Of a stretch of 64,000 nt of DNA, positions 1 to 64,000 are shown one piece after another. Origin of the DNA: Bacteroidota bacterium (GTDB lineage: Bacteria; Bacteroidota; Bacteroidia; B-17B0; Aurantibacillaceae). The notes below the pieces were generated by a model that was given only the letters and a program-made list of their open reading frames with translations, was not told where the DNA came from and did no database searches. The stretch lies in assembly GCA_018267475.1 (NCBI GenBank), contig JAFDYI010000006.1:1-64000 (forward strand). The letters are read 5' to 3'. A program made the position numbers and the translations under genes. Positions within the stretch are counted from its first letter, which is position 1. Each line of letters begins with the position of its first letter.

Positions 1-690
1 GAAGCTGCTGCCAAGAAAAAAGAGGAAGAAGAAGCCAAGGCTAAAGCCGCTGCCGATGCTGCCGCCAAAGCAAAAGCTGATGCCGATGCCAAAGCGAAAG
101 CCGATGCCGATGCCAAAATGAAGGCCGATGCAGAAGCTGCCGCCAAGAAAAAAGCCGAAGAAGAAGCTAAGGCCAAAGCCGATGCTGTCGCTAAAGCAAA
201 AGCCGAGGCCGATGCGAAAGCAAAAGCCGATGCAGAAGCTGCCGCCAAGAAAAAAGTCGAAGAAGAAGCCAAGGCCAAAGCCGCTGCCGATGCTGCCGCC
301 AAAGCAAAAGCTGATGCCGATGCCAAAACGAAAGCCGATGCTGCTGCCAAAGCAAAAGCTGAGGCCGATGCCAAAGCGAAAGCTGAGGCCGATGCGAAAG
401 CGAAAGCTGATGCCGATGCGAAAGCAAAAGCCGCTGCCGATGCTGCTGCCAAAGCGAAAGCTGAGGCCGATGCCAAAACGAGGGCTGATGCAGAAGTTGC
501 TGCCAAGAAAAAAGCCGAAGAAGAAGCCAAGGCCAAAGCCGATGCCAAAGCGAAAGCCGATGCCGATGCCAAAACGAAAGCCGATGCGGAAACTGCTGCG
601 AAAGCAAAAGCCGATGCCGATGCCAAAGCGAAAGCCGATGCAGAAGCTGCTGCTGAAGCAAAAAGAAAAGCAGATGAGGAAAGAGGCAAA
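1..690 (+). repeat. 24-bp tandem repeat tract encoding ADAKAKA-type octapeptides
   Basis: About 690 bp of imperfect direct repeats built on gcc-gat-gcc-aaa-gcg-aaa-type units. The eight-residue period is seen directly in the translation. Several units are expanded to 10 or 18 residues by AAAKKK(A/V)EEEAKAKA inserts. The tract runs off the left edge. Because it lacks stop codons in other frames, it also throws up long false ORFs on both strands. Confidence 0.85.
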
Positions 691-1116
691 GCTAAAAATA
701 CAGTCCGCCAAGCTTTAGGCGGCAACGATGTGCAATACAAAGCTGCCATTGATAAAGGAAATAATAACATGAAATACAAGCAGTATCAAAATGCGGCAAC
801 TGCTTTTTCAGAAGCATTGTCTTACAAACCAAACGATGCGTACGCTCAGGCCCGCTTAGCCGAAGCTCAAAAAAACTTGCCTAAAAAAGATACTACTTCC
901 ATAAAAAAACAAGCGAACCCCTTAACGCTAAAATACCCGCAAGGTAAAACAGAAACTACTTTTTCAGATAAAATGGGAACGCTTACAACCATTATCTTAG
1001 TGAAGGGGGAAGATGCGTGGACTTATACTAAACGTAGATTTACCTTTGGACAAGTGTCCTACGAAAAAGATGGAGTGGTAATAACCCAGTTTCAGTGGGA
1101 AACTGAAACCAAATAA
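1..1116 (+). CDS. Ala/Lys-rich repeat protein with TPR-like C-terminus (5' partial)
   Basis: The reading frame is open from base 1, so the start lies outside the window. The ATG at 118 is inside the repeat and is not taken as the start; 371 residues are visible. Residues 1 to about 230 are a low-complexity tract of Ala, Lys, Asp and Glu. It is built mainly from an octapeptide of the form (D/E)ADAKAKA, with longer inserts such as AAAKKKAEEEAKAKA, and should form a long charged helix or coiled coil like the TolA spacer. After it come TPR-like helices (KYKQYQNAATAFSEALSYKP) and a C-terminal domain of about 65 residues, probably beta-rich, with an aromatic end (TQFQWETETK). The TPR gene follows 9 bp downstream, so the two probably share a transcript. 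An envelope or periplasm-spanning role is inferred; no enzyme motif is visible. Confidence 0.75.
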   Translation, partial: EAAAKKKEEEEAKAKAAADAAAKAKADADAKAKADADAKMKADAEAAAKKKAEEEAKAKADAVAKAKAEADAKAKADAEAAAKKKVEEEAKAKAAADAAAKAKADADAKTKADAAAKAKAEADAKAKAEADAKAKADADAKAKAAADAAAKAKAEADAKTRADAEVAAKKKAEEEAKAKADAKAKADADAKTKADAETAAKAKADADAKAKADAEAAAEAKRKADEERGKAKNTVRQALGGNDVQYKAAIDKGNNNMKYKQYQNAATAFSEALSYKPNDAYAQARLAEAQKNLPKKDTTSIKKQANPLTLKYPQGKTETTFSDKMGTLTTIILVKGEDAWTYTKRRFTFGQVSYEKDGVVITQFQWETETK

Positions 1117-1125
1117 AAAATACGC

Positions 1126-2943
1126 TTGAAAAAAATTATTTTTATTTTTTTTCTGTTTAATCAGTTGTTAGCAGTTGCTCAAAAAAGTACAGACGAGCAA
1201 TTGGCCGAGCAGTTTTTTTTGAATAAAGAATATGATAAAGCATCCGTATATTACGAAAAACTGTACAGTAAAAATTTTTTACAATACTATGCTCCTTACA
1301 TCAAGTGTTTATTGGCTACTAAAGAATTTAAAAGAGCAGAAAAAGTAATTAAAAAGCAACTAAAAAACGCGCCAGATGATTTGTTTTACTATGTAGATTT
1401 GGGGCAGGTTTATAAGGCCGATAGCAATACTGTAAAAGAAAAAGAACAGTATCAAAAAGCAATAAAAGAATTAAGCTCTGATGTATCGCAAACTTTGCAG
1501 TTGGGAAAATCGTTTGTAGCCATAAAAGAATTTGATTACGCTCTTGAGGTATATAAAAAAGGGAGGCGTTTTAATGGGCGTATCTACCCGTTTTTTTATG
1601 AGTTGGCCGATGTATATAAAGCCAAGGGCGACCTGCGTGCTATGATTAACGAGTACTTAGATGCAGTTTCTTTTAATGAAAGTGAGTATCAAACGGTGCA
1701 AATGCATCTACAAAGCAGTTTGGGCTACGACGATGCTACCGGAGGTTTTAACAATCCGGTATTACGACAAGAATTGCAAAAACGCATTCAGCAAAATCCC
1801 GATAAAACGGTTTTCTCGGACTTTTTGATTTATATTCTTATCCAACAAAAAGATTTTGAAAGTGCGTTTAATCAGTGCAAGGCCTTAGATAAAAGGAAAA
1901 AAGAAGAAGGAGTTCGGGTGATGGATTTAGGGAAGATATGTGCGGTAAATGAAGATTATCAAACAGCACAAAAATGTTTTGATTATATCATATCGTTAGG
2001 GAAAAATAATTTTAATTATGGACAGGCTCGTATTGAGGCTGTAAATGTTCAGTTTGATAAAATCACCAAACAAAAAAAATATACTCCTGCCGATTTGGTT
2101 GATTTGGAGCAGAAACTAAAAAACACGATTGCCGAGTTTGGCTCTATACAGCCCAACGTAAGCACGATACATAAATTGGCTGTGCTGCAAGGTTTTTATA
2201 TGAACAAACCTCAAGAGGCTATTGAAATGCTCCAAAACATTATAAATTCTTCTAACATAGACAAAGGCTCTGTAGCAGGCTTGAAGTTAGATTTGGGCGA
2301 TTTGCTTTTGATTTCCGGTAATGTGTGGGACGCCTCTTTGTACTACTCTCAGGTAGAAAAGGCCTTTAAATACGAAGCAATAGGAGAAGAAGCTAAGTAT
2401 AGAAACGCTAAAATAGCTTTTTATACCGGCGATTTTAAGTGGGCAAAAGCGCAATTAGATGTGCTAAAGGGAGCTACTTCCAAGCTGATAGCTAATGATG
2501 CGATGGAGCTATCTTTAGTTATTTCAGATGCTATTGGGGTAGATACGAATGAAGTGCCTTTACAAATGTTTGCCGCGGCTGATTTGCTTTTGTTGCAGCA
2601 TAAAACACAAGAGGCTTTGCAGCGCTTAGATTCGATAAACTTGTTGTTTGAAAACCACTCTCTGGCTGACGATATTTATTTTAAAAAAGCAGAAGTATTT
2701 ACACAGCAAGGCAAATATAAAGAAGCCATAGAAGCCTACCAACGAGTGGTAGATAATTACGGCGACAAAATATACGGAGACGATGCTTTGTTTAGGATAG
2801 CCGAAATATACCAATACCACTTAAACGATGTAGAAAAAGCGAAGCAGCTGTATCAAGATTTTTTAACCAAGTATCCCGGAAGCGTGTATAGTGTAGAAGC
2901 CCGCAAGCGATACAGAAAACTACGAGGCGATGTAGTAAATTAA
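1126..2943 (+). CDS. Secreted tetratricopeptide-repeat protein
   Basis: 605 residues from a TTG start at 1126, chosen because it opens a clear signal peptide (KKIIFIFFLFNQLLAVAQ) and no ATG lies nearby. The rest is alpha-helical with TPR units. The clearest are near residues 35-110 (NKEYDKASVYYEKLYSKN), 130-175 and the C-terminal 80 residues (GKYKEAIEAYQRVVDNYGDK, then AKQLYQDFLTKYPGS). TPR arrays are protein-binding scaffolds, and the signal peptide puts this one in the periplasm or at the outer membrane. It follows the Ala/Lys repeat protein by 9 bp and its stop overlaps, tail to tail, the end of the transglutaminase-like gene. The partner is unknown; similar TPR proteins in Bacteroidota serve as envelope assembly factors, which is only an inference here. 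Confidence 0.8.
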   Translation: MKKIIFIFFLFNQLLAVAQKSTDEQLAEQFFLNKEYDKASVYYEKLYSKNFLQYYAPYIKCLLATKEFKRAEKVIKKQLKNAPDDLFYYVDLGQVYKADSNTVKEKEQYQKAIKELSSDVSQTLQLGKSFVAIKEFDYALEVYKKGRRFNGRIYPFFYELADVYKAKGDLRAMINEYLDAVSFNESEYQTVQMHLQSSLGYDDATGGFNNPVLRQELQKRIQQNPDKTVFSDFLIYILIQQKDFESAFNQCKALDKRKKEEGVRVMDLGKICAVNEDYQTAQKCFDYIISLGKNNFNYGQARIEAVNVQFDKITKQKKYTPADLVDLEQKLKNTIAEFGSIQPNVSTIHKLAVLQGFYMNKPQEAIEMLQNIINSSNIDKGSVAGLKLDLGDLLLISGNVWDASLYYSQVEKAFKYEAIGEEAKYRNAKIAFYTGDFKWAKAQLDVLKGATSKLIANDAMELSLVISDAIGVDTNEVPLQMFAAADLLLLQHKTQEALQRLDSINLLFENHSLADDIYFKKAEVFTQQGKYKEAIEAYQRVVDNYGDKIYGDDALFRIAEIYQYHLNDVEKAKQLYQDFLTKYPGSVYSVEARKRYRKLRGDVVN

Positions 2944-3836
2944 TGGTTTGTAGCAATATCCAATAACGATTTTAATTCTTCTATTTTATCGGTGTGTCCC
3001 AATTTTTCGTATGAAAAAATTAAATTGCGCAATACCCGAACAATAATATCGATATGAGAGCAAGGGGTATAAAAAGCAGCGCTGCTTTCTAATTTTAATT
3101 GTTTTAAAAATAAATCAATATCGCTGTGGTGAAAAACAACTCCTTTGCGGTACGGGTTGATATAGAATAAAATATGCTCTTTTATACCATTTTCATCAGA
3201 AAGGTTGATGAGGTTTTTGTCTTCATCTAAAAAAGCACAAATAAAATGCTCGGGCAAATTAACGCCGTAAATGGGTATTTTTAATTCCTGTGCTACGAGT
3301 ATGTATAAGCAACTTAGCATGACCGGGTTGCCGCGTTTAGCTTCTAATAAACAATTAAAAAAAGAATTTTGTGGAGAGTAGTAGCTGGCAATGCTGCTAC
3401 CGGAGAAGCCATGCACTTCGTACAAAATATGGTTTAGCACTTGTACTTTCTCAAGGGCGGTAAGGTCTTCGCGCAAATCAAGCCACACATCTTGTATTAT
3501 TTGTTTTAGTTGTTTGCGTATTTTTTCTTCGTCCAAATCGGGGTATTGATAATGGGCAATCAGCAGTAAACCTTTTAATAAATCGTCGCTTTCGGTAAAA
3601 ACCCATTTTTTTAGCTCGTTTTTAAGGTTTTGAAGTTGTATGTTATGAATAATTTGTTCAATGCGCTTTTGTAAAATAATATCGTAGGTGTTTTCCCATA
3701 CGTTTTCTAAGTGCGGAATGGCCGGAGGCCCTAATGATAAAAATTTGTTTTTTATCTCGGTATATACATACTCGTCGGGGTCGTCCAACAGATGCACTAA
3801 AGCAGTGAATTCTTTCTTATTTATTCGTTTGCTCAC
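2940..3836 (-). CDS. Transglutaminase-like (SirB1/Transglut_core2) protein
   Basis: 298 residues. The N-terminal third is helical and HEAT-like (ALVHLLDDPDEYVYTEIKNK). The rest matches the SirB1/Transglut_core2 family in the hallmark pieces RGNPVMLSCLYI and GVNLPEHFICAF, near residues 170-210. Proteins of this family keep the transglutaminase fold and usually have no proven activity. Two GTG codons are possible starts, at 3839 and 3836. I chose 3836 because a TACCTTTG promoter box ends at 3841, so transcription should begin at about that base. The gene converges with the TPR gene and the two stop codons overlap by 4 bp. Family assignment is firm; cellular role is unknown. Confidence 0.8.
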   Translation of the reverse strand: MSKRINKKEFTALVHLLDDPDEYVYTEIKNKFLSLGPPAIPHLENVWENTYDIILQKRIEQIIHNIQLQNLKNELKKWVFTESDDLLKGLLLIAHYQYPDLDEEKIRKQLKQIIQDVWLDLREDLTALEKVQVLNHILYEVHGFSGSSIASYYSPQNSFFNCLLEAKRGNPVMLSCLYILVAQELKIPIYGVNLPEHFICAFLDEDKNLINLSDENGIKEHILFYINPYRKGVVFHHSDIDLFLKQLKLESSAAFYTPCSHIDIIVRVLRNLIFSYEKLGHTDKIEELKSLLDIATNH

Positions 3837-3840
3837 CACA

Positions 3841-3848
3841 CAAAGGTA
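3841..3848 (-). promoter_or_regulatory. -7 promoter box (TACCTTTG) abutting the transglutaminase-like start
   Basis: On the minus strand this reads TACCTTTG, a full match to the Bacteroidota TAnnTTTG -7 element. Its last G is 5 nt upstream of the GTG at 3836, so the mRNA would start at or next to the start codon. I see no convincing -33 TTG at the usual spacing. Confidence 0.5.
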
Positions 3849-3896
3849 CGGCAGGGTACAGCGTATAATTAAGGCTCGTTAAATATATATTAACAA

Positions 3897-4769
3897 TTAG
3901 CTTGTTAATCTCTCTAAGCTGTTTGTAATCAGCTTATTAACGCTTTTTTGATAATCGGGTGTGAATTCTTTTAATACCCTATTGGCAATAATTACACATA
4001 CGGTGAGGCAGTTATGGTTGAGCATTTTCCCTAAACCGTACAGGGCAGAGGTTTCCATCTCAAAATTAGCGATGCGTAAACCATCTATACAAAAGCTGCT
4101 GAGTAGTTCGTTGAGCTGGGGTTTAGCTGCTTTTAGTCGCAATTGCCTGCCTTGCGGCCCATAAAAACCCGGTGCGGTGGCGGTAATACCGCTTGGGTTT
4201 CCGTCTGCAAATTTTTTGAACAGGGTATCATTGGCTTTTATACAATAGGGGAATGGTAGGTTGGCAGTCCACTGGCTGTGTTTCATAAAAGCTTGGCTGA
4301 TGTGGTTTTCGTTTATAGCGGTGTAATCGGCGTAATAATTAAGCAAGCCGTCTAGGCCTAAACCGTATTGAGAAACCACCAAGGCATTAACCGGAATATC
4401 GGCTTGCAATGCCCCTGAAGTACCTAAACGAATAAGGTTTAGCTGACGCAAGGTGGGCTTCAGGCTGCGGGTTTTTAGGTCTATGTTTACGGCGGCATCT
4501 AGCTCATTTACCACAATATCAATGTTGTCGGTACCAATACCGGTAGATACCACGCTGATGCGTTTGCCATTAAAAGTGCCGGTATGGGTAACAAATTCTC
4601 GGTGTTGTATTTTGCATTCCACCTTAGAAAACAGTTTGGAAATTTGCTCCACACGCCCTTGGTCGCCTACTAAAATAACATCATCGGCTATGTGCTCTTC
4701 GTTTATATCTAAATGATATACGCGGTTTTGGTCGGTAATAATAAGTTCTGTTTCCGGAAATAGTTGCAT
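3897..4769 (-). CDS. Nucleoside phosphorylase (uridine phosphorylase / nucleosidase family)
   Basis: 290 residues from an ATG at 4769. The PNP/UDP phosphorylase fold is recognised from ILVGDQGRVEQI near residue 34 (phosphate-binding Gly-Asp and Arg), VSTGIGTDNIDIVVNELD (catalytic loop), LIRLGTSGAL (phosphate contact) and FEMETSALYGLG near residue 237 (ribose-binding Met-Glu). The Bacteroidota form of this enzyme is usually annotated simply as nucleoside phosphorylase. It would split nucleosides with phosphate in cytosolic salvage. Whether it prefers uridine, purine nucleosides or methylthioadenosine cannot be read from the sequence. It has its own well-formed promoter and is divergent from the peptide transporter gene. 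Confidence 0.85.
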   Translation of the reverse strand: MQLFPETELIITDQNRVYHLDINEEHIADDVILVGDQGRVEQISKLFSKVECKIQHREFVTHTGTFNGKRISVVSTGIGTDNIDIVVNELDAAVNIDLKTRSLKPTLRQLNLIRLGTSGALQADIPVNALVVSQYGLGLDGLLNYYADYTAINENHISQAFMKHSQWTANLPFPYCIKANDTLFKKFADGNPSGITATAPGFYGPQGRQLRLKAAKPQLNELLSSFCIDGLRIANFEMETSALYGLGKMLNHNCLTVCVIIANRVLKEFTPDYQKSVNKLITNSLERLTS

Positions 4770-4779
4770 GTTTTTTGCT

Positions 4780-4809
4780 CAAAAATAAGATAAAATAACG
4801 GCCTACAAA
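4780..4809 (-). promoter_or_regulatory. Promoter of the nucleoside phosphorylase gene
   Basis: On the minus strand a TTTG -33 element (4806-4809) is followed by an 18-nt spacer and TATTTTTG at -7 (4780-4787), 10 nt before the ATG. Both boxes and the spacing fit the Bacteroidota housekeeping sigma consensus. Confidence 0.65.
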
Positions 4810-4848
4810 AGTATGCGGCTGTAATAAAGTTAATTCAAAAGTATTTTG

Positions 4849-4856
4849 TAAGTTTG
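4849..4856 (+). promoter_or_regulatory. -7 promoter box (TAAGTTTG) of the peptide transporter gene
   Basis: TAAGTTTG matches TAnnTTTG and lies 32 nt before the ATG at 4889. A clear -33 TTG is not visible, so the promoter may be weak or assisted by an activator. Confidence 0.45.
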
Positions 4857-4888
4857 AGGCCTTTAATAGAAATATACAATCTTAAATT

Positions 4889-6292
4889 ATGCAACAAGTG
4901 ATACCTGAAGAAGAAGTGATCGTAGAAAATAACCAACTGAATAAAACCAAACACCCTCCCGCTCTATATCTGCTCTTTTTTACTGAAATGTGGGAACGCT
5001 TTAGCTATTATGGCATGCGTGGTATTCTTATTTTGTATTTAACCAAATCATTGATGGCGGGCGGCTTGGCTATAAGCGCTCAAGATGCTTCGCTTATTTA
5101 CGGTTTTTTTACCGGTTTTGTATATTTTACCCCTCTTATCGGCGGTTGGCTGGCCGATAAATTTTTAGGGCAGCGCAAATCCATTACCATAGGAGGCATT
5201 ACCATGATGTTGGGGCAGTTTACCTTGTTTGCCATCAATACGAAAGCAGGCTTGTTGGCCGGTTTGTTGTTGCTTATCATCGGTAATGGTTTTTTTAAAC
5301 CAAATATCTCTACCTTGGTAGGGCGTTTATACAAAGATGGTGATAGCCGCCGCGATTCGGCTTTTTCTATCTTTTATATGGGCATTAACTTAGGTGCTTT
5401 TTTTGCTCCCTTGGTAATAGGCATTTTTGCCGAAAACCTGTTTGCGGTAAAAGATGCTTCGGGCGCCATTTTAACCTATGGATATAAATACGGCTTTTTA
5501 ATTGCAGGTATTGGTATGTTGTTAGGACAAATACTGTTTAATCTGTTGTCGCAAAAATACTTAGGCAACATCGGCTTAGCCCCTGCTAAAAATGTGCAAC
5601 AAAGCGATGCTTCCAACGATATTACGCGCCCTCTTACCAAAGAAGAAAAACAACGCATGACCGCTATTTTTATTCTTACCTCATTTGTGGTTTTTTTCTG
5701 GGCAGGCTTTGAACAAGCAGGATCTTCTCTAAGTTTGTATGCCGATAAGTACATCAACCGCCATTTATTTGGTTTTGAAATACCTACTTCGTGGTTCCAA
5801 TCGGTAAACCCTTTATTTATTGTAGCCTTGGCTCCTTTGTTTGCCTTTTTTTGGGGCACTTCTTTGGGCAAAAAATTATCCACACCCGTAAAAATGGGCT
5901 TAGGCATGATTTTACTGGGGGTAGGCTTTTTGTTTATGTTGGGCGCCGTAGCACAGCGTGGTGGCGATGTGCAAGATACAAACATAAAAGCCGGCTTGAT
6001 GTGGTTGGTATTTACTTATTTCTTTCACACGGTAGGCGAGCTGTGCTTATCTCCCGTGGGCTTATCGATGGTAACTAAATTAGCGCCGGTAAAATTTGCC
6101 TCGCTTATGATGGGAGTATGGTTGCTGTCCTCTTTTGTGGCTAATATCATTGGCGGCTTTTTAGCCTCTTTTGTAGAGAGTATGGGGGCACACCTCATTT
6201 TTTTAAGCATCACTGTTTTTGTAATGATATTAGGCCTTATCGTTATCCTATTAAATAAGCCTATTTTGAAGCTAATGAACGGAATTAAATAA
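4889..6292 (+). CDS. POT-family proton-coupled di/tripeptide transporter
   Basis: 467 residues and very hydrophobic, with about 12-14 predicted membrane helices. The signature ExxERFxYYG is present as EMWERFSYYG near residue 30, which in this family couples proton and peptide binding. The second family motif is seen as GGWLADKFLGQRKS, and the late helix pair as FFHTVGELCLSPVGLSM, whose Glu-Leu is typical of POT carriers. The product should import small peptides across the inner membrane with protons. It starts at an ATG at 4889; icd follows 27 bp downstream and may be cotranscribed although the functions are unrelated. The POT assignment is secure, the substrate range is not. Confidence 0.93.
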   Translation: MQQVIPEEEVIVENNQLNKTKHPPALYLLFFTEMWERFSYYGMRGILILYLTKSLMAGGLAISAQDASLIYGFFTGFVYFTPLIGGWLADKFLGQRKSITIGGITMMLGQFTLFAINTKAGLLAGLLLLIIGNGFFKPNISTLVGRLYKDGDSRRDSAFSIFYMGINLGAFFAPLVIGIFAENLFAVKDASGAILTYGYKYGFLIAGIGMLLGQILFNLLSQKYLGNIGLAPAKNVQQSDASNDITRPLTKEEKQRMTAIFILTSFVVFFWAGFEQAGSSLSLYADKYINRHLFGFEIPTSWFQSVNPLFIVALAPLFAFFWGTSLGKKLSTPVKMGLGMILLGVGFLFMLGAVAQRGGDVQDTNIKAGLMWLVFTYFFHTVGELCLSPVGLSMVTKLAPVKFASLMMGVWLLSSFVANIIGGFLASFVESMGAHLIFLSITVFVMILGLIVILLNKPILKLMNGIK

Positions 6293-6319
6293 GTAAACAA
6301 AAATTAAAAATATAAAATC

Positions 6320-7564
6320 ATGAGTAAAATAAAAGTAGCAAACCCCGTAGTAGAACTAGATGGCGACGAAATGACTCGCATCATTTGGAAGTTTATAAAA
6401 GATAAACTAATCCTTCCTTACTTAGATGTAGATATTAAATACTACGACCTTGGTATGGAGCATCGTGATGCCACTAACGACCAAGTTACGGTTGATTCTG
6501 CCGAAGCCATTAAAAAATACAACGTAGGCATTAAATGCGCTACCATCACCCCCGATGAAGCTCGTGTGAAAGAATTTAACTTAAAACAAATGTGGAAATC
6601 GCCTAACGGAACCATTCGTAATATATTAGATGGAACCGTTTTTCGCGAACCTATTGTTTGCAAAAATGTACCCCGTTTAGTTCCCAACTGGACTGCCCCC
6701 ATTTGCATCGGTCGCCATGCTTTTGGAGATCAATACCGCGCTACCGATTTTCTTACTAAAGGAAAAGGCAAATTAACGGTAACCTTTACTCCAGAAGATG
6801 GTTCAGCACCCACCTCTCACGAAGTGTTTAACTTTAAAGGCGACGGCGTTGCCTTAACGATGTATAACACCGATGAATCCATTCGCGGCTTTGCGCACTC
6901 TTGCTTTAACACGGCTTTACAGAAAAAATGGCCCTTATATCTATCTACAAAAAATACCATTCTAAAAAAATACGACGGTCGTTTTAAAGATATTTTTGAG
7001 GAAATTTTTCAAGCCGAATTTAAAACCAAGTTTGACGCAGCAGGCATTGTATATGAGCACCGTTTAATTGATGATATGGTTGCCTCTGCACTTAAATGGA
7101 ACGGCAACTTTGTATGGGCTTGTAAAAACTACGATGGCGACGTGCAATCAGATACCGTAGCGCAGGGTTTCGGCTCATTAGGTTTAATGACTTCTACCCT
7201 AGTTACCCCCGATGGAAAAACGATGGAAGCAGAAGCGGCACACGGTACCGTAACGCGCCATTACCGCGATTACCAAGCCGGTAAAGCAACTTCAACCAAC
7301 CCCATTGCCAGTATTTTTGCATGGACTCGTGGTTTAGAGTTTCGTGGCAAATTAGATGGTAATAAAGAGTTGATTAATTTTTGCCAAGCCTTAGAGCACG
7401 TTTGCGTTGAAACCGTTGAAAGCGGTAAAATGACAAAAGATTTGGCCGTTTGCATACATGGCAACAACGTAAAGTTAGGCGAACATTATCTAAATACCGA
7501 AGATTTTTTAAGTGCTTTAGATACCAACCTTAAAAAGAAATTAGCGGCTAAAGTAAGCGCTTAG
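6320..7564 (+). CDS. icd: NADP-dependent isocitrate dehydrogenase (eukaryote-like type)
   Basis: 414 residues. It converts isocitrate plus NADP+ to 2-oxoglutarate, CO2 and NADPH in the TCA cycle. The start resembles the homodimeric eukaryote-type enzyme ([20 protein letters not shown]) rather than E. coli Icd. Active-site pieces are visible: KSPNGTIRN near residue 94 (substrate loop), [14 protein letters not shown] (Arg and Tyr for isocitrate), DDMVASALK (catalytic Lys and metal-binding Asp) and [14 protein letters not shown] (cofactor loop whose residues favour NADP). Length is normal for the class. It sits after the peptide transporter and is followed by a strong terminator. Confidence 0.95.
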
Positions 7565-7582
7565 TTTTTTTTCTTTCATACG

Positions 7583-7623
7583 AAAAAGCCCCTTTTTTGC
7601 TATTGCTAAACTGGGGCTTTTTT
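7583..7623 (+). terminator. Intrinsic terminator after icd, probably bidirectional
   Basis: A perfect 10-bp stem, AAAAAGCCCC (7583-7592) with GGGGCTTTTT (7613-7622), closes a 20-nt loop and ends in a T run. The A-rich left arm gives a T run on the opposite strand too, so it can also end pdhC transcription coming from the right. Confidence 0.8.
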
Positions 7624-7697
7624 ATGGCATGAAACTAAAAAAGAACGACCTTCACGCAGAAAAAGTCGTTAGTTCTTTATAAAAAATGCAATGCGGG

Positions 7698-9299
7698 TTA
7701 CACCAATATGGTAACGGGGTTTTCTAAAAAGGCTTTTAATGTCTGTAAGAAAGCGGCTCCGGTAGCTCCGTCCACCACACGATGGTCACAACTAAGGGTT
7801 ATTTTCATCACATGACCCGGCACTATCTGGTTGTTTTTTACTACCGGCACTTGCTTAATACCCCCTACTGCCAAAATACAAGCTTCAGGGCTGTTAATGA
7901 TAGAGGTAAATTCATCTATGCCAAACATACCTAAATTAGACACGGTAAAGGTGTTGCCTTCCCAATCAGCGGGTTGCAGCTTTTTTTCTTTGGCGCGCTT
8001 ACCAAAATCTTTAGCCTCTGTGGATATTTGAGATAATGATTTATTATCGGCAAAGCGAATAACAGGTACCAGCAAACCATCTTCTACGGCTACGGCCATA
8101 CCAATATGTATGTGGTTGTTTCTTCTGATTTTATCGCCCAACCAACTGCTGTTTACCTTTGGATGCCTTCTTAATGCAGCGGCGCACGATTTTATTACAA
8201 TATCGTTGAACGAAATTTTTATGTCGCTTAATTTATTCATGGCTTCGCGCGCACTCATAGCGTTGTCCATATCTATTTCTACGGTAAGATAAAAATGAGG
8301 AGCGTTGTTTTTACTTTCTACTAAGCGGCGCGCAATGGTTTTACGCATTTGCGAAACAGGCTCTTCCGTAAAAGATTCTTGTCCCAACGTATATGATGAG
8401 GTTGTTGCAGGAGTTTTTTGGGCTGTTGCAGGATTAAAGGTTTCAATATCTTTTTTTACAATACGGCCGCCATCGCCACTGCCTAAAACAGAGGCTATAT
8501 CAATGCCCTTATCTTTAGCTATTTTTTTTGCTAAAGGAGATGCGATGATGCGCCCATTGCCATTGGCGTGGTGTTGTGTTGCAGGCATAGCTTGCGCTGG
8601 AGAAGCTGTTGCAGCCAGTACTTTAGGTTCTTGTTTTGCAGGGGTTTCGGTAATATGAGGTTCTGCTTGCAGGCTGTTTATTATTTCGTTTACATTTTCC
8701 TTTCCTTGTCCTATAAGGGCTAACAGCGAATTTATTTCAACGGCTTTCCCGGCTTCGGTGCCTTGATATAAAAGCACGCCATCAAAAAATGATTCAAACT
8801 CCATCGTGGCTTTATCGGTTTCTATGTCGGCTAGTATTTCTCCGTTTTTTACTTTATCGCCTACTTTTTTGTGCCACTTGGCTACTACACCTTGCGTCAT
8901 GGTGTCGCTTAGTTTAGGCATTTTTACAACGTGCACGGTAGGGGGTAGGCTTGTTTTTTTTGTGATGGGTGCTTCTGTAGAAGCGGGTGCTGCTTTTTTT
9001 TCTATAGTAGTTTGGGTAGCAAGAGGTTTGGTATTTGAAATAAGGCTTGATATGTCTTCGCCTTCTTTTCCTATAACGGCAATAAGCGCATCTATGGCAA
9101 CAGGTTTTCCGGCTTCGGCTCCTATGTATAGCAGGGTTCCGTCAAAAAACGACTCAAACTCCATCGTGGCTTTATCGGTTTCTATGTCGGCAATAATTTC
9201 TCCGTTTTTTATTTTATCACCTACTTTTTTGTGCCATTTAGCTACTACACCTTCGGTCATAGTATCGCTTAGTTTGGGCATTTTTATTGTTTCGGCCAT
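7698..9299 (-). CDS. pdhC: Pyruvate dehydrogenase E2, dihydrolipoamide acetyltransferase, two lipoyl domains
   Basis: 533 residues. E2 moves acetyl groups from E1 to CoA on swinging lipoyl arms and forms the core of the complex. Two lipoyl domains are visible, with the lipoylated lysines in ETDKATMEFES at about K43 and K163, exactly 120 residues apart. Each is followed by an Ala/Pro/Thr-rich linker. The E1/E3-binding domain is near residues 250-286 (ASPLAKKIAKDKGID) and the acyltransferase domain runs from about 312 to the end, with catalytic His506 and Asp510 in SCDHRVVDG. pdhA lies 106 bp upstream in the same direction. The E1-beta gene is not adjacent. Gene name aceF is an alternative. Confidence 0.94.
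   Translation of the reverse strand: MAETIKMPKLSDTMTEGVVAKWHKKVGDKIKNGEIIADIETDKATMEFESFFDGTLLYIGAEAGKPVAIDALIAVIGKEGEDISSLISNTKPLATQTTIEKKAAPASTEAPITKKTSLPPTVHVVKMPKLSDTMTQGVVAKWHKKVGDKVKNGEILADIETDKATMEFESFFDGVLLYQGTEAGKAVEINSLLALIGQGKENVNEIINSLQAEPHITETPAKQEPKVLAATASPAQAMPATQHHANGNGRIIASPLAKKIAKDKGIDIASVLGSGDGGRIVKKDIETFNPATAQKTPATTSSYTLGQESFTEEPVSQMRKTIARRLVESKNNAPHFYLTVEIDMDNAMSAREAMNKLSDIKISFNDIVIKSCAAALRRHPKVNSSWLGDKIRRNNHIHIGMAVAVEDGLLVPVIRFADNKSLSQISTEAKDFGKRAKEKKLQPADWEGNTFTVSNLGMFGIDEFTSIINSPEACILAVGGIKQVPVVKNNQIVPGHVMKITLSCDHRVVDGATGAAFLQTLKAFLENPVTILV
8794..9290 (-). repeat. Direct duplication of lipoyl-domain DNA, 360-bp offset
   Basis: About 137 bp at 8794-8930 recur at 9154-9290 with few differences, including an uninterrupted match across the lipoyl-lysine region (ccatcgtggctttatcgg). 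The two copies encode the lipoyl domains of pdhC. Confidence 0.8.
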
Positions 9300-9405
9300 G
9301 TGTTAGAAATTTTATTCTTTTAAGGATTGAATTTTTAATAGGGTTTCGTTTTTTTCTATTTTTAAAGGCTATTGAAAAGTATATTCATTTGATATTAAAA
9401 ACACA

Positions 9406-10425
9406 TTATTCTTTAATAAATGGATAGTCTTGCTGCACATATACGTCGTGATACAATTCTTCGGGGGCAGGGTACGGCGATTCTTCCGCAAACTGAACCG
9501 ATTCTTCTACGATGGTTTTTATTTTAGCTTCTATTTTTTCTATTTCGGCATCGGTTATCCATTTGTGTTTTTTGAGGGTATCCAGCACCTTATCTATGGG
9601 GTCTTGATGTTTGTATTCTTCTACTTCGTCTTTGCTTCGGTAGGTTTGGGGGTCGCTCATGCTATGCCCGCGGTAGCGGTATGTTTTCATTTCTAACAGG
9701 GTGGGCCCATCGCCTCGGCGGGCGCGTGCTGCGGCTTCTTCTATGGCTTCGTGTACGGCTTCTACCGTCATGCCGTCAACCGGTTTGGCCGGCATATCGT
9801 AAGCCAAGCCTATTTTCCAAAGGTCGTGTACGTTGCTGGTACGCTCTACCGAGGTGCCCATGGCGTAATGGTTGTTTTCTATGATGAAAATTACGGGTAG
9901 TTTCCAATTCATAGCCATATTAAAGGCTTCGTGCAGGGCGCCTTGGCGCACCGCCCCATCACCCATAGAGCATACGCAAAGGTTGTTGGTGCCTAAGTAC
10001 TTCTCTGCAAAGGCAATGCCGGCGCCTAAGGGTATTTGCCCGCCCACAATACCATGCCCGCCCACAAAGTTGTGTTCTTTGCTAAAAATGTGCATAGAGC
10101 CCCCTTTTCCTTTAGAGCAGCCGGTAATTTTGGCGTACAGCTCGGCCATCACGTATTTGGGGTGCAAGCCTAAGGCTATGGGGTGTACGTGGTCGCGGTA
10201 GGCAGTAATGTGTTTATCGGTTTTTTTGGTAGCACTTACGGTGCCCGCCACTATGGCTTCTTGCCCGTTGTAGAGGTGGCAAAAGCCTTTTATTTTTTGC
10301 ATGGTGTAAAGCTGCCCGGTGCGTTCTTCAAAGCGACGCATCAGCAACATGCTTTCATACCAATGTAGGTATTGCTCTTTTGTAAACTTTAGGTTTTTTT
10401 CTGTTTTCTCTGCGGTTTTTGCCAT
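9406..10425 (-). CDS. pdhA: Pyruvate dehydrogenase E1 component, alpha subunit
   Basis: 339 residues from an ATG at 10425. With E1-beta it decarboxylates pyruvate using thiamine diphosphate and acetylates the E2 lipoyl arm. The ThDP motif runs from GDGAVRQGALHEAFN (residue 155) to IIENNHYAMGTS (residue 183). The usual phosphorylation-loop region is present as YRYRGHSMSDPQTYRS. Length is normal for the split, heterotetrameric E1. pdhC follows on the same strand and E1-beta (pdhB) is absent from the window, so it must be encoded elsewhere. A TATCTTTG box lies 23 nt upstream of the start. Confidence 0.94.
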   Translation of the reverse strand: MAKTAEKTEKNLKFTKEQYLHWYESMLLMRRFEERTGQLYTMQKIKGFCHLYNGQEAIVAGTVSATKKTDKHITAYRDHVHPIALGLHPKYVMAELYAKITGCSKGKGGSMHIFSKEHNFVGGHGIVGGQIPLGAGIAFAEKYLGTNNLCVCSMGDGAVRQGALHEAFNMAMNWKLPVIFIIENNHYAMGTSVERTSNVHDLWKIGLAYDMPAKPVDGMTVEAVHEAIEEAAARARRGDGPTLLEMKTYRYRGHSMSDPQTYRSKDEVEEYKHQDPIDKVLDTLKKHKWITDAEIEKIEAKIKTIVEESVQFAEESPYPAPEELYHDVYVQQDYPFIKE

Positions 10426-10447
10426 AGGGGTATCAAATTACAATGGA

Positions 10448-10455
10448 CAAAGATA
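10448..10455 (-). promoter_or_regulatory. -7 promoter box (TATCTTTG) of pdhA-pdhC
   Basis: Minus-strand TATCTTTG is a full TAnnTTTG match 22 nt upstream of the pdhA ATG. No clear -33 TTG was found at 17-23 nt. Confidence 0.45.
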
Positions 10456-10555
10456 CGCATTTCTCTAATTCCGGCCTTTTATTGTTAGGAATTACACTTA
10501 TTGAAAAATGTTTTTTAAAAAAATTAACACTTTTAAAAAAAATCAACATTTTTTT

Positions 10556-10582
10556 ATGATTTGAATCATTTTTATACATTTG
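10556..10582 (+). promoter_or_regulatory. Operator-like palindrome and -7 box upstream of the giant T9SS protein
   Basis: A 14-bp dyad with arms ATGATT and AATCAT around TG (10556-10569) lies directly before TACATTTG (10575-10582), a full -7 match 20 nt before the ATG at 10602. The TTTG within the dyad is only 11 nt from the -7 box, too close for a standard -33, so the dyad is better placed as a regulator site. Its role is inferred. Confidence 0.4.
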
Positions 10583-10601
10583 CGGGTTAAATACGATTGA
10601 A

Positions 10602-13600
10602 ATGAAAAAAACAATACTTTCTTTTTTGGCTGTAATTTTATGGAGCAGCTACGCTTTTGCAACTGCTTACACCTGGAATGGTTCTACCTCTACCGACTGG
10701 GCTACAGCCGCTAACTGGACCCCTAATGGGGTGCCGGGTGCTATTGATGATGTAACGATTGTAACCGGAGGAAACAACTGTTTGTTGCCGGCTTCTCAGG
10801 CTATAAATAATTTAACTATTACCAGTGGTGTGCTTAATTTAGGAGGCAATACCCTTACTGTAAATAGCAATGTTAACGCTAACGGTGGGCAATGCAATAA
10901 CGGTACGCTTAGCGCTACAGGTGCTACACAAACCTTTGCCGGTACTACCTTTGGTGCTAATGTAAACGTAAGTCCTGCGGCAGCTAATATGGTTTATTTT
11001 AACGGAGGCATTTTTAATGGTTCCCTAACGGTTGTGCAAAATAGTGCTAGCAATACAGCTTCTTCGGGTGGCTGTACTTTTAACGGAACTACTTCCATTA
11101 CCAACTCGGGGGCAGGTTATCTTTTGCTCACGAGTACTGCTGCTAAAACAGACATTTTTAACGGTGCGGTTACTTTTAATACCACCGGCTCCTCCAATTT
11201 GTATGTAGGTTACAACGGCTCTCTTATTTTTAATACCACACCTACGGTTAACAATACCTCGGCTGTAAATACGGTTAGCTTTGGCGGTGGCTCGGGTACG
11301 GTATCCTTAGCAGCCGGCGTGGGCATCAATTGCATGGCTTTTTCAAGCGGCGGAAATTTTAACATTAATAAGCTGTCTCAGGCCGATGCCACTGCGCTGA
11401 ATATCAATGTAGGAAACACAGGTGGTGTAAAGGTATTTAATTCTACGTTTACGGGAGCCTTAACCATTACCGCAGGGGATATTTTAGTACAAACCAGCAC
11501 CTATAATGCCGCTACCATACTGAATAAAAAAGGAGGGAGCAATAACCCTTCTTCTGGTGGTAATGTGTTTAACGGTACCTTAACGATGAATCACAGTGGC
11601 TCTGGCTATTTTGGTATGGGTAATGGTACAGCGGATATTTTTAATAGCGATGTCTTTTTAAATAATACCAGCAATAACGAGCGTATTATTATAGGCCTAA
11701 ATTCCACTAACAACCAACTTAATGGCAATGTTACCGTTACCCAAAGCGGCTCGGCCATGGGTATTGGCTTGGGTTGGGGCGGTACCTTTCCGGTGGTAAA
11801 AGTGGCTGTAGGAAAAAATATATTTATAGGCGGTGCGGGCTTTACGACAGGGTATTTACGGTTTTATGCTTTTGCCCAGTCAGATGCTTCGGCTATTAGC
11901 CTTACTACAACCGCCAACTCATCTATCATTACTACAGGAAGCTGTGTTTTTACCGGTAATGTAACGTTTACCGCCCCGGACATATACATACAAGGGGCTA
12001 CTTTTAACGCGCCTGCCACTTTTAATAAAACAGGGGGTACCTATAATCATAATGCAGGAAACCTCAATACGTTTAACTCAACCTGTACCATAAACCAACA
12101 AAGCAGTAGCGGGTACTTTATGTTGGGTTACAACTCAAACGACGCTTTTAATGATAACATTATAGTAAGCAATACAGGCGCCAGTAACATTAATATAGGT
12201 TGGCCAACAGGCTCAGGGCAACCCACTTTAGCTAATGGAAAAACGCTAACGGTAGGCGGAGCCGGTTTTGCATCGGGTATGTTGCAGCTATGCGGTTTTC
12301 AGGCAGGTACCAGTCCGGTAAATTTAACACTTACCGGTACGGCCGGTTTTTTGGCTAGTAAAAATTTGACAGGACCTTGCTTATTTAATGGCGCCGTAAA
12401 CATTACTTCGCCGGACATATACATACAAGGTGGTACTTTTAATGCGCCTGCCACTTTTAATAAAACAGGGGGTACCAGTAATCATAATGCAGGAAACCTC
12501 AATACGTTTAACTCAACCTGCACTATAAACCAACAAAGTACTTCAACAGGGTATTTTATGTTGGGTTACAATTCAGCCGATGCTTTTAATGATAATATCG
12601 TTGTTACGAATGCGAGTAGTCAAGGTATTAATTTAAGTTGGTCAAACGGAACCGGAAACCCCACTTTGGCTGCCGGAAAAACCATATTAGTAGGCGGAGC
12701 CGGCTTTGCTACCGGAAGCTTGCGTTTGGGTTATGGCTTTACCCAACTAGGCAGTGCGGCTATCAATTTAAGTTTAGGCACAGCTGCTACACTTGTGTTT
12801 GACAGCGCTACCATAGGGGGCGCCGTAACCAGCACCAGCGGTTCGTTATTTTTAGGTAAATCGCTATTTAAAAGCACGCTTACCGCTACTAAAACAGGCA
12901 GTAATAATGATTTATCTTATGGAGGCAACACCTTTCAAGGAGTATTTTCCCTTACTAATGGTGGAACAAACTACGTCGCTTTAGGAGCTACTAAGCCCGA
13001 TGTATGGAATGCCGACGCTACTTTTAATAATACCGGTTCTAGCATTATTTATCCTGCTGACAATTCGGTTGGAAATCAATTTAACGGCAATATTATTTTT
13101 ACTTCGTCCAGTACGGCCGGTGGCATCTTTTTTGGTGCTAATCCTGTCGCTACAGCTACCCAGGCAGCCGGTTACAATTTATCCATAGGCGGTACGGGTT
13201 ATAATGGCGGTTATTTAATTTTGCAGCAATTTACTCAGTTGGGTAATGTTGCTAGTACCCTAAATTTTGCTTCTACCGCAAATTATTTACGGTTTGGCCC
13301 TAGTTCTACTTTTGGTGGTAATATTACTTCAAGCACACCCGGCCTTTATTTTAATGGAGCTACTTTTAACGGCACGGTAAACTCCACCAAAACGGGTAGT
13401 AGTAGCGATGTTTCTACCGGTAATAATGTTTTTAATGGCGTTAGCAGCCTTACCAATAATGGTTCGGGTTATTTACTGTTAGGAGCTACTAACCCCGATA
13501 CATGGAATGCCGATGTAACGTTTAACAATACAGGAACTAATTATATTTATCCGGCCTACAATTCTGCGGGTAATAAATTTAACGGCAATATTATTTTTAA

Positions 13601-16600
13601 CTCCAGTAGCACGGCTTTAGGTATTTATTTTGGTTCTCAGCCAGTAGCTACCGCTACCCAGGCGGCCGGCTACAATTTATCCATAGGGGGTACGGGCTAC
13701 AATGGGGGATATTTGCTTTTAAAAAGCTTTACTCAATTAGGCAACGTAGCGAGTACCTTAAATTTTGCTTCTACCGCCAATTATTTACAGTTTGGCCCTA
13801 GTTCCACTTTTGGCGGTAATATTACTTCTAATACTCCCGGTCTTTATTTTAATGGTGCTACCTTTAATGGTACGGTAAACTCCACCAAAACGGGTAGTAC
13901 CAACGATCAATCTTTAGGAGGCAATACATTTAATGGAAGGTCGGTTGTTACCAATACAGGATCGGGTTATTTGCTGTTAGGCTTTGGAAACCCTGATGTA
14001 TTTAATAAGCCAACCATCTTTAATAATACCGGTACTTATAGATTTTTTTATGCATACAGCCATGCCGGGCAAACTACCCGGTTTGCAGATAGCTTGGTTA
14101 TGAACTCCAACAAAAGCGGAGGAGCCGACGGCTGGTCGTTTTTTGTGTGCGATGGGGCTAATAATAGTAGTGTTTTGTATGGAGGGCCTGTGGTGTACAA
14201 CGTATTAGGTCCCGTGCAAAGCTATTGCAGGACACTCAATGCAGGTACGGGTTGTACCGCCACGTATAACAGCAATTTAATTATTAACATGCCCAACACA
14301 GGCAATTCTCAAATACAAATGGGAACGTTTGGCACCTCTACTTACAACGGCAACATTGTAGTTTCAAATACAGGCTCTGGCGCTGCGGGCGGTGTTTATT
14401 TTAACACTACTACATCAGCTACCTCCACCCTTGCCAACGGACAAACCATAAGCATTGGAGCAAGCGGCTTTAATATGGGAGTTCTTTCTCTCATTCGTTT
14501 TACACAGATAGGGGGCACGGCCCAAAGCCTTACCCTTACCGGTACGGGCAACCTAACGGTGGGGCCCACTTCTGCCTTTGGCGGTAATGTAACTTTTACT
14601 TCACCTACCTTATTTTTGAATGGCGCTACGTATAGTGGTACCGGAAACTTTACCAAAAACGGCAGCACCAGCGATCAATCTTTAGGAGGCAATATCTTTA
14701 CAGGGGTAAGTTCTATTACCAACAGCGGATCGGGTAATATATATATGGCTAGTCAGGTTACTACTCCCGATAATTTTATAGGCGATGCCACGGCATTAAA
14801 TAGTGGTTCCGGGCTATTAGTCTTGGCTTATAATTCTCCCGGAAATACTTTTGGAAATTTAACTTGTAACAATACAGCCAGCTCTGCCGTAGGCACTTAT
14901 TTAAGCATAGCCCAAACAGCCAATGCAACAGCGGCTTTGTCGGGTAATTTAATTATGAATAATACAGGAATCGCTTCAGCAGCAGCAGCCTATTCCGATT
15001 TATACATAGCCTATAATGGAACTATTACGGTAAATGGAACTACCAATATTACCAACAACGGTAGCGGTGCTGGGCACTCGCGCGTGTTTATTGGTGAAAA
15101 CTCGGGTGCTATACCTTCCAGTACCTTTAATGGGGATGCTACTTTTTCGAACATAGCTACCGTAACGTCGGGCGATGTTTACATTAGAAACGTAAGAGGC
15201 ACCCTTACCTTTAACGGTAATGTTATAGTAAACAGCACGGCTAACACCCCTTCCGGATTTAACGGCATTTATTTTTGCTGGGCTTATCCAACTTACACCG
15301 GTATCGCCTCACTTGCTAGTGGTAAAACGATAAGCGTAGGTTCAAGTGGCTTTTCTAAAGGAGAATTGCGCTTGCTTAACTTTACTCAAAACGGCAGCAC
15401 CCCGCAAAGCCTTACCCTTACTGGCACCGCAAAATTAACATCAGGGCCTAACTCGGCTTTTGGCGGTAACGTAACCTTTACCTCGCCCACCATGTTTTTA
15501 AATGGCGCTACGTATAGTGGCACAGGCAGTTTTACCAAAAACGGAAATACTAACGATAATTCTATAGGAGGAAATACCTTTACCGGGGCCAACTCCTTTA
15601 TTAATGCGGCTCCAACAGCACAATTTATTTTGGCCGGTACAAATCCCGATACTTACATAGGTAATAGTTCTTTTACCCAAACAGCCGCTGCGGGTGTTTT
15701 ATATCCCAACTACAACAGCAATTGCACCTACGCCGGTAACATTACCGTTTCTGCACCCGTCGGAACCACCATGTTGTTTGGAGGAGCAGCAGCAGGCGTA
15801 GCTACTATGAATGGAACGGCAGCCCAAACCATTAACCTAACATCGGGCAATATACCTCAGTTCACTCGTTTTGTGATGAACCATACCGGCCCGGGTGTTA
15901 CCCTCAATACCCCCATCAACATCTCCACTTCGCTTACTATGAATGACGGGTTGCTTAATACCACGACCACTAACATTCCTACTTTGTTTAATGGCTGTAC
16001 CGCATCTTCTGCTGTTTTCAGCGATGCTTCTACCAGTTACATAAACGGCCCCATGCGTTATCAAAAAAGCATAGCAGGCATTACGACGCTAAACCTGCCA
16101 GTAGGTAAAGGCGCCGATAGCCGCCCTGCCGTACTAACTGTAAATCATACCAATGGTACTTTATATAATTATATTGCTGAGGTATTTAATGCCGATGCTT
16201 GGACTGCTGCCGGCAGCACCATGGCCTCACAAATGCCGCCCACGGTAGATACCATCTCAAAAGTACATTATTGGAAAATTGATAGAACCGATGCCAGCGC
16301 TGTAAACCAACCTACATTAGGCTTAAATGGAAGCCAACAAATACAACTGTTTTTTGGCCCTAATGATTATGTGTATCAAGGAGCTAACCTAACCGTAGTA
16401 AAAACAACTACCGTAGCCGCTAAATGGATTGACATAGGCGGAACTTGCGCCTTAGGAAACTTTAGCACCCCTCAATCAGGAAATGTAACTTCTACTTCGT
16501 CCCCTTCGACTTTCAACTCGTTTTCGCTCTTTACCTTAGGCAGCAAATACGCCGGCTGGAACCCCTTGCCCATAGAACTGCTTACCTTTACCGCTACCCC

Positions 16601-17123
16601 TGCTGGAAATAATGTAAATGTAACTTGGAGCACGGCTACTGAAGTAAACAACAACTATTTTACGGTAGAACACTCGGCCGATGGCGTTCATTTTGAGTTT
16701 GTAGCCCAGGTAAAAGGGGCCGGAAACAGCACCACCACTAAAAGTTACAATACGGTGGATACCAACCCTTATCAAGGCACCTCGTACTACCGCCTTACAC
16801 AAACCGATTACAATGGAGATTTTAAAACATTTCCTATTGTAAGCGTAACCATGCCGGTAAAAACACAACAGATATTGGTATATCCCAACCCATCAAGCAA
16901 CAATAGCAATGTAATGGTAGAGCTGCAAGGCTATAAAGATGTTAATACCTCTATTAAAGTGTATAGCGGTTTGGGTGTAGAGTTGTTGAGCAAGAACATT
17001 ACACCAAGCGCAGCAATAGGCTACTGCAATTTGAACGAGATGAGTACGCTGCCTAAAGGGGTGTATTACATCAACGTGATATCGGGCGATAAAAACACCA
17101 ACATAAAAGTAGTTATAGAATAA
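10602..17123 (+). CDS. Giant repetitive surface protein with T9SS type A sorting domain
   Basis: 2173 residues from an ATG at 10602, with signal peptide KKTILSFLAVILWSSYAFA. The mature protein opens with a motif typical of secreted Bacteroidota proteins (YTWNGSTSTDWATAANW). It continues with some 1900 residues rich in Asn, Gly, Ser and Thr, in short strands such as FNGNIIF and NLSIGGTGYNGGYL, which suggests a long beta-helix. Repeat units of 145 and 166 residues are nearly identical to their neighbours. Near residue 1988 begins a fibronectin-like module (PIELLTFTA, then YYRLTQTDYNGD), and from about residue 2093 the T9SS type A C-terminal domain (VYPNPSSNN to the end). It should be exported by T9SS and anchored at or released from the cell surface. 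Adhesion is a reasonable guess, not shown. A terminator follows. Confidence 0.9.
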   Translation: MKKTILSFLAVILWSSYAFATAYTWNGSTSTDWATAANWTPNGVPGAIDDVTIVTGGNNCLLPASQAINNLTITSGVLNLGGNTLTVNSNVNANGGQCNNGTLSATGATQTFAGTTFGANVNVSPAAANMVYFNGGIFNGSLTVVQNSASNTASSGGCTFNGTTSITNSGAGYLLLTSTAAKTDIFNGAVTFNTTGSSNLYVGYNGSLIFNTTPTVNNTSAVNTVSFGGGSGTVSLAAGVGINCMAFSSGGNFNINKLSQADATALNINVGNTGGVKVFNSTFTGALTITAGDILVQTSTYNAATILNKKGGSNNPSSGGNVFNGTLTMNHSGSGYFGMGNGTADIFNSDVFLNNTSNNERIIIGLNSTNNQLNGNVTVTQSGSAMGIGLGWGGTFPVVKVAVGKNIFIGGAGFTTGYLRFYAFAQSDASAISLTTTANSSIITTGSCVFTGNVTFTAPDIYIQGATFNAPATFNKTGGTYNHNAGNLNTFNSTCTINQQSSSGYFMLGYNSNDAFNDNIIVSNTGASNINIGWPTGSGQPTLANGKTLTVGGAGFASGMLQLCGFQAGTSPVNLTLTGTAGFLASKNLTGPCLFNGAVNITSPDIYIQGGTFNAPATFNKTGGTSNHNAGNLNTFNSTCTINQQSTSTGYFMLGYNSADAFNDNIVVTNASSQGINLSWSNGTGNPTLAAGKTILVGGAGFATGSLRLGYGFTQLGSAAINLSLGTAATLVFDSATIGGAVTSTSGSLFLGKSLFKSTLTATKTGSNNDLSYGGNTFQGVFSLTNGGTNYVALGATKPDVWNADATFNNTGSSIIYPADNSVGNQFNGNIIFTSSSTAGGIFFGANPVATATQAAGYNLSIGGTGYNGGYLILQQFTQLGNVASTLNFASTANYLRFGPSSTFGGNITSSTPGLYFNGATFNGTVNSTKTGSSSDVSTGNNVFNGVSSLTNNGSGYLLLGATNPDTWNADVTFNNTGTNYIYPAYNSAGNKFNGNIIFNSSSTALGIYFGSQPVATATQAAGYNLSIGGTGYNGGYLLLKSFTQLGNVASTLNFASTANYLQFGPSSTFGGNITSNTPGLYFNGATFNGTVNSTKTGSTNDQSLGGNTFNGRSVVTNTGSGYLLLGFGNPDVFNKPTIFNNTGTYRFFYAYSHAGQTTRFADSLVMNSNKSGGADGWSFFVCDGANNSSVLYGGPVVYNVLGPVQSYCRTLNAGTGCTATYNSNLIINMPNTGNSQIQMGTFGTSTYNGNIVVSNTGSGAAGGVYFNTTTSATSTLANGQTISIGASGFNMGVLSLIRFTQIGGTAQSLTLTGTGNLTVGPTSAFGGNVTFTSPTLFLNGATYSGTGNFTKNGSTSDQSLGGNIFTGVSSITNSGSGNIYMASQVTTPDNFIGDATALNSGSGLLVLAYNSPGNTFGNLTCNNTASSAVGTYLSIAQTANATAALSGNLIMNNTGIASAAAAYSDLYIAYNGTITVNGTTNITNNGSGAGHSRVFIGENSGAIPSSTFNGDATFSNIATVTSGDVYIRNVRGTLTFNGNVIVNSTANTPSGFNGIYFCWAYPTYTGIASLASGKTISVGSSGFSKGELRLLNFTQNGSTPQSLTLTGTAKLTSGPNSAFGGNVTFTSPTMFLNGATYSGTGSFTKNGNTNDNSIGGNTFTGANSFINAAPTAQFILAGTNPDTYIGNSSFTQTAAAGVLYPNYNSNCTYAGNITVSAPVGTTMLFGGAAAGVATMNGTAAQTINLTSGNIPQFTRFVMNHTGPGVTLNTPINISTSLTMNDGLLNTTTTNIPTLFNGCTASSAVFSDASTSYINGPMRYQKSIAGITTLNLPVGKGADSRPAVLTVNHTNGTLYNYIAEVFNADAWTAAGSTMASQMPPTVDTISKVHYWKIDRTDASAVNQPTLGLNGSQQIQLFFGPNDYVYQGANLTVVKTTTVAAKWIDIGGTCALGNFSTPQSGNVTSTSSPSTFNSFSLFTLGSKYAGWNPLPIELLTFTATPAGNNVNVTWSTATEVNNNYFTVEHSADGVHFEFVAQVKGAGNSTTTKSYNTVDTNPYQGTSYYRLTQTDYNGDFKTFPIVSVTMPVKTQQILVYPNPSSNNSNVMVELQGYKDVNTSIKVYSGLGVELLSKNITPSAAIGYCNLNEMSTLPKGVYYINVISGDKNTNIKVVIE
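11979..12848 (+). repeat. Two tandem 435-bp repeats inside the T9SS surface protein
   Basis: The sequence beginning gacatatacatacaagg at 11979 recurs at 12414, 435 bp (145 codons) later. The first 110 bases or so are almost identical, covering FNAPATFNKTGGT and HNAGNLNTFNSTC; the rest of each unit is diverged but alignable. Confidence 0.75.
12981..13976 (+). repeat. Two tandem 498-bp repeats (third copy diverged) inside the T9SS surface protein
   Basis: Units start with ttagga at 12981 and 13479, 498 bp (166 codons) apart. A more diverged unit begins at 13977, again with exact 498-bp spacing. Shared protein blocks include AAGYNLSIGGTGYNGGYL, ASTLNFASTANYL and PGLYFNGATFNGTVNSTKTG. Confidence 0.8.
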
Positions 17124-17128
17124 TTCGT

Positions 17129-17160
17129 AGCGGAAGGTATTTTGCTTCCGCTCTGTTTTT
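17129..17160 (+). terminator. Intrinsic terminator after the T9SS surface protein gene
   Basis: Stem AGCGGAAG (17129-17136) with CTTCCGCT (17145-17152), 8-nt loop, followed by CTGTTTTT. It starts 5 nt after the stop codon. Confidence 0.75.
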
Positions 17161-17176
17161 AGTCAAAGGCTCATTT

Positions 17177-17207
17177 TTTGCAGTTGTCAAAGCAATTGAT
17201 ACTTTTG
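17177..17207 (+). promoter_or_regulatory. Promoter of rlmB
   Basis: TTTG at -33 (17177-17180), 19-nt spacer and TACTTTTG at -7 (17200-17207). Predicted transcription start is near 17213, leaving about 35 nt of leader before the TTG start at 17248. Confidence 0.6.
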
Positions 17208-17247
17208 CCAGCAAGAGTATTGACCTTGTATTTTTAAAATCATTTTT

Positions 17248-17982
17248 TTGAAAGAAGAACATCACATATATGGGCTGCATGCGGTAATAGAAGCTATAAA
17301 AGCAGGGAAAGAAATAGATAAAATACTGATTCAGCGAGGGCTTTCAGGGGCATTGTTTAATGAATTGCGTAAGGTTTTGCAAGGAACCAGCATACCCTAT
17401 CAATTAGTGCCGCCCGAAAAAATAAACCGCATTACTTCAAAAAACCACCAAGGCATTGTAGCTTTTTTGTGCGAGATTGAATACTTTAAAGTAGAGGAAT
17501 TGCTACCCCAAGTTTTTTTGGAAGGAAAAACACCACTGGTGTTGGTGCTGGATAAAATAACCGATGTGCGCAACTTTGGAGCCATAGCACGTACGGCCGC
17601 TTGCACCGGGGTGAATATGATAATAGTGCCACAGCGGGGCTCCGCTCAAATAAATGCCGATGCTATAAAAACGTCGGCAGGCGCCTTGCACCAGCTCCCG
17701 GTTTGCCGCGAATATAATCTAAAAGAAACGCTTTTATATCTTAAAGAAAGCGGCTTACAACTGGTTGCCTGCCATGAAAAAACACAAAGTCTAATATACC
17801 AAGCCGATTTTAAACTGCCGACAGCTCTTGTTATGGGAGCCGAAGATACCGGCATTTCGCCCGAGTATTTAAAACTGTGCGATAAAGCCGTAAAAATACC
17901 CATGCAAGGCAACATATCCTCGCTAAACGTATCGGTAGCTACCGGCGTGGTGCTGTATGAAGCTGTAAAGCAAAGGCTTTAA
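17248..17982 (+). CDS. rlmB: 23S rRNA 2'-O-methyltransferase, RlmB/TrmH (SpoU) family
   Basis: 244 residues from a TTG start at 17248; no in-frame ATG lies near, and the sequence begins as RlmB homologues do (HHIYGLHAVIEAI). The N-terminal substrate-binding domain covers about residues 1-85. The SPOUT methyltransferase domain shows all three SpoU motifs: DKITDVRNFGAIARTA (motif 1, with the conserved Asn and Arg), LVMGAEDTGIS (motif 2) and IPMQGNISSLNVSVATGVVL (motif 3, knot region). The family methylates the ribose of a guanosine in 23S rRNA using S-adenosylmethionine. The exact target (G2251 in E. coli) is assumed by homology. Its stop overlaps the end of the small minus-strand gene by 4 bp. 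Confidence 0.9.
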   Translation: MKEEHHIYGLHAVIEAIKAGKEIDKILIQRGLSGALFNELRKVLQGTSIPYQLVPPEKINRITSKNHQGIVAFLCEIEYFKVEELLPQVFLEGKTPLVLVLDKITDVRNFGAIARTAACTGVNMIIVPQRGSAQINADAIKTSAGALHQLPVCREYNLKETLLYLKESGLQLVACHEKTQSLIYQADFKLPTALVMGAEDTGISPEYLKLCDKAVKIPMQGNISSLNVSVATGVVLYEAVKQRL

Positions 17983-18281
17983 GCCGCGCGTCTTCTGCCG
18001 TGTGGGTGGTGGGGGTGATGAGGGGGCGGCTGACTGCGTGCCTTTTTATCCCTTTCTCGCTCGCGCTTATCTTGCTTTGCTTTGGCAATTAAAAACCAGG
18101 CTACAGCCACCACTAGGGCAATACCGCTGCCTACCTGGCCAATTAAAGCCCAACGGGCTGCATTAGCGGCCTCTTCATCTGCACTTGGGGCACCTGCTGC
18201 AAACGACGCAAACGGGGCTACCAACAAAATCGCTATATACAACGCGGCTTTGTTGTTTTTTAAATTTTGGAGTGCTTTCAT
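17979..18281 (-). CDS. Small membrane protein with His/Pro-rich basic tail
   Basis: 100 residues from the ATG at 18281. A longer frame to 18341 adds 20 residues but would place the signal peptide internally, so I rejected it. It has an N-terminal hydrophobic signal (AALYIAILLVAPFASFAAG) and a second membrane helix (ALIGQVGSGIALVVAVAWFLI). A highly charged segment follows (KAKQDKRERERDKKAR), then a tail with PPPHHPHHPHGRRR. The tail could bind a metal ion or nucleic acid, but neither is shown. Such small proteins are common near housekeeping genes in Bacteroidota. It runs convergently with rlmB, the two stops overlapping, and diverges from the rimP operon. Function unknown. Confidence 0.6.
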   Translation of the reverse strand: MKALQNLKNNKAALYIAILLVAPFASFAAGAPSADEEAANAARWALIGQVGSGIALVVAVAWFLIAKAKQDKRERERDKKARSQPPPHHPHHPHGRRRAA

Positions 18282-18366
18282 AATAGTTTGTTTTATGATT
18301 AAACTTATCGTAAAATTAAGTCTTTTTATCGTATAAAACAAATTTTTTGTCGAAAATAACGAACTG

Positions 18367-18396
18367 TTGTTTTTTAATAAAAAAGTCGTATATTTG
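18367..18396 (+). promoter_or_regulatory. Promoter of the rimP-nusA-infB-folE run
   Basis: TTG at -33 (18367-18369), 19-nt spacer and TATATTTG at -7 (18389-18396). It predicts a transcription start near 18401 and a leader of about 53 nt that contains the hairpin at 18417-18444. Confidence 0.65.
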
Positions 18397-18416
18397 TGCC
18401 CTGAAAATATAGAAAG

Positions 18417-18444
18417 AAAGAGGGGGCTACTAAGTCCCCTCTTT
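18417..18444 (+). promoter_or_regulatory. 12-bp hairpin in the rimP-nusA-infB leader
   Basis: Bases 18417-18428 (AAAGAGGGGGCT) pair with 18433-18444 (AAGTCCCCTCTTT region) across the loop ACTA, with only one G-U pair. ATTTAA follows and then the rimP ATG at 18454. The shape is that of a terminator or attenuator hairpin but the T run is short. Because NusA is encoded in the operon, feedback control is an attractive inference. Confidence 0.6.
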
Positions 18445-18453
18445 ATTTAAAGC

Positions 18454-18918
18454 ATGATAAGTGCCGCAACCATACACGATATTGTACTGCAAAAAATAGC
18501 AGATACTTCGGTTTTTTTGGTAGATGTAAAGGTGAAACACGGAAACAAAATAGAAGTTTTTATAGACGAGCCCAAGCATATTACCATCGATACCTGCCGC
18601 GAAATAAGCAAGCATATAGAGGCTAACTTAAATCGCGATGAAGAAGATTTTGAACTTACCGTATCTTCACCGGGCATTGATGAGCCTTTTACCGTATTAA
18701 ACCAATACCTTAAGTACCAAGGCAAGCAAGTATCGGTTCTTAAAAAAGACGGAGAAAAATTGTTTGGCGCCTTGTTAGAATCTAGCGGCGAAATAATTAT
18801 CTTGCAAACCAAAAAAACAGAAAGAAAAAAGCTAGGCAAGGGCAAACAAACGGTGATAGAAAATATTTTAATAAATACAGAACAAATAAAAGAAACAAAA
18901 CTAATTTTACCTTTTTAA
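18454..18918 (+). CDS. rimP: Ribosome maturation factor RimP
   Basis: 154 residues. RimP helps mature the 30S subunit. The N-terminal domain is recognised by VFLVDVKVKHGNKIEVFIDE and the conserved ITIDTCREISKHIE. The family hallmark LTVSSPGIDEPF is near residue 68, followed by the SH3-like C-terminal domain (LLESSGEIIILQTKK). The length is normal. It starts at an ATG at 18454 directly after a leader hairpin. nusA follows 11 bp downstream and infB after that, the order found in most bacteria, which secures the call. Confidence 0.93.
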   Translation: MISAATIHDIVLQKIADTSVFLVDVKVKHGNKIEVFIDEPKHITIDTCREISKHIEANLNRDEEDFELTVSSPGIDEPFTVLNQYLKYQGKQVSVLKKDGEKLFGALLESSGEIIILQTKKTERKKLGKGKQTVIENILINTEQIKETKLILPF

Positions 18919-18929
18919 AAACAAAAACC

Positions 18930-20195
18930 ATGCACTCAGTTAATTTAATCGAATCCTTTTCGGACTTTAAGGAAATCAAAAACATTGACAAAGCAACGCT
19001 TATGAGCATCATCGACGATGTGTTTCGCGGTATGATTATAAGAAAGTACGGCACCGATAAAAACTTTGAAATTATCATAAACCCTGATAAAGGCGATGTG
19101 GAAATATACAAAAACAGGAAAGTAGTAGATGATGAGTATGCCGAAGATAGCTTTGAGTACGATGCCAACAAACACATAAGCGTAAGCGAAGCACATAAAA
19201 TTGACGATAGCTTTGAAATAGGCGAAGACGTTACCGAGCCTGTTAGCATAGATGAATTTGGCCGCCGCGCCGTACTTTCCATGCGTCAAAATTTGGTGCA
19301 AAAAGTATTGGAATTAGAAAAAAATGAAATTTACAACAAATACAAAGAGCGTGTAGGCGAAGTAGTAACAGCCGAAGTATATCAAGTGTGGAAGAAAGAA
19401 ATTATGATGATTGATGACGAAGGCAACGAACTTATTTTGCCGCGCACCGAGCAAATACCTACCGATTTTTTCAAAAAAGGAGACACCGTAAAAGCAGTGG
19501 TGCTAAAAGTAGATATGAAAAATACAACTCCTGTTATTGTTCTGTCGCGCACCTCGCCTGTGTTTTTAGAGCGACTGTTTGAAAACGAAGTGCCTGAGAT
19601 AGCCGATGGTTTAATCACCATCAAAAAAATTGTACGCGAGCCCGGCGAGCGTGCTAAAATAGCTGTAGAAAGCTACGACGAACGTATAGATCCCGTAGGC
19701 GCTTGTGTGGGTATGAAAGGCTCTCGCATACACGGTATTGTGCGCGAATTGAAAAACGAAAATATAGATGTGATTAATTTTACAAGCAACCCGCAACTGC
19801 TTATTCAGCGTGCGCTGAGCCCTGCTAAAATTACCAACATCATTTTAGATGATGAAAAAAGCAAAGCGCAGGTATATTTAAAACCCGACCAGATTTCCTT
19901 AGCTATTGGAAAGGGCGGGTATAATATTAAGCTGGCCGGAAAATTAACCGGTTACGAATTAGATGTGTATCGCGAAGCTGAGGAAAATATAGCAGGCGAA
20001 GAAGATGTGGACTTAGAAGAATTTGTAGATGAAATAGCCGAGAACGTAATCAACGAGTTAAAACTAATAGGCTGCGATACCGCAAAAGATGTGTTGAGGC
20101 TAACCTCTGAGGAGTTGGCGCGCCGTACCCAGCTAGATGCAAAAGTAATAGAAGAGGCGCGTGCTGTATTAGCTGCCGAATTTGAAGAGGAGTAA
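18930..20195 (+). CDS. nusA: Transcription termination/antitermination factor NusA
   Basis: 421 residues. NusA binds RNA polymerase and nascent RNA and modulates pausing, termination and antitermination. In order: an RNA-polymerase-binding N-terminal domain (residues 1-130, with MRQNLVQKVLELEKNEIY), the S1 domain (about 135-200, EVVTAEVYQVW and LPRTEQIP), KH1 (GACVGMKGSRIHGIVREL) and KH2 (AIGKGGYNIKLAGKL). A short acidic C-terminal helical region carries one helix-hairpin-like motif (ELARRTQLDAKVIEEA). It lacks the two acidic repeats of E. coli NusA, as is usual outside Gammaproteobacteria. It lies between rimP and infB. Confidence 0.95.
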   Translation: MHSVNLIESFSDFKEIKNIDKATLMSIIDDVFRGMIIRKYGTDKNFEIIINPDKGDVEIYKNRKVVDDEYAEDSFEYDANKHISVSEAHKIDDSFEIGEDVTEPVSIDEFGRRAVLSMRQNLVQKVLELEKNEIYNKYKERVGEVVTAEVYQVWKKEIMMIDDEGNELILPRTEQIPTDFFKKGDTVKAVVLKVDMKNTTPVIVLSRTSPVFLERLFENEVPEIADGLITIKKIVREPGERAKIAVESYDERIDPVGACVGMKGSRIHGIVRELKNENIDVINFTSNPQLLIQRALSPAKITNIILDDEKSKAQVYLKPDQISLAIGKGGYNIKLAGKLTGYELDVYREAEENIAGEEDVDLEEFVDEIAENVINELKLIGCDTAKDVLRLTSEELARRTQLDAKVIEEARAVLAAEFEEE

Positions 20196-20253
20196 CAGAA
20201 CAACGCACTAAGGGAAAAATAAACAAATAAAAAAAGCAAGCAAGGATAAAAAT

Positions 20254-23127
20254 ATGGCAGAAACAAAAACAGTACGGTTAGGTAAACTTGCGGGCGAAAT
20301 GAGCGTTTCTGCTAGCAGCATTGCGGAGTTTTTATTAAGCAAAGGCTTTGAAATAGATGCTAAAAATCCTAATGTAAAAATAGGGGAAACAGAATATAAT
20401 TTAGTAGTACAAGAATTTCAAGGAGATAAAAATGCAAAAAAAGAGGCGCAGCAAGTAGGACAGATTATTAAACAAAAAAAAGAAAGCGTTACCCTTGAAG
20501 GGGTGCAGTTTTTGCAAAAAAAGAAAACAGAAAAAGAAAGCGAAGAAATTGTAATTAAAGATTTGTCGGCTACTTCATCTACCCAGCAAGTACTAGAATC
20601 TCTTAGAAGCGAAACAAAGCAACGTATTGCAAAAGAAACTGAGAAAGACCAAATAAAGAAAAAAGTCGAAGACGATAAAAAAAAGGTTGAAAAACCTAAG
20701 AAAGAAGATAAAAATGAAGCACCAGAAAAGGTTGTTGGAACCGGTGTGAAAATAGTTTCCAAAATAGATTTATCGGCTATCAACACAAAAACGAAGCCCG
20801 ACAAAAAAACAAAAAAAGATAAAGATGCCGAGCTTGCTAAAGCAAAAGAAGAACCTAAAAAAACAGCACGCAAAACACCGGTAAAAGAAATAGAAGAAAA
20901 AAAGCAGGCAGCTATTGAGCCCCCTACCGAGGAAAAAAATCCCCCTGCGCAGCCCGAAGCGCCTAAAGAAGATTTTATTGAAACAAAATACGAAAAACTA
21001 GAAGGCCCTAAAATTCTTTCTAAAATTGAATTACCTGTTGAGAAAAAACCAACCCCAGGCAATGCAAACTCATTTGACAAAAAAGGAAAAAGAAAACGCA
21101 TCAGCAAAGGCGGCAGCTTAAGTGCAGCCGAAATTAGTAAAGTAGGTAAAGAAGAGCGCGACAAAGCCCGTGAAAAATTTAGAGGAAATGAAGACAGAAA
21201 CAAGCGAGGCGTAAAAACAGCTCTTACCGAAGAAGAAATTAGCGCGAAAATAAAAGAAACCTTAGAAAATTTAACTAAGTCTAAAAAAACAGATAGGTCA
21301 AAACATAAAAAAGAAAAGCGAGAAGAAATTCGTGGACGCATTGCCGGTGAGCAAGAGCAGATAGAAGCGGAGAAAAAAATACTAAAGGTAACAGAGTTTG
21401 TGTCAGCTAATCAATTATCGCAAATGATGTCGGTACCAGTCAATCAGGTAATATCAACCTGTATGAGTTTAGGCTTGTTTGTATCAATCAATCAACGTAT
21501 TGATGCTGAAACTATAGCTATTGTAGCCGAGGAGTTTGGTTTTAAAACCGAATTTGTTTCGGCTGAGGTAGTAGAAACCATTAACGAAAAAGACGAAGAA
21601 AATACAGCTGATTTAGAACTGCGCCCTCCTATCGTAACGATTATGGGACACGTAGATCATGGAAAAACATCGTTGCTTGACTATATCCGAAAAGCTAATG
21701 TAGTAGCCGGAGAGGCAGGTGGCATTACCCAGCATATAGGCAGTTACAACGTAACCGTAGAGGGAGGAAAATCCATTACGTTTTTAGATACACCCGGCCA
21801 CGAAGCTTTTACCGCTATGCGTGCTCGTGGAGCTCAAATAACCGATATTGTAGTGATTGTAGTAGCGGCCGATGATAGCGTGATGCCTCAAACCAAAGAA
21901 GCCATAAACCATGCGCAAGCCGCAGGCGTACCGATGATTATTGCAATCAACAAAATTGATAAGCCTGGCGCTAACCCCAATAAAATACGTGAAGATTTAG
22001 CACACTTAAACATCTTAGTAGAAGAATGGGGGGGGAAATATCAATCGCAAGAAATATCGGCAAAAAGTGGATTAAATGTAAATTTATTACTTGAAAAAGT
22101 ATTGTTAGAAGCCGATATGCTAAACCTAAAAGCCAACCCGGCGGGGCGTGCAGTAGGCTCTATCATAGAAGCTAAATTAGATAAAGGGCGCGGCCACGTA
22201 GCCGATATTATTGTGCAAAAAGGAACACTACGTATTGGCGATGTAGTAATAGCAGGAAGTTATAGCGGGCGTGTAAAAGCAATGACCAATGAGCGGGGTC
22301 TTTCTGTGAAAGAAGCAGGCCCTTCTATGCCGGTGCAATTACTGGGCTTGAGTGGTTCGCCTACTGCCGGCGATAAATTTAATGTGATGGCTGATGAGCG
22401 CGAAGCGCGTGAATTGGCTAATAAACGTTTACAGCTACAGCGTGAACAAGGAATCAGAACGCAAAAACACATTACCTTAGATGAAATTGGACGCCGCTTA
22501 GCTATAGGAGATTTTAAAGAACTAAATGTGATTGTAAAAGGAGATGTGGACGGCTCAATAGAAGCCTTATCCGATTCTTTATTAAAACTTTCTACCGAAA
22601 AAATAGCAGTTAACATCATTCATAAATCGGTAGGGGCTATTAGCGAAAACGATGTAATGCTTGCCTCGGCCTCTAACGCTATTGTAATTGGATTTCAAGT
22701 ACGCCCCACTACCAATGCGCGCAAATTAGCTGAAACAGAAGAGATTGATATACGTTTATACTCTATCATTTATCAGGCTATTGATGAGATTAAGGCCGCA
22801 ATGGAGGGTATGTTAGCACCTGAATTTGAAGAAAAAGTGGTGTGCAATATCGAAATTAGAGAAGTGTTTAACATTAGTAAAGTGGGCACCATCGCAGGCT
22901 GTTATGTGCTGGATGGAAAAGTATCGCGCCATACCAAAGTGCGCATTATTAGAGATGGCATTGTAGTTCATAGCGGTGGTTTAGGATCACTAAAACGCTT
23001 TAAAGACGATGTAAAAGAAGTAGCAGCAGGTTACGAGTGTGGATTGAATATTGATGGCTTTAACGATATCAAGGTGGGCGATATTATTGAGGGATATGAT
23101 TTAGTAGAAGTAAAAGCTAAACTATAA
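20254..23127 (+). CDS. infB: Translation initiation factor IF-2
   Basis: 957 residues. IF-2 is a GTPase that places initiator tRNA on the ribosome. The N-terminus has an IF2_N fold ([20 protein letters not shown]), then about 300 residues of Lys/Glu-rich linker. A second IF2_N-like segment follows near 375-430 ([20 protein letters not shown]). The GTPase begins at GHVDHGKT (residue 465), with DTPGHEAF (G3) and NKIDKPG (G4). Domains II, C1 and C2 follow, including [17 protein letters not shown] near the end. The lysine-rich linker explains its weak base composition and the long antisense open frame at 20418-21341. It lies 58 bp after nusA and 12 bp before folE. Confidence 0.96.
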
Positions 23128-23139
23128 AACGATTGCTTT

Positions 23140-23721
23140 GTGGATATTCAAAACTTTAAAGACATACAGGGCTTGCAGTTGCACTACGAAAAAATTCTTT
23201 CTGAAGTAGGAGAGAATACGAATAGAGAAGGTTTATTGAAAACACCACATCGTGCAGCCAAAGCAATGGCTTTTCTTACCAAAGGCTATAACGAATCTCC
23301 TGCTGATATTTTATCGTCGGCTATGTTTAAAGAAGATTATAGCCAAATGGTAGTAGTAAAGGATATTGAAGTGTACAGCCTATGCGAGCATCATATATTG
23401 CCTTTTTTTGGCAAGGCACATATAGCATACATTCCTAACGGGCATATTGTAGGGTTAAGCAAATTGCCTCGTGTAGTAGATGCTTTTGCCCGCCGTTTGC
23501 AAGTGCAAGAGCGACTAACAAACGAAATACGCGATTGCATACAAAACACCTTGCAGCCCAAAGGGGTAGCTGTTGTGATAGAATGCAGCCACCTATGTAT
23601 GCAGATGCGAGGGGTACAAAAACAAAATTCAGTAACTACTACGTCGGCTTTTACGGGCGAATTTTTGAAGGATACTACGCGTAAAGAATTTATAAATCTT
23701 ATTGCGGCTAAGTTGCACTAA
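23140..23721 (+). CDS. folE: GTP cyclohydrolase I, type FolE
   Basis: 193 residues from a GTG at 23140; the frame begins as homologues do ([19 protein letters not shown]) and no ATG is close. The enzyme opens GTP to dihydroneopterin triphosphate, the first step of folate or pterin synthesis. Zinc ligands are visible: Cys and His in [20 protein letters not shown] and a second Cys in [13 protein letters not shown]. The catalytic surroundings [20 protein letters not shown] are intact. It follows infB by 12 bp, so it probably rides on the rimP-nusA-infB transcript. pabA and pabB, which supply the other half of folate, are in the same window but in separate operons. Confidence 0.95.
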
Positions 23722-23746
23722 GAACCAAAAAATAAAACCATACAAA

Positions 23747-24118
23747 TTGAAAAAAGCATTTTTTTTATGTTTGTTTTTTATATGTGGAAAATTATTTTCC
23801 TTACACAACGAGAAAATAGATAGCATAAAAGTGATTGCACCAAACGTAATTACGCCTAATGGAGACGGGATTAACGATACCTGGAGCACGATTATAGTAG
23901 ATGCCAAGCAGGTTTTTAATTTGCAAACCACGATATACAACCGCTATGGCAAGCGCGTTTTTGAAAGTACGAATATAAAACAAGTATGGAACGGCTACTG
24001 TCAGTATGAGGGTACTTTGTGCAGCGACGGTGCGTATTTTTATGTGATATCGTATCTTGATGCCAATACCAATGAAACAAAAAATATGAGCGGCTTTATA
24101 GAATTGCTGTCAAAATGA
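23747..24118 (+). CDS. Minimal secreted CHU_C / gliding-motility C-terminal domain protein
   Basis: About 123 residues from a TTG at 23747, chosen because it opens a signal peptide (KKAFFLCLFFICGKLFS). A longer frame from TTG 23702 overlaps folE and hides the signal. After the signal there is only one domain, the CHU_C or gliding-motility-associated domain used as T9SS type B sorting signal. The motifs are VITPNGDGINDTW, IYNRYGKRVF, VWNGYCQYEG and DGAYFYVISY, ending MSGFIELLSK. Normally this domain sits at the C-terminus of proteins of hundreds to thousands of residues; here it is nearly the whole product. It lies 25 bp after folE on the same strand. Role unknown; it could be a relic of a larger gene, but the reading frame is intact. 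Confidence 0.75.
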   Translation: MKKAFFLCLFFICGKLFSLHNEKIDSIKVIAPNVITPNGDGINDTWSTIIVDAKQVFNLQTTIYNRYGKRVFESTNIKQVWNGYCQYEGTLCSDGAYFYVISYLDANTNETKNMSGFIELLSK

Positions 24119-24122
24119 TGGT

Positions 24123-25592
24123 TTATTTTTTTTGCAACTCGTATAAACTGTACACGTTGGCTCTTGACGCCCAATCGTTAAAGTTAAAATAGGTAATAAT
24201 CCATTGCGGGTAGATGCAGTACAGCTGGTGGGCTTCGTAGCCAATAGGGCAGTATCCTAATTTAGGTTGCGGCACGTACAGCAGGGTAGAGGAGGGGCGT
24301 TTGGCTTGTAAGTAATGGTCTAAATCGTGTTCATCTTTTACAACCAACTCGGTTATATTTTTTTGACGATAAAAATTCATTTCTAATATCTGAGTGTAAA
24401 TAGAGCTTTTAAGGGAAAGGAGTGTAAGGGGCTGCGTGTAGGTGTAGCTGATATGTCGCAAACACAATATAGATTCTAATGGTGGCACGCAACTTCTGTA
24501 TAATAAAAGCCCCATGTTCATAACTAACAGCAGCACATATGCCACTTTTGTTATTTTATTTCCTTTATACTTTTGTATGTAGTTATCTATGCCAATGGCT
24601 ATTAAATAAGTAAACCCAAACAGCACGGGAAACAAGAATCGCAACTCTTTATGCCCCACGGCGGCATGCCCTATAAAAAAAAAGAGTATTACCAAGGAAA
24701 AAAGGTGCGTTTTCTTCTTTAAAATACCTATACCCAAAAAATAAAGAAGCACTATGCTTATAGGAGGAACCACGAAATTAAAAATAAAAACGAAATAGTA
24801 CCACCAAGGGAAAATCCCAAACTTGTCAGCCGCGTGGTCTAAGATATTGCTTTTAAAATAATTGTAAGGTGTAAACTCCCAGGAGTGATAAAACCATCTA
24901 TCTATGCACAGGCATATAGCACTAAAAAAAAGGAAAGAAAAAAGAGCATAGAGGTAGTGCTGCAATTTTGATTTTTGAATGAGTAACAGCCACAAACCAA
25001 TGCCCGCAAAAGCAAAAGCCATTTGAAAACGAAAGAAAAAAGAGAGCGCCAACAAACCGCCTATAAGTAAAAAAGAACGATTTTTTTGCTGAGGATTAGT
25101 GTATGGCTTTAATAAAAGATAAACCGAGAACAGGAAGCATAAGGCCGCTGTGTTTTCGGAAGAAAAACGAACGCTTATGTAAGGTACAAACCAAAGAAAA
25201 AAGCTTAATAAAATAAAAATAATTTTTCCTTTTTGTGTTTTAAAATCAGATATAAGAAGCAATACTAATTTGCAGCTTATAAACCAGTACAATAAGCCTA
25301 CTAATAACCGAAATAAGAAGGTAACCGTAAAGGGGTTTTGAATGCCAACCTGCTGAAACAGCCACATGCAACAATAAGCTATAAAGGGTTGTAAGGCAGG
25401 GCGCATTTTTTTAGCAAATTCCCAAGGTAAATCTCTCTCAGGGGTATGGTTTAGTTTGTAATTGGCAAATTCCAGTATTTGATAATGCTCGTCGGGATGA
25501 TGAAAGCCAATGCTGCACCAAGAGGCGACCAAAATAAGTATTAGCCCACCTACGAAATAGCGGGTATATATAGAGTTAAAAATAGGTTTCAT
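24123..25592 (-). CDS. GT-C membrane glycosyltransferase, GT22 (PIG-B/ALG9-like) family
   Basis: 489 residues from the ATG at 25592; the codon just before it is a TTG and was not preferred. It is a polytopic membrane protein. The first loop carries HHPDEHYQILEFANYKL, the acidic catalytic motif (His-Pro-Asp-Glu) typical of the GT22 mannosyltransferase superfamily. Many hydrophobic helices follow, and a soluble C-terminal part (about residues 390-489) has SYTYTQPLTLLSLK and CPIGYEAHQLYC. GT-C enzymes transfer sugars from lipid-phosphate donors on the outer face of the inner membrane. The acceptor is unknown. It lies 3 bp downstream of pabB, with no obvious functional link. Confidence 0.75.
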   Translation of the reverse strand: MKPIFNSIYTRYFVGGLILILVASWCSIGFHHPDEHYQILEFANYKLNHTPERDLPWEFAKKMRPALQPFIAYCCMWLFQQVGIQNPFTVTFLFRLLVGLLYWFISCKLVLLLISDFKTQKGKIIFILLSFFLWFVPYISVRFSSENTAALCFLFSVYLLLKPYTNPQQKNRSFLLIGGLLALSFFFRFQMAFAFAGIGLWLLLIQKSKLQHYLYALFSFLFFSAICLCIDRWFYHSWEFTPYNYFKSNILDHAADKFGIFPWWYYFVFIFNFVVPPISIVLLYFLGIGILKKKTHLFSLVILFFFIGHAAVGHKELRFLFPVLFGFTYLIAIGIDNYIQKYKGNKITKVAYVLLLVMNMGLLLYRSCVPPLESILCLRHISYTYTQPLTLLSLKSSIYTQILEMNFYRQKNITELVVKDEHDLDHYLQAKRPSSTLLYVPQPKLGYCPIGYEAHQLYCIYPQWIITYFNFNDWASRANVYSLYELQKK

Positions 25593-25595
25593 CAA

Positions 25596-26564
25596 TTAAG
25601 GTGCAAAGATAATGTCTTGTTGGGTAAGTCCAAGTGCTTTTAGCAATGTTTCGGCCTTTAGTAAACACTCATCCCATTCATCTTCCGGTTTGCATTGGGC
25701 AGTAATAGCCCCTCCCACATGAAATGAAAGCTGTTTTTTTTTCCCGTTGTATAAAATAGTCCTAATGAGCACACAAAAATCAAAGTCGCCATTTTCTTGA
25801 ATGGTTCCTAAAATGCCGGAGTACATGCCTCTTGCGGTGGTTTCGTGTTTTTTTATGAGTTCTAGTGCTTTTGTTTTGGGTGCTCCGGTCATTGAGGCTG
25901 GAGGGAAGGTAGCTTGCAAAATAGAGGAGATATTGGTGTCTTTTTTTAAGATACAGCTTACTGTACTAATCATTTGGTGTACGTTTTTAAAGGTATATAC
26001 CCCAAATAGTTCTTCAACGCGTACACTGCCTTTTGCGGCTATATGCGATAGGTCGTTTCGTGCTACATCAACGGCCATTACATTTTCGCTTTGTTCTTTT
26101 TTGTTGTTTTTTAATGTTTGTTTTATTTGTTGGTCTTCGTCCTCATTCGCACTTCTTCGTGCGGTTCCTTTCATGGGTTGGGTAAAAAGCTTGTTCCCTT
26201 TTTTTTGTATAAAACGTTCGGGACTGGCGCACATAACGAGTGTGTTGCCAACTCGCACCGTTTGCGCAAAAGGAGCTTCTGTATATTTCTTTAGATGTTT
26301 GAAAACAGTATAAGGATTTATATCTACGTTTTCTGCATAAAATTCTACGCAATAATTTATTTCGTATATATCGCCTTTTTGTATGTGTTTCAACAAATGA
26401 TGTACTTGTTTTAGATAGGTATCTTTATTTGTTCGGCAATGTATTTTTTTTAAAGTCGAAACAGTTTCGCTCTCTTTTAGAAAAATAGGTTCTGCTTCTA
26501 TGATGTCCTCGCTTTCAAAAGGAATGAGGTAGGTGTTGTTGGGTGTAATTTTTTGCGTAAACAT
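25596..26564 (-). CDS. pabB: Aminodeoxychorismate synthase component I (PabB), short form
   Basis: 322 residues from an ATG at 26564. The protein has the catalytic chorismate-binding domain with only a short N-terminal region (classical PabB has about 450 residues). Motifs are KGDIYEINYCVEF, ASPERFI, PMKGTARR, SENVMAVDVARNDLSHIA and FPPASMTGAPKTKALE, ending with FHVGGAIT. In the PMKGT motif the second position is Lys, the residue used by aminodeoxychorismate synthase, where anthranilate synthase has Ala. This supports PabB over TrpE. It makes 4-amino-4-deoxychorismate from chorismate and ammonia. The glutaminase PabA is encoded at 31682-32251, not next to it. The gene lies between a HAD phosphatase and a GT-C glycosyltransferase. 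Confidence 0.85.
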   Translation of the reverse strand: MFTQKITPNNTYLIPFESEDIIEAEPIFLKESETVSTLKKIHCRTNKDTYLKQVHHLLKHIQKGDIYEINYCVEFYAENVDINPYTVFKHLKKYTEAPFAQTVRVGNTLVMCASPERFIQKKGNKLFTQPMKGTARRSANEDEDQQIKQTLKNNKKEQSENVMAVDVARNDLSHIAAKGSVRVEELFGVYTFKNVHQMISTVSCILKKDTNISSILQATFPPASMTGAPKTKALELIKKHETTARGMYSGILGTIQENGDFDFCVLIRTILYNGKKKQLSFHVGGAITAQCKPEDEWDECLLKAETLLKALGLTQQDIIFAP

Positions 26565-26583
26565 AGTATTGTTTTTTTTTTGC

Positions 26584-27294
26584 TTACAGCCAATCTTTTA
26601 ACTCTAACAATTTTTTTATCTGTATGAAGCGCGGCTTTTTTACTCTTTTTTTTCGGGCAGAAAGATGTGCGGCTTTCCAACCGGCTTTTAAAGCTCCTTG
26701 TATATCGTTGGTGTAATCATCGCCTATCATTAGACATTCTTTTTCGAGGGCATGTACTGCATTTCGGGCTTTATCAAAAATCATTTTATGAGGTTTTTGT
26801 GCTTCCATTTCTTCCGAAATAAAAACGTGAGAAAAGTATTTTTTTATACCGCTTTTTTCTAATTTTATATGTTGCACTTCTTTAAATCCGTTAGTTAAAA
26901 CATGCAAGGTATAGTTGCGTTTAAGATATTTTAATATCTCTTCGCTTCCTTCCAGTAGGTTTGTTTGATAAGGACTTTCTTTTATATACTCTTCTTCAAA
27001 AAGTAAGCCTAACGTTTCTTCTTTAATGTTAAACAGTCTAAACGTTTTTACAAAACGGGTACTACGTAATTCTTCTTTAGTGATTTTTTTGTGAGTGTAT
27101 AGATGCCATAATTTTTGGTTTACTTTTTTGTATTTTTTTAAGAAAGATTCAAAACGGATGTTGTATTGGCGCTCTATATCGTACTTTACCAGCAATTGCT
27201 TAATAACCGTTTCTGAGTTTTTTTCAAAATCCCAAAGCGTGCGGTCTAAATCAAAAAAAACATGTTTGATTTCGGTCAATTTTTTATCTTCCAT
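26584..27294 (-). CDS. HAD-superfamily phosphatase, YjjG-like nucleotidase
   Basis: 236 residues from the ATG at 27294. A TTG at 27306 would add four residues but lies within the promoter box. Motif I is seen as FFDLDRTLWDFE, the form typical of the YjjG subfamily of pyrimidine nucleotidases. Motif II is VLTNGF, and motif III/IV is EKECLMIGDDYTNDIQGALKAG. A four-helix cap lies between residues about 20 and 95. YjjG-type enzymes dephosphorylate (often damaged or non-canonical) nucleoside monophosphates in the cytosol, but the substrate here cannot be read. pabB follows 19 bp downstream on the same strand. Confidence 0.82.
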   Translation of the reverse strand: MEDKKLTEIKHVFFDLDRTLWDFEKNSETVIKQLLVKYDIERQYNIRFESFLKKYKKVNQKLWHLYTHKKITKEELRSTRFVKTFRLFNIKEETLGLLFEEEYIKESPYQTNLLEGSEEILKYLKRNYTLHVLTNGFKEVQHIKLEKSGIKKYFSHVFISEEMEAQKPHKMIFDKARNAVHALEKECLMIGDDYTNDIQGALKAGWKAAHLSARKKRVKKPRFIQIKKLLELKDWL

Positions 27295-27303
27295 AACGAT
27301 ACA

Positions 27304-27311
27304 CAAAAGTA
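27304..27311 (-). promoter_or_regulatory. -7 promoter box (TACTTTTG) of the HAD-pabB-GT operon
   Basis: Minus-strand TACTTTTG ends 10 nt before the ATG at 27294. The TTG it contains (27304-27306) is in frame with the HAD gene and can mislead start prediction. Confidence 0.5.
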
Positions 27312-27418
27312 CTTATAATTTAAGTAGCGCTCATCTATAAGAGGCAAATCTTATTTGAAACAAAATGGAGGGGTGTAAAATAAAATATAAATGGGTTTTA
27401 ATATCTAAAAACAAATGA

Positions 27419-27426
27419 TACATTTG
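27419..27426 (+). promoter_or_regulatory. -7 promoter box (TACATTTG) of the M13 peptidase gene
   Basis: Full TAnnTTTG match 20 nt before the ATG at 27447. No clear -33 TTG. Confidence 0.45.
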
Positions 27427-27446
27427 TCCATCTAAAATTTAAAAAG

Positions 27447-29471
27447 ATGAAATTAAAAAAATCAACTTTACTAGCCGGAGCTGCTATAACCATAGCTTCA
27501 TTACAAGCCTCTGCGCAAACGTCGGGTATTAACGTATCCAATATGGATAAAACGGTAAATCCTGCCGATGATTTTTACCATTATGCTAATGGCACTTGGT
27601 TAAAAAACACACAAATACCATCTAATGAGTCGCGCTGGGGAAGTTTTAACGAACTGGCCGATCGCAATTATGAGCACTTAAAGAAAATTTTAGAAGAATG
27701 TGCCTCTGATAAAGCGGCTCAGCCCGGTAGCAATCGCCAAAAAATAGGCAGCTTCTATCACGCCGGCATGGATACGGTTAAATTAGAAAAAGAAGGTTTT
27801 ACCCCCATAGCACCCCTTATGGTAGCCATTAATAAAATAGCTGCTAAAGTTGATTTAATGAAATTTGAAGCAGAACTAAATAAGCAAGGTTTGCATGGTA
27901 TTTTTGGGTTTATAGTAGAGGCCGATCAAAAAAGCAGCAACGATAATGCTGTTTATTTTTCGCAAGCTCGCTTGGGTTTGCCCGATAAGATGTATTACAC
28001 CGATGCTAAATTTGAAAAAATTAGAGAAGCCTACAAAAAACATGTAGAAAATATGTTTTCTCTATTGGGAGACAAAGCCGAAATAGCTAAAAAAAATGCG
28101 GAAACTGTTTTTGCCGTAGAAGCACAAATGGCAGAAGCTTCTATGGGGCGGATTGAATTGCGCGATCCCGACAAGCAATATAACAAATTTACAAAAGAAG
28201 AATTCTTTAAGAAAGAAAGCAATATAGAGTTTAATGCTTTTCTTGCTGCGGCGGGTGTTACTAGTCCTTTTACGCACGTAATTGTAACACAGCCTTTGTA
28301 CTTTGATAAACTAAACCAGCTTATGAGCACGGTGCCTATGGCTGATTGGAAAACTTTTTTCCGTTGGCTTAGCATACATCAAACCGCCCCTTTCCTTAGC
28401 GACCGCTTTGCAAAAGAAAATTTTTCTTTTTATGGAACTATTTTGCAAGGAGCAAAAGAACAACAACCCCGTTGGAAACGTGTGATGCGAGTAGTAGATG
28501 GCTCTATTGGAGAGGCTTTGGGGCAGATATTTGCTGAAAAATACTTTACCGCCGAAGCCAAACAAAAAGTGAACACTATGGTGGATAATCTTACTCAAGC
28601 TTTCAGAGAGCGTATTAAAACCCGCACCTGGATGAGCGATGCTACTAAAACTAAAGCATTAGAAAAGCTAAATACCATTATGCGTAAATTGGGATACCCC
28701 GATAAATGGAAAGACTACTCCACGCTTTCTATTAAAAACGATTCGTATTTGGCAAACGTGTTGCGCTCGGGTACCTTTTCATTTAATGAAATGATACATA
28801 AAATTGGCAAACCCGTAGATAAAACCGAATGGGGTATGACACCGCCTACTGTAAACGCATATTATAACCCAAGTTATAACGAAATTGTGTTTCCTGCCGG
28901 TATTATGCAACCTCCCTTTTTTGATGCCCATGCCGATGATGCTGCTAACTATGGGGTAATGGGGGCTGTAATAGGACATGAACTTACTCATGGTTTTGAC
29001 GACCAAGGTGCAAAATACGATGCCGAAGGAAACTTAAAAGATTGGTGGACACCTGAAGATATGAAAAATTTTGAAGCAAGAACAGCCTTAGTTCGCAATC
29101 AATTCAATGCCTATGTGGCCATTGATACCCTGCACGTAAACGGGCAACTTACCCTAGGAGAAAATATTGCCGACTTAGGTGGATTAACCATGAGCTATTA
29201 TGCTTATAAGTTATCCTTGAAAGGAAAAAAATCGCCGGTGATAGATGGTTTTACCGGAGAACAGCGTTTTTTTATTGCTTGGGCACAAGGCTGGAAAAGC
29301 CTTACCCGCCCTGAAGCCTTAAAACAACTTATTGCAACCAATCCGCACAGTCCGGGTGAGTTTAGAGCTTGGGCTCCCCTTACAAATCTAACTGAGTTTT
29401 ACGAAGCCTTTGGTGTAAAATCCAATAATAAAATGTTTACCCCTGCGGATAAACGCGCGGAAGTGTGGTAG
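27447..29471 (+). CDS. M13-family (neprilysin/PepO-like) zinc metallopeptidase, secreted
   Basis: 674 residues with signal peptide KKSTLLAGAAITIASLQASAQ. The N-terminal helical peptidase_M13_N domain (about 30-420) opens with NPADDFYHYANGTWLKN, the M13 hallmark. The catalytic domain has the zinc site HELTH at His511 and His515, the third ligand Glu572 in GENIADLGG, and the substrate-binding element NAYYNPSYNEIVFPAGI. The tail EFYEAFGVKSNNKMFTP is also conserved. M13 enzymes cleave peptides of limited size at the N-side of hydrophobic residues. It should act in the periplasm or outside. It stands alone, with its own promoter. Confidence 0.94.
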   Translation: MKLKKSTLLAGAAITIASLQASAQTSGINVSNMDKTVNPADDFYHYANGTWLKNTQIPSNESRWGSFNELADRNYEHLKKILEECASDKAAQPGSNRQKIGSFYHAGMDTVKLEKEGFTPIAPLMVAINKIAAKVDLMKFEAELNKQGLHGIFGFIVEADQKSSNDNAVYFSQARLGLPDKMYYTDAKFEKIREAYKKHVENMFSLLGDKAEIAKKNAETVFAVEAQMAEASMGRIELRDPDKQYNKFTKEEFFKKESNIEFNAFLAAAGVTSPFTHVIVTQPLYFDKLNQLMSTVPMADWKTFFRWLSIHQTAPFLSDRFAKENFSFYGTILQGAKEQQPRWKRVMRVVDGSIGEALGQIFAEKYFTAEAKQKVNTMVDNLTQAFRERIKTRTWMSDATKTKALEKLNTIMRKLGYPDKWKDYSTLSIKNDSYLANVLRSGTFSFNEMIHKIGKPVDKTEWGMTPPTVNAYYNPSYNEIVFPAGIMQPPFFDAHADDAANYGVMGAVIGHELTHGFDDQGAKYDAEGNLKDWWTPEDMKNFEARTALVRNQFNAYVAIDTLHVNGQLTLGENIADLGGLTMSYYAYKLSLKGKKSPVIDGFTGEQRFFIAWAQGWKSLTRPEALKQLIATNPHSPGEFRAWAPLTNLTEFYEAFGVKSNNKMFTPADKRAEVW

Positions 29472-29513
29472 CGTTTTAAGATTAAGTATCGCGCTATTTT
29501 GCTCAACAAACAA

Positions 29514-30461
29514 ATGAAGCAAAAAATTCTTTTTATTGATTCTACGCACCCTCTATTGCATAAAATGCTTGAAGAGAAAGGCTTTCAGTGCGATTTGCTG
29601 TATGATGAATCGGAAGAAGCATTGAAAAAAAGGATACCTCAGTACGAAGTCATAGTGCTGCGCAGCAAATTTAAAATAACAAAAGAAATTATAGATGCGG
29701 CTTCAAAATTAAAATGCATAGCCCGCGTGGGTGCCGGAATGGAAAATATTGACGTACTATACGCCGAAAAAAAAGGCATTGTATGTCTCAACTCACCCGA
29801 AGGAAACCGAGATGCCGTAGCTGAACACGCTTTAGCCATGCTGCTCACTTTATTTAATAATATTATTAAAGCAGATGCTGAGGTACGGCAAGGGACATGG
29901 CTTAGAGAAGAAAACAGAGGGGTGGAGTTGTGCGGGAAAACAATAGGAATTATTGGATATGGTACTATGGGGAGTGCCTTTGCTCAACGTCTGCAAGGCT
30001 TTGGTGTACAAGTTTTAGCTCATGATAAATACAAGCAAAATTTTGGAAACTCTTTTGTAAAAGAAGCGACTCTACAAGATATTTTTGATGAAGCAGATGT
30101 TTTAAGTCTGCATACCCCGCTTACAGAAGAAACACAATATATAATCAACCAGTCTTTTATCCAATCTTTCAAAAAGAATATATACCTCGTAAACACCGCG
30201 CGAGGCAAGTGCCTCAACACATACGACTTGGTAGAAGGTATAAAAAGCGGGAAAGTATTAGGTGCCTGTTTAGATGTGTTGGAATACGAAGCATCTTCGT
30301 TTGAACAAATACACGGTACCCAAGTGCCAGAACCCTTGCAGTATTTGATGCAATCAAATAAAGTAATTTTAACGCCGCATGTTGCCGGATGGACACACGA
30401 GTCGAATATAAAACTTTCTGTTTTTTTAGCTGAAAAAATTATTGCGAAATTAAAGCCATGA
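29514..30461 (+). CDS. D-2-hydroxyacid dehydrogenase (phosphoglycerate dehydrogenase-like)
   Basis: 315 residues from the ATG at 29514; the TTG at 29499 would add only five residues. The NAD-binding loop reads GKTIGIIGYGTMGSAFAQRL. The catalytic set Arg-Glu-His is visible as NTARGKCL, VLEYE and TPHVAGWT. Substrate-side motif RVGAGMENIDV is conserved. The protein lacks the C-terminal ACT regulatory domain of classical SerA, so it may be the short phosphoglycerate dehydrogenase of serine synthesis or another D-2-hydroxyacid dehydrogenase. I left the gene symbol empty for that reason. Its 3' end overlaps the converging glycosyltransferase gene by 23 bp. Confidence 0.88.
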   Translation: MKQKILFIDSTHPLLHKMLEEKGFQCDLLYDESEEALKKRIPQYEVIVLRSKFKITKEIIDAASKLKCIARVGAGMENIDVLYAEKKGIVCLNSPEGNRDAVAEHALAMLLTLFNNIIKADAEVRQGTWLREENRGVELCGKTIGIIGYGTMGSAFAQRLQGFGVQVLAHDKYKQNFGNSFVKEATLQDIFDEADVLSLHTPLTEETQYIINQSFIQSFKKNIYLVNTARGKCLNTYDLVEGIKSGKVLGACLDVLEYEASSFEQIHGTQVPEPLQYLMQSNKVILTPHVAGWTHESNIKLSVFLAEKIIAKLKP

Positions 30462-31602
30462 AAGCGGTTTTGTACGCCTCTACATGCTGATTGTTTGCGC
30501 ATTCTTGCCGTATATATTGCTGCACTTTTTTTGATTTTTCTTCGAAAGAAGTTTGAGGCATCTGCACCAACTCTTCTATAGCTTCAACAAAAATAGTTGC
30601 TTTATTCAATGGAATATCCCATCCTATATTTTTCTTTTGTAAATGGCGCCAAGGAGTAGTGTCGCTTATAATAGGAATACAGCCATTCAACATGGCTTCT
30701 ACAATGGCATGTCCAAAATTTTCGTTTAAAGTAGGGAGAAAAAAAGCATGGTAGCTTTGCAACACAGTCTCTACTTTATCTGCACGTATTTCGCCTTTAA
30801 AAGAAACCAATATGTTTTTTGGAAGTGTTTTAATTAATTCTTCGCATTGTTGTACGTATTCTTTATCTTCTAACGCGCCATAAATATCAAACACGACAGT
30901 TCCTTGATTTACATGCTTTAGACACGATATAGCAAACAAAATGTTTTTTTTTCTCGAAATACGGGCTACGCAACACATAGAAAGTTGTTGCGGGCGTTTG
31001 TTGTAGTTTTTCCTTTCCTCTAGGGGAAGTGTAGTGAGATTGGGTATGGTATATGTTTTGACTTTTTTAAATACATTGTTTATCTCGTTTTCTTCTTGGG
31101 TAGAGGTAGCGTGCCAGCACACAGCGTTATATAGGGCCACTAACTTAGACAAAAGTATAAATGCGTGTTTTTTTTTGTGCTTTAATTCTAAGGCGCCACC
31201 CCCCAGCATGCCTCTGGGAGCTAAGAGTATGTTTTTTTTTATAAATCCTGTTTTACGAAGTAACAAGGGGTATAGGGTGTATTTTTTTGAGAAAAAACTA
31301 TTCAAATAAACGACATCGTAAGGTATGGTACGTAGTGTTTCTTTTAGTGTATTCCAAGAAAAAAAATCGTCCGAGAAATAAAATACACGCTCACCATGTT
31401 CTAGCGTGTGCCACGTGTTGCTTTTTATATTGCTGTGCGGCTGCTTATTGTTTAAATCTGTATTCCCTGTAAGGATATAAAAATTAAAATCATTTTTTAA
31501 ATAAAAAACCAAAGAAGCTATAGATTTTATCGGTCCTCCGGCTTTATAGGAAGGCAAATACCAATCAGAAAAAATAAGTATGTTTTTTTTAGGGTTGTTC
31601 AT
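30439..31602 (-). CDS. Glycosyltransferase, GT-B fold (GT4/family 1)
   Basis: 387 residues from an ATG at 31602. The N-terminal domain begins with LIFSDWYLPSYKAGGPIKSI, with the Gly-Gly loop of GT4 enzymes. The C-terminal domain has FDIYGALEDKEYVQQCE and the nucleotide-sugar site NENFGHAIVEAMLNGCIPII, in which the E-x7-E pattern of GT4 is present in part (Glu at NENF and Glu at VEAM). It would transfer a sugar from a nucleotide donor during surface polysaccharide or glycolipid synthesis. No other polysaccharide genes flank it, so the acceptor is unknown. It has its own promoter and overlaps the dehydrogenase gene tail to tail. Confidence 0.85.
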   Translation of the reverse strand: MNNPKKNILIFSDWYLPSYKAGGPIKSIASLVFYLKNDFNFYILTGNTDLNNKQPHSNIKSNTWHTLEHGERVFYFSDDFFSWNTLKETLRTIPYDVVYLNSFFSKKYTLYPLLLRKTGFIKKNILLAPRGMLGGGALELKHKKKHAFILLSKLVALYNAVCWHATSTQEENEINNVFKKVKTYTIPNLTTLPLEERKNYNKRPQQLSMCCVARISRKKNILFAISCLKHVNQGTVVFDIYGALEDKEYVQQCEELIKTLPKNILVSFKGEIRADKVETVLQSYHAFFLPTLNENFGHAIVEAMLNGCIPIISDTTPWRHLQKKNIGWDIPLNKATIFVEAIEELVQMPQTSFEEKSKKVQQYIRQECANNQHVEAYKTAFMALISQ

Positions 31603-31616
31603 TTTTACAAATTATA

Positions 31617-31647
31617 CAAATATACAGGCAGAACACAAACAAAACAA
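31617..31647 (-). promoter_or_regulatory. Promoter of the GT4 glycosyltransferase gene
   Basis: Minus-strand TTG at -33 (31645-31647), 20-nt spacer, TATATTTG at -7 (31617-31624), 14 nt before the ATG. Confidence 0.6.
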
Positions 31648-31681
31648 GTGTTTTTTAGTACTTACCGGTATTTCTTTTACG

Positions 31682-32251
31682 CTACTCGTTATGTATCCAG
31701 TTTTTTATCAATTGTTCGCCGTATTCTGATAGGACAGATTCGGGGTGAAATTGCACACCTTTTATGGGTAATGTTCGGTGCCTTAAAGCCATCGTGTTTT
31801 CTTGCTCATCAACGGCTAATACTTCTAAGCAAGAGGGTAGTGTGTATTCATCTACCACCCAAGAGTGATAGCGCCCCACTTTATATGTTTTGGGAATATC
31901 AGCAAATAGGGTATCTTCTTTTTTTATAAAAATGGGACTTTGCACCCCGTGGAAAACAGTTGGTAAATTTTTTAAAGATGCGCCAAAAGCCTCGCCAATA
32001 GCTTGCATACCTAAACACACACCCAACATTTTTTTTTTCTTCGCATATATTTTAATACATTCTAACAAAATACCGGCTTCTTTTGGTATGCCGCAACCCG
32101 GGGAAAAAATAATTTTATCATATTCACCTATTTGTGATAAGGATATTTTGTTGTTTTGATATACCGATATTTCTTCATCGCACACTTTTTCTACTAGGTG
32201 AAGCAGGTTGTAGGTGAAACTATCGTAGTTGTCTATAATAAGAATACTCAT
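31682..32251 (-). CDS. pabA: Aminodeoxychorismate/anthranilate synthase glutaminase subunit (PabA/TrpG)
   Basis: 189 residues, class I glutamine amidotransferase. It releases ammonia from glutamine for PabB. The start LIIDNYDSFTYNLLHLVE is typical. The nucleophile elbow is GVCLGMQAIGEAFG, with Met where most PabA/TrpG have His. The SPGPG loop reads SPGCGIP, with a Cys for the second Pro. The His and Glu of the triad are in VQFHPESVLSEYG. The catalytic Cys-His-Glu set is therefore intact. PabA is preferred over TrpG because pabB is in the window and no trp genes are. It lies 4 bp downstream of an unrelated lipoprotein gene, on the same transcript. Confidence 0.85.
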   Translation of the reverse strand: MSILIIDNYDSFTYNLLHLVEKVCDEEISVYQNNKISLSQIGEYDKIIFSPGCGIPKEAGILLECIKIYAKKKKMLGVCLGMQAIGEAFGASLKNLPTVFHGVQSPIFIKKEDTLFADIPKTYKVGRYHSWVVDEYTLPSCLEVLAVDEQENTMALRHRTLPIKGVQFHPESVLSEYGEQLIKNWIHNE

Positions 32252-32255
32252 GTTT

Positions 32256-33200
32256 TTATACCGATAGTTTTAATAGCAAACTTTGTAAATGCTGATTAAC
32301 CGAACGTATTTCGGCTTTTAGTTGGTTTATCATGTTGGTACGGTTTTGCAAATCGTCTGCGTGGTATTTACCACCTGCTCCGAAATACAATTCTCCCTGA
32401 TTTTTTTTATCCATATCCACCAGCCCTTCATCTATCCACCGTTGTTTAATGTTGTGCATTAATGAAAATTCTTTTTCGTTGGTAAATTCTTTTTTTCGTA
32501 AAATAAACCACACAAAAGGTGGGTAATAGGCTGATACTTTTTTTTCATTCCAAATATCGGCCAGCAAATTACGTTCGTGATAAAACATAATAGCCTGCTT
32601 AGATGATATGGCGGCCAAACCGCCAAAGGCAGCGCTTACGATACTTCCCAACACGCCAATAACTACTTGCCCTTTATGGTTGCCCAAGGTGGCGATGCCT
32701 GTAATGGCACCCGTTACTACCGACAAAATGGTGTAGCGTTGCACGCGCGTATCGTTTAGATGCTCTAAATAACTTTCTACTTGCTTGGAACGTTCGCTTT
32801 CGCAGTCTAACTCAGCTGCCAAACTGGCCACCTCAGTAGAGGCAAGCAGCAATCGGTTGAATATCTGTTGTTTTTTTGCAAGAATATACATCATGTTTTC
32901 AGACGAAGGGTTATTTTCTAAATGCACTATGTCTTGCAAAAGCAGCAGGGTTCCTGTGGCATTAGCTATAAGCAAATCTTCATAAGCATATTTTTTAGAT
33001 AGAAGCGTGTCAAACTCCAAAATAGGTTTTATATCCGTTAAAGGTATGATGGTAGAGTCGTACGTGTATGGACTGGGAGGTGCGCAATAGCTGGTTTGCG
33101 ACATACGAAGGTTTACTTTTTTTACTTCGCAGGAAGAAAAAAATAAACATAAAAAGAGTACAAAAAAAAATATCGTTAATGGCTTATGTTTCATTTTCAT
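32256..33200 (-). CDS. Lipoprotein of unknown function with a Gly/Ala-rich hydrophobic hairpin
   Basis: 314 residues from the ATG at 33200 (a second ATG at 33194 is equally possible; a GTG at 33224 was rejected). The signal ends in a lipobox, FLCLFFSSC, so it is predicted to be lipid-anchored. Helical regions flank a central hydrophobic pair, VVTGAITGIATLG and VVIGVLGSIVSAAFGGLAAI, rich in small residues and able to form a glycine-zipper membrane hairpin. The C-terminal 60 residues are again helical (NMINQLKAEIRSVNQHLQSL). No known domain is recognised. pabA follows 4 bp downstream. Confidence 0.6.
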   Translation of the reverse strand: MKMKHKPLTIFFFVLFLCLFFSSCEVKKVNLRMSQTSYCAPPSPYTYDSTIIPLTDIKPILEFDTLLSKKYAYEDLLIANATGTLLLLQDIVHLENNPSSENMMYILAKKQQIFNRLLLASTEVASLAAELDCESERSKQVESYLEHLNDTRVQRYTILSVVTGAITGIATLGNHKGQVVIGVLGSIVSAAFGGLAAISSKQAIMFYHERNLLADIWNEKKVSAYYPPFVWFILRKKEFTNEKEFSLMHNIKQRWIDEGLVDMDKKNQGELYFGAGGKYHADDLQNRTNMINQLKAEIRSVNQHLQSLLLKLSV

Positions 33201-33264
33201 GATGCACGTAGCATTTTTTTGCACATAAAATTTGCTGCCGCTAAAGTAGGTAAATTTTATTGAC

Positions 33265-33272
33265 TAACTTTG
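33265..33272 (+). promoter_or_regulatory. -7 promoter box (TAACTTTG), likely leaderless
   Basis: The last G is 5 nt before the ATG at 33277. With the normal distance from the -7 box to the transcription start, the mRNA would begin at the start codon. No -33 TTG at standard spacing. Confidence 0.5.
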
Positions 33273-33276
33273 TGCT

Positions 33277-34173
33277 ATGGCATTACTTAAATTTTTGTTT
33301 TTTCTTTTGTTTTGTACCTGTATAGCCTCTGCGCAAAGCCTTTCAGATAGGGATAAAACGTATTTTAAAAAGTACGAAGACAGCTTAAAAGTTATGCAAA
33401 AAACTGTTTTTTTTGCAAAAGAAGATAGTATAAAATTAAAAGCAAATGCTGTTTTTACCAAGTTGTTAGAAGAAACGCTTTTAAACACGCTCTCTTTTTC
33501 ATACCCTTTTGATTCATTGAAGGAAACGAACCGATTGGTATCCTCTGATAAAAAAGTACGCCTTATTACATGGAGTATCTCTTTAAAAAATGGAACTTTT
33601 ATCTACTTTGGTTTTGTACAAGCCTATCACAGCAAAACAAAAAAGTATGAGGTATATGAATTAACCGACCAATCAGATAAGGTAAAAAACCCTGAAACTT
33701 ATCAAAGCGGCCATAATAAATGGTTGGGCATGCTTTATTATGGCATCATTCCGTGTGCGGACTATTATACTTTGCTGGGTTGGGACGGTAACAATAAAAT
33801 AACTACCAGAAAATATATTGATGTGCTTTGGTTTAAAAAAGAAGGGACGCCTATTTTTGGAAAAGAGGTTTTTAAAATGCCTAAAAAATTTCCAAAACGT
33901 ATTGTGTTTGAGTATAATGCCCAGCTTACTATGTCATTGCGCTACAATGCCGATGCCCAAGCCCTTATTTTTGACCACCTTGCCCCAAAAGATGGCTATT
34001 TAGAGGGACAGTACCAGTTTTATGGCCCTGATTTCAGTTACGATGCTTTTGTGTATAAGCACGGAAAATGGAATTTTGAAGAGGAAGTGGATGCTAAAAA
34101 CCCACGTAATAAAATGGATAACTACCGGCGCAACAAAACCCCAAAAGAAAAACCGGTATATGCACCTAAATAA
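33277..34173 (+). CDS. Secreted protein of unknown function
   Basis: 298 residues with signal peptide LLKFLFFLLFCTCIASAQ. The mature part is rich in Tyr, Phe, Lys and Asp, with blocks such as VRLITWSISLKNGTFIYFGF, NKWLGMLYYGIIP, YTLLGWDGNNKITTRKYIDV and YLEGQYQFYGPDFSYDAF. I recall similar proteins as conserved hypotheticals in Bacteroidota, with no function known. The strand-rich pattern suggests a soluble periplasmic beta domain. Its promoter box ends 5 nt from the ATG. The TPR-SpoIIE phosphatase gene follows 61 bp downstream with a separate promoter-like box. Confidence 0.65.
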   Translation: MALLKFLFFLLFCTCIASAQSLSDRDKTYFKKYEDSLKVMQKTVFFAKEDSIKLKANAVFTKLLEETLLNTLSFSYPFDSLKETNRLVSSDKKVRLITWSISLKNGTFIYFGFVQAYHSKTKKYEVYELTDQSDKVKNPETYQSGHNKWLGMLYYGIIPCADYYTLLGWDGNNKITTRKYIDVLWFKKEGTPIFGKEVFKMPKKFPKRIVFEYNAQLTMSLRYNADAQALIFDHLAPKDGYLEGQYQFYGPDFSYDAFVYKHGKWNFEEEVDAKNPRNKMDNYRRNKTPKEKPVYAPK

Positions 34174-34221
34174 TTTTTTTAGGGACTAGCAGGTTTGTGT
34201 TTTCTTTTTTAAAAAAAACAG

Positions 34222-34229
34222 TACTTTCG
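34222..34229 (+). promoter_or_regulatory. -7-like promoter box (TACTTTCG), likely leaderless
   Basis: TACTTTCG differs from TAnnTTTG at one position and ends 6 nt before the ATG at 34235, the same geometry as at 33265 and 37603. Confidence 0.35.
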
Positions 34230-34234
34230 TAAAG

Positions 34235-36340
34235 ATGAAAAAAACAACAATAGCCTTGCTTTTTAGTGCTTTATTTTTAGCGCTAAGCTCCCACGCACAA
34301 AACAAAAAAATAGATTCACTGAGTAGGATTATAGATAAATGTAAGGTTGATACTGAAAAAATACTAAAACAATCTGATTTACTCCGCTTATGTATATCAT
34401 CAAACGATAGTACTCTTTTTTTTACGATATACACTAAGGCATACCAATTAGCTGAAAAAAATAATTTTTTGCATGGAAAAATAATTTTGCAGATTAATTT
34501 AGCTACCTATTATACCTATTTATTGAAAAAAGACAGTGCTTTGAAGATACTTGGTTTGGCTGAGGATATGGCCGCTAAGTCAAATAATAAATCATATATA
34601 GTTCAAGTATATCATCAATATTCAGTTTTCTATAAGTGGATTGACAACTATTCTACGTCTTTAAGTTATGCTTTAAAAGCTTTAAAAATGTCAGAAATCA
34701 TTCGCGACACATCTAATATGTCGTCATGTTATGGGCAAATTGCCAATATATACCTTAAGCAACATAATTATTCTTTAGCGAAAGATTTTTACTTAAAATC
34801 GTATCATTATGATACTTTATTGCATGATGAGGAGAATCTACCCGTTACACTAAGTAATATTGGGCTTGTTTATAACGATTTAAAACAGCGTGACTCATCC
34901 ATTTTTTATTTAAAAAAAGCATTATCATTAAAACGCAAGCAAGATAATCAGCGGGGTGTTTCAAATACTTTAAATATACTAGGTGCAACTTATATGGAAT
35001 GGGATAAACCAAAAGAGGCCTTGCTTTGTTTAGAAGAAGCATTATCTATAAAACGAAAAATTAAGGAGCAGCGCGGCACAGCTATAAGCCTTATTAACAT
35101 CGGACAAGTATATGAACGAACCCAAAACTATATAAAGGCTATTCCATACTTACAAGAATGTGCTGAGATAGCGCAAAAACTTAAAACAAACGAGTTGCTT
35201 TTAGAAACATATAAAAGTTTGTCTAACTGCTACGCTGAAACCAATAACCCTATTTTAGCGTATCAAACTCATGTTTTATTTAGCAATTTAAAAGACACTG
35301 TGTATAATGAAGAAAGTCAAAAGCAAATTAATGATATGCAAACTAAGTATGGCTTCGAAAAAAAAGAGCAAGAAAATAAATTGTTACAAACTCAAAATAA
35401 ATTATCAAGTGAAACCATTAAGCAGCAAAAGCTAGTATCTTATTTTATTGTGGGTGGTTTGGTTTTAGCTTTACTGTTTTCTTTTTTTATTTTCAGAGGG
35501 TTAAAAGCTCAACGAAAAGCCAATCGAATCATATCTAAACAAAAACAAGAAGTAGAAAAACAAAAACACTTAGTAGAAGAAAAAAACAAAGAAATAACGG
35601 ATAGCATTACCTACGCCAAACGCATACAAAACGCCATACTGCCCAACCCCAAAAAATGGCAAACTTTGTTACCTCATAGTTTTGTATTGTATCAACCCAA
35701 AGATATTGTAGCCGGCGATTTTTATTGGCTGGAAGAAACCCATAACTACATATACCTTGCCGCTGCCGACTGTACCGGCCACGGCGTGCCGGGCGCTATG
35801 GTAAGCGTGGTGTGCAGCAGCGCCCTTAGCAAAGCCGTGTTAGAAGAAAAACAAACCGAAACCCATGCCATATTAGATGCTACCCGCCGTTTGGTATTAG
35901 AACAATTAGGCAAAAGCGAAGAAAAAATACGCGACGGTATGGATATTTGCCTGATACGCATCAATAAAAACAACCGCAAGCACATACAATACAGCGGAGC
36001 CAACAGACCGCTATACATAAGCAAGGCGCAAGGCGAACTGCAAGAACTCAAACCGGACAAACAACCCATTGGTCAGTACGAAAACGAAAAGCCTTTTAGT
36101 CAGCAAGAACTTGTTTTAAATGAAAACGATACCTTGTACTTGCTTACCGATGGCTATGCCGACCAGTTTGGCGGCGACAACAACAAAAAGTTTAGCAGCA
36201 AAGCCCTAAAAAAACTCATGACCGAAAACGCTCACAAAACCATAGAAGAGCAGTGCCTTATTTTTACCCAAGCTTTTTTAAGCTGGCGCAACAACATAGA
36301 ACAAACCGATGATGTAACGTTTCTGGGCATACAGGTATAA
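34235..36340 (+). CDS. TPR-domain SpoIIE/PP2C serine phosphatase, membrane-bound
   Basis: 701 residues. In order: a signal peptide (IALLFSALFLALSSHAQ), about 350 residues of TPR units (for example SLALKI-type helices and AIPYLQECAEIAQKLKTNEL), a membrane helix near 405-425 (LVSYFIVGGLVLALLFSFFIF), a short coiled coil, and a SpoIIE-type PP2C domain from about 450. Metal-binding Asp residues are in [33 protein letters not shown] and [10 protein letters not shown]. The TPR part would sense something in the periplasm and control dephosphorylation in the cytosol, commonly of an anti-sigma-antagonist-like protein. This is known for the family; the target here is unknown. The 3' part has a richer codon composition than the AT-rich TPR part. 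Confidence 0.9.
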   Translation: MKKTTIALLFSALFLALSSHAQNKKIDSLSRIIDKCKVDTEKILKQSDLLRLCISSNDSTLFFTIYTKAYQLAEKNNFLHGKIILQINLATYYTYLLKKDSALKILGLAEDMAAKSNNKSYIVQVYHQYSVFYKWIDNYSTSLSYALKALKMSEIIRDTSNMSSCYGQIANIYLKQHNYSLAKDFYLKSYHYDTLLHDEENLPVTLSNIGLVYNDLKQRDSSIFYLKKALSLKRKQDNQRGVSNTLNILGATYMEWDKPKEALLCLEEALSIKRKIKEQRGTAISLINIGQVYERTQNYIKAIPYLQECAEIAQKLKTNELLLETYKSLSNCYAETNNPILAYQTHVLFSNLKDTVYNEESQKQINDMQTKYGFEKKEQENKLLQTQNKLSSETIKQQKLVSYFIVGGLVLALLFSFFIFRGLKAQRKANRIISKQKQEVEKQKHLVEEKNKEITDSITYAKRIQNAILPNPKKWQTLLPHSFVLYQPKDIVAGDFYWLEETHNYIYLAAADCTGHGVPGAMVSVVCSSALSKAVLEEKQTETHAILDATRRLVLEQLGKSEEKIRDGMDICLIRINKNNRKHIQYSGANRPLYISKAQGELQELKPDKQPIGQYENEKPFSQQELVLNENDTLYLLTDGYADQFGGDNNKKFSSKALKKLMTENAHKTIEEQCLIFTQAFLSWRNNIEQTDDVTFLGIQV

Positions 36341-36362
36341 GCTATACCGCATAGCCTTGCTT

Positions 36363-37490
36363 CTAAAACGCTTCTCCTATTGTAAAATAATAATTGATAA
36401 TTCCCTCGCAGGTGCCCACATCTAAGCGCAGGTTTAAGTGTTGTTTTTTATCGATGTTACCCCGTAAGCCTCCACCCCAGGCAAAGCGCACGTTTTGGTA
36501 ATGATAATCTTGCAGACGCGGAGCCACATCTCCAACACCACAAAAAGCAGCAAAGCCGATGCGCCAAAACAAATCGCGGCGGTATTCGGTTTGCAACACC
36601 CAACAGGTTTTATCTCTATATTTTCCTTCATAAATACCGCGTAATTTTTCTTCGCCGCCCAGCATAGCCATTTGATAAAAAGGCACGTTACCCGTAGTGA
36701 TAACGCCATACGCATTGACTCCTAAAGTGCCTTTTAAGTAGGGTATAGGTACGTTGTAAGTAGCGTTCAGCGTGTATTTATTAAAATTAAATTGACTTCC
36801 TAAATACTGATTGTTGGTAAGTGCAGAAAACTCTGCGTAAAAACCTTTCATAGGGTAAAATTGGTTATCGCGGTTATCAAATTTAAAGGTAAGCCCAAGT
36901 CCGGAAGTAAAGCCCCTGCCTAAGCCCGGAGTATTTCCATTGGCCATATTACCATTTTTATCAAACCGGTACACATCGGCACAATATACATTGTAACGGA
37001 AACCTCCATATAGGTGCTCATACATTTTATATAAAAAGGTGGGGGTGGCTCTAAAAAAACGCATAAAATATTTTTCATCATAGCTCCTTGGGTTGTTGTT
37101 TCCTATACCATAATAGTATAGGTTTATATCCTGATACGAAGGCTCGCCGTAGATGTTGTATTTTTCGTTTTTAAACCAAAACTGAAAAGGCATACCAAAT
37201 ACAATCTGTTTTATGGTAGTAACCGAAAGAGAAAAAAGCACGTTAGAATAGCGGGCGCTATCGGGCTCGTGTTTCCTTTTAAACCGAAAAAAGCCGGCTA
37301 CACCAAACCCCCACTGCGTTTCGGGGGTATAGTAAACTACCGGAAGTGCTTGCAACTTCATGTTTTTGCGGAAAGAAGAAACTACATTTTTTTCTAGATT
37401 TTTAGCGGCTTTATCCAGCAGACTGTCTTTTTTTTGAGAGTATGAATACAGCCCCAGTGCAAAAAAAAGAAAAAATAAAATCTGCTTCAC
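36363..37490 (-). CDS. Outer-membrane beta-barrel protein (BamA/Omp85 surface-antigen type)
   Basis: 375 residues from a GTG at 37490, chosen because it opens the signal peptide (KQILFFLFFALGLYSYSQ); a TTG at 37511 would add seven residues. Alternating hydrophobic strands run to the end, and the last residues (GIINYYFTIGEAF) end in Phe, the usual outer-membrane signal. The conserved feature MLGGEEKLRGIYEGKYRDK matches the RGxxxG-like motif of the Omp85/surface-antigen barrel. No POTRA domains are present, so this is not BamA itself. Similar short barrels in Bacteroidota are called surface antigen or D15-like. A transport or lipid-handling role is inferred only. Confidence 0.75.
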   Translation of the reverse strand: MKQILFFLFFALGLYSYSQKKDSLLDKAAKNLEKNVVSSFRKNMKLQALPVVYYTPETQWGFGVAGFFRFKRKHEPDSARYSNVLFSLSVTTIKQIVFGMPFQFWFKNEKYNIYGEPSYQDINLYYYGIGNNNPRSYDEKYFMRFFRATPTFLYKMYEHLYGGFRYNVYCADVYRFDKNGNMANGNTPGLGRGFTSGLGLTFKFDNRDNQFYPMKGFYAEFSALTNNQYLGSQFNFNKYTLNATYNVPIPYLKGTLGVNAYGVITTGNVPFYQMAMLGGEEKLRGIYEGKYRDKTCWVLQTEYRRDLFWRIGFAAFCGVGDVAPRLQDYHYQNVRFAWGGGLRGNIDKKQHLNLRLDVGTCEGIINYYFTIGEAF

Positions 37491-37602
37491 GTTGTTTTTA
37501 TAGCGCGGCAAATATACAAGTATTTTTGCTCACCGAAAAAACCGATCAGCAGCTGTAAAAAACAAAGATTAAAAATTACCCTAAATACTCAGGTAAAATA
37601 TG

Positions 37603-37610
37603 TATTTTTG
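37603..37610 (+). promoter_or_regulatory. -7 promoter box (TATTTTTG) of hemE, likely leaderless
   Basis: Full match to TAnnTTTG ending 6 nt before the ATG at 37616, so transcription should begin at or within a base of the start codon. Confidence 0.5.
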
Positions 37611-37615
37611 GAGCA

Positions 37616-38668
37616 ATGCTACAAAACGATTTATTACTACGTGCTGCCCAAGGCGAAAAAGTAGAGCGCGTTCCGGTTTGGCTAATGCGCCAGGCAGGTC
37701 GTGTGCTGCCGGAGTACAGAGCCGTACGCTCTCGTGCCAAAAATTTTATTGACTTTGTAAAAAATTCGGAGATGGCTGCTGAAGTTACCGTACAACCGGT
37801 AACCATTTTAGGAGTTGATGCCGCCATTATTTTTTCAGATATTTTAGTGATACCGGAGGCTATGGGGTTACCTTATCAAATGATAGAAAGTAAGGGGCCT
37901 TGGTTTGAAAAAACGATTGTTTCGCAAGCTGATGCGGATGCCTTGCGGATTACCGATGGTAGCAATCTAAAGTACGTATATAACGCCATCAATCTTGCAA
38001 AAAAAGAATTACAGAACAGCGTACCCTTAATTGGTTTTTGTGGTGCCCCTTGGACATTGCTGGCTTACATGGTAGAAGGAAGTGGGAGCAAAACCTTTAG
38101 CAAAGCAAAAAAAATGCTGTACACCCAGCCCAAATTAGCACACCAGGTGTTAGAAAAAATTACGCAAAGCAGTATTAATTATTTAAAACTACAAGTAGAG
38201 GCGGGAGCCAATTTAATACAGATATTCGATTCGTGGGCGGGTGTTTTATCTCCTGAAATGCATCAAGAGTTTTCGTTGCGTTACATGAGTTGGATCAGCG
38301 ATGAGTTAGGAAAAAAAGTACCCGTAACTATTTTTGCAAAAGATGCCCACTTTGCGCTACCAAATATAAAAAATACCTCGTGTAGTGTGGTAGGGCTAGA
38401 TTGGAGCATAAACCCTGTAGAGGCTAGAAAAATACTGGGCGCCAGTAAGGTACTACAAGGCAATGCCGATCCTTGCTTGCTGTACGCCAATTTAGAAGTG
38501 ATAGAGCAGCAAACGAAAAAAATGCTGTCTGTATTTGGAAACGAAAAGTATATTGCTAATTTAGGGCATGGTTTATACCCGGATACAGAAAAAGAAAAAG
38601 TAAAATTTTTTGTAGATTGCATAAAAAAATACTCACTACAACTTAATGATGAAAAAGTACATGCGTAA
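37616..38668 (+). CDS. hemE: Uroporphyrinogen decarboxylase
   Basis: 350 residues from the ATG at 37616. It removes four carboxyl groups from uroporphyrinogen III to give coproporphyrinogen III in heme synthesis. The substrate-binding Arg residues are in the N-terminal signature [15 protein letters not shown], and the catalytic Asp is in [17 protein letters not shown]. The second family signature is [20 protein letters not shown]. The C-terminal [13 protein letters not shown] is also conserved. The length is normal. The 3' end overlaps the start of the propeller-SpoIIE gene by 23 bp on the same strand, so the two are probably translationally coupled despite unrelated roles. Confidence 0.95.
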
Positions 38669-41600
38669 TTTTTTTATTTGCATTAGCCTACTAACAAGTT
38701 TCTTGTGTGTAGGGCAGACCTACGATTTTACAAATTACAACGTAGAAAATGGCTTAGCTCAATCTCAGGTGTTGTGTATTTATCAAGATTATGATGGGTA
38801 TATGTGGTTTGGCACTGCGGGAGGCGGTGTTTCAAAATTTGACGGAAAAACTTTTACGAATTACTCATCTCAGAAAGATATACCAAATGTTACTGTTTTT
38901 TCTATTACCGGGGATAAAAAAGGAGCTATGTACTTTGCTACTTTTAGCGCACTTCAGATAAAAACTAAATACGAAGATATTAGGATAGACACCTCAAAAG
39001 GGCTTCCTAATAATGTTGTCTATAAGGTATTGATTGATAGAGCAGAAAAAGTATGGGTTGCAACTCAGCAAGGCGTATGTTACCTAAATGAAAAAAGACA
39101 GCCTGTAAAACTAACAGGCGACAAAACCTTAGAGAACACATCCGTATTCACGATGTTTCAAGACCATATAGGCAATTTTTGGTTTGGCACTATGAAAGAC
39201 GGCGTGTGCTGCTATGTGCCTAATATTAAAAAATTTATCTGGTATCAAGTGCAAGGGCTTGTGTACTCCTTGAATGAAGATGCCAACGGAACAGTATATG
39301 TTGGAACAGAAGGAGGGCTTTACACTGTGAAAAAAAACCAAAAGTTAGAACCTTTTTTCATTAAGGGCTTATCCACTGAAAATATTGCTTTTACTAACAT
39401 ATTGGCGGACAATAAAGGCAATTTATGGTTCTCTACTAATGAGGGGGTTATTAAATATAAAAACGGAAATTATAAAAAGTTTTTAGATAAAAACGGTTTA
39501 TGCAGCAATATATTGATGAGCTCATATATGGATAGAGAAAATAATTTATGGGTAGGCTCTAATGGTGCAGGTATCAGTAAATTAAGCTCAGAAGCGTTTG
39601 TGAATTACGATGAAAATAGCGGCTTAACAGGCGATTATATCAATGCGGTGTGCCAAACTCGTGATAACAGTGTGTGGCTTGCCATGCGAGGGTATGGGTT
39701 GTTGCGCATTACCAAGTCAGAGCAAAAAAAATACAGTCAAAATCTAAAAAAAATAAAAGAAACACTTATTTCTAATAGCATCAATTGTATGGCCCAAGAC
39801 TCGGGAGATGTGTTGTGGATTGGTTCTGAAAAAGGGGTAAGTCAATTAAATATAAAAACAGAAAAAATAGTAAACTATTGGATTAACAGCGATTACGAGT
39901 TGGTTTATTCTATCTGCCACACTCATGATGGAAAACATTATATCGGAACTGAAAAAGGGTTGGTGTTATTTGCCGAGGGCGGAAAAAAAGAACCCATAGA
40001 CGCTGTAAATAAACTAAAGGGCTCCGCTAACATGTCTATTTACGATATTGTTGAAGATAAAAAACATAATTTGTGGTTGGCAACAGCTAGTTATGGCGTT
40101 ATTAAATACGACGGGAAATCGGTAGAGATGTTTAATTCCAGAAATAAATTTACAGATAAAACAGTTTATAACATAGTAGAAGACAAAGATGGAAACTTTT
40201 GGTTTGGTACCGAAGACGGCGTTTTTTATTACGATAATAAAACTTTTACTTTAATAAGTGATAAAGATGGTTTAGTCTCTAATCAAGCCTGCTTACTTCT
40301 TTTTGATAAAGAAAATAAATTATGGATAGGAACCAATAAAGGGGTAAACGTATTACAAACCGATTTGTTTGTATCAAAAAAAGAAATACACCTCAAGTAT
40401 TACGGAAAAGAAGAAGGAATAAAAGGAGTGGAATGTAATATGAACGCAGCTGTTAAGGATAAAGAAAATAATCTTTGGTTTGGGACTATAAAAGGGGCCG
40501 CCGTTTTCAACCCTCAGTTTGAAAAAGTAAATATGCAAGAACCTTCTTGCCTTATTACCGACATGAAACTGTTCTTTGAAAAAACCGACTTGTCTCCTTT
40601 CTCAAAAGGAGTCGATTCATTAAGCGGTTTGCCTATTCAGTTAGAGTTGCCGTACAATAAAAACCACATTACTATTAACTATATTGGCATTTCTCAAACA
40701 AACCCCGATAAAGTATTGTATCAAATAAAAATGGAAGGCGTAGATGCCGATTGGACCCCGGTTACCGCAAAAAATGAGGTAACATACTCCTCATTACAGC
40801 CCGGCAAATACACTTTTTACCTAAAAGCGATGAATAACGATGGCGTATGGAATAAAACCCCGCTTCAATATAGCTTTGTGATACTACCTCCTTGGTACAA
40901 AACTTGGTGGTTTTACACTATTTGCGTGGTTTTAGTACTCGTAATTATATCGGCTTATAGTCAATATAAAACAAAAAAGTTATATGCAGATAAACTAAAA
41001 TTAGAGGAGCAGGTGGCTGTAAGAACTCATGAATTGCGCGAAGAAAAAGAGAAAGTAGAAATTATAAATAAAGAGGTATTAGCTCAAAAAACAACTATTG
41101 AACATAAAAACCAAGAAATCACCGATAGCATTAATTATGCAAAAAACATACAGGAAGCTTTGTTGCCCCCTATTACCAGCTTAAAAAAAGATTTCCCTGA
41201 ATCCTTTGTGCTGTATATGCCAAAAGATATTGTTAGTGGCGATTTTTATTGGTTTGCTACGCGCGAAGGAAAAAATTTATTTGCTGCTGCCGACTGTACA
41301 GGGCATGGGGTTCCAGGTGCTTTTATGAGTATTGTGGGCAATTCATTGCTTAATGAAATTATTGTAGAGCAGCATATTTACCAACCTGCTCAAATTCTAA
41401 ATCACCTGCATGTAGGAGTAAAAACGGCTTTAAATCAAAATAAAAATGAATTTGAGCGAAGAGATGGTATGGATGTGGCACTTTGTTCGTTTAATAAAGA
41501 AACCTCTACATTAGAGTATGCAGGGGCTAATAGAGCCCTGTGGATATATAGAAAAGAAAACCCAACGGTAGTAGAAATTATTAAGCCCGATAAATTTCCT

Positions 41601-41885
41601 ATTGGAGGTATAGAATATGATTTTGAAACCGTTAGAAAATTTAGACATCATGAAATAAAAATGCAAAAAGGCGACTGCGTCTATTTATTTAGCGATGGCT
41701 ACGCCGATCAGTTTGGAGGTGTAAAAGGAAAAAAATTTATGGTGGCTAATTTACAACGAACCTTTTCTGAAATAACACAACTTCCTATGAGTGAGCAGTA
41801 CCTTAAACTGAAAGAAACATATCTAAATTGGCGTGGCACACACGAGCAAGTAGATGATGTATTGGTAATTGGTTTGCGGTTGTAA
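38646..41885 (+). CDS. Two-component-type beta-propeller sensor fused to SpoIIE phosphatase
   Basis: 1079 residues. After a signal peptide ([16 protein letters not shown]) come many Reg_prop repeats forming periplasmic propellers (about 25-650). They include [39 protein letters not shown] and [18 protein letters not shown]. Next are a Y_Y_Y domain (about 680-755, [20 protein letters not shown]), a membrane helix ([18 protein letters not shown]), a coiled coil, and a SpoIIE/PP2C domain (about 850-1079). Its active-site motifs are [27 protein letters not shown] and [10 protein letters not shown]. In Bacteroidota, this sensor normally precedes a histidine kinase (hybrid two-component systems for polysaccharides); here a phosphatase replaces it. 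I place the start at the first ATG (38646), with 38649 and 38661 possible. Confidence 0.92.
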
Positions 41886-41905
41886 TAAACGGTTTTTCAC
41901 AAGAG

Positions 41906-43537
41906 CTAGTCCGCTTGCAAAAAAGGATAGCGGTAATCAGTTGGAGGAACCAATACTTCTTTAATAGTACGAGGTGTTACCCAACGCAGTAGGTTTATTT
42001 TTGATCCTGCTTTATCGTTGGTGCCGCTGCCGCGCCCGCCACCAAAAGGCTGCTGCCCCACTACGGCTCCGGTACACTTGTCATTTATGTAGAAATTTCC
42101 GGCGCTGTTTACTAACTTTTTAGTAGCCATCTCTATGGCATATCTATCTTGTGCTATAACGGCACCCGTAAGCGCGTACACCGAAGTGCTATCTATCAGC
42201 TCGCAGGTTTCTTCAAATTTATTTTCATCATATACATATACTGTTAGCACCGGGCCAAACAGTTCTTCGCACATAGTAACGTACTTCGGGTCTTTTGTAA
42301 CTAAAATAGTAGGCTCAATAAAATATCCTTTGCTTTTGTCGTATTTTCCTCCGCTTATTATTTCTACGTTGTTATCTTTTTTCGCTTGATCAATGTACTT
42401 AGCTAATTTATCAAAGCTTTTTTCATCAATAACGGCATTAAAGAAATTAGTAAAATCTTCGGTAGGCCCCATCTTCATCGACTGCACATCGTTTACTAAT
42501 TGTTTTTTTAATTCGTCCCATAAGTTAGAGGCGATATACACACGCGAAGCAGCCGAGCATTTTTGTCCTTGATATTCAAATGCACCGCGAGCTATGGCCG
42601 TAGCAGCTATTTTCACGTCGGCCGATGGGTGTACTAAAATAAAATCTTTGCCTCCTGTTTCTCCTACTATGCGAGGGTAAGATTTGTATTTATGGATATT
42701 GTTTCCAATAGTTTGCCAAATGTTTTGAAACACTTCGGTACTTCCTGTAAAGTGTATGCCGGCAAAATCTTTATGCGAGAACACCACTTCTGCAGCATCG
42801 GGGCCGCTCGGGTAAATTAAATTGATGACTCCATCTGGTACTCCGGCTTTAGTAAAAATTTCCATCAATACATTAGCAGCGTACACTTGGGTATTACTGG
42901 GTTTCCATACCACTACGTTGCCCATCATAGCACATGATGTAGGTAAATTTCCTGCAATAGCAGTAAAATTAAAAGGAGTAAGGGCGTATATAAAACCTTC
43001 TAAGGGGCGCCATTCCAATCGATTCCAAACGCCGGCACTTGATACCGGTTGCTCGTTGTATATCTCAGTCATGTAATGCACATTAAAACGTAAAAAATCA
43101 GTCATCTCGCAGGCGCTGTCAATTTCTGCTTGATACACACTTTTGCTTTGCCCCAGCATGGTGGCTGCATTTATTTTAGCGCGGTAGGGGCCGGCTATTA
43201 AGTCGGCGGCTTTCATAAAAATAGCAGCGCGGTGTTCCCAGCTCATATCAGCCCATTTTTGGCGTGCCGCCAAAGCCGCTTCTATGGCTTGTTTTACGTG
43301 CTCTTTAGTGCTTTTGTGAAAATAACCTAAGGTGTGCTTATGGTCGTGTGGAGGTGCCATACGCATTTTTTCATTGCTTCGAACTTCTTTACCGCCTATG
43401 TACATAGGCACGTCTGTTTCTTGCGCACGTAAGTGTTTCAGCATAGCCTGCAATTCGATGCGTTCAGGGCTTTTCGGTGCGTAATTTTTTACGGGTTCGT
43501 TTGGTGGCGATACAATTTTATAAACTCCTTTAGGCAT
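41906..43537 (-). CDS. pruA: L-glutamate gamma-semialdehyde dehydrogenase (P5C dehydrogenase)
   Basis: 543 residues. It oxidises glutamate semialdehyde to glutamate with NAD+ as the second step of proline breakdown. It is the stand-alone dehydrogenase, with no proline dehydrogenase domain. The catalytic Glu293 is in GETGGKDFILVHPSAD and the nucleophile Cys327 in YQGQKCSAASRVYI. The Rossmann part has FTGSTEVFQNIW. It starts at an ATG at 43537 and its 3' end converges with the propeller phosphatase, 20 bp apart. The proline dehydrogenase gene is not in the window. Subfamily 1 of P5C dehydrogenases, close to eukaryotic ALDH4, is the best fit. Confidence 0.93.
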   Translation of the reverse strand: MPKGVYKIVSPPNEPVKNYAPKSPERIELQAMLKHLRAQETDVPMYIGGKEVRSNEKMRMAPPHDHKHTLGYFHKSTKEHVKQAIEAALAARQKWADMSWEHRAAIFMKAADLIAGPYRAKINAATMLGQSKSVYQAEIDSACEMTDFLRFNVHYMTEIYNEQPVSSAGVWNRLEWRPLEGFIYALTPFNFTAIAGNLPTSCAMMGNVVVWKPSNTQVYAANVLMEIFTKAGVPDGVINLIYPSGPDAAEVVFSHKDFAGIHFTGSTEVFQNIWQTIGNNIHKYKSYPRIVGETGGKDFILVHPSADVKIAATAIARGAFEYQGQKCSAASRVYIASNLWDELKKQLVNDVQSMKMGPTEDFTNFFNAVIDEKSFDKLAKYIDQAKKDNNVEIISGGKYDKSKGYFIEPTILVTKDPKYVTMCEELFGPVLTVYVYDENKFEETCELIDSTSVYALTGAVIAQDRYAIEMATKKLVNSAGNFYINDKCTGAVVGQQPFGGGRGSGTNDKAGSKINLLRWVTPRTIKEVLVPPTDYRYPFLQAD

Positions 43538-43560
43538 ACTTTTTGTTTTTAATGTGGCTG

Positions 43561-43568
43561 CAAATTTA
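43561..43568 (-). promoter_or_regulatory. -7 promoter box (TAAATTTG) of pruA
   Basis: Minus-strand TAAATTTG lies 23 nt before the pruA ATG. A TTTG at 43593-43596 could be the -33 box, though its 24-nt spacer is slightly long. Confidence 0.45.
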
Positions 43569-43777
43569 CGTTTTTTTAAGGCAAGAGGGAGGCAAATATT
43601 TTTTTCGTAGTCAAAAATCTTTTTTTAACGATTTTTTAAGTCATTTTACCGAATAAATGCCTAACAGCGTGCTAAAAATTGCCTATTTTCAAAAAAATTA
43701 GTTTCTTAGCCGCCGCTAAAAAACGGCAAAAACAAATTGTTTTATGTTCGGGCACAAAAAAATAAAAAAAGAGTAGT

Positions 43778-45118
43778 ATGTTTAAAAAGATATTAATAGC
43801 CAACCGCGGAGAGATTGCTCTGCGCGTGCTTCGTACCTGCCGCGAAATGGGAATAAAAACGGTAGCTGTTTATTCCACCGCGGATAAAGATTCGTTGCAC
43901 GTAAAATTTGCTGACGAAGCCGTGTGTATTGGTCCGGCGCCCAGCAAAGAAAGTTATTTGAATATGGCTAATATCATTGCCGCTGCCGAAATTACGAATG
44001 CCGATGCCATACATCCGGGTTATGGTTTTTTAAGCGAGAATGCTAAATTTTCGGAAATATGCAGGCAAAATAAAATAAAATTTATAGGCGCATCGCCCGA
44101 AATGATTAACTCTATGGGCGATAAAAGCAATGCTAAAGATACGATGAAACGGGTAGGCGTACCTTGCGTGCCGGGTTCTGATGGCTTGCTTTCAGATATA
44201 GAAGAGGGAAAAAAAATAGCTAAAAAAATAGGCTATCCCGTTATTATAAAAGCTACTGCCGGAGGCGGTGGACGCGGTATGCGTATTATATGGAAAGAAG
44301 AAGACTTACAGGCTCATTACGAATCGGCAAGCCAAGAGGCTGAAGCCGCTTTTGGTAACGGAGCTATGTATATGGAGAAATATATTGAAGAGCCCCGCCA
44401 CATAGAGATACAAATTGTAGGCGACCAATACGGAAAAGCCTGTCACCTGAGCGAGCGCGATTGCTCTATTCAACGCCGCCATCAAAAATTAGTAGAAGAA
44501 ACGCCTTCACCCTTTATGACTCCCGAACTACGTGATGCCATGGGCGAAGCCGCCGTAAAAGCAGCCCTTGCTATCAATTACGAAGGAGTGGGTACGGTAG
44601 AGTTTTTGGTGGATAAACACCGCAATTTCTATTTCATGGAAATGAATACCCGCATTCAGGTAGAACACCCCATAACCGAAGAAGTAATTGATTATGATTT
44701 AATACGCGAGCAAATTTTAGTAGCAGCAGGAGTACCTATTTCCGGAAAGAATTATTATCCGCAGTTGCATGCTATAGAGTGCCGCATCAATGCCGAAGAT
44801 CCTTTTAAAAACTTTACCCCATCGCCCGGAAGAATTACAACCTTACATACTCCCGGTGGGCATGGAGTACGAGTAGATAGCCATGTATATAGCGGTTATA
44901 CCATTCCGCCTAATTACGATAGTATGGTAGGTAAGCTAATTACCGTAGCGCAGACTCGCGAAGAAGCTATTTCTAAAATGCACCGTGCTTTAAGTGAATA
45001 TGTGATTGAAGGCGTAAAAACAACCATTCCTTTTCATTTAAAACTAATGCAAAACGACGATTTTAAAAAAGGAAATTACACCACTAAATTTTTAGAAACC
45101 TGGGATTTTAAAGACTAA
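43778..45118 (+). CDS. accC: Biotin carboxylase subunit of acyl-CoA carboxylase
   Basis: 446 residues, full length for AccC. It carboxylates the biotin of a carrier protein using ATP and bicarbonate. The N-terminal biotin carboxylase fold starts with [20 protein letters not shown]; the ATP-grasp lid has [14 protein letters not shown] near residue 165; the catalytic region has [19 protein letters not shown] and [14 protein letters not shown]. All are intact. The gene starts at ATG 43778. accB, which usually precedes accC, is absent here, and a small cytochrome c gene follows 17 bp downstream. Given the nearby methylmalonyl-CoA mutase, a propionyl-CoA carboxylase role is possible, but AccC is the simplest reading. 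Confidence 0.9.
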
Positions 45119-45135
45119 CTAAAAAATAAAAACAA

Positions 45136-45495
45136 ATGAAAAAAATCATTTTTATATCTGCCTGCGCTGCTCTTGCCGTTATAGCTTGCAGCCCCAAAAC
45201 AAAAAATGCTGCGACAACAAGCGCCAACTCGGCCAGCCCTACCGAAGAGCAAATGGTAACCGCCGCTAAAACCAAATATCCCAATGCTACCTTAGCCTCT
45301 TTTAAGCAAGGACACGACGTATATTATGGTGCTGCATGCACTAAATGCCACAACCCTAAAAAAATATCACACTTAAGCGAAGGCGAAATACCCGGTGTGA
45401 TAGCTGACATGGCTCAAAAAGCAAAAATTTCAGATGCTGAAAGAGATGCTGTATTAAGCTATGTGACGGGGGTAAAAATAGCCGGAGGAAATTAA
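45136..45495 (+). CDS. Small cytochrome c lipoprotein
   Basis: 119 residues. The signal peptide ends in a lipobox, AALAVIACS, so it is predicted to be lipid-anchored. One heme-binding motif CTKCH is near residue 74 (YYGAACTKCHNPKK), followed by a helix (EIPGVIADMAQKAKIS). A Met near residue 93 (DMAQ) could be the distal heme ligand, but its spacing is not diagnostic. It resembles small monoheme cytochromes of Bacteroidota. It lies 17 bp after accC. A link to the nirK cluster 1.4 kb downstream is possible but not shown. Confidence 0.8.
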   Translation: MKKIIFISACAALAVIACSPKTKNAATTSANSASPTEEQMVTAAKTKYPNATLASFKQGHDVYYGAACTKCHNPKKISHLSEGEIPGVIADMAQKAKISDAERDAVLSYVTGVKIAGGN

Positions 45496-45622
45496 CACAA
45501 AGAGGGCATCTTTTAGTAAAAAGAATTAGATGACTTAAGGTCAAGTGTTAGTTTTTTGTTCAAAATCAAAATATAGAAAGGCCTTACAAAGCCGTACCTT
45601 AGCTACCTAACAAAAAACTATT

Positions 45623-46852
45623 ATGGGTTTGCAAGTAAATGCAAAAGAAATTTTATCGTTGTTGTATCACAACCGTGAGGTAGTAGATTTTTTATTTGGT
45701 AACCGCGATATGGTTACTGTAAACGAACTACTAAGCAGTCAAAACCTAAGCCCCGAGCAATATCAGAAACTAATCGCTACCGATATTTTATATGAATATC
45801 AACAAGTAGTAGGCTTAAACGATGCCGTTATTTCTATGTTCGAAGATTTCATGGAAATAGGTGAGGTAACCCCCAGCTTTATTAACGACTATATCAATGA
45901 ACTAAAACGCAACATACGTTACTACGAAGAAGGAAAAGAATACCGCTTTTTACGAAGCATAAAAAAATACCTAAAACGTATAGAGGGGGCCATCAGCAAA
46001 GAAATTATTAAGTTGCAAAAAAATGTAGATGATACCTATAAAAACGAAGGGAATTACCGCATTAAATTACAAAAATTAGAAGACTACCGATTAAAGCGTG
46101 ATACTATCATTGAGTTTATCAACCGGGCTAATGAAGTAATTGACGAAACACGAAAACTATTTGACATCACCAACGATTTAGAACTGCACGGCATCGTAGT
46201 TTCATTGCGCAATACGCTTATAGAAAATTTAGATTACCTTATCGAAATTCAAACCGATATTACAGACTATATCAATAAAATACAATTTCAATTAGATGTA
46301 TATAAAAAGGCACAACGCATCAAAGAAATAAAAGATCATGGGCAGTTGCACTACAAAACTAATTTTAAACAAGTAGTAGAAAGTCTTAACCCTATCGGGT
46401 TTAACAGCATTCGCTCACCACGTACTAAAATATCGGTGGACTTTTTATACACCGACGATGGACATATTTTGTGCGGTAAAATAGCCGAAAAATACAAAAT
46501 TACCCGCCTTATGGCGCGTCGTTTGGCCGATAAACTACCCTCTAATTTTAAAGACAGCCGCGTAGAAGCCTTTGTAAAACTGGATACACAAACCCTACTT
46601 GAAAAATTTATTAAGCAACAAAAAAACTTATTTGAATTTTTGATGGAGTATAAATTTCCAAAAGCCTTGGGTAGTGTAACATTAGAAGAGCGCATTACCC
46701 TTTTTGTGGAAATTGCAATGGAGTTTGACAAGCAGTTGGATTTTAAATATACCTTGAATAGATACGAATACGAAGATAGCAATAAACAGCTCCGCAGGAT
46801 TCGTTACACCCTTATTTTGCCACGTAAAATAAAAGAGAAAAAAGCGGCTTGA
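45623..46852 (+). CDS. Unknown cytosolic protein with a long central coiled coil
   Basis: 409 residues from the ATG at 45623, with no signal peptide or membrane helix. The N-terminal 90 residues are helical and winged-helix-like (NREVVDFLFGNRDMVTVNEL, then LATDILYEYQQ-type helices). Residues about 100-260 are strongly charged and predicted coiled coil (EYRFLRSIKKYLKRIEGAIS, then YKNEGNYRIKLQKLEDYR). The C-terminal 140 residues form a compact helix-strand domain (VDFLYTDDGHILCGKIAEKY and RRIRYTLILPRKIKEKK). The architecture recalls kleisin-like subunits of SMC complexes, but no SMC ATPase is in the window and no domain is recognised for sure. It stands alone between the cytochrome and the nirK cluster. 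Confidence 0.6.
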   Translation: MGLQVNAKEILSLLYHNREVVDFLFGNRDMVTVNELLSSQNLSPEQYQKLIATDILYEYQQVVGLNDAVISMFEDFMEIGEVTPSFINDYINELKRNIRYYEEGKEYRFLRSIKKYLKRIEGAISKEIIKLQKNVDDTYKNEGNYRIKLQKLEDYRLKRDTIIEFINRANEVIDETRKLFDITNDLELHGIVVSLRNTLIENLDYLIEIQTDITDYINKIQFQLDVYKKAQRIKEIKDHGQLHYKTNFKQVVESLNPIGFNSIRSPRTKISVDFLYTDDGHILCGKIAEKYKITRLMARRLADKLPSNFKDSRVEAFVKLDTQTLLEKFIKQQKNLFEFLMEYKFPKALGSVTLEERITLFVEIAMEFDKQLDFKYTLNRYEYEDSNKQLRRIRYTLILPRKIKEKKAA

Positions 46853-46886
46853 TTTTTTTAAGTAAAATTAACAAGCTTAATCATTC

Positions 46887-46914
46887 TTGAAGAAGGTATT
46901 GTGCTTTATCTTTG
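46887..46914 (+). promoter_or_regulatory. Promoter of the nirK-SUMF1-SCO1 cluster
   Basis: TTG at -33 (46887-46889), 17-nt spacer, TATCTTTG at -7 (46907-46914). All three features match the consensus. The -33 TTG is in frame with nirK and could be mistaken for its start codon. Confidence 0.7.
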
Positions 46915-46931
46915 CCTGCAAACAAATCACT

Positions 46932-48407
46932 ATGATTACAAAAGATATTTTTAAGAGCAGTGTTGTGCTGGCTATAATACTTGCTTTTTTTTCTTGCAGG
47001 CAACCCGCAAAAAACAATTCAAAAGACTTGAAAGACACGATTGATGGCGAATATGAAGCCCAACTTACCGACGCACCCAAGGTGCCGGCCAGTCGTAATT
47101 ACGAGCGCCCTATGAAAGTAACGGTACACCTTGAGGTGGTAGAAAAAGAAATGCGCTTGGCCGATGGAGTTACGTATAATTTTTGGACTTTCGGTGGGCA
47201 TGTTCCGGGCAAGTTTATCAGAATAAGAGAGGGCGATGAGGTGGAGTTTTACCTTAGCAACAATCCCAATAATAAAATGCCGCACAACATAGATTTGCAT
47301 GCCGTAAGCGGGCCGGGCGGGGGAGCCGAAGCCTCTATGACCGCACCGGGGCATACCAGTAAGTTTTCGTTTAAGGCGTTAAACTCAGGTTTGTACGTAT
47401 ATCACTGCGCCACAGCCCCCGTGGGTATGCACATTGGCAATGGAATGTATGGACTTATTTATGTAGAACCTAAGGGCGGGTTAGAGCCGGTAGATAAAGA
47501 GTTCTACATTATGCAAAGTGATTTTTATACCAAAGGTAAGTATGGCGAAAGTGGTTTGCAAGCTTTTGATATGGAAAAAGCTTTGCGCGAGCAACCCGAT
47601 TATGTAGTCTTTAATGGTTCGGTGGGCGCTGCCTCAGGAGATAACGCCATGCACGCCAAAGTAGGCGAGATGATTCGTATTTTTGTGGGAAATGCAGGCC
47701 CCAATATGGTTTCCTCTTTTCATATTATTGGAACCATTTTTGACACCATCCGCATAGAAGGAGGAACACAAACCAATCACAACATTCAAACTACGTTGAT
47801 ACCCGCTAGCGGTGCCTGTATTGTGGAGTTTAGTTGTAAGGTTCCGGGCGTATATACATTGGTCGATCACTCTATTTTTCGTGCTTTTAACAAAGGAGCT
47901 TTAGCTCAAATAGAAATTACCGGCCCCGAAGACAGCACCATATTTTCTCATAAACAAGCGGACGCGGTATATTTACCCGAAAGCGGTATTGTACAAGATG
48001 TGCCAAGCGCTCCTGTTGCAGAAATGCTTGAAGAACGCACTATGGATGCACGGCTTTCTTTAGGGGGCGCCCGATTTAAAAACACTTGTGCTGCCTGCCA
48101 CATGGCGAATGCAGAAGGCATACCCGGCTCTTTCCCTCCTTTAGCTAAATCAGATTTTTTGATGAATCGTAGTGATAAAGGCATTAGTATTGTTATGCAT
48201 GGTTTGAATGGAAAAATAACAGTAAACGGAAAAGAGTACGACGGAGTAATGCCTCAACTGCAATTAAATGACGATGAGATTGCTAACGTACTGACCTACG
48301 TAAGGAATAGCTTTGGCAACAAAGGTGGGTTGGTTACTTTAAAAGAAGTGCAGGCTATACGTAAAGGCGGCAAGCTATTAGAACAAGGAAAGAAGAGTAA
48401 AAAATAA
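46932..48407 (+). CDS. nirK: Copper nitrite reductase (AniA-type NirK) fused to cytochrome c
   Basis: 491 residues from the ATG at 46932; an upstream TTG belongs to the promoter. It reduces nitrite to nitric oxide. A lipobox, ILAFFSC, predicts a lipid anchor. The cupredoxin domains bind type 1 copper through His118, Cys159, His167 and Met172 ([24 protein letters not shown]), the spacing of class II AniA-like enzymes. Type 2 copper ligands are His123 and His158, plus the His in [10 protein letters not shown]. The catalytic Asp121 and the His in SSFHIIG are present. The C-terminal 100 residues are a monoheme cytochrome c (CAACH, with a distal Met in GVMPQ), so electrons can reach the copper site within one chain. 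The stop overlaps the SUMF1 start (TAATG). Confidence 0.95.
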
Positions 48408-49222
48408 TGCACGTTCTAAAAATTGCTTGTTTTGCTTTAATAAGCATAAAATTAGGGTTTACTAAAGAAAGTGTATTTCGTGAAAAGGCACAAGATCCGA
48501 CCGTTGCCCAAAAAGAAATGGTATTAGTAAAAGGGGGGAATTTTACTCCTTTTTACAAAAACGCCAACTCTAAAACTATTTTTGTGAAACCTTTTTATAT
48601 AGATGTGCACGCTGTTACGAATGCCGACTTTTTACGGTTTGTGAAAGAAAATCCCAGGTGGGCTCGCTCAAAAGCATCGCGCTTGTTTGCTGATGCAGCC
48701 TATTTAAAACACTGGGCATCTGATTTTTCTTTAGGAAAAGATTCTTCTTTATTGGAAGATGCACCCGTTACCAACGTGTCTTGGTTTGCTGCCACCGCCT
48801 ATTGCAAATGGAAAGGAAAACGCTTGCCGACCTTGGTAGAGTGGGAGTTTGCAGCCGCAGCAGAGCGAGCCGGCAAAGCACTTAGCGATACCAATTCATT
48901 AACTGCTTTTATATTAAAATGGTATGAAAAACCGGCTCCGCGCATGTTACCTCCCACAAAATCTACTTTTAAAAACACGTATGGCCTGTGGGATATGCAC
49001 GGGCTTATATGGGAGTGGGTGTATGATTTTAACATGTCGGTAGCCAATAGCGATTCTAGAAACGCGCCTGTTAATAAAAATCTATCGTGTGTATCGGGGG
49101 CGGTGTCAGCGGCTAATCCAAAAGATTATGCGTCTTATATGCGTTATGGATTTCGGCAAAGTTTAAAAGCCAATTATACCGTTGCTAATTTAGGTTTTAG
49201 GTGTGCACAAAATTGTAAATGA
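48407..49222 (+). CDS. SUMF1/FGE-fold protein without catalytic cysteines
   Basis: 271 residues; its ATG at 48407 overlaps the nirK stop by one base, so the two are translationally coupled. After a possible signal peptide (LKIACFALISIKLGFTK) the sulfatase-modifying-factor fold is clear: MVLVKGGNFTPFY, PFYIDVHAVTNADFLRFVKE, VTNVSWFAATAYCKWKGKRL, PTLVEWEFAAAA, YGLWDMHGLIWEWVYD and LGFRCAQ. In true formylglycine-generating enzyme the active cysteines lie in an SYCYRYRC-like segment; the matching part here is SYMRYGFRQ, without cysteine. It should therefore be non-enzymatic, perhaps a scaffold like GldJ/GldK or a NirK maturation partner. SCO1 follows, overlapping by 4 bp. Confidence 0.85.
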   Translation: MHVLKIACFALISIKLGFTKESVFREKAQDPTVAQKEMVLVKGGNFTPFYKNANSKTIFVKPFYIDVHAVTNADFLRFVKENPRWARSKASRLFADAAYLKHWASDFSLGKDSSLLEDAPVTNVSWFAATAYCKWKGKRLPTLVEWEFAAAAERAGKALSDTNSLTAFILKWYEKPAPRMLPPTKSTFKNTYGLWDMHGLIWEWVYDFNMSVANSDSRNAPVNKNLSCVSGAVSAANPKDYASYMRYGFRQSLKANYTVANLGFRCAQNCK

Positions 49223-49839
49223 TGTATTTTATGAAGTACCTTTATATTTCTTTTTTATTTGTTTTTTTGGTGGCTTGCAGTAATCAAACTTCTACTGCTA
49301 TAGAGGCACAAAATAGAGACAATACAAAAAACATTTCGGAACAAGACAGTAACAGCCTGTCTGTTTATCAAATAGAAGGCGATTGGCTTACTCAAAACAA
49401 TAAAAAAACGACTCTGCCTGATTTGAAAGGGAAGATTCAGGTAGTTGCCATGATTTTTACAAGTTGCCAATATGCTTGTCCAAAAATAACGGACGATATT
49501 TTAGCTATTGAAAAAAACATCATGCCTTCCGATACCGATAAGGTAGGTTTTACTTTAATATCCTTTGACGTGGAGCGAGATAGCGTAAGTAAATTAAAGA
49601 AATTTGCCTTTGATAAGAAATTAGGGAGTCGTTGGACTCTTTTGCGAGGGACTGAAGAGCAAGTACGCACCCTTTCTATGCTTTTAGATGTAAACTACGA
49701 GAAGCAACCAGACGGCTCGTTTAATCATACGAATATCATTACTATTTTAGATAAAAAAGGAGTGATTCTTTACCGTTATGAGGGTTTGGAAATAGACGCT
49801 AAGGCTATTGCAAAAAAAATAAAAAGCGCGTTGCAGTAA
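49219..49839 (+). CDS. SCO1/SenC-family copper chaperone lipoprotein
   Basis: 206 residues from ATG 49219 (the next Met codons at 49222 and 49231 are also possible). It overlaps the SUMF1 gene by 4 bp (ATGA). A lipobox, FVFLVACS, gives a lipid anchor. The thioredoxin-like fold carries the copper site CxxxC in TSCQYACPK and the distal His in NHTN, all conserved. SCO proteins deliver copper or reduce disulfides for copper enzymes, usually CuA of oxidase. In this operon the likely client is the NirK copper centre, which is an inference from the coupling. Its stop is 10 bp from that of the converging methylmalonyl-CoA mutase gene. Confidence 0.9.
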   Translation: MMYFMKYLYISFLFVFLVACSNQTSTAIEAQNRDNTKNISEQDSNSLSVYQIEGDWLTQNNKKTTLPDLKGKIQVVAMIFTSCQYACPKITDDILAIEKNIMPSDTDKVGFTLISFDVERDSVSKLKKFAFDKKLGSRWTLLRGTEEQVRTLSMLLDVNYEKQPDGSFNHTNIITILDKKGVILYRYEGLEIDAKAIAKKIKSALQ

Positions 49840-49849
49840 TAAAAGTGTA

Positions 49850-51985
49850 TTAGTAATTAGCAATTAGTTTTTTTAATATCTCTTGCGCCGATTTGGCTAT
49901 AACCGTTCCGGGGCCAAATACGGCTGCTGCTCCGGCTTTAAATAAATAATCATAATCTTGCTGAGGTATGACACCGCCTACCACTACCATAATGTCTTGA
50001 CGTTGGTATTTTTTTAATTCCTCTATCAATTGTGGCACCAACGTTTTGTGTCCTGCTGCCAAGCTGCTTACCCCAATAATATGAACGTCGTTTTCTACGG
50101 CTTGTTTAGCTACCTCTTCGGGTGTTTGAAATAAAGAACCAATATCTACATCAAAACCCAAATCGGCAAAGCTGGTGGCAATTACTTTAGCCCCTCTGTC
50201 GTGCCCATCTTGTCCCATTTTTGCAATCACGATGCGGGGGCGGCGTCCATCTAATTCCGCAAACTGGTCGGCTAACTTTTTAGCTTCTATAAAATCTTGA
50301 TTCATAGCTATTTCTTTTGAGTAAACGCCTGCAATCACTCGGTTGGTAGCTTGATAGCGTCCAAATACTTTTTCTAAAGCATCAGAAATTTCGCCTAAAG
50401 TAGCGCGTACGCGCGCCGCTTCAATGCTTAATTCCAGTAAATTTTTCGCTCCACTTTTGGCAGCTTCGGTTAGTGCCAATAAGGCTTCTTCTACTTTTTT
50501 TGTATTGCGCTGGGCTTTTAGTGTTTGTAGTCGGTTTATTTGCTGTGTGCGTACTTTGGTGTTATCTACTTCTAAAATTTCGATATCTGTTTTTTCGTCG
50601 GTTTGAAACGCGTTTACTCCCACAATAATATCTTTTCCGCTATCAATGCGGGCTTGCTTGCGGGCGGCGGCTTCTTCTATGCGCATTTTAGGAATGCCTG
50701 TTTCGATGGCTTTTGCCATGCCGCCTAATTTTTCTACTTCTTCTATTAGCTCCCATGCTTTTTGGCTTAGCTGTTGTGTTAGGTATTCTACATAATACGA
50801 TCCGCCCCATGGGTCCACTACTTTGCACACATTGGTTTCTTGTTGCAAGTATATCTGTGTGTTGCGGGCAATGCGTGCCGAAAAGTCGGTAGGTAAGGCT
50901 ATAGCTTCGTCCAAAGCGTTGGTGTGTAAACTTTGTGTATGCCCCATGGCAGCAGCTAAAGCTTCTACGCAGGTGCGGGTAACGTTATTAAAAGGATCTT
51001 GCTCGGTTAAGCTCCAACCGCTGGTTTGGCAGTGTGTGCGCAGCGCCATTGATTTGTTGTTTTTGGGTTGAAACTGTTTGATGAGTTTAGCCCATATCAT
51101 ACGGGCTGCACGCATCTTAGCCACTTCCATAAAATGGTTCATACCGATGGCCCAAAAAAAGGAAAGACGGGGTGCAAAATCATCAATAGATAAACCGGCT
51201 TTAATGCCTGTGCGCACATACTCTAAGCCATCAGCCAGCGTGTAAGCCAATTCAATATCGGCAGTAGCACCGGCTTCTTGCATGTGGTATCCACTAATAG
51301 AAATAGAGTTGAACTTAGGCATGTTTTTAGAGGTAAAGGCAAAAATATCGGCAATAATTTTCATAGAAGGAGCCGGAGGATAAATGTACGTGTTGCGCAC
51401 CATAAATTCTTTTAAAATATCGTTTTGAATGGTGCCGCTTAGTTTGTCCATACTTACGCCTTGCTCTTCGGCAGCTACAATATAAAAAGCCAAGATGGGC
51501 AATACGGCTCCGTTCATGGTCATGCTTACACTCATTTGGTCAAGGGGTATTGCGTCAAAAAGTATTTTCATATCCAGCACGCTGTCTATGGCTACCCCTG
51601 CTTTTCCTACGTCGCCCACTACGCGGTTATGGTCGCTATCATAGCCGCGGTGCGTGGCTAAATCAAAAGCAACGGATAAGCCTTTTTGCCCGGCAGCTAA
51701 ATTTTTTCTATAAAAAGCATTGCTTTCTTCAGCGGTGCTAAAACCAGCGTATTGGCGTATGGTCCAAGGGTTTTGTATATACATGCTGGAGTAGGGGCCT
51801 CTTAAAAAAGGAGGGATTCCGGCGGCATAATGCAAATGCTCGGCTTCTTTTATATCGTTTAATGAGTATGAAGATTTTACTTCTATATTTTCGGCTGTGA
51901 GAAAAGGTTGATGTTTTACTGTTTTCTGTTTTTCAGTTTCAGAAAAAGCAGGTGAATACATAACCTTTGAAAAGTCTTTACGCAT
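49850..51985 (-). CDS. Methylmalonyl-CoA mutase, large (catalytic) subunit type
   Basis: 711 residues from the ATG at 51985. A longer frame to 52249 adds 88 lysine-rich residues read antisense through the neighbouring gene and was rejected. It interconverts methylmalonyl-CoA and succinyl-CoA with coenzyme B12. The barrel has [20 protein letters not shown] near residue 50, [17 protein letters not shown] and [14 protein letters not shown]. The C-terminal B12-binding domain (about 575-711) carries [10 protein letters not shown], with the cobalt-ligating DxHxxG, and a Gly-Gly loop [12 protein letters not shown]. The small beta subunit usually encoded alongside is absent, so either the enzyme is homodimeric or the partner is elsewhere. 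Symbols used for such genes are mutB, mcmA or scpA; I assign none. Confidence 0.92.
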
Positions 51986-52069
51986 GTGGTAAAGGTAGGA
52001 AGTTTTGCTAAAAGCCGTAAAAATATTTTTTGTTTTATTCACGTATCTTTTTTTATTTTTATACCCACT

Positions 52070-53068
52070 ATGAAACCCGTATTTATTCTTATTGTATTTA
52101 TTTTTTGTTCGCTCTTTTGTTTTTCTCAAGAGCCACAACACGGTTTGGTGCAATGGCTTAGTTTTAAAGAAGCTAAAGAAAAGGGGAAGCAACAACCCAA
52201 GCCCTTGCTTATTGATGTTTATACCGATTGGTGCGGTTGGTGCAAACACATGATAAAAACAACCTATTCAGATCCTAATTTGGCAAGCTATATCAATACT
52301 TATTTTTATCCGGTACAGTTTAACGCCGAAACACAGGATACGATTGAGTATAACGGAGAAAAGTATGTAAACAGAAGCAAAGAAAAAAAATCACCACACG
52401 ATTTGGCTATGAAACTTTTAGGCCAAAACCTAAGCTATCCATCTACTATTTTTGTAAGCGGCGACTATAAATTTAGTTTGCTAACCCAAGGTTTTTTGGA
52501 AACAAAAAAGATAGAGCCTCTTTTAGTGTTTATGGTTGAAAATGCTTTTAAAAGCAGTGTTTTTGATGATTTTAATAAGCACTTTACGCACACTTTTTAC
52601 GACACCGTTTTTGTAAAAAAGCAAGCAAAAATACATACCCTAAACGAAGCTTTAGCTCTGCAAAAAAAGAAACCTAAAAAAATACTGATAAGCATCTATA
52701 CCGATTTTTGCAACACCTGTAAGGTGATGAATAAAACCACTTTTACGGATACGGCTCTGGCTAATTACCTGAATAAAAATTATTATTTGGTAGAATTTAA
52801 TGCCCAACAAGACAAATCTGAAATTGAGTTTAAAGGAATAAAATATACCAACAACGGCGCCCATAATTTCCCCTTTCATGAGCTGGCCTTGGAGCTTACG
52901 CGCCGCAACTTTGTGCTGCCCAGCATGGTTTTTTTAGACGAAGAACTAAACACTTTAGATGTGGTAAACTTTTATCAAACACCTGAATGGACCAGCAAAA
53001 TAGCGCATTACTTTGGTAGTAATGAATATAAAAAAATGAAGTGGGAAGACTTTGTTAAAAAACCGTAA
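52070..53068 (+). CDS. Secreted tandem thioredoxin-fold protein
   Basis: 332 residues from the ATG at 52070; a GTG at 51986 would put the signal peptide ([18 protein letters not shown]) internally, so it was rejected. Two thioredoxin-like domains lie in tandem. The first, near residues 30-180, has [20 protein letters not shown] with an active site CGWC. The second, near 205-332, has [20 protein letters not shown] with CNTC. The parallel FNA blocks (VQFNAETQD and VEFNAQQDK) show an internal duplication. Such proteins act as periplasmic thiol reductases or isomerases in Bacteroidota. Its client is unknown. It is divergent from methylmalonyl-CoA mutase. Confidence 0.85.
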
Positions 53069-53209
53069 TAAACAAATAAACAGATGCGCCAAACACCGGC
53101 ACGCAGTAAGTAAGAAATGGCCGTATAAAAAAAGTGGATTAAAAATTTGGTTTGTAAAAAAATATCCATACCTTAGCGTATTATTTGAAAACTTTAGGTA
53201 CGTAATTTT

Positions 53210-53827
53210 ATGCACATAGCAATTGCAGGCAACATTGGTTCAGGAAAAACAACCCTCACCTCTATGTTAGCCAAACATTATAAGTGGGTTCCTCATTACG
53301 AAGATGCTGATGATAACCCTTATTTGAACGACTTTTATGAAGATATGCAACGCTGGTCTTTTAACCTGCAAGTATATTTCCTGAACAATCGTTTTAATCA
53401 AGTATTAGAAATACACAAAGGGAAAAAAACGGTAGTTCAAGATAGAACCATCTACGAAGACGCGTATATTTTTGCTCCCAACTTACATGCTATGGGCTTA
53501 ATGACCACTCGCGATTTTGAAAGTTATTTTACTCTTTTTAAACTGATGGAAAGCCTGGTAAAACCACCGGATTTGCTGATTTATTTGCGCGCCTCGGTGC
53601 CTACCTTAGTAAAAAACATACAAAAAAGAGGACGAGAGTACGAAGCCGCCATTCGTTTAGATTATTTAAAACGGCTGAACGAGCGCTATGAGGCTTGGGT
53701 ATCCTCTTACGAAGCAGGAAAAATAATTATTGTAGATGTGGATGACTTGAACATCAGTGAAAACAAAGAAGATTTAGGTAAAGTGGTACGACAAATAGAT
53801 GCCCAACTGCACGGATTGTTTAAATAA
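53210..53827 (+). CDS. Deoxynucleoside kinase (dNK/dGK family)
   Basis: 205 residues from the ATG at 53210. It phosphorylates deoxynucleosides with ATP for salvage. The P-loop GNIGSGKT is at residues 7-14. EDADDNPYLNDFYEDMQRWS contains the substrate-binding Glu, and VVQDRTIYEDAYIFA has the catalytic DR(S/T) motif. The lid region is KRGREYEAAIRLDYLKRLNE, with Arg residues for phosphate contact. The length and motifs match the bacterial dNK family; base specificity (dA, dG or dC) cannot be told. The SiaB-like gene follows 6 bp downstream, so the two are cotranscribed. Confidence 0.9.
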   Translation: MHIAIAGNIGSGKTTLTSMLAKHYKWVPHYEDADDNPYLNDFYEDMQRWSFNLQVYFLNNRFNQVLEIHKGKKTVVQDRTIYEDAYIFAPNLHAMGLMTTRDFESYFTLFKLMESLVKPPDLLIYLRASVPTLVKNIQKRGREYEAAIRLDYLKRLNERYEAWVSSYEAGKIIIVDVDDLNISENKEDLGKVVRQIDAQLHGLFK

Positions 53828-53833
53828 AATAAG

Positions 53834-54406
53834 ATGAGAGAAAGCGCTGCCATAGACGTTTTTTTTGCAGAAAAATTTAACGTTTTGCTAAGCCAGGTGC
53901 CGGCCAACGAAACTGTATTGGTTTCTTTTAACGGCCTTTTATCGCAAGAACAAGTTTCTAAATTAGAAACTCAAGTAGAATCATCTATTGTAGAAGCCGG
54001 TGTGGCAAAAGCCCCCCTAAAAAAGATATTTTTTATTAGTGTAGAAACCTTGCAAAACATGCTTATTCATGGGAATAAAGACGTGGAAGGCAAACAACAT
54101 AACTTTTTTATTCTTAGAAAAAACGGAGTAAAAACAACCATTACCTCGGCCAATTTAATTGAAGCAAAAAATATTGTAGGAGTAGAAAATCAAATGAAAA
54201 CCATTAACGCTTTTGATGAGCCTGCTGCCTTAAAACAATACTATATGGACCATCTCGAAAAAAATGAAATATCGGCTAAAGAGGGCGCCGGCTTAGGATT
54301 TATTACCATTGCCATGAAGTCGGGTAATAAATTAAGCTACGAATTTGATAAAATAAACGATGGCGCTTCGTTGTTTTTACTTACCTCTACCGTTTCATTA
54401 GAGTAA
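53834..54406 (+). CDS. SiaB-like (DUF6272) family protein kinase
   Basis: 190 residues from ATG 53834, with no signal peptide. It has the features I know of the SiaB/DUF6272 family: VLVSFNGLLSQEQVSKLE at the start, APLKKIFFISVETLQNMLIH in the middle, KNGVKTTITSANLIEAKNI and the Gly-rich GAGLGFITIAMKSGNKLSYE near the end. In Pseudomonas, SiaB phosphorylates the STAS-like protein SiaC and SiaA, a SpoIIE phosphatase, removes the phosphate. Two SpoIIE phosphatases are encoded 12-20 kb to the left, but no SiaC homologue is in the window. A partner-switch role is inferred. It lies between dNK (6 bp) and the permease gene (29 bp). Confidence 0.75.
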   Translation: MRESAAIDVFFAEKFNVLLSQVPANETVLVSFNGLLSQEQVSKLETQVESSIVEAGVAKAPLKKIFFISVETLQNMLIHGNKDVEGKQHNFFILRKNGVKTTITSANLIEAKNIVGVENQMKTINAFDEPAALKQYYMDHLEKNEISAKEGAGLGFITIAMKSGNKLSYEFDKINDGASLFLLTSTVSLE

Positions 54407-54435
54407 CTCTTTAGCAGAAAAAAAACAAACACATT

Positions 54436-55872
54436 ATGTCAGTATTATTCAGAAAAAAATCATTGGAGCAGTTATTAAATGCGGCCAACGAAAAAGGACT
54501 TAAAAAAACATTAGGAGCCGGCTCTTTGGTAGCTTTGGGTATAGGCGCCATTATAGGCGCGGGTTTGTTTGTGCGCACGGCTGCCGCCTCGGCCGAAGCG
54601 GCAGGCTCAGCTGTTACCTTATCGTTTGTAGTAGCAGCCGTGGGATGCCTTTTTGCCGGACTGTGTTATGCCGAGTTTGCCTCTATGATACCCATTGCAG
54701 GTAGCGCCTACACTTATGCCTATGCTACTATGGGCGAGTTAGTAGCCTGGATTATTGGTTGGGCTCTTATTATGGAATACGCTTTAGGGGCGGCCACCGT
54801 TTCTATTGCTTGGAGCGAATACTTGAATCATTTGTTAGGAGGCTCCATACCCTATCAGTGGTGCCACTCTCCTTTTGAAACATCAGCCGCAGGGGTGCAC
54901 GGTATTATGAACATACCGGCTTTGTTTGTATTGCTTCTGTTGTCGCTATTGCTTATTAAGGGTACGCAAGAGTCGGCTATGGTAAATGCTATTATCGTAT
55001 TTATTAAAGTAGCCATTGTGTTGGTATTTATTTTTATAGGCTGGGGCTTTATTAACCCGGCTAACCACACTCCCTATCTTATTCCCGAAGGGGTAGAGGG
55101 GCACGAAGGCGTGTTTAAGCACGGCTGGGGTGGCGTGTTGGGTGGGGCAGCTATTGTGTTTTTTGCGTTTATTGGTTTTGATGCTGTTTCTACGGCGGCA
55201 CAAGAAGCCAAAAACCCTAAGAAAGACATGCCTATTGGTATATTAGGCTCGCTGTTGGTGTGTACCATTTTGTATATTTTGTTTTCGCATGTGCTTACCG
55301 GTGTAGCCAACTGGCACGAGTTTGAAAAAGCGGGCAAAGAAGCCTCCGTAGCTTATGCCATTCATACGTATATGATGGGTTATGCTTGGTTGGGAACAGC
55401 CGTTACCGTTGCTATTTTAGCCGGATTTTCTTCCGTTATTTTGGTAATGCTTATGGGGCAGTCAAGGGTGTTTTACTCGATGGCGCACGACGGCTTGCTG
55501 CCCAAAATTTTTTCTGATTTACACCCTAAATTTGGTACGCCATACAAATCAAACATCATTCTTTTTGTATTTGTGGGTTTGTTTGCCGGATTTGTACCGG
55601 GTAGCGTAGCCGGAGATTTAACATCATTCGGAACTTTGTTGGCTTTTGTTATTGTGAGTGCCGGTGTGTGGATTATGCGCCGCTCAAACCCGGATATAGA
55701 GCGCCCTTTCAGAGCTCCTTTAGTTCCTTTAGTGCCTATTTTAGGTGTTTTAGTGTGCGGCGGTATGATTGTAGCTTTAGATATTACTACGCTAAAAGCA
55801 GCTATTTTGTGGATGATTATTGGTTTTGCCGTATATTTCCTATACGGAAAGAAAAACAGCAAGCTAAACTAA
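54436..55872 (+). CDS. APC-superfamily amino acid permease (CAT/YfnA-like)
   Basis: 478 residues, about 12 membrane helices. The first helix has the unwound Gly motif GIGAIIGAGLFVRTAAASAE that binds the amino-acid backbone. The next helices show CYAEFASMIPIAGSAYTYAY and GWALIMEYALGAATVSIAWS. Further on are FFAFIGFDAVSTAAQEAKNP and VMLMGQSRVFYSMAHDGLLP, all hallmarks of the cationic amino acid transporter (CAT) group of APC. Bacterial members import amino acids with protons and are often of broad range; the substrate is not certain. The gene starts at ATG 54436, 29 bp after the SiaB-like gene, and may belong to the same transcript. Confidence 0.92.
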   Translation: MSVLFRKKSLEQLLNAANEKGLKKTLGAGSLVALGIGAIIGAGLFVRTAAASAEAAGSAVTLSFVVAAVGCLFAGLCYAEFASMIPIAGSAYTYAYATMGELVAWIIGWALIMEYALGAATVSIAWSEYLNHLLGGSIPYQWCHSPFETSAAGVHGIMNIPALFVLLLLSLLLIKGTQESAMVNAIIVFIKVAIVLVFIFIGWGFINPANHTPYLIPEGVEGHEGVFKHGWGGVLGGAAIVFFAFIGFDAVSTAAQEAKNPKKDMPIGILGSLLVCTILYILFSHVLTGVANWHEFEKAGKEASVAYAIHTYMMGYAWLGTAVTVAILAGFSSVILVMLMGQSRVFYSMAHDGLLPKIFSDLHPKFGTPYKSNIILFVFVGLFAGFVPGSVAGDLTSFGTLLAFVIVSAGVWIMRRSNPDIERPFRAPLVPLVPILGVLVCGGMIVALDITTLKAAILWMIIGFAVYFLYGKKNSKLN

Positions 55873-56033
55873 GCACGCATCAAGAGTACATTTTTTAAAG
55901 ACTCTGGTATTGATTTTTTATGTAAAAACACATGCCATTTTTGTATTATCAAGGTGCGGTGTCGGTTGCGCTTTTATTTTAAAATGAGTACTTGAAATTT
56001 ATTAGCTCCCGCTTGGAGTAATTTATTTAGCTG

Positions 56034-56771
56034 CTAATATACAAAAAATTTAATCCCAGCGGAATAGTATAAGGTAGAATGAAAATCAAGCCACGTGGCA
56101 ACACTATTGTAATAGGGAAGTGAAGTATTAGATATTTTTAAACTCAAAAAAGTCCTTGGAAAAACACGAATATCAGAGGATACGTAAAACACAGGAAAAA
56201 ATTCTCCTTTAGAAGATGTTTGATGAGATTGATACATAGCATATTCTTGATAGCTCGTAATATTTTCTCTTGTAAAGGTATAAAAATTAGCTGCAAAACC
56301 TGCCGATACCAGTATTCTTTTTTTTAATCGGTACTGCAAACCTAAAGGAACAGAAAAATTACCAACCGTAAGAGTTGAGCTGGCTTCTAAACCCCATAAC
56401 CCATTTATTAAGTATAAGGAATCACTTAACGCAATATTTTTTTGAAAACTTAAAGTAGCATCAACTCCCGTTTCAAAATAAAATCTCTTTGTTATTTTAA
56501 AATTAGCATGAACATAAAACATAAGCCCATTGCCAAGTGAGGAAGACTGATAAATAGATTTAGTTACATGATGCACCGCATACGGGCTACTGGATGATGT
56601 GTTCGGTATATTTCCTGAATGCTCTGCCCAGCCATAAAGATTTCTATTTTGAGGAATAGACAAATAACAACCACCCGTTATATTAAACTTTTTTGTGTAC
56701 AAAACGGTATCTTTTTGACTAAACATATATAGAGAATGTAGTGCACAAAAAAAGACGATTATTTTTTTCAT
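56034..56771 (-). CDS. Predicted outer-membrane beta-barrel or surface protein of unknown function
   Basis: 245 residues from the ATG at 56771 (a TTG at 56780 adds three residues). The signal peptide is KKIIVFFCALHSLYMFSQ. The body alternates short aromatic strands, such as KRFYFETGVDATLSFQ, LQYRLKKRILVSAGFAANFY and GEFFPVFYVSSDIRVFP, and it ends STLYYSAGIKFFVY with a terminal Tyr. This is the look of a small (8-10 strand) outer-membrane barrel common in Bacteroidota. No named family is recognised. A good promoter match lies 130 nt upstream. Confidence 0.65.
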   Translation of the reverse strand: MKKIIVFFCALHSLYMFSQKDTVLYTKKFNITGGCYLSIPQNRNLYGWAEHSGNIPNTSSSSPYAVHHVTKSIYQSSSLGNGLMFYVHANFKITKRFYFETGVDATLSFQKNIALSDSLYLINGLWGLEASSTLTVGNFSVPLGLQYRLKKRILVSAGFAANFYTFTRENITSYQEYAMYQSHQTSSKGEFFPVFYVSSDIRVFPRTFLSLKISNTSLPYYNSVATWLDFHSTLYYSAGIKFFVY

Positions 56772-56901
56772 TTTAAGCAATACGATTTATCGTTGAATAA
56801 TGAGTTTGTTGTCAATAGCGCCCTAAACGTTAAAAAAAGAGAGGAATAATTAAGTAACTCTAATTATATTAGAGGCTGCAAACAAAAAAATCCTCTTATG
56901 G

Positions 56902-56935
56902 CAAATATAACTTTATTTTCTTAGATTGTATCAAA
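56902..56935 (-). promoter_or_regulatory. Promoter candidate of the small barrel gene, with long leader
   Basis: Minus-strand TTTG (56932-56935), 22-nt spacer, TATATTTG (56902-56909). The predicted leader to the ATG at 56771 is about 125 nt, long for this genome; I see no clear structure in it. Confidence 0.45.
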
Positions 56936-56998
56936 GATTGACCGTCCTAGTAGTATTAGCTCCCAATCAGGGAGTGCTTTGCTGAGCTTGAAAATAAA

Positions 56999-57037
56999 AA
57001 ACCCTTTACGTTGTTGTAAAGGGTTTCGTTTTTTTTT
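56999..57037 (-). terminator. Bidirectional terminator after rpmA
   Basis: An 11-bp perfect stem, AAACCCTTTAC (56999-57009) with GTAAAGGGTTT (57016-57026), loop GTTGTT. It is flanked by AAAATAAAAA on the left, which gives TTTTTATTTT for minus-strand transcription, and by nine Ts on the right. Its main job is probably to end the rplU-rpmA mRNA. Confidence 0.8.
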
Positions 57038-57051
57038 AAGAGGTAGTTTGC

Positions 57052-57315
57052 TTATGCTTGCGTAGCAGGAACCACCGATACGTACGAACGGTTATCGCGT
57101 TTTTTGCGAAACACTACGGTTCCATCAACCAACGCAAAAATAGTATGGTCTTTGCCTATACCTACGTTTTCGCCGGGGTGGTGTTTGGTGCCACGCTGAC
57201 GAACAATAATGTTGCCGCTTACGCACTCAGAGCCACCATATATTTTGATGCCTAAACGTTTACTGTGCGATTCGCGACCGTTTTTTACCTTACCTTCACC
57301 TTTCTTGTGTGCCAT
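57052..57315 (-). CDS. rpmA: 50S ribosomal protein L27
   Basis: 87 residues. L27 sits near the peptidyl-transferase centre and its N-terminus reaches the tRNA ends. The sequence starts [20 protein letters not shown], with [20 protein letters not shown] and [13 protein letters not shown] further on, all as in L27. The start has no cleaved extension like that of Firmicutes. It lies 31 bp downstream of rplU on the same transcript and is followed by a strong terminator. Confidence 0.96.
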
Positions 57316-57346
57316 TTTTTTTAAATTTTAGAGGTTTACAATAATT

Positions 57347-57835
57347 TTAGTCTTCTTTCTTTTTAGCTACCTTTTTTACGGCTGCTTTCTTGGCCGGAGC
57401 TTTTTTTGCGGCTGCTTTTTTTACTGGTGCCTTTACTTCCGCTTTTGGTTCAGCAGCTTCTTTGCCAATTCTGGGTGTAAATTGCTGTTTTTTTACTTCT
57501 AGTTTTTCTTTTAACGATTCGCCTTTACCTAAGATGCCTTGCACCAAAATTTGAGTGAAATCTTGACGGTGCCCGTTCATTTTTTGATAGGTTTTGCGGC
57601 GTTTCTTTTTAAATACCAACACTTTTTCTCCGCGTAAGTGTTGTACCACAGTGGCTGCTATTTTAGCGCCATCTACGGTGGGGCTGCCTACGGTTATTTT
57701 ACCGGCATTGTCAATCAACAATACCTCGTTAAATTCCACATCGGCGCCTTCGTTAGCCTTTAGGCGGTGAACGTAAAGCTTAGAGCCTCGTTCCACTTTA
57801 AATTGTTGCCCGGCTATTTTTACAATTGCGTACAT
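57347..57835 (-). CDS. rplU: 50S ribosomal protein L21 with a long Ala/Lys-rich C-terminal tail
   Basis: 162 residues. The first ~103 residues are a complete L21 (MYAIVKIAGQQFKVERGSKL, VLVFKKKRRKTYQKMNGHRQ). The other ~55 are an extension in which the last 30 are repeats of KKAAAKKAPAKKAAVKKVAK, reminiscent of histone H1-like tails. Typical bacterial L21 stops at about 103, though tails of this kind occur in some Bacteroidota. The tail is basic and may contact rRNA or nucleoid; no function is shown. rpmA follows 31 bp downstream. Its promoter and -33 box are clear. Confidence 0.95.
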   Translation of the reverse strand: MYAIVKIAGQQFKVERGSKLYVHRLKANEGADVEFNEVLLIDNAGKITVGSPTVDGAKIAATVVQHLRGEKVLVFKKKRRKTYQKMNGHRQDFTQILVQGILGKGESLKEKLEVKKQQFTPRIGKEAAEPKAEVKAPVKKAAAKKAPAKKAAVKKVAKKKED

Positions 57836-57863
57836 GATTTATTTTTTTATTAAATTAGGGGTG

Positions 57864-57895
57864 CAAATATAGGTTTTTATTTTTAATCAGCCAAA
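57864..57895 (-). promoter_or_regulatory. Promoter of rplU-rpmA
   Basis: Minus-strand TTTG at -33 (57892-57895), 20-nt spacer, TATATTTG at -7 (57864-57871), 28 nt before the rplU ATG. Confidence 0.65.
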
Positions 57896-57956
57896 ATTAA
57901 GTTTTTTGAAAAAAATAAGGTGCCTTTTATAATAAAAAGGGCATTCGCAAAAAACA

Positions 57957-57987
57957 TTGGTATAACTAAAATATTTTTTAATCTTTG
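57957..57987 (+). promoter_or_regulatory. Promoter candidate of the GT2 glycosyltransferase gene
   Basis: TTG at -33 (57957-57959), 19-nt spacer, and TAATCTTTG (57979-57987), which fits TAnnTTTG with one extra base. It overlaps a GTG at 57987 that could be mistaken for the start codon. Confidence 0.35.
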
Positions 57988-58013
57988 TGCAAATAATAAA
58001 AGAGTATAAGCCC

Positions 58014-58940
58014 GTGCGCCTATCTATCATTATACCGGTTTACAACGAGTACGACTCCATACCCGAGTTGCACCAACGCCTTAGTAAGGTAGCCGCTGCT
58101 ATTAGCGCTGATTATGAACTTGTTTTTATAAACGATGGCAGCAAAGATGCCTCTTTAGAGCGTTTAATTCTTTTAGCGCAAAGCGATGCGCGTGTTTTTT
58201 ATATCAATTTTAGTCGCAACTTTGGGCACCAAATAGCGGTAACAGCCGGTTTAGACCATTGCGGGGGCGAGGTAGTGGCTATTATAGATGCCGATTTGCA
58301 AGACCCACCCGAACTTATTTTGGAAATGTATAAAAAACACCAAGAAGGCTTTGATGTGGTGTATGCCCGGCGTGCCAAGCGCAAAGGCGAAAATTTTTTC
58401 AAGAAAGTAACAGCTAGCCTTTTTTACCGCCTTATGGTAAAAATTACCTCTATCAACATTCCTATTGATACCGGCGATTTTAGACTTATAGATAGAAAAA
58501 TAGTAGATTGCTTAAAACAAATGCCGGAGCAAAACAAGTTTTTGCGTGGGCAAATTGCCTGGGCCGGTTTTAAACAAACATCGGTAGAGTTTGTGCGAGA
58601 GGAGCGCAAATACGGAGCCACCGGCTACCCACTAAAAAAAATGATTCGCTTTGCCTTAGATGGCATCACCGCTTTTTCAGACCGCCCCCTTACCCTTGTA
58701 ACTCAGATGGGAATTGCCGTGTCGCTGATTGCTTTTATTATCATTCTATATGCTATGTATGCCTATTTTATTTATGAAAAAACCATGCCGGGCTGGACGT
58801 CCATATTAGTTAGCACCATGTTTATAGGCGGTATTCAACTTATATCCATCGGCATTATTGGCTTGTATGTAAGTCGTATCAATAAAAATGTAATAAACCG
58901 TCCGCTGTATTTAATTCAAAACACCAACTTAAAAAAATAG
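58014..58940 (+). CDS. GT2 glycosyltransferase, polyprenyl-phosphate sugar synthase type (GtrB/DPM1-like)
   Basis: 308 residues from a GTG at 58014. An in-frame GTG at 57987 would add nine residues, but a -7-like box overlaps it; both are non-ATG, so the start is uncertain. The GT-A domain opens with LSIIIPVYNEYDSIPELHQR, shows FINDGSKDASLE and the DXD-like motif AIIDADLQDPPE, and the acceptor region TGDFRLIDRKIVDCL. Two membrane helices lie near residues 230-300 (MGIAVSLIAFIIILYAMYAY, then ISIGIIGLYVSRI), as in GtrB-type enzymes. These transfer a sugar to polyprenyl phosphate, feeding GT-C enzymes. The GT-C gene next door, 16 bp away, fits this well. Confidence 0.88.
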   Translation: MRLSIIIPVYNEYDSIPELHQRLSKVAAAISADYELVFINDGSKDASLERLILLAQSDARVFYINFSRNFGHQIAVTAGLDHCGGEVVAIIDADLQDPPELILEMYKKHQEGFDVVYARRAKRKGENFFKKVTASLFYRLMVKITSINIPIDTGDFRLIDRKIVDCLKQMPEQNKFLRGQIAWAGFKQTSVEFVREERKYGATGYPLKKMIRFALDGITAFSDRPLTLVTQMGIAVSLIAFIIILYAMYAYFIYEKTMPGWTSILVSTMFIGGIQLISIGIIGLYVSRINKNVINRPLYLIQNTNLKK

Positions 58941-58956
58941 AACGCAAAATCAGGCT

Positions 58957-60639
58957 ATGAGCAAACATAAAAACCAGGCAAAGACCAAACAAGCAACGGC
59001 TACTCTTGAAAACAACAACAACTCGTTTATTTCAGACGAAAAATTATGCTTAGGTTTATTAGTGTTGCTATTGCTGCTTGTGGCTTATATTCGCTCTAAG
59101 TTTGTACAAATGCCTTTTGAGCGAGATGAAGGGGCTTACAGTTTGTACGGAAAAATGCTATTAGAAGGCAAAACACCCTATCGCGATTTTTACGAGCAAA
59201 AATTCCCGGGTATCTTTTATTTCTATGCTTTGGTGGTTGCCCTCTTTGGCGATACCGTAAAAGGTATGCACACCGGCTTTATTTTTATTAACCTAAGCAC
59301 CATTACACTCCTGTATTTTATAGTAAAAAAGCTGTTTACCCCTGTGGCGGGCATTATATCGGCGGCTACTTTTGCTATTACTTCACTTACTCCTTTTTTA
59401 AGCGGATTTACCGTGCAGTCAGAGCATGGGGTAGTGCTTATAGCCACTATCGGTATTTTGTTTTATGTGCTGGCTATACAAAAACAAAAGTGGTACTACT
59501 ACTTGCTTATGGGGCTTACTATGGGTACCGCCTTTATGACTAAAACCACCGGCTTGTTTTTTATGGCTTGGGGAGGCGTTATTTTAATCATTGATTTCTT
59601 TTTTGAGAAAGAAAAAAACTACAAGCTTTTTTTTAGAAACCTTTTTTTATACGGAGGAGGAGCATCTGTTGTTATTCTTTGGTTGTTTCTTTTAATATAC
59701 CTGAAAGGTGCTTTTGCTGATATGGTTTTTTGGACTTACGATATTCCCAAGCACTATGTAAACAAAGTGCCGTTTGAAGAAGGCATTAAGTATTTTGGTT
59801 ATAGCAAAGAAGCCATTCTGCACGACTATAAATTTTTTTGGTATCAGCTTTTTTTGGCAGGCGCCGTATGTTTGTTTAAAGCAATTCCTTTAAAAACAAA
59901 AGCCTTTGCGGTGTCCATAGCGGCTTTTTCATCGCTTACCATTGTGCCGGGTTTTTATTTTTATGGCCACTATTGGATACAACTTTTGCCCGGCTTAGCC
60001 ATTTTGTCGGGTTTTGCTTTTTATGGGCTAACCCAAGTTTTAAAAACACGCTTTACTATTCATGAAAATAAAACCAAGTATGTTTATTTGTCGGTTTTTA
60101 CGCTGTTTTTTTTAAGCAATATAGCCATCAATCGTTCGTACTATTTCAAACCTAATTATTACAAAATTTTACGCACCGTGTATGGCAACAATCCTTTTCC
60201 GGAGTGTATGGAAATAGGTAAATATATCAACAGTCATGCTAAGCCCGAAGAAGGGGTAGCCCTTATGGGCTCGGAACCGCAGCTATATTTTTATACCCAT
60301 ACCGAAGCAGCCTCTAAGCATGCTTATTTTTCAGCAGTGGTAGATAATTTGCCCGAACACCGACAATGGCAGCGCGAATACGTAGCCGGTATAGAAAAAC
60401 AAAAACCCCGCTATTTCATTTTCTTCAACCACCCTATTTCGTTGTTGGTGCAAGCCAATACCGACCGCTACGTTTTTGAGTGGGCCAACAAATACCTTAC
60501 CGAACACTATAAACTTGTGGGTTTAGCCGATATGATTGATGGAGGACAAACGGTGTACGTATGGAACGAAGAACTGATGAACTATAAACCCGTAGCAAAC
60601 AACCGCATATACGTGTATGAACGCGTAGCCGGGAAGTAG
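58957..60639 (+). CDS. GT-C membrane glycosyltransferase, GT39/PMT-like
   Basis: 560 residues from ATG 58957, with about 11 membrane helices after a hydrophilic N-terminus. The first periplasmic loop has PFERDEGAYSLYGKMLLEGK, with the acidic DE motif of GT-C (PMT/ArnT) enzymes, and YRDFYEQKFPGIFYFYAL just after. The end is soluble (residues 400-560). GT-C enzymes use lipid-phosphate sugars, and the GT2 gene 16 bp upstream would make such a donor. Acceptor (protein, lipid A or glycan) is unknown. Two other glycosyltransferases are in the window but not nearby. Confidence 0.85.
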   Translation: MSKHKNQAKTKQATATLENNNNSFISDEKLCLGLLVLLLLLVAYIRSKFVQMPFERDEGAYSLYGKMLLEGKTPYRDFYEQKFPGIFYFYALVVALFGDTVKGMHTGFIFINLSTITLLYFIVKKLFTPVAGIISAATFAITSLTPFLSGFTVQSEHGVVLIATIGILFYVLAIQKQKWYYYLLMGLTMGTAFMTKTTGLFFMAWGGVILIIDFFFEKEKNYKLFFRNLFLYGGGASVVILWLFLLIYLKGAFADMVFWTYDIPKHYVNKVPFEEGIKYFGYSKEAILHDYKFFWYQLFLAGAVCLFKAIPLKTKAFAVSIAAFSSLTIVPGFYFYGHYWIQLLPGLAILSGFAFYGLTQVLKTRFTIHENKTKYVYLSVFTLFFLSNIAINRSYYFKPNYYKILRTVYGNNPFPECMEIGKYINSHAKPEEGVALMGSEPQLYFYTHTEAASKHAYFSAVVDNLPEHRQWQREYVAGIEKQKPRYFIFFNHPISLLVQANTDRYVFEWANKYLTEHYKLVGLADMIDGGQTVYVWNEELMNYKPVANNRIYVYERVAGK

Positions 60640-60654
60640 TAGGCAGTTGGTCGC

Positions 60655-61164
60655 TTAGCCTTGCTTATTCATTCGCATCATTTCGCTATAGCTTAATTTT
60701 AAAGAAAAAGCGTGTAAGGCTTGCGCAATGCGTTTGGCTTTGGTTTGAGTAGTCTTAGCGCTTTCTATCCACCTGCTGTAATACTTTTGGTGCGATTGGG
60801 GAATGGATTTAAAATACGCAAGGGCTTTTTTATCTTCTGCTAAACAAAGCAACAAATCTTCAGAAAGAAGCACTTCATCTGCATCTTTCTCTAAAAGTAG
60901 AATCACTTTTTCGCCTACTAAATGTTTCTTGATGTTTTTCCGCATCACCGCGTTGATGGGCATAATAAAATCGCCGCCGCCCATAGGTATTAAACTTACC
61001 AGTTTTATAGCATAAGCATCAATAGTGCCTTTTACCCGAAATGATTTTTTAACATCCGGATTGATTTTTTGTGCCGCTTTTTGAGGTACCTCTACATAAG
61101 TCCAGCCGGTTTTCTCCCCTTGTTCTTTAAATTTTTTTAGGGTAGCTGTAATTTTAACGTTCAT
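60655..61164 (-). CDS. DUF1905 plus YdeI/OmpD-associated domain protein
   Basis: 169 residues from the ATG at 61164. The N-terminal DUF1905 beta domain is seen in GWTYVEVPQKAAQKI, KSFRVKGTIDAY and PMGGGDFIMPINAVMRKNI. The C-terminal YdeI-like helices are seen in AYFKSIPQSHQKYYSRWIES and TKAKRIAQALHAFS. Family members are linked by name to bacteriocin protection, but a biochemical role is not established. It is soluble. Its promoter abuts that of the divergent PLP enzyme. Confidence 0.85.
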   Translation of the reverse strand: MNVKITATLKKFKEQGEKTGWTYVEVPQKAAQKINPDVKKSFRVKGTIDAYAIKLVSLIPMGGGDFIMPINAVMRKNIKKHLVGEKVILLLEKDADEVLLSEDLLLCLAEDKKALAYFKSIPQSHQKYYSRWIESAKTTQTKAKRIAQALHAFSLKLSYSEMMRMNKQG

Positions 61165-61183
61165 TTAGTAGTGTAAAACAAAG

Positions 61184-61213
61184 CAAAAATATACCTTTGC
61201 AACCAAATAACAA
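61184..61213 (-). promoter_or_regulatory. Promoter of the DUF1905/YdeI gene
   Basis: Minus-strand TTG at -33 (61211-61213), 19-nt spacer, TATTTTTG at -7 (61184-61191). The -7 box touches the -7 box of the divergent gene. Confidence 0.5.
61192..61199 (+). promoter_or_regulatory. -7 promoter box (TACCTTTG) of the PLP enzyme gene
   Basis: Full TAnnTTTG match 23 nt before the ATG at 61223, next to the minus-strand -7 box at 61184-61191. A -33 TTG is not clear. Confidence 0.5.
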
Positions 61214-61222
61214 CTATAAAAA

Positions 61223-62521
61223 ATGAAAGGAAGATTTAGCTGGTGGAACGAGTGGGTAAAACGCAAACACGCCTACGCACAGGCCACTCAAAAACAAATG
61301 GATACCGATAGGTTTAATAGCATCTGTGCCGGAACCGGTTTGCCTAACATACATCAAAAATCTACTTTTAAGTTTAAAGATGTAGCCGATGGAGCCGCCC
61401 GTTTTTTAGGGCACGCACCCAGTGGAGAAAAGCCTTATGCCCGCATTTACACCCGCTTAGGAAACCCCAATACTGAGTATTTAGAAAAAATTTTATTTCA
61501 ACTAGAGTGCGAGCATATTATTGATAATGCCCTAGCTAAAGACGAAAAAAGTCCTACCATAGCCTCTTTGGTGTTTGCATCGGGTATGGCGGCCATTACC
61601 ACCATTATTATGGGTTTTGTAAAACCCGGAGATGCGCTTATTGTGGGTAATGTATATGGTTGCACCGATTCGTTTATGCGCTTTTTGCAAAATCGTTTTG
61701 GTATTGAAATTCTTTTTACCGATGCTACCAATACAGACAACATCAAACAACTTATAGCCAAACACCCCAACGTAGCAGCTGTTTTTATCGAAACCCCCGA
61801 TAATCCTACTTTAGCCGTTTGCGATATTGAAGCTATTTCTAAAATTACAGAGGCTCATGAAGCCATGCTTATTGTAGATAATACCTTTTGTTCGCCCTAT
61901 TTGCAACAGCCTTTCCGCTTGGGTGCTGATGTTGTAATACACTCGCTTACCAAATATGTAAATGGACATTCTGCTTCTATTGCCGGTGCGGCTTTAGGCC
62001 CTTATGAGTTTTTTAGCAAAGACGTATATCCGGTATATAAAGATTTTGGACCTACTCCTTCTCCTTTTGACAGTTGGCTCAACAGCCTTTCTATACAAGA
62101 TATGGGAGTGCGCATAGAGCATCAATGCGCCACAGCACAAAAGTTAGCCGAGTTTTTAGAAAACCACCCCAAGGTAAATAGGGTATGGTTTCCGGGCTTA
62201 AAAAGCCACCCGCATTACGAAGTGGCAAAAAAACAAATGCGTTACGGCGGCACCATCATTTCGTTTGACCTGAAAGGAGGCTATGATGCCGGTGTAAACA
62301 TGATGAATTATTTTGCCCGCCCCGATACACCTATGGAGCTGGCTGTGAGCTTAGGCTCTGTTATCAGTTATATAGAGCACCCCGCCAGCATGACGCACTC
62401 GGCCGTGCCCGAAGAAGACCGTTGCCTGCGCGGCATCACCAACTCGTTGGTACGCCTATCGGTAGGGGTAGAAGGTTTTTCTACTCTTAGCAAAGCCCTT
62501 GATGCCAGCTTGAAATTATAA
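61223..62521 (+). CDS. Cys/Met metabolism PLP-dependent enzyme (cystathionine gamma-synthase / lyase family)
   Basis: 432 residues from ATG 61223. The PLP lysine is in SLTKYVNGH near residue 250. Phosphate and ring contacts are seen in FASGMAAITTIIMGF and YTRLGNPNTEYLEKIL, and the DNTF of IVDNTFCSPYLQQP. The C-terminal VSLGSVISYIEHPASMTHS is also conserved. It has a longer N-terminus than most (starting KGRFSWWNEWVKRKHAYAQA), a pattern known in a Bacteroidota subgroup. The family covers cystathionine gamma-synthase, cystathionine and methionine gamma-lyases and homoserine sulfhydrylases; the sequence alone does not decide among them. It stands alone with a divergent neighbour. Confidence 0.88.
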   Translation: MKGRFSWWNEWVKRKHAYAQATQKQMDTDRFNSICAGTGLPNIHQKSTFKFKDVADGAARFLGHAPSGEKPYARIYTRLGNPNTEYLEKILFQLECEHIIDNALAKDEKSPTIASLVFASGMAAITTIIMGFVKPGDALIVGNVYGCTDSFMRFLQNRFGIEILFTDATNTDNIKQLIAKHPNVAAVFIETPDNPTLAVCDIEAISKITEAHEAMLIVDNTFCSPYLQQPFRLGADVVIHSLTKYVNGHSASIAGAALGPYEFFSKDVYPVYKDFGPTPSPFDSWLNSLSIQDMGVRIEHQCATAQKLAEFLENHPKVNRVWFPGLKSHPHYEVAKKQMRYGGTIISFDLKGGYDAGVNMMNYFARPDTPMELAVSLGSVISYIEHPASMTHSAVPEEDRCLRGITNSLVRLSVGVEGFSTLSKALDASLKL

Positions 62522-62563
62522 GCAAACGCATCTTTACTTTTTATGGCAATTATTGGCGTGGTA

Positions 62564-62595
62564 TTTGCGTGATGTGCTACATATTTTTACATTTG
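62564..62595 (+). promoter_or_regulatory. Promoter of the DoxX-type membrane protein gene
   Basis: TTTG at -33 (62564-62567), 20-nt spacer, TACATTTG at -7 (62588-62595), 17 nt before the ATG at 62613. It supports this ATG over an in-frame TTG at 62553. Confidence 0.65.
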
Positions 62596-62612
62596 TAAAA
62601 AAAAAACAGCGT

Positions 62613-63935
62613 ATGCAAAAATTTTTGAAAAGCCCTTTTTTTAAGCTGGTAGCATCGGTAGCTCTTGCTTCGATTTTTTATTTTACAACGCCACATTGCC
62701 TGAGTAAAACAACGATAGGCGGCATCTTGCTTACCTTACTTGTGCTAATAAATGGGTCTAAACTTATAGGAAAGTACGCGGTTATTACTCATGTAGCACG
62801 CGTATTGGTAGGGGGGCTGTTTATTTTTTCGGGGTTCATAAAAAGCAACGACCCACTTGGTTTTTCCTACAAATTAGAAGAGTATTTTGAAGTGTTTAAA
62901 GCCGATACCGGCTTATCTCTTTTCGATTGGTTGGCTCATATATCCTTACCCTTAGCTGTAACGGTATGCGTAAGCGAGGTAGCTTTGGGCATCTTATTGC
63001 TTATTGGGTTTAAAAAAGAACTTACCCTATGGCTGCTCTTAGCCCAAATAGTATTTTTTACCTTCCTTACTTTTTACTCGGCTTGCTACAACAAAGTGAC
63101 ACACTGCGGTTGCTTTGGCGATGCTATAAAACTTACCCCTTGGGAAAGTTTTTGGAAAGACATTACTTTACTGGTACTCATCACGCTGCTATTTTCGGGC
63201 AAAGATAACATCAGCCCTTTATTCAACCCCATGATAAGCAACCTGCTTACAGTGGTGGGCATTGCCGTCTCTATATGGTTTCCGGTGCATTGCTACCGCA
63301 ACCTGCCCTTGCTTGATTTTAGAGCCTACGCACCGGGTTTAAGCATTTGCGAAGGAAAAAAACCGGGGCCTAACTACAAGGCTGCCGTGTATGAATCGCA
63401 CTTTGTATATAAAAACATACAAAGCGGCGATACCACCGAGTTTACGGATAAAAACTACCCTTGGCAAGATACGCTGCATTGGAAGTTTCACCGCTCCTTG
63501 CCTTCGGTGGTGATAAGCCCCGAAGTAGATGCGCCTAAAATACCGGATTTTACCATTAACGATTTAGATGGAAACGATATAACCGACAGCATTTTAAATA
63601 TAAAAGAGTACAATTTTTATTTGGTGTGCTACGACCTTAATAAAACCGAACAAAACCCGGAGTTGATAGCTAAGATAAACGATTTTTATACCCTTTGTCA
63701 AAAAAATAACCTCCATTTTATTGCCCTTAGCGCGTCAAGCGCCGAACAAATAAGTAACTTTAAGCATAAGTACAACGCCCTATACGACTTTTACAATATG
63801 GACGGCATTGTGCTAAAAACCATGATACGCAGCAACCCCGGACTGATGCTTATGCACAACTGCCGCGTGGTAACGAGTTGGCATTACAACAACTTTCCGG
63901 TATATAGCCAAGTACAGACCACGTTTATGAAGTGA
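62613..63935 (+). CDS. DoxX/MauE-like membrane protein with C-terminal thioredoxin-like domain (BT_3928 type)
   Basis: 440 residues from the ATG at 62613; a TTG at 62553 would lie upstream of the promoter. About 8 membrane helices span residues 10-230; the DoxX-like core has HVARVLVGGLFIFSGFIKSN, DPLGFSYKLEEYFEVF and CYNKVTHCGCFGDAIKLT. The C-terminal 200 residues are extracytoplasmic and include a thioredoxin/TlpA-like fold (FYLVCYDLNKTEQNPELIAK, FIALSASSAEQISNFKHKYN) without a clear CxxC. The Cys-Gly-Cys in CGCFGDA may be redox active. Proteins of this architecture in Bacteroidota are conserved and their role is unclear, perhaps in thiol balance. A terminator follows. Confidence 0.82.
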   Translation: MQKFLKSPFFKLVASVALASIFYFTTPHCLSKTTIGGILLTLLVLINGSKLIGKYAVITHVARVLVGGLFIFSGFIKSNDPLGFSYKLEEYFEVFKADTGLSLFDWLAHISLPLAVTVCVSEVALGILLLIGFKKELTLWLLLAQIVFFTFLTFYSACYNKVTHCGCFGDAIKLTPWESFWKDITLLVLITLLFSGKDNISPLFNPMISNLLTVVGIAVSIWFPVHCYRNLPLLDFRAYAPGLSICEGKKPGPNYKAAVYESHFVYKNIQSGDTTEFTDKNYPWQDTLHWKFHRSLPSVVISPEVDAPKIPDFTINDLDGNDITDSILNIKEYNFYLVCYDLNKTEQNPELIAKINDFYTLCQKNNLHFIALSASSAEQISNFKHKYNALYDFYNMDGIVLKTMIRSNPGLMLMHNCRVVTSWHYNNFPVYSQVQTTFMK

Positions 63936-63960
63936 AAATATATTGAATATAGAGGCGCAA

Positions 63961-64000
63961 AAAAAAACACTCTTCATTTACTTGTAAGAGTGTTTTTTTG
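63961..64000 (+). terminator. Intrinsic terminator at the right edge
   Basis: AAAAAAACACTCTT (63961-63974) pairs with AAGAGTGTTTTTTT (63986-63999), 14 bp, loop of 11. Both flanks are homopolymeric, so it works in either direction. It starts 25 bp after the DoxX gene. Confidence 0.75.

Follow-up and report, generated by a model that had tools for sequence, protein, structure and literature searches.

A stand-alone CHU_C protein encoded behind folE, a candidate cargo-free type B substrate of the T9SS

Type B substrates of the T9SS are described as dependent on a PorP/SprF-like carrier, as probably uncleaved, and as thought to be anchored to that carrier (passages of PMC10202324, PMC9143113, and PMC12618676). 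One shuttle can serve several CTDs, as shown for three orphan CTDs and for CTDs of high identity (a passage of PMC12618676). The minimal length of the type B signal is unsettled: reporter fusions, as given in passages of PMC10202324 and PMC12618676, suggest that a region of ~100 residues does not suffice by itself and that secretion requires >200 and up to 235 residues, a length that reaches beyond the conserved domain. The reporter that was found not to be secreted with the ~100-residue region alone was GFP (PMC10202324, same passages). In Porphyromonas gingivalis, PG1035 has been speculated to cap PorP (a passage of PMC9143113).

The window (the whole stretch of DNA that was analyzed, 64,000 nucleotides) contains an intact ORF on the forward strand, at 23747..24118, for a stand-alone CHU_C protein of 123 aa that we call X. 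The frame is open upstream to 23702, inside folE (140 aa from stop to stop), and we infer a start at the TTG at 23747 because it yields an N-terminus with KK and a hydrophobic stretch. By eye, the first ~19 residues are signal-peptide-like, and a probable Sec signal peptide can be read from the sequence at 23747..23803 on the same strand (MKKAFFLCLFFICGKLFSL-). A complete CHU_C, or T9SS type B C-terminal, domain follows at 23834..24106 (+). Residues 30-120 match PF13585 (CHU_C) over profile positions 2-86 of 86 (E 1.5e-21; 76.7 bits, cut-off 27 bits), and residues 31-120 match TIGR04131 (T9SS type B) over positions 3-83 of 85 (56 bits, cut-off 35 bits). The domain is terminal, ending at residue 120 of 123, and X has no N-terminal cargo region, as only ~10 residues separate the probable signal peptide from the domain. 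An N-terminal cargo is usual in type B substrates, though it lies outside the PF13585 and TIGR04131 family models. The first-pass annotation had described X as about 105 residues after a signal peptide, essentially one CHU_C domain in an intact frame, and this description was right. The window composition gives a 123-codon open frame a probability of ~2e-4, and only in the frame of X is the codon score clearly positive; together, these results exclude a chance ORF. Among the 43 CHU_C matches listed in its own genome (G000), X alone has an open frame of <200 aa; the next has 229.

The AlphaFold model of X is a beta-sandwich (mean pLDDT 88.1; 91-98 per ten-residue block over residues 31-120). 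When compared with T9SS CTDs of solved structures, it matches the NucA CTD with a Z of 9.1 (rmsd 1.9, 73 residues aligned), PorU with 8.4, and PorZ with 8.0; these matches back the fold only, since a Z of 7-8 is common among such sandwiches. The top-Z fold matches are streptococcal serine protease domains (10.5). The single PDB sequence match is an Aureispira grappling-hook protein (E 1.3e-6).

The genome that carries X also encodes an SprA_N protein (490.6 bits, in a 2546-aa frame) and nine PorP_SprF proteins, and these make a working T9SS likely. The listed CHU_C matches (43) outnumber the PorP_SprF proteins (nine), and many type B substrates must therefore have shuttles in common. This imbalance, the complete domain kept in X, and the reported service of several CTDs by one shuttle (PMC12618676, passage as above) would all suit a decoy or competitor, i.e., a protein that imitates the sorting domain of certain cargo proteins and, by occupying their shuttle, curbs their export. 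A decoy should, however, resemble the domain of its cargo, and X shares at most 43% identity with the own-genome CHU_C domains among the matches listed, none of which is a near-copy; nor does a cargo or shuttle gene adjoin it. The decoy idea, which had been raised from the sequence alone, thus gained no positive evidence, and we consider it improbable.

Upstream of X, at a distance of 25 bp, lies folE (GTP cyclohydrolase I; 23140..23721, +; PF01227, 249.4 bits), with which we saw no functional link, and infB (IF-2; 20254..23127, +) lies 12 bp upstream of folE. As read from the sequence, infB, folE, and X could form one transcript. On its 3' side, X is bounded after a 4-bp gap by a convergent gene (24123..25595, -) for what is by eye a membrane protein. 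No PorP gene, shuttle gene, or cargo gene lies beside X, and with no PorP gene there, no partner is nameable. Elsewhere in the window, the small protein encoded at 17979-18341 (-) combines a hydrophobic stretch with a basic tail rich in Pro and His.

A close copy of folE turned up in four of the six congeners; the two in which none did (G002 and G003) have assemblies that are 58% and 56% complete. None of the four has a CHU_C gene behind folE, as judged from the loci viewed and from a profile search of all ORFs. G001 has a second folE-like match (44%), whose locus (L065) was covered by the profile search of ORFs, and no CHU_C gene was found there. The first-pass annotation had considered that homologues next to folE might be long proteins of which X is the remaining end. 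No such homologue was found (0 of 4), and X is not a stump left beside folE. Conserved synteny with folE, also considered there, did not hold up: the stand-alone relatives in congeners adjoin an adhesin (below). The same two results, absence of X behind folE in all four congeners with folE and adhesin neighbors for the X genes of congeners, make it highly improbable that X has a folate-linked function and works with GTP cyclohydrolase I, an idea to which its position on the same strand, 25 bp behind folE, might otherwise lead.

Among the 60 relatives searched, two congeners gave the best matches to X: G002 at 50% identity and G005 at 44%. Each match is a stand-alone protein of 134 aa whose gene lies directly behind that of a ~1054-aa protein with its own CHU_C, and this adhesin has SprB repeats in G005. 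In G001, no X intervenes between the adhesin gene and the next one; in G000, a different gene comes after the best adhesin homologue (49% over part), and X lies at folE instead. We placed 117 of 122 CHU_C domains in a tree of 107 columns, few for its rows, in which the three X proteins (G000, G002, and G005) form one clade (99/88). Given this clade and the differing neighbors, a stand-alone gene of one descent occupies different places. The sister group of the X clade (90/90) consists of four longer proteins (657, 678, 690, and, at a contig end, at least 433 aa) and includes two tandem G000 proteins, one of them cut by a contig end. The branch of G000 is the longest of the X trio (0.51). The short frames L076, L080, and L082 are contig ends rather than stand-alone genes: L076 and L080 were kept in the tree and not counted as stand-alone, while L082 was left out as a cut-short row together with L136, L138, L157, and L165. 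Also kept was L034 1-1426, a locus-edge copy of the L160 protein.

A search of other genomes for stand-alone copies, which had been put forward as a check, showed that such CHU_C genes recur in the family. Those of G010, G018, and G013 form a clade (97/97); the genes of G010 and G018 adjoin the same short-chain-dehydrogenase-like gene, and a shared membrane protein gene neighbors those of G018 and G013 (both by eye). Once frames at contig edges and those with a partial domain are set aside, G005 has two stand-alone frames (113 and 134 aa) among 64 PF13585 matches listed, G029 has one (140 aa) among 45, and G018 has one (129 aa) among 71. A phylum-wide scan, whose search patterns were biased to stand-alone sequences, gave four frames of <200 aa among the 80 loci listed, and the clear stand-alone cases are two (L191 and L225); L231 has a tail behind CHU_C, and L188 has, by eye, kept part of a PKD-like region. 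These counts make stand-alone CHU_C a minority form.

Some genes in these sets have features of their own. In L231 5899-6396, which by eye encodes a lipoprotein-like protein, CHU_C is not terminal: its match stops ~50 residues short of the C-terminus. L252 4579-5130 (-), L253 3784-4335 (+), and L254 3958-4518 (+) encode proteins of 183-186 aa in which, by eye, a brief repeat-like stretch precedes CHU_C, the latter checked for L252. Each of these genes lies behind a TPR-like gene (by eye), and a PorP_SprF gene adjoins in G029 and G005; the three proteins, each from a different genus, look like nearly cargo-free substrates, and two have a shuttle of their own. CHU_C also stands alone in the proteins of L225 5860-6294, L081 8583-9023, and L083 7753-8259, where it is preceded by a similar short stretch that by eye resembles the final part of an FN3-like domain; the tree joins L081 and L083 (98/85).

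A T9SS type B protein is also encoded in a slot behind the gene of a LuxC-like acyl-CoA reductase (PF05893, 32.9 bits), a gene that itself adjoins a ferredoxin-like one (by eye). In 17 of the 20 genomes of genus g7, and likewise in G011 of genus g6, the slot holds a CHU_C-only protein of ~131 aa, and the reductase lies upstream in all 18 of these stand-alone loci. G109 and G107 of g7 have the reductase and ABC genes with no stand-alone CHU_C gene between them, and in G100 of g7 (84% complete) no reductase was found. In genera g2 and g9, a CHU_C protein of 277-285 aa lies beside the reductase in all 12 loci viewed (L102-L113), and the slot protein has 280-284 aa in congeners G001, G002, G003, and G005; Pfam finds two PKD_4 stretches plus CHU_C in both the L102 and the G001 protein. 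The slot protein is larger in G006 (at least 950 aa) and in G000 (933 aa, with PKD domains and CHU_C). In the tree, the g7 and g6 stand-alone proteins nest inside the slot clade (99/92). Synteny and tree together support a loss of cargo at this slot with the domain retained.

Two further ideas were examined and set aside. First, the stand-alone groups might have independent origins. The best tree does separate X, the lux-slot proteins, and G010/G013/G018, but tests permit joins: a single clade of X and G010/G013/G018 is not rejected (p 0.302), nor is one of the lux-slot proteins and G010/G013/G018 (p 0.312), and one of X and the lux-slot proteins is borderline (p 0.0568). Second, a passage of PMC12635249 provided the lead that Cys92 might have a disulfide role. 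Cys92 is present in all ten aligned stand-alone proteins of a first set; in the wider set, every lux-slot stand-alone protein has it (18 of 18), as do 7 of the 10 remaining stand-alone ones, but it is also present in 18 of 19 cargo proteins labeled with the same slot and in 19 of 70 other domains. Hence, Cys92 follows descent, not the stand-alone state.

Cargo loss at the reductase slot could also be taken to favor a relic, i.e., X as the end of a longer T9SS substrate that has lost its cargo part and is now drifting. Usable dS values exist for two g7 pairs, in which the stand-alone domain has a dN/dS of 0.028 and 0.032. Rate ratios, which are descriptive and come from pairs that are not independent, are 0.65 for cargo-free (17 g7 genomes) versus 1.04 for cargo-borne copies (12 of 13 g2/g9 loci) with the reductase as clock (ratio of sums), 1.18 in four g1 genomes with the same clock, and 1.04 (16 of 17) versus 1.02 (6 of 13 only) with the ABC clock. 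Stronger selection after cargo loss, seen with the reductase clock, was gone with the ABC clock and was not retained as a result. These comparisons indicate that there is no relaxation after cargo loss at the reductase slot and that any tightening depends on the clock.

For the X trio, pN is 0.18-0.36 and pS 0.80-0.87 over the domain only; the latter is saturated, so no dN/dS value is given for X itself. In the order G002-G005, G000-G002, and G000-G005, dN is 0.20, 0.37, and 0.50 for X and 0.20, 0.36, and 0.37 for the adhesin CHU_C, which agrees with X except in the last comparison. The corresponding values are 0.18, 0.21, and 0.25 for the reductase-slot CHU_C and 0.18, 0.27, and 0.28 for the reductase, and X is faster than both of these on both G000 comparisons. 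We read these sequences as those of a constrained protein, with room for mild relaxation on the window species' own branch. That branch, the longest of the trio, and the faster pace of X in the G000 comparisons speak for a relic. On the other hand, X has kept a signal-peptide-like N-terminus, the stand-alone form is common to three species in different contexts, pN is far below a saturated pS, and the g7 stand-alone copies are no faster than cargo-borne ones; a drifting relic is, in our judgment, unlikely. The first-pass annotation had argued for selection and had named relaxed selection as the contrary outcome. Its argument is supported by the stand-alone form in three congeneric species and by the low pN; relaxation was not found in g7, and X appears constrained but evolves faster than one of the two comparison domains.

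We consider it probable that X is a selected, secreted mini-substrate. X would be exported by Sec and fold in the periplasm; the SprA translocon would then take it up, along with one of the PorP/SprF-like barrels that the genome encodes, and X would stay docked on that barrel at the surface. Because X has no cargo, whatever it does must be done by the domain, and if type B substrates stay anchored to their carriers as proposed, a domain-only protein can bind one. Its function would most simply be that of a barrel occupant or cap, or else that of a non-covalent anchor for another surface protein; that X caps or occupies a PorP/SprF barrel is a tentative proposal. X probably originated from a longer protein by loss of the N-terminal cargo, as the reductase slot shows for other copies. 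Taken as a whole, the statement that X is a cargo-free type B T9SS substrate with the domain itself as the working part, probably a barrel occupant or cap, has in our estimate a little less than an even chance.

If ~100 residues are insufficient, as the fusion reports suggest, X may stay periplasmic. The domain alone would then be an insufficient T9SS signal, and X would either bind the translocon or PorP/SprF-like barrels on their periplasmic side or leave in another way. The failure of the ~100-residue region to secrete GFP (PMC10202324) fits this, as does the 112-aa Fjoh_0547, which reaches the medium in sprA and porV mutants (cited in a passage of PMC7712824); its presence in the medium even without SprA makes another exit possible. 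However, the fusions carried a folded reporter, whereas X would have nothing to pull through, and the passages of PMC7712824 do not state the CTD class of Fjoh_0547. We regard a periplasmic role or another exit as rather unlikely, and keep a docked mini-substrate as our reading of X.

More generally, cargo-free type B CTD proteins might make up a class in Bacteroidota that works in trans on the machinery of secretion and gliding, as caps, placeholders, or adaptors of PorP/SprF-like barrels; its members would arise by cargo shedding, probably more than once, and then be selected for the domain alone. We offer this as a conjecture that may well prove wrong. Natural domain-only proteins are a ready test of signal length and of whether a CTD has a job of its own once seated on a shuttle, and they are small enough for structural work on the CTD/PorP complex.

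A literature search of titles and abstract openings returned no paper on stand-alone, cargo-free type B CTD proteins. Four described systems come closest, each known here from passages of the paper cited. PG1035 of P. gingivalis also has a type B CTD, binds the PorP barrel, and is non-essential, but its expected monomer of ~50 kDa implies a large N-terminal part, which X lacks (PMC9143113). SprB-type adhesins with PorP/SprF shuttles share the C-terminal domain family of X and presumably the same shuttle class; they are, however, large cargo, often encoded beside the shuttle, and X has neither (PMC12618676). PorA of P. gingivalis is, like X, a small CTD protein, and it acts on the T9SS pathway, but it is 246 aa long, contains a FimH-like domain, and carries a CTD that the paper assigns to type A, whereas X is a type B domain only (PMC7712824). 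Fjoh_0547 of Flavobacterium johnsoniae, found in the medium, is, like X, tiny and CTD-containing; unlike what we propose for X, it is released even without SprA or PorV, and the likeness is one of description, the CTD class not being stated in those passages (PMC7712824). The CHU_C family is known, and a tiny CTD protein is on record in Fjoh_0547.
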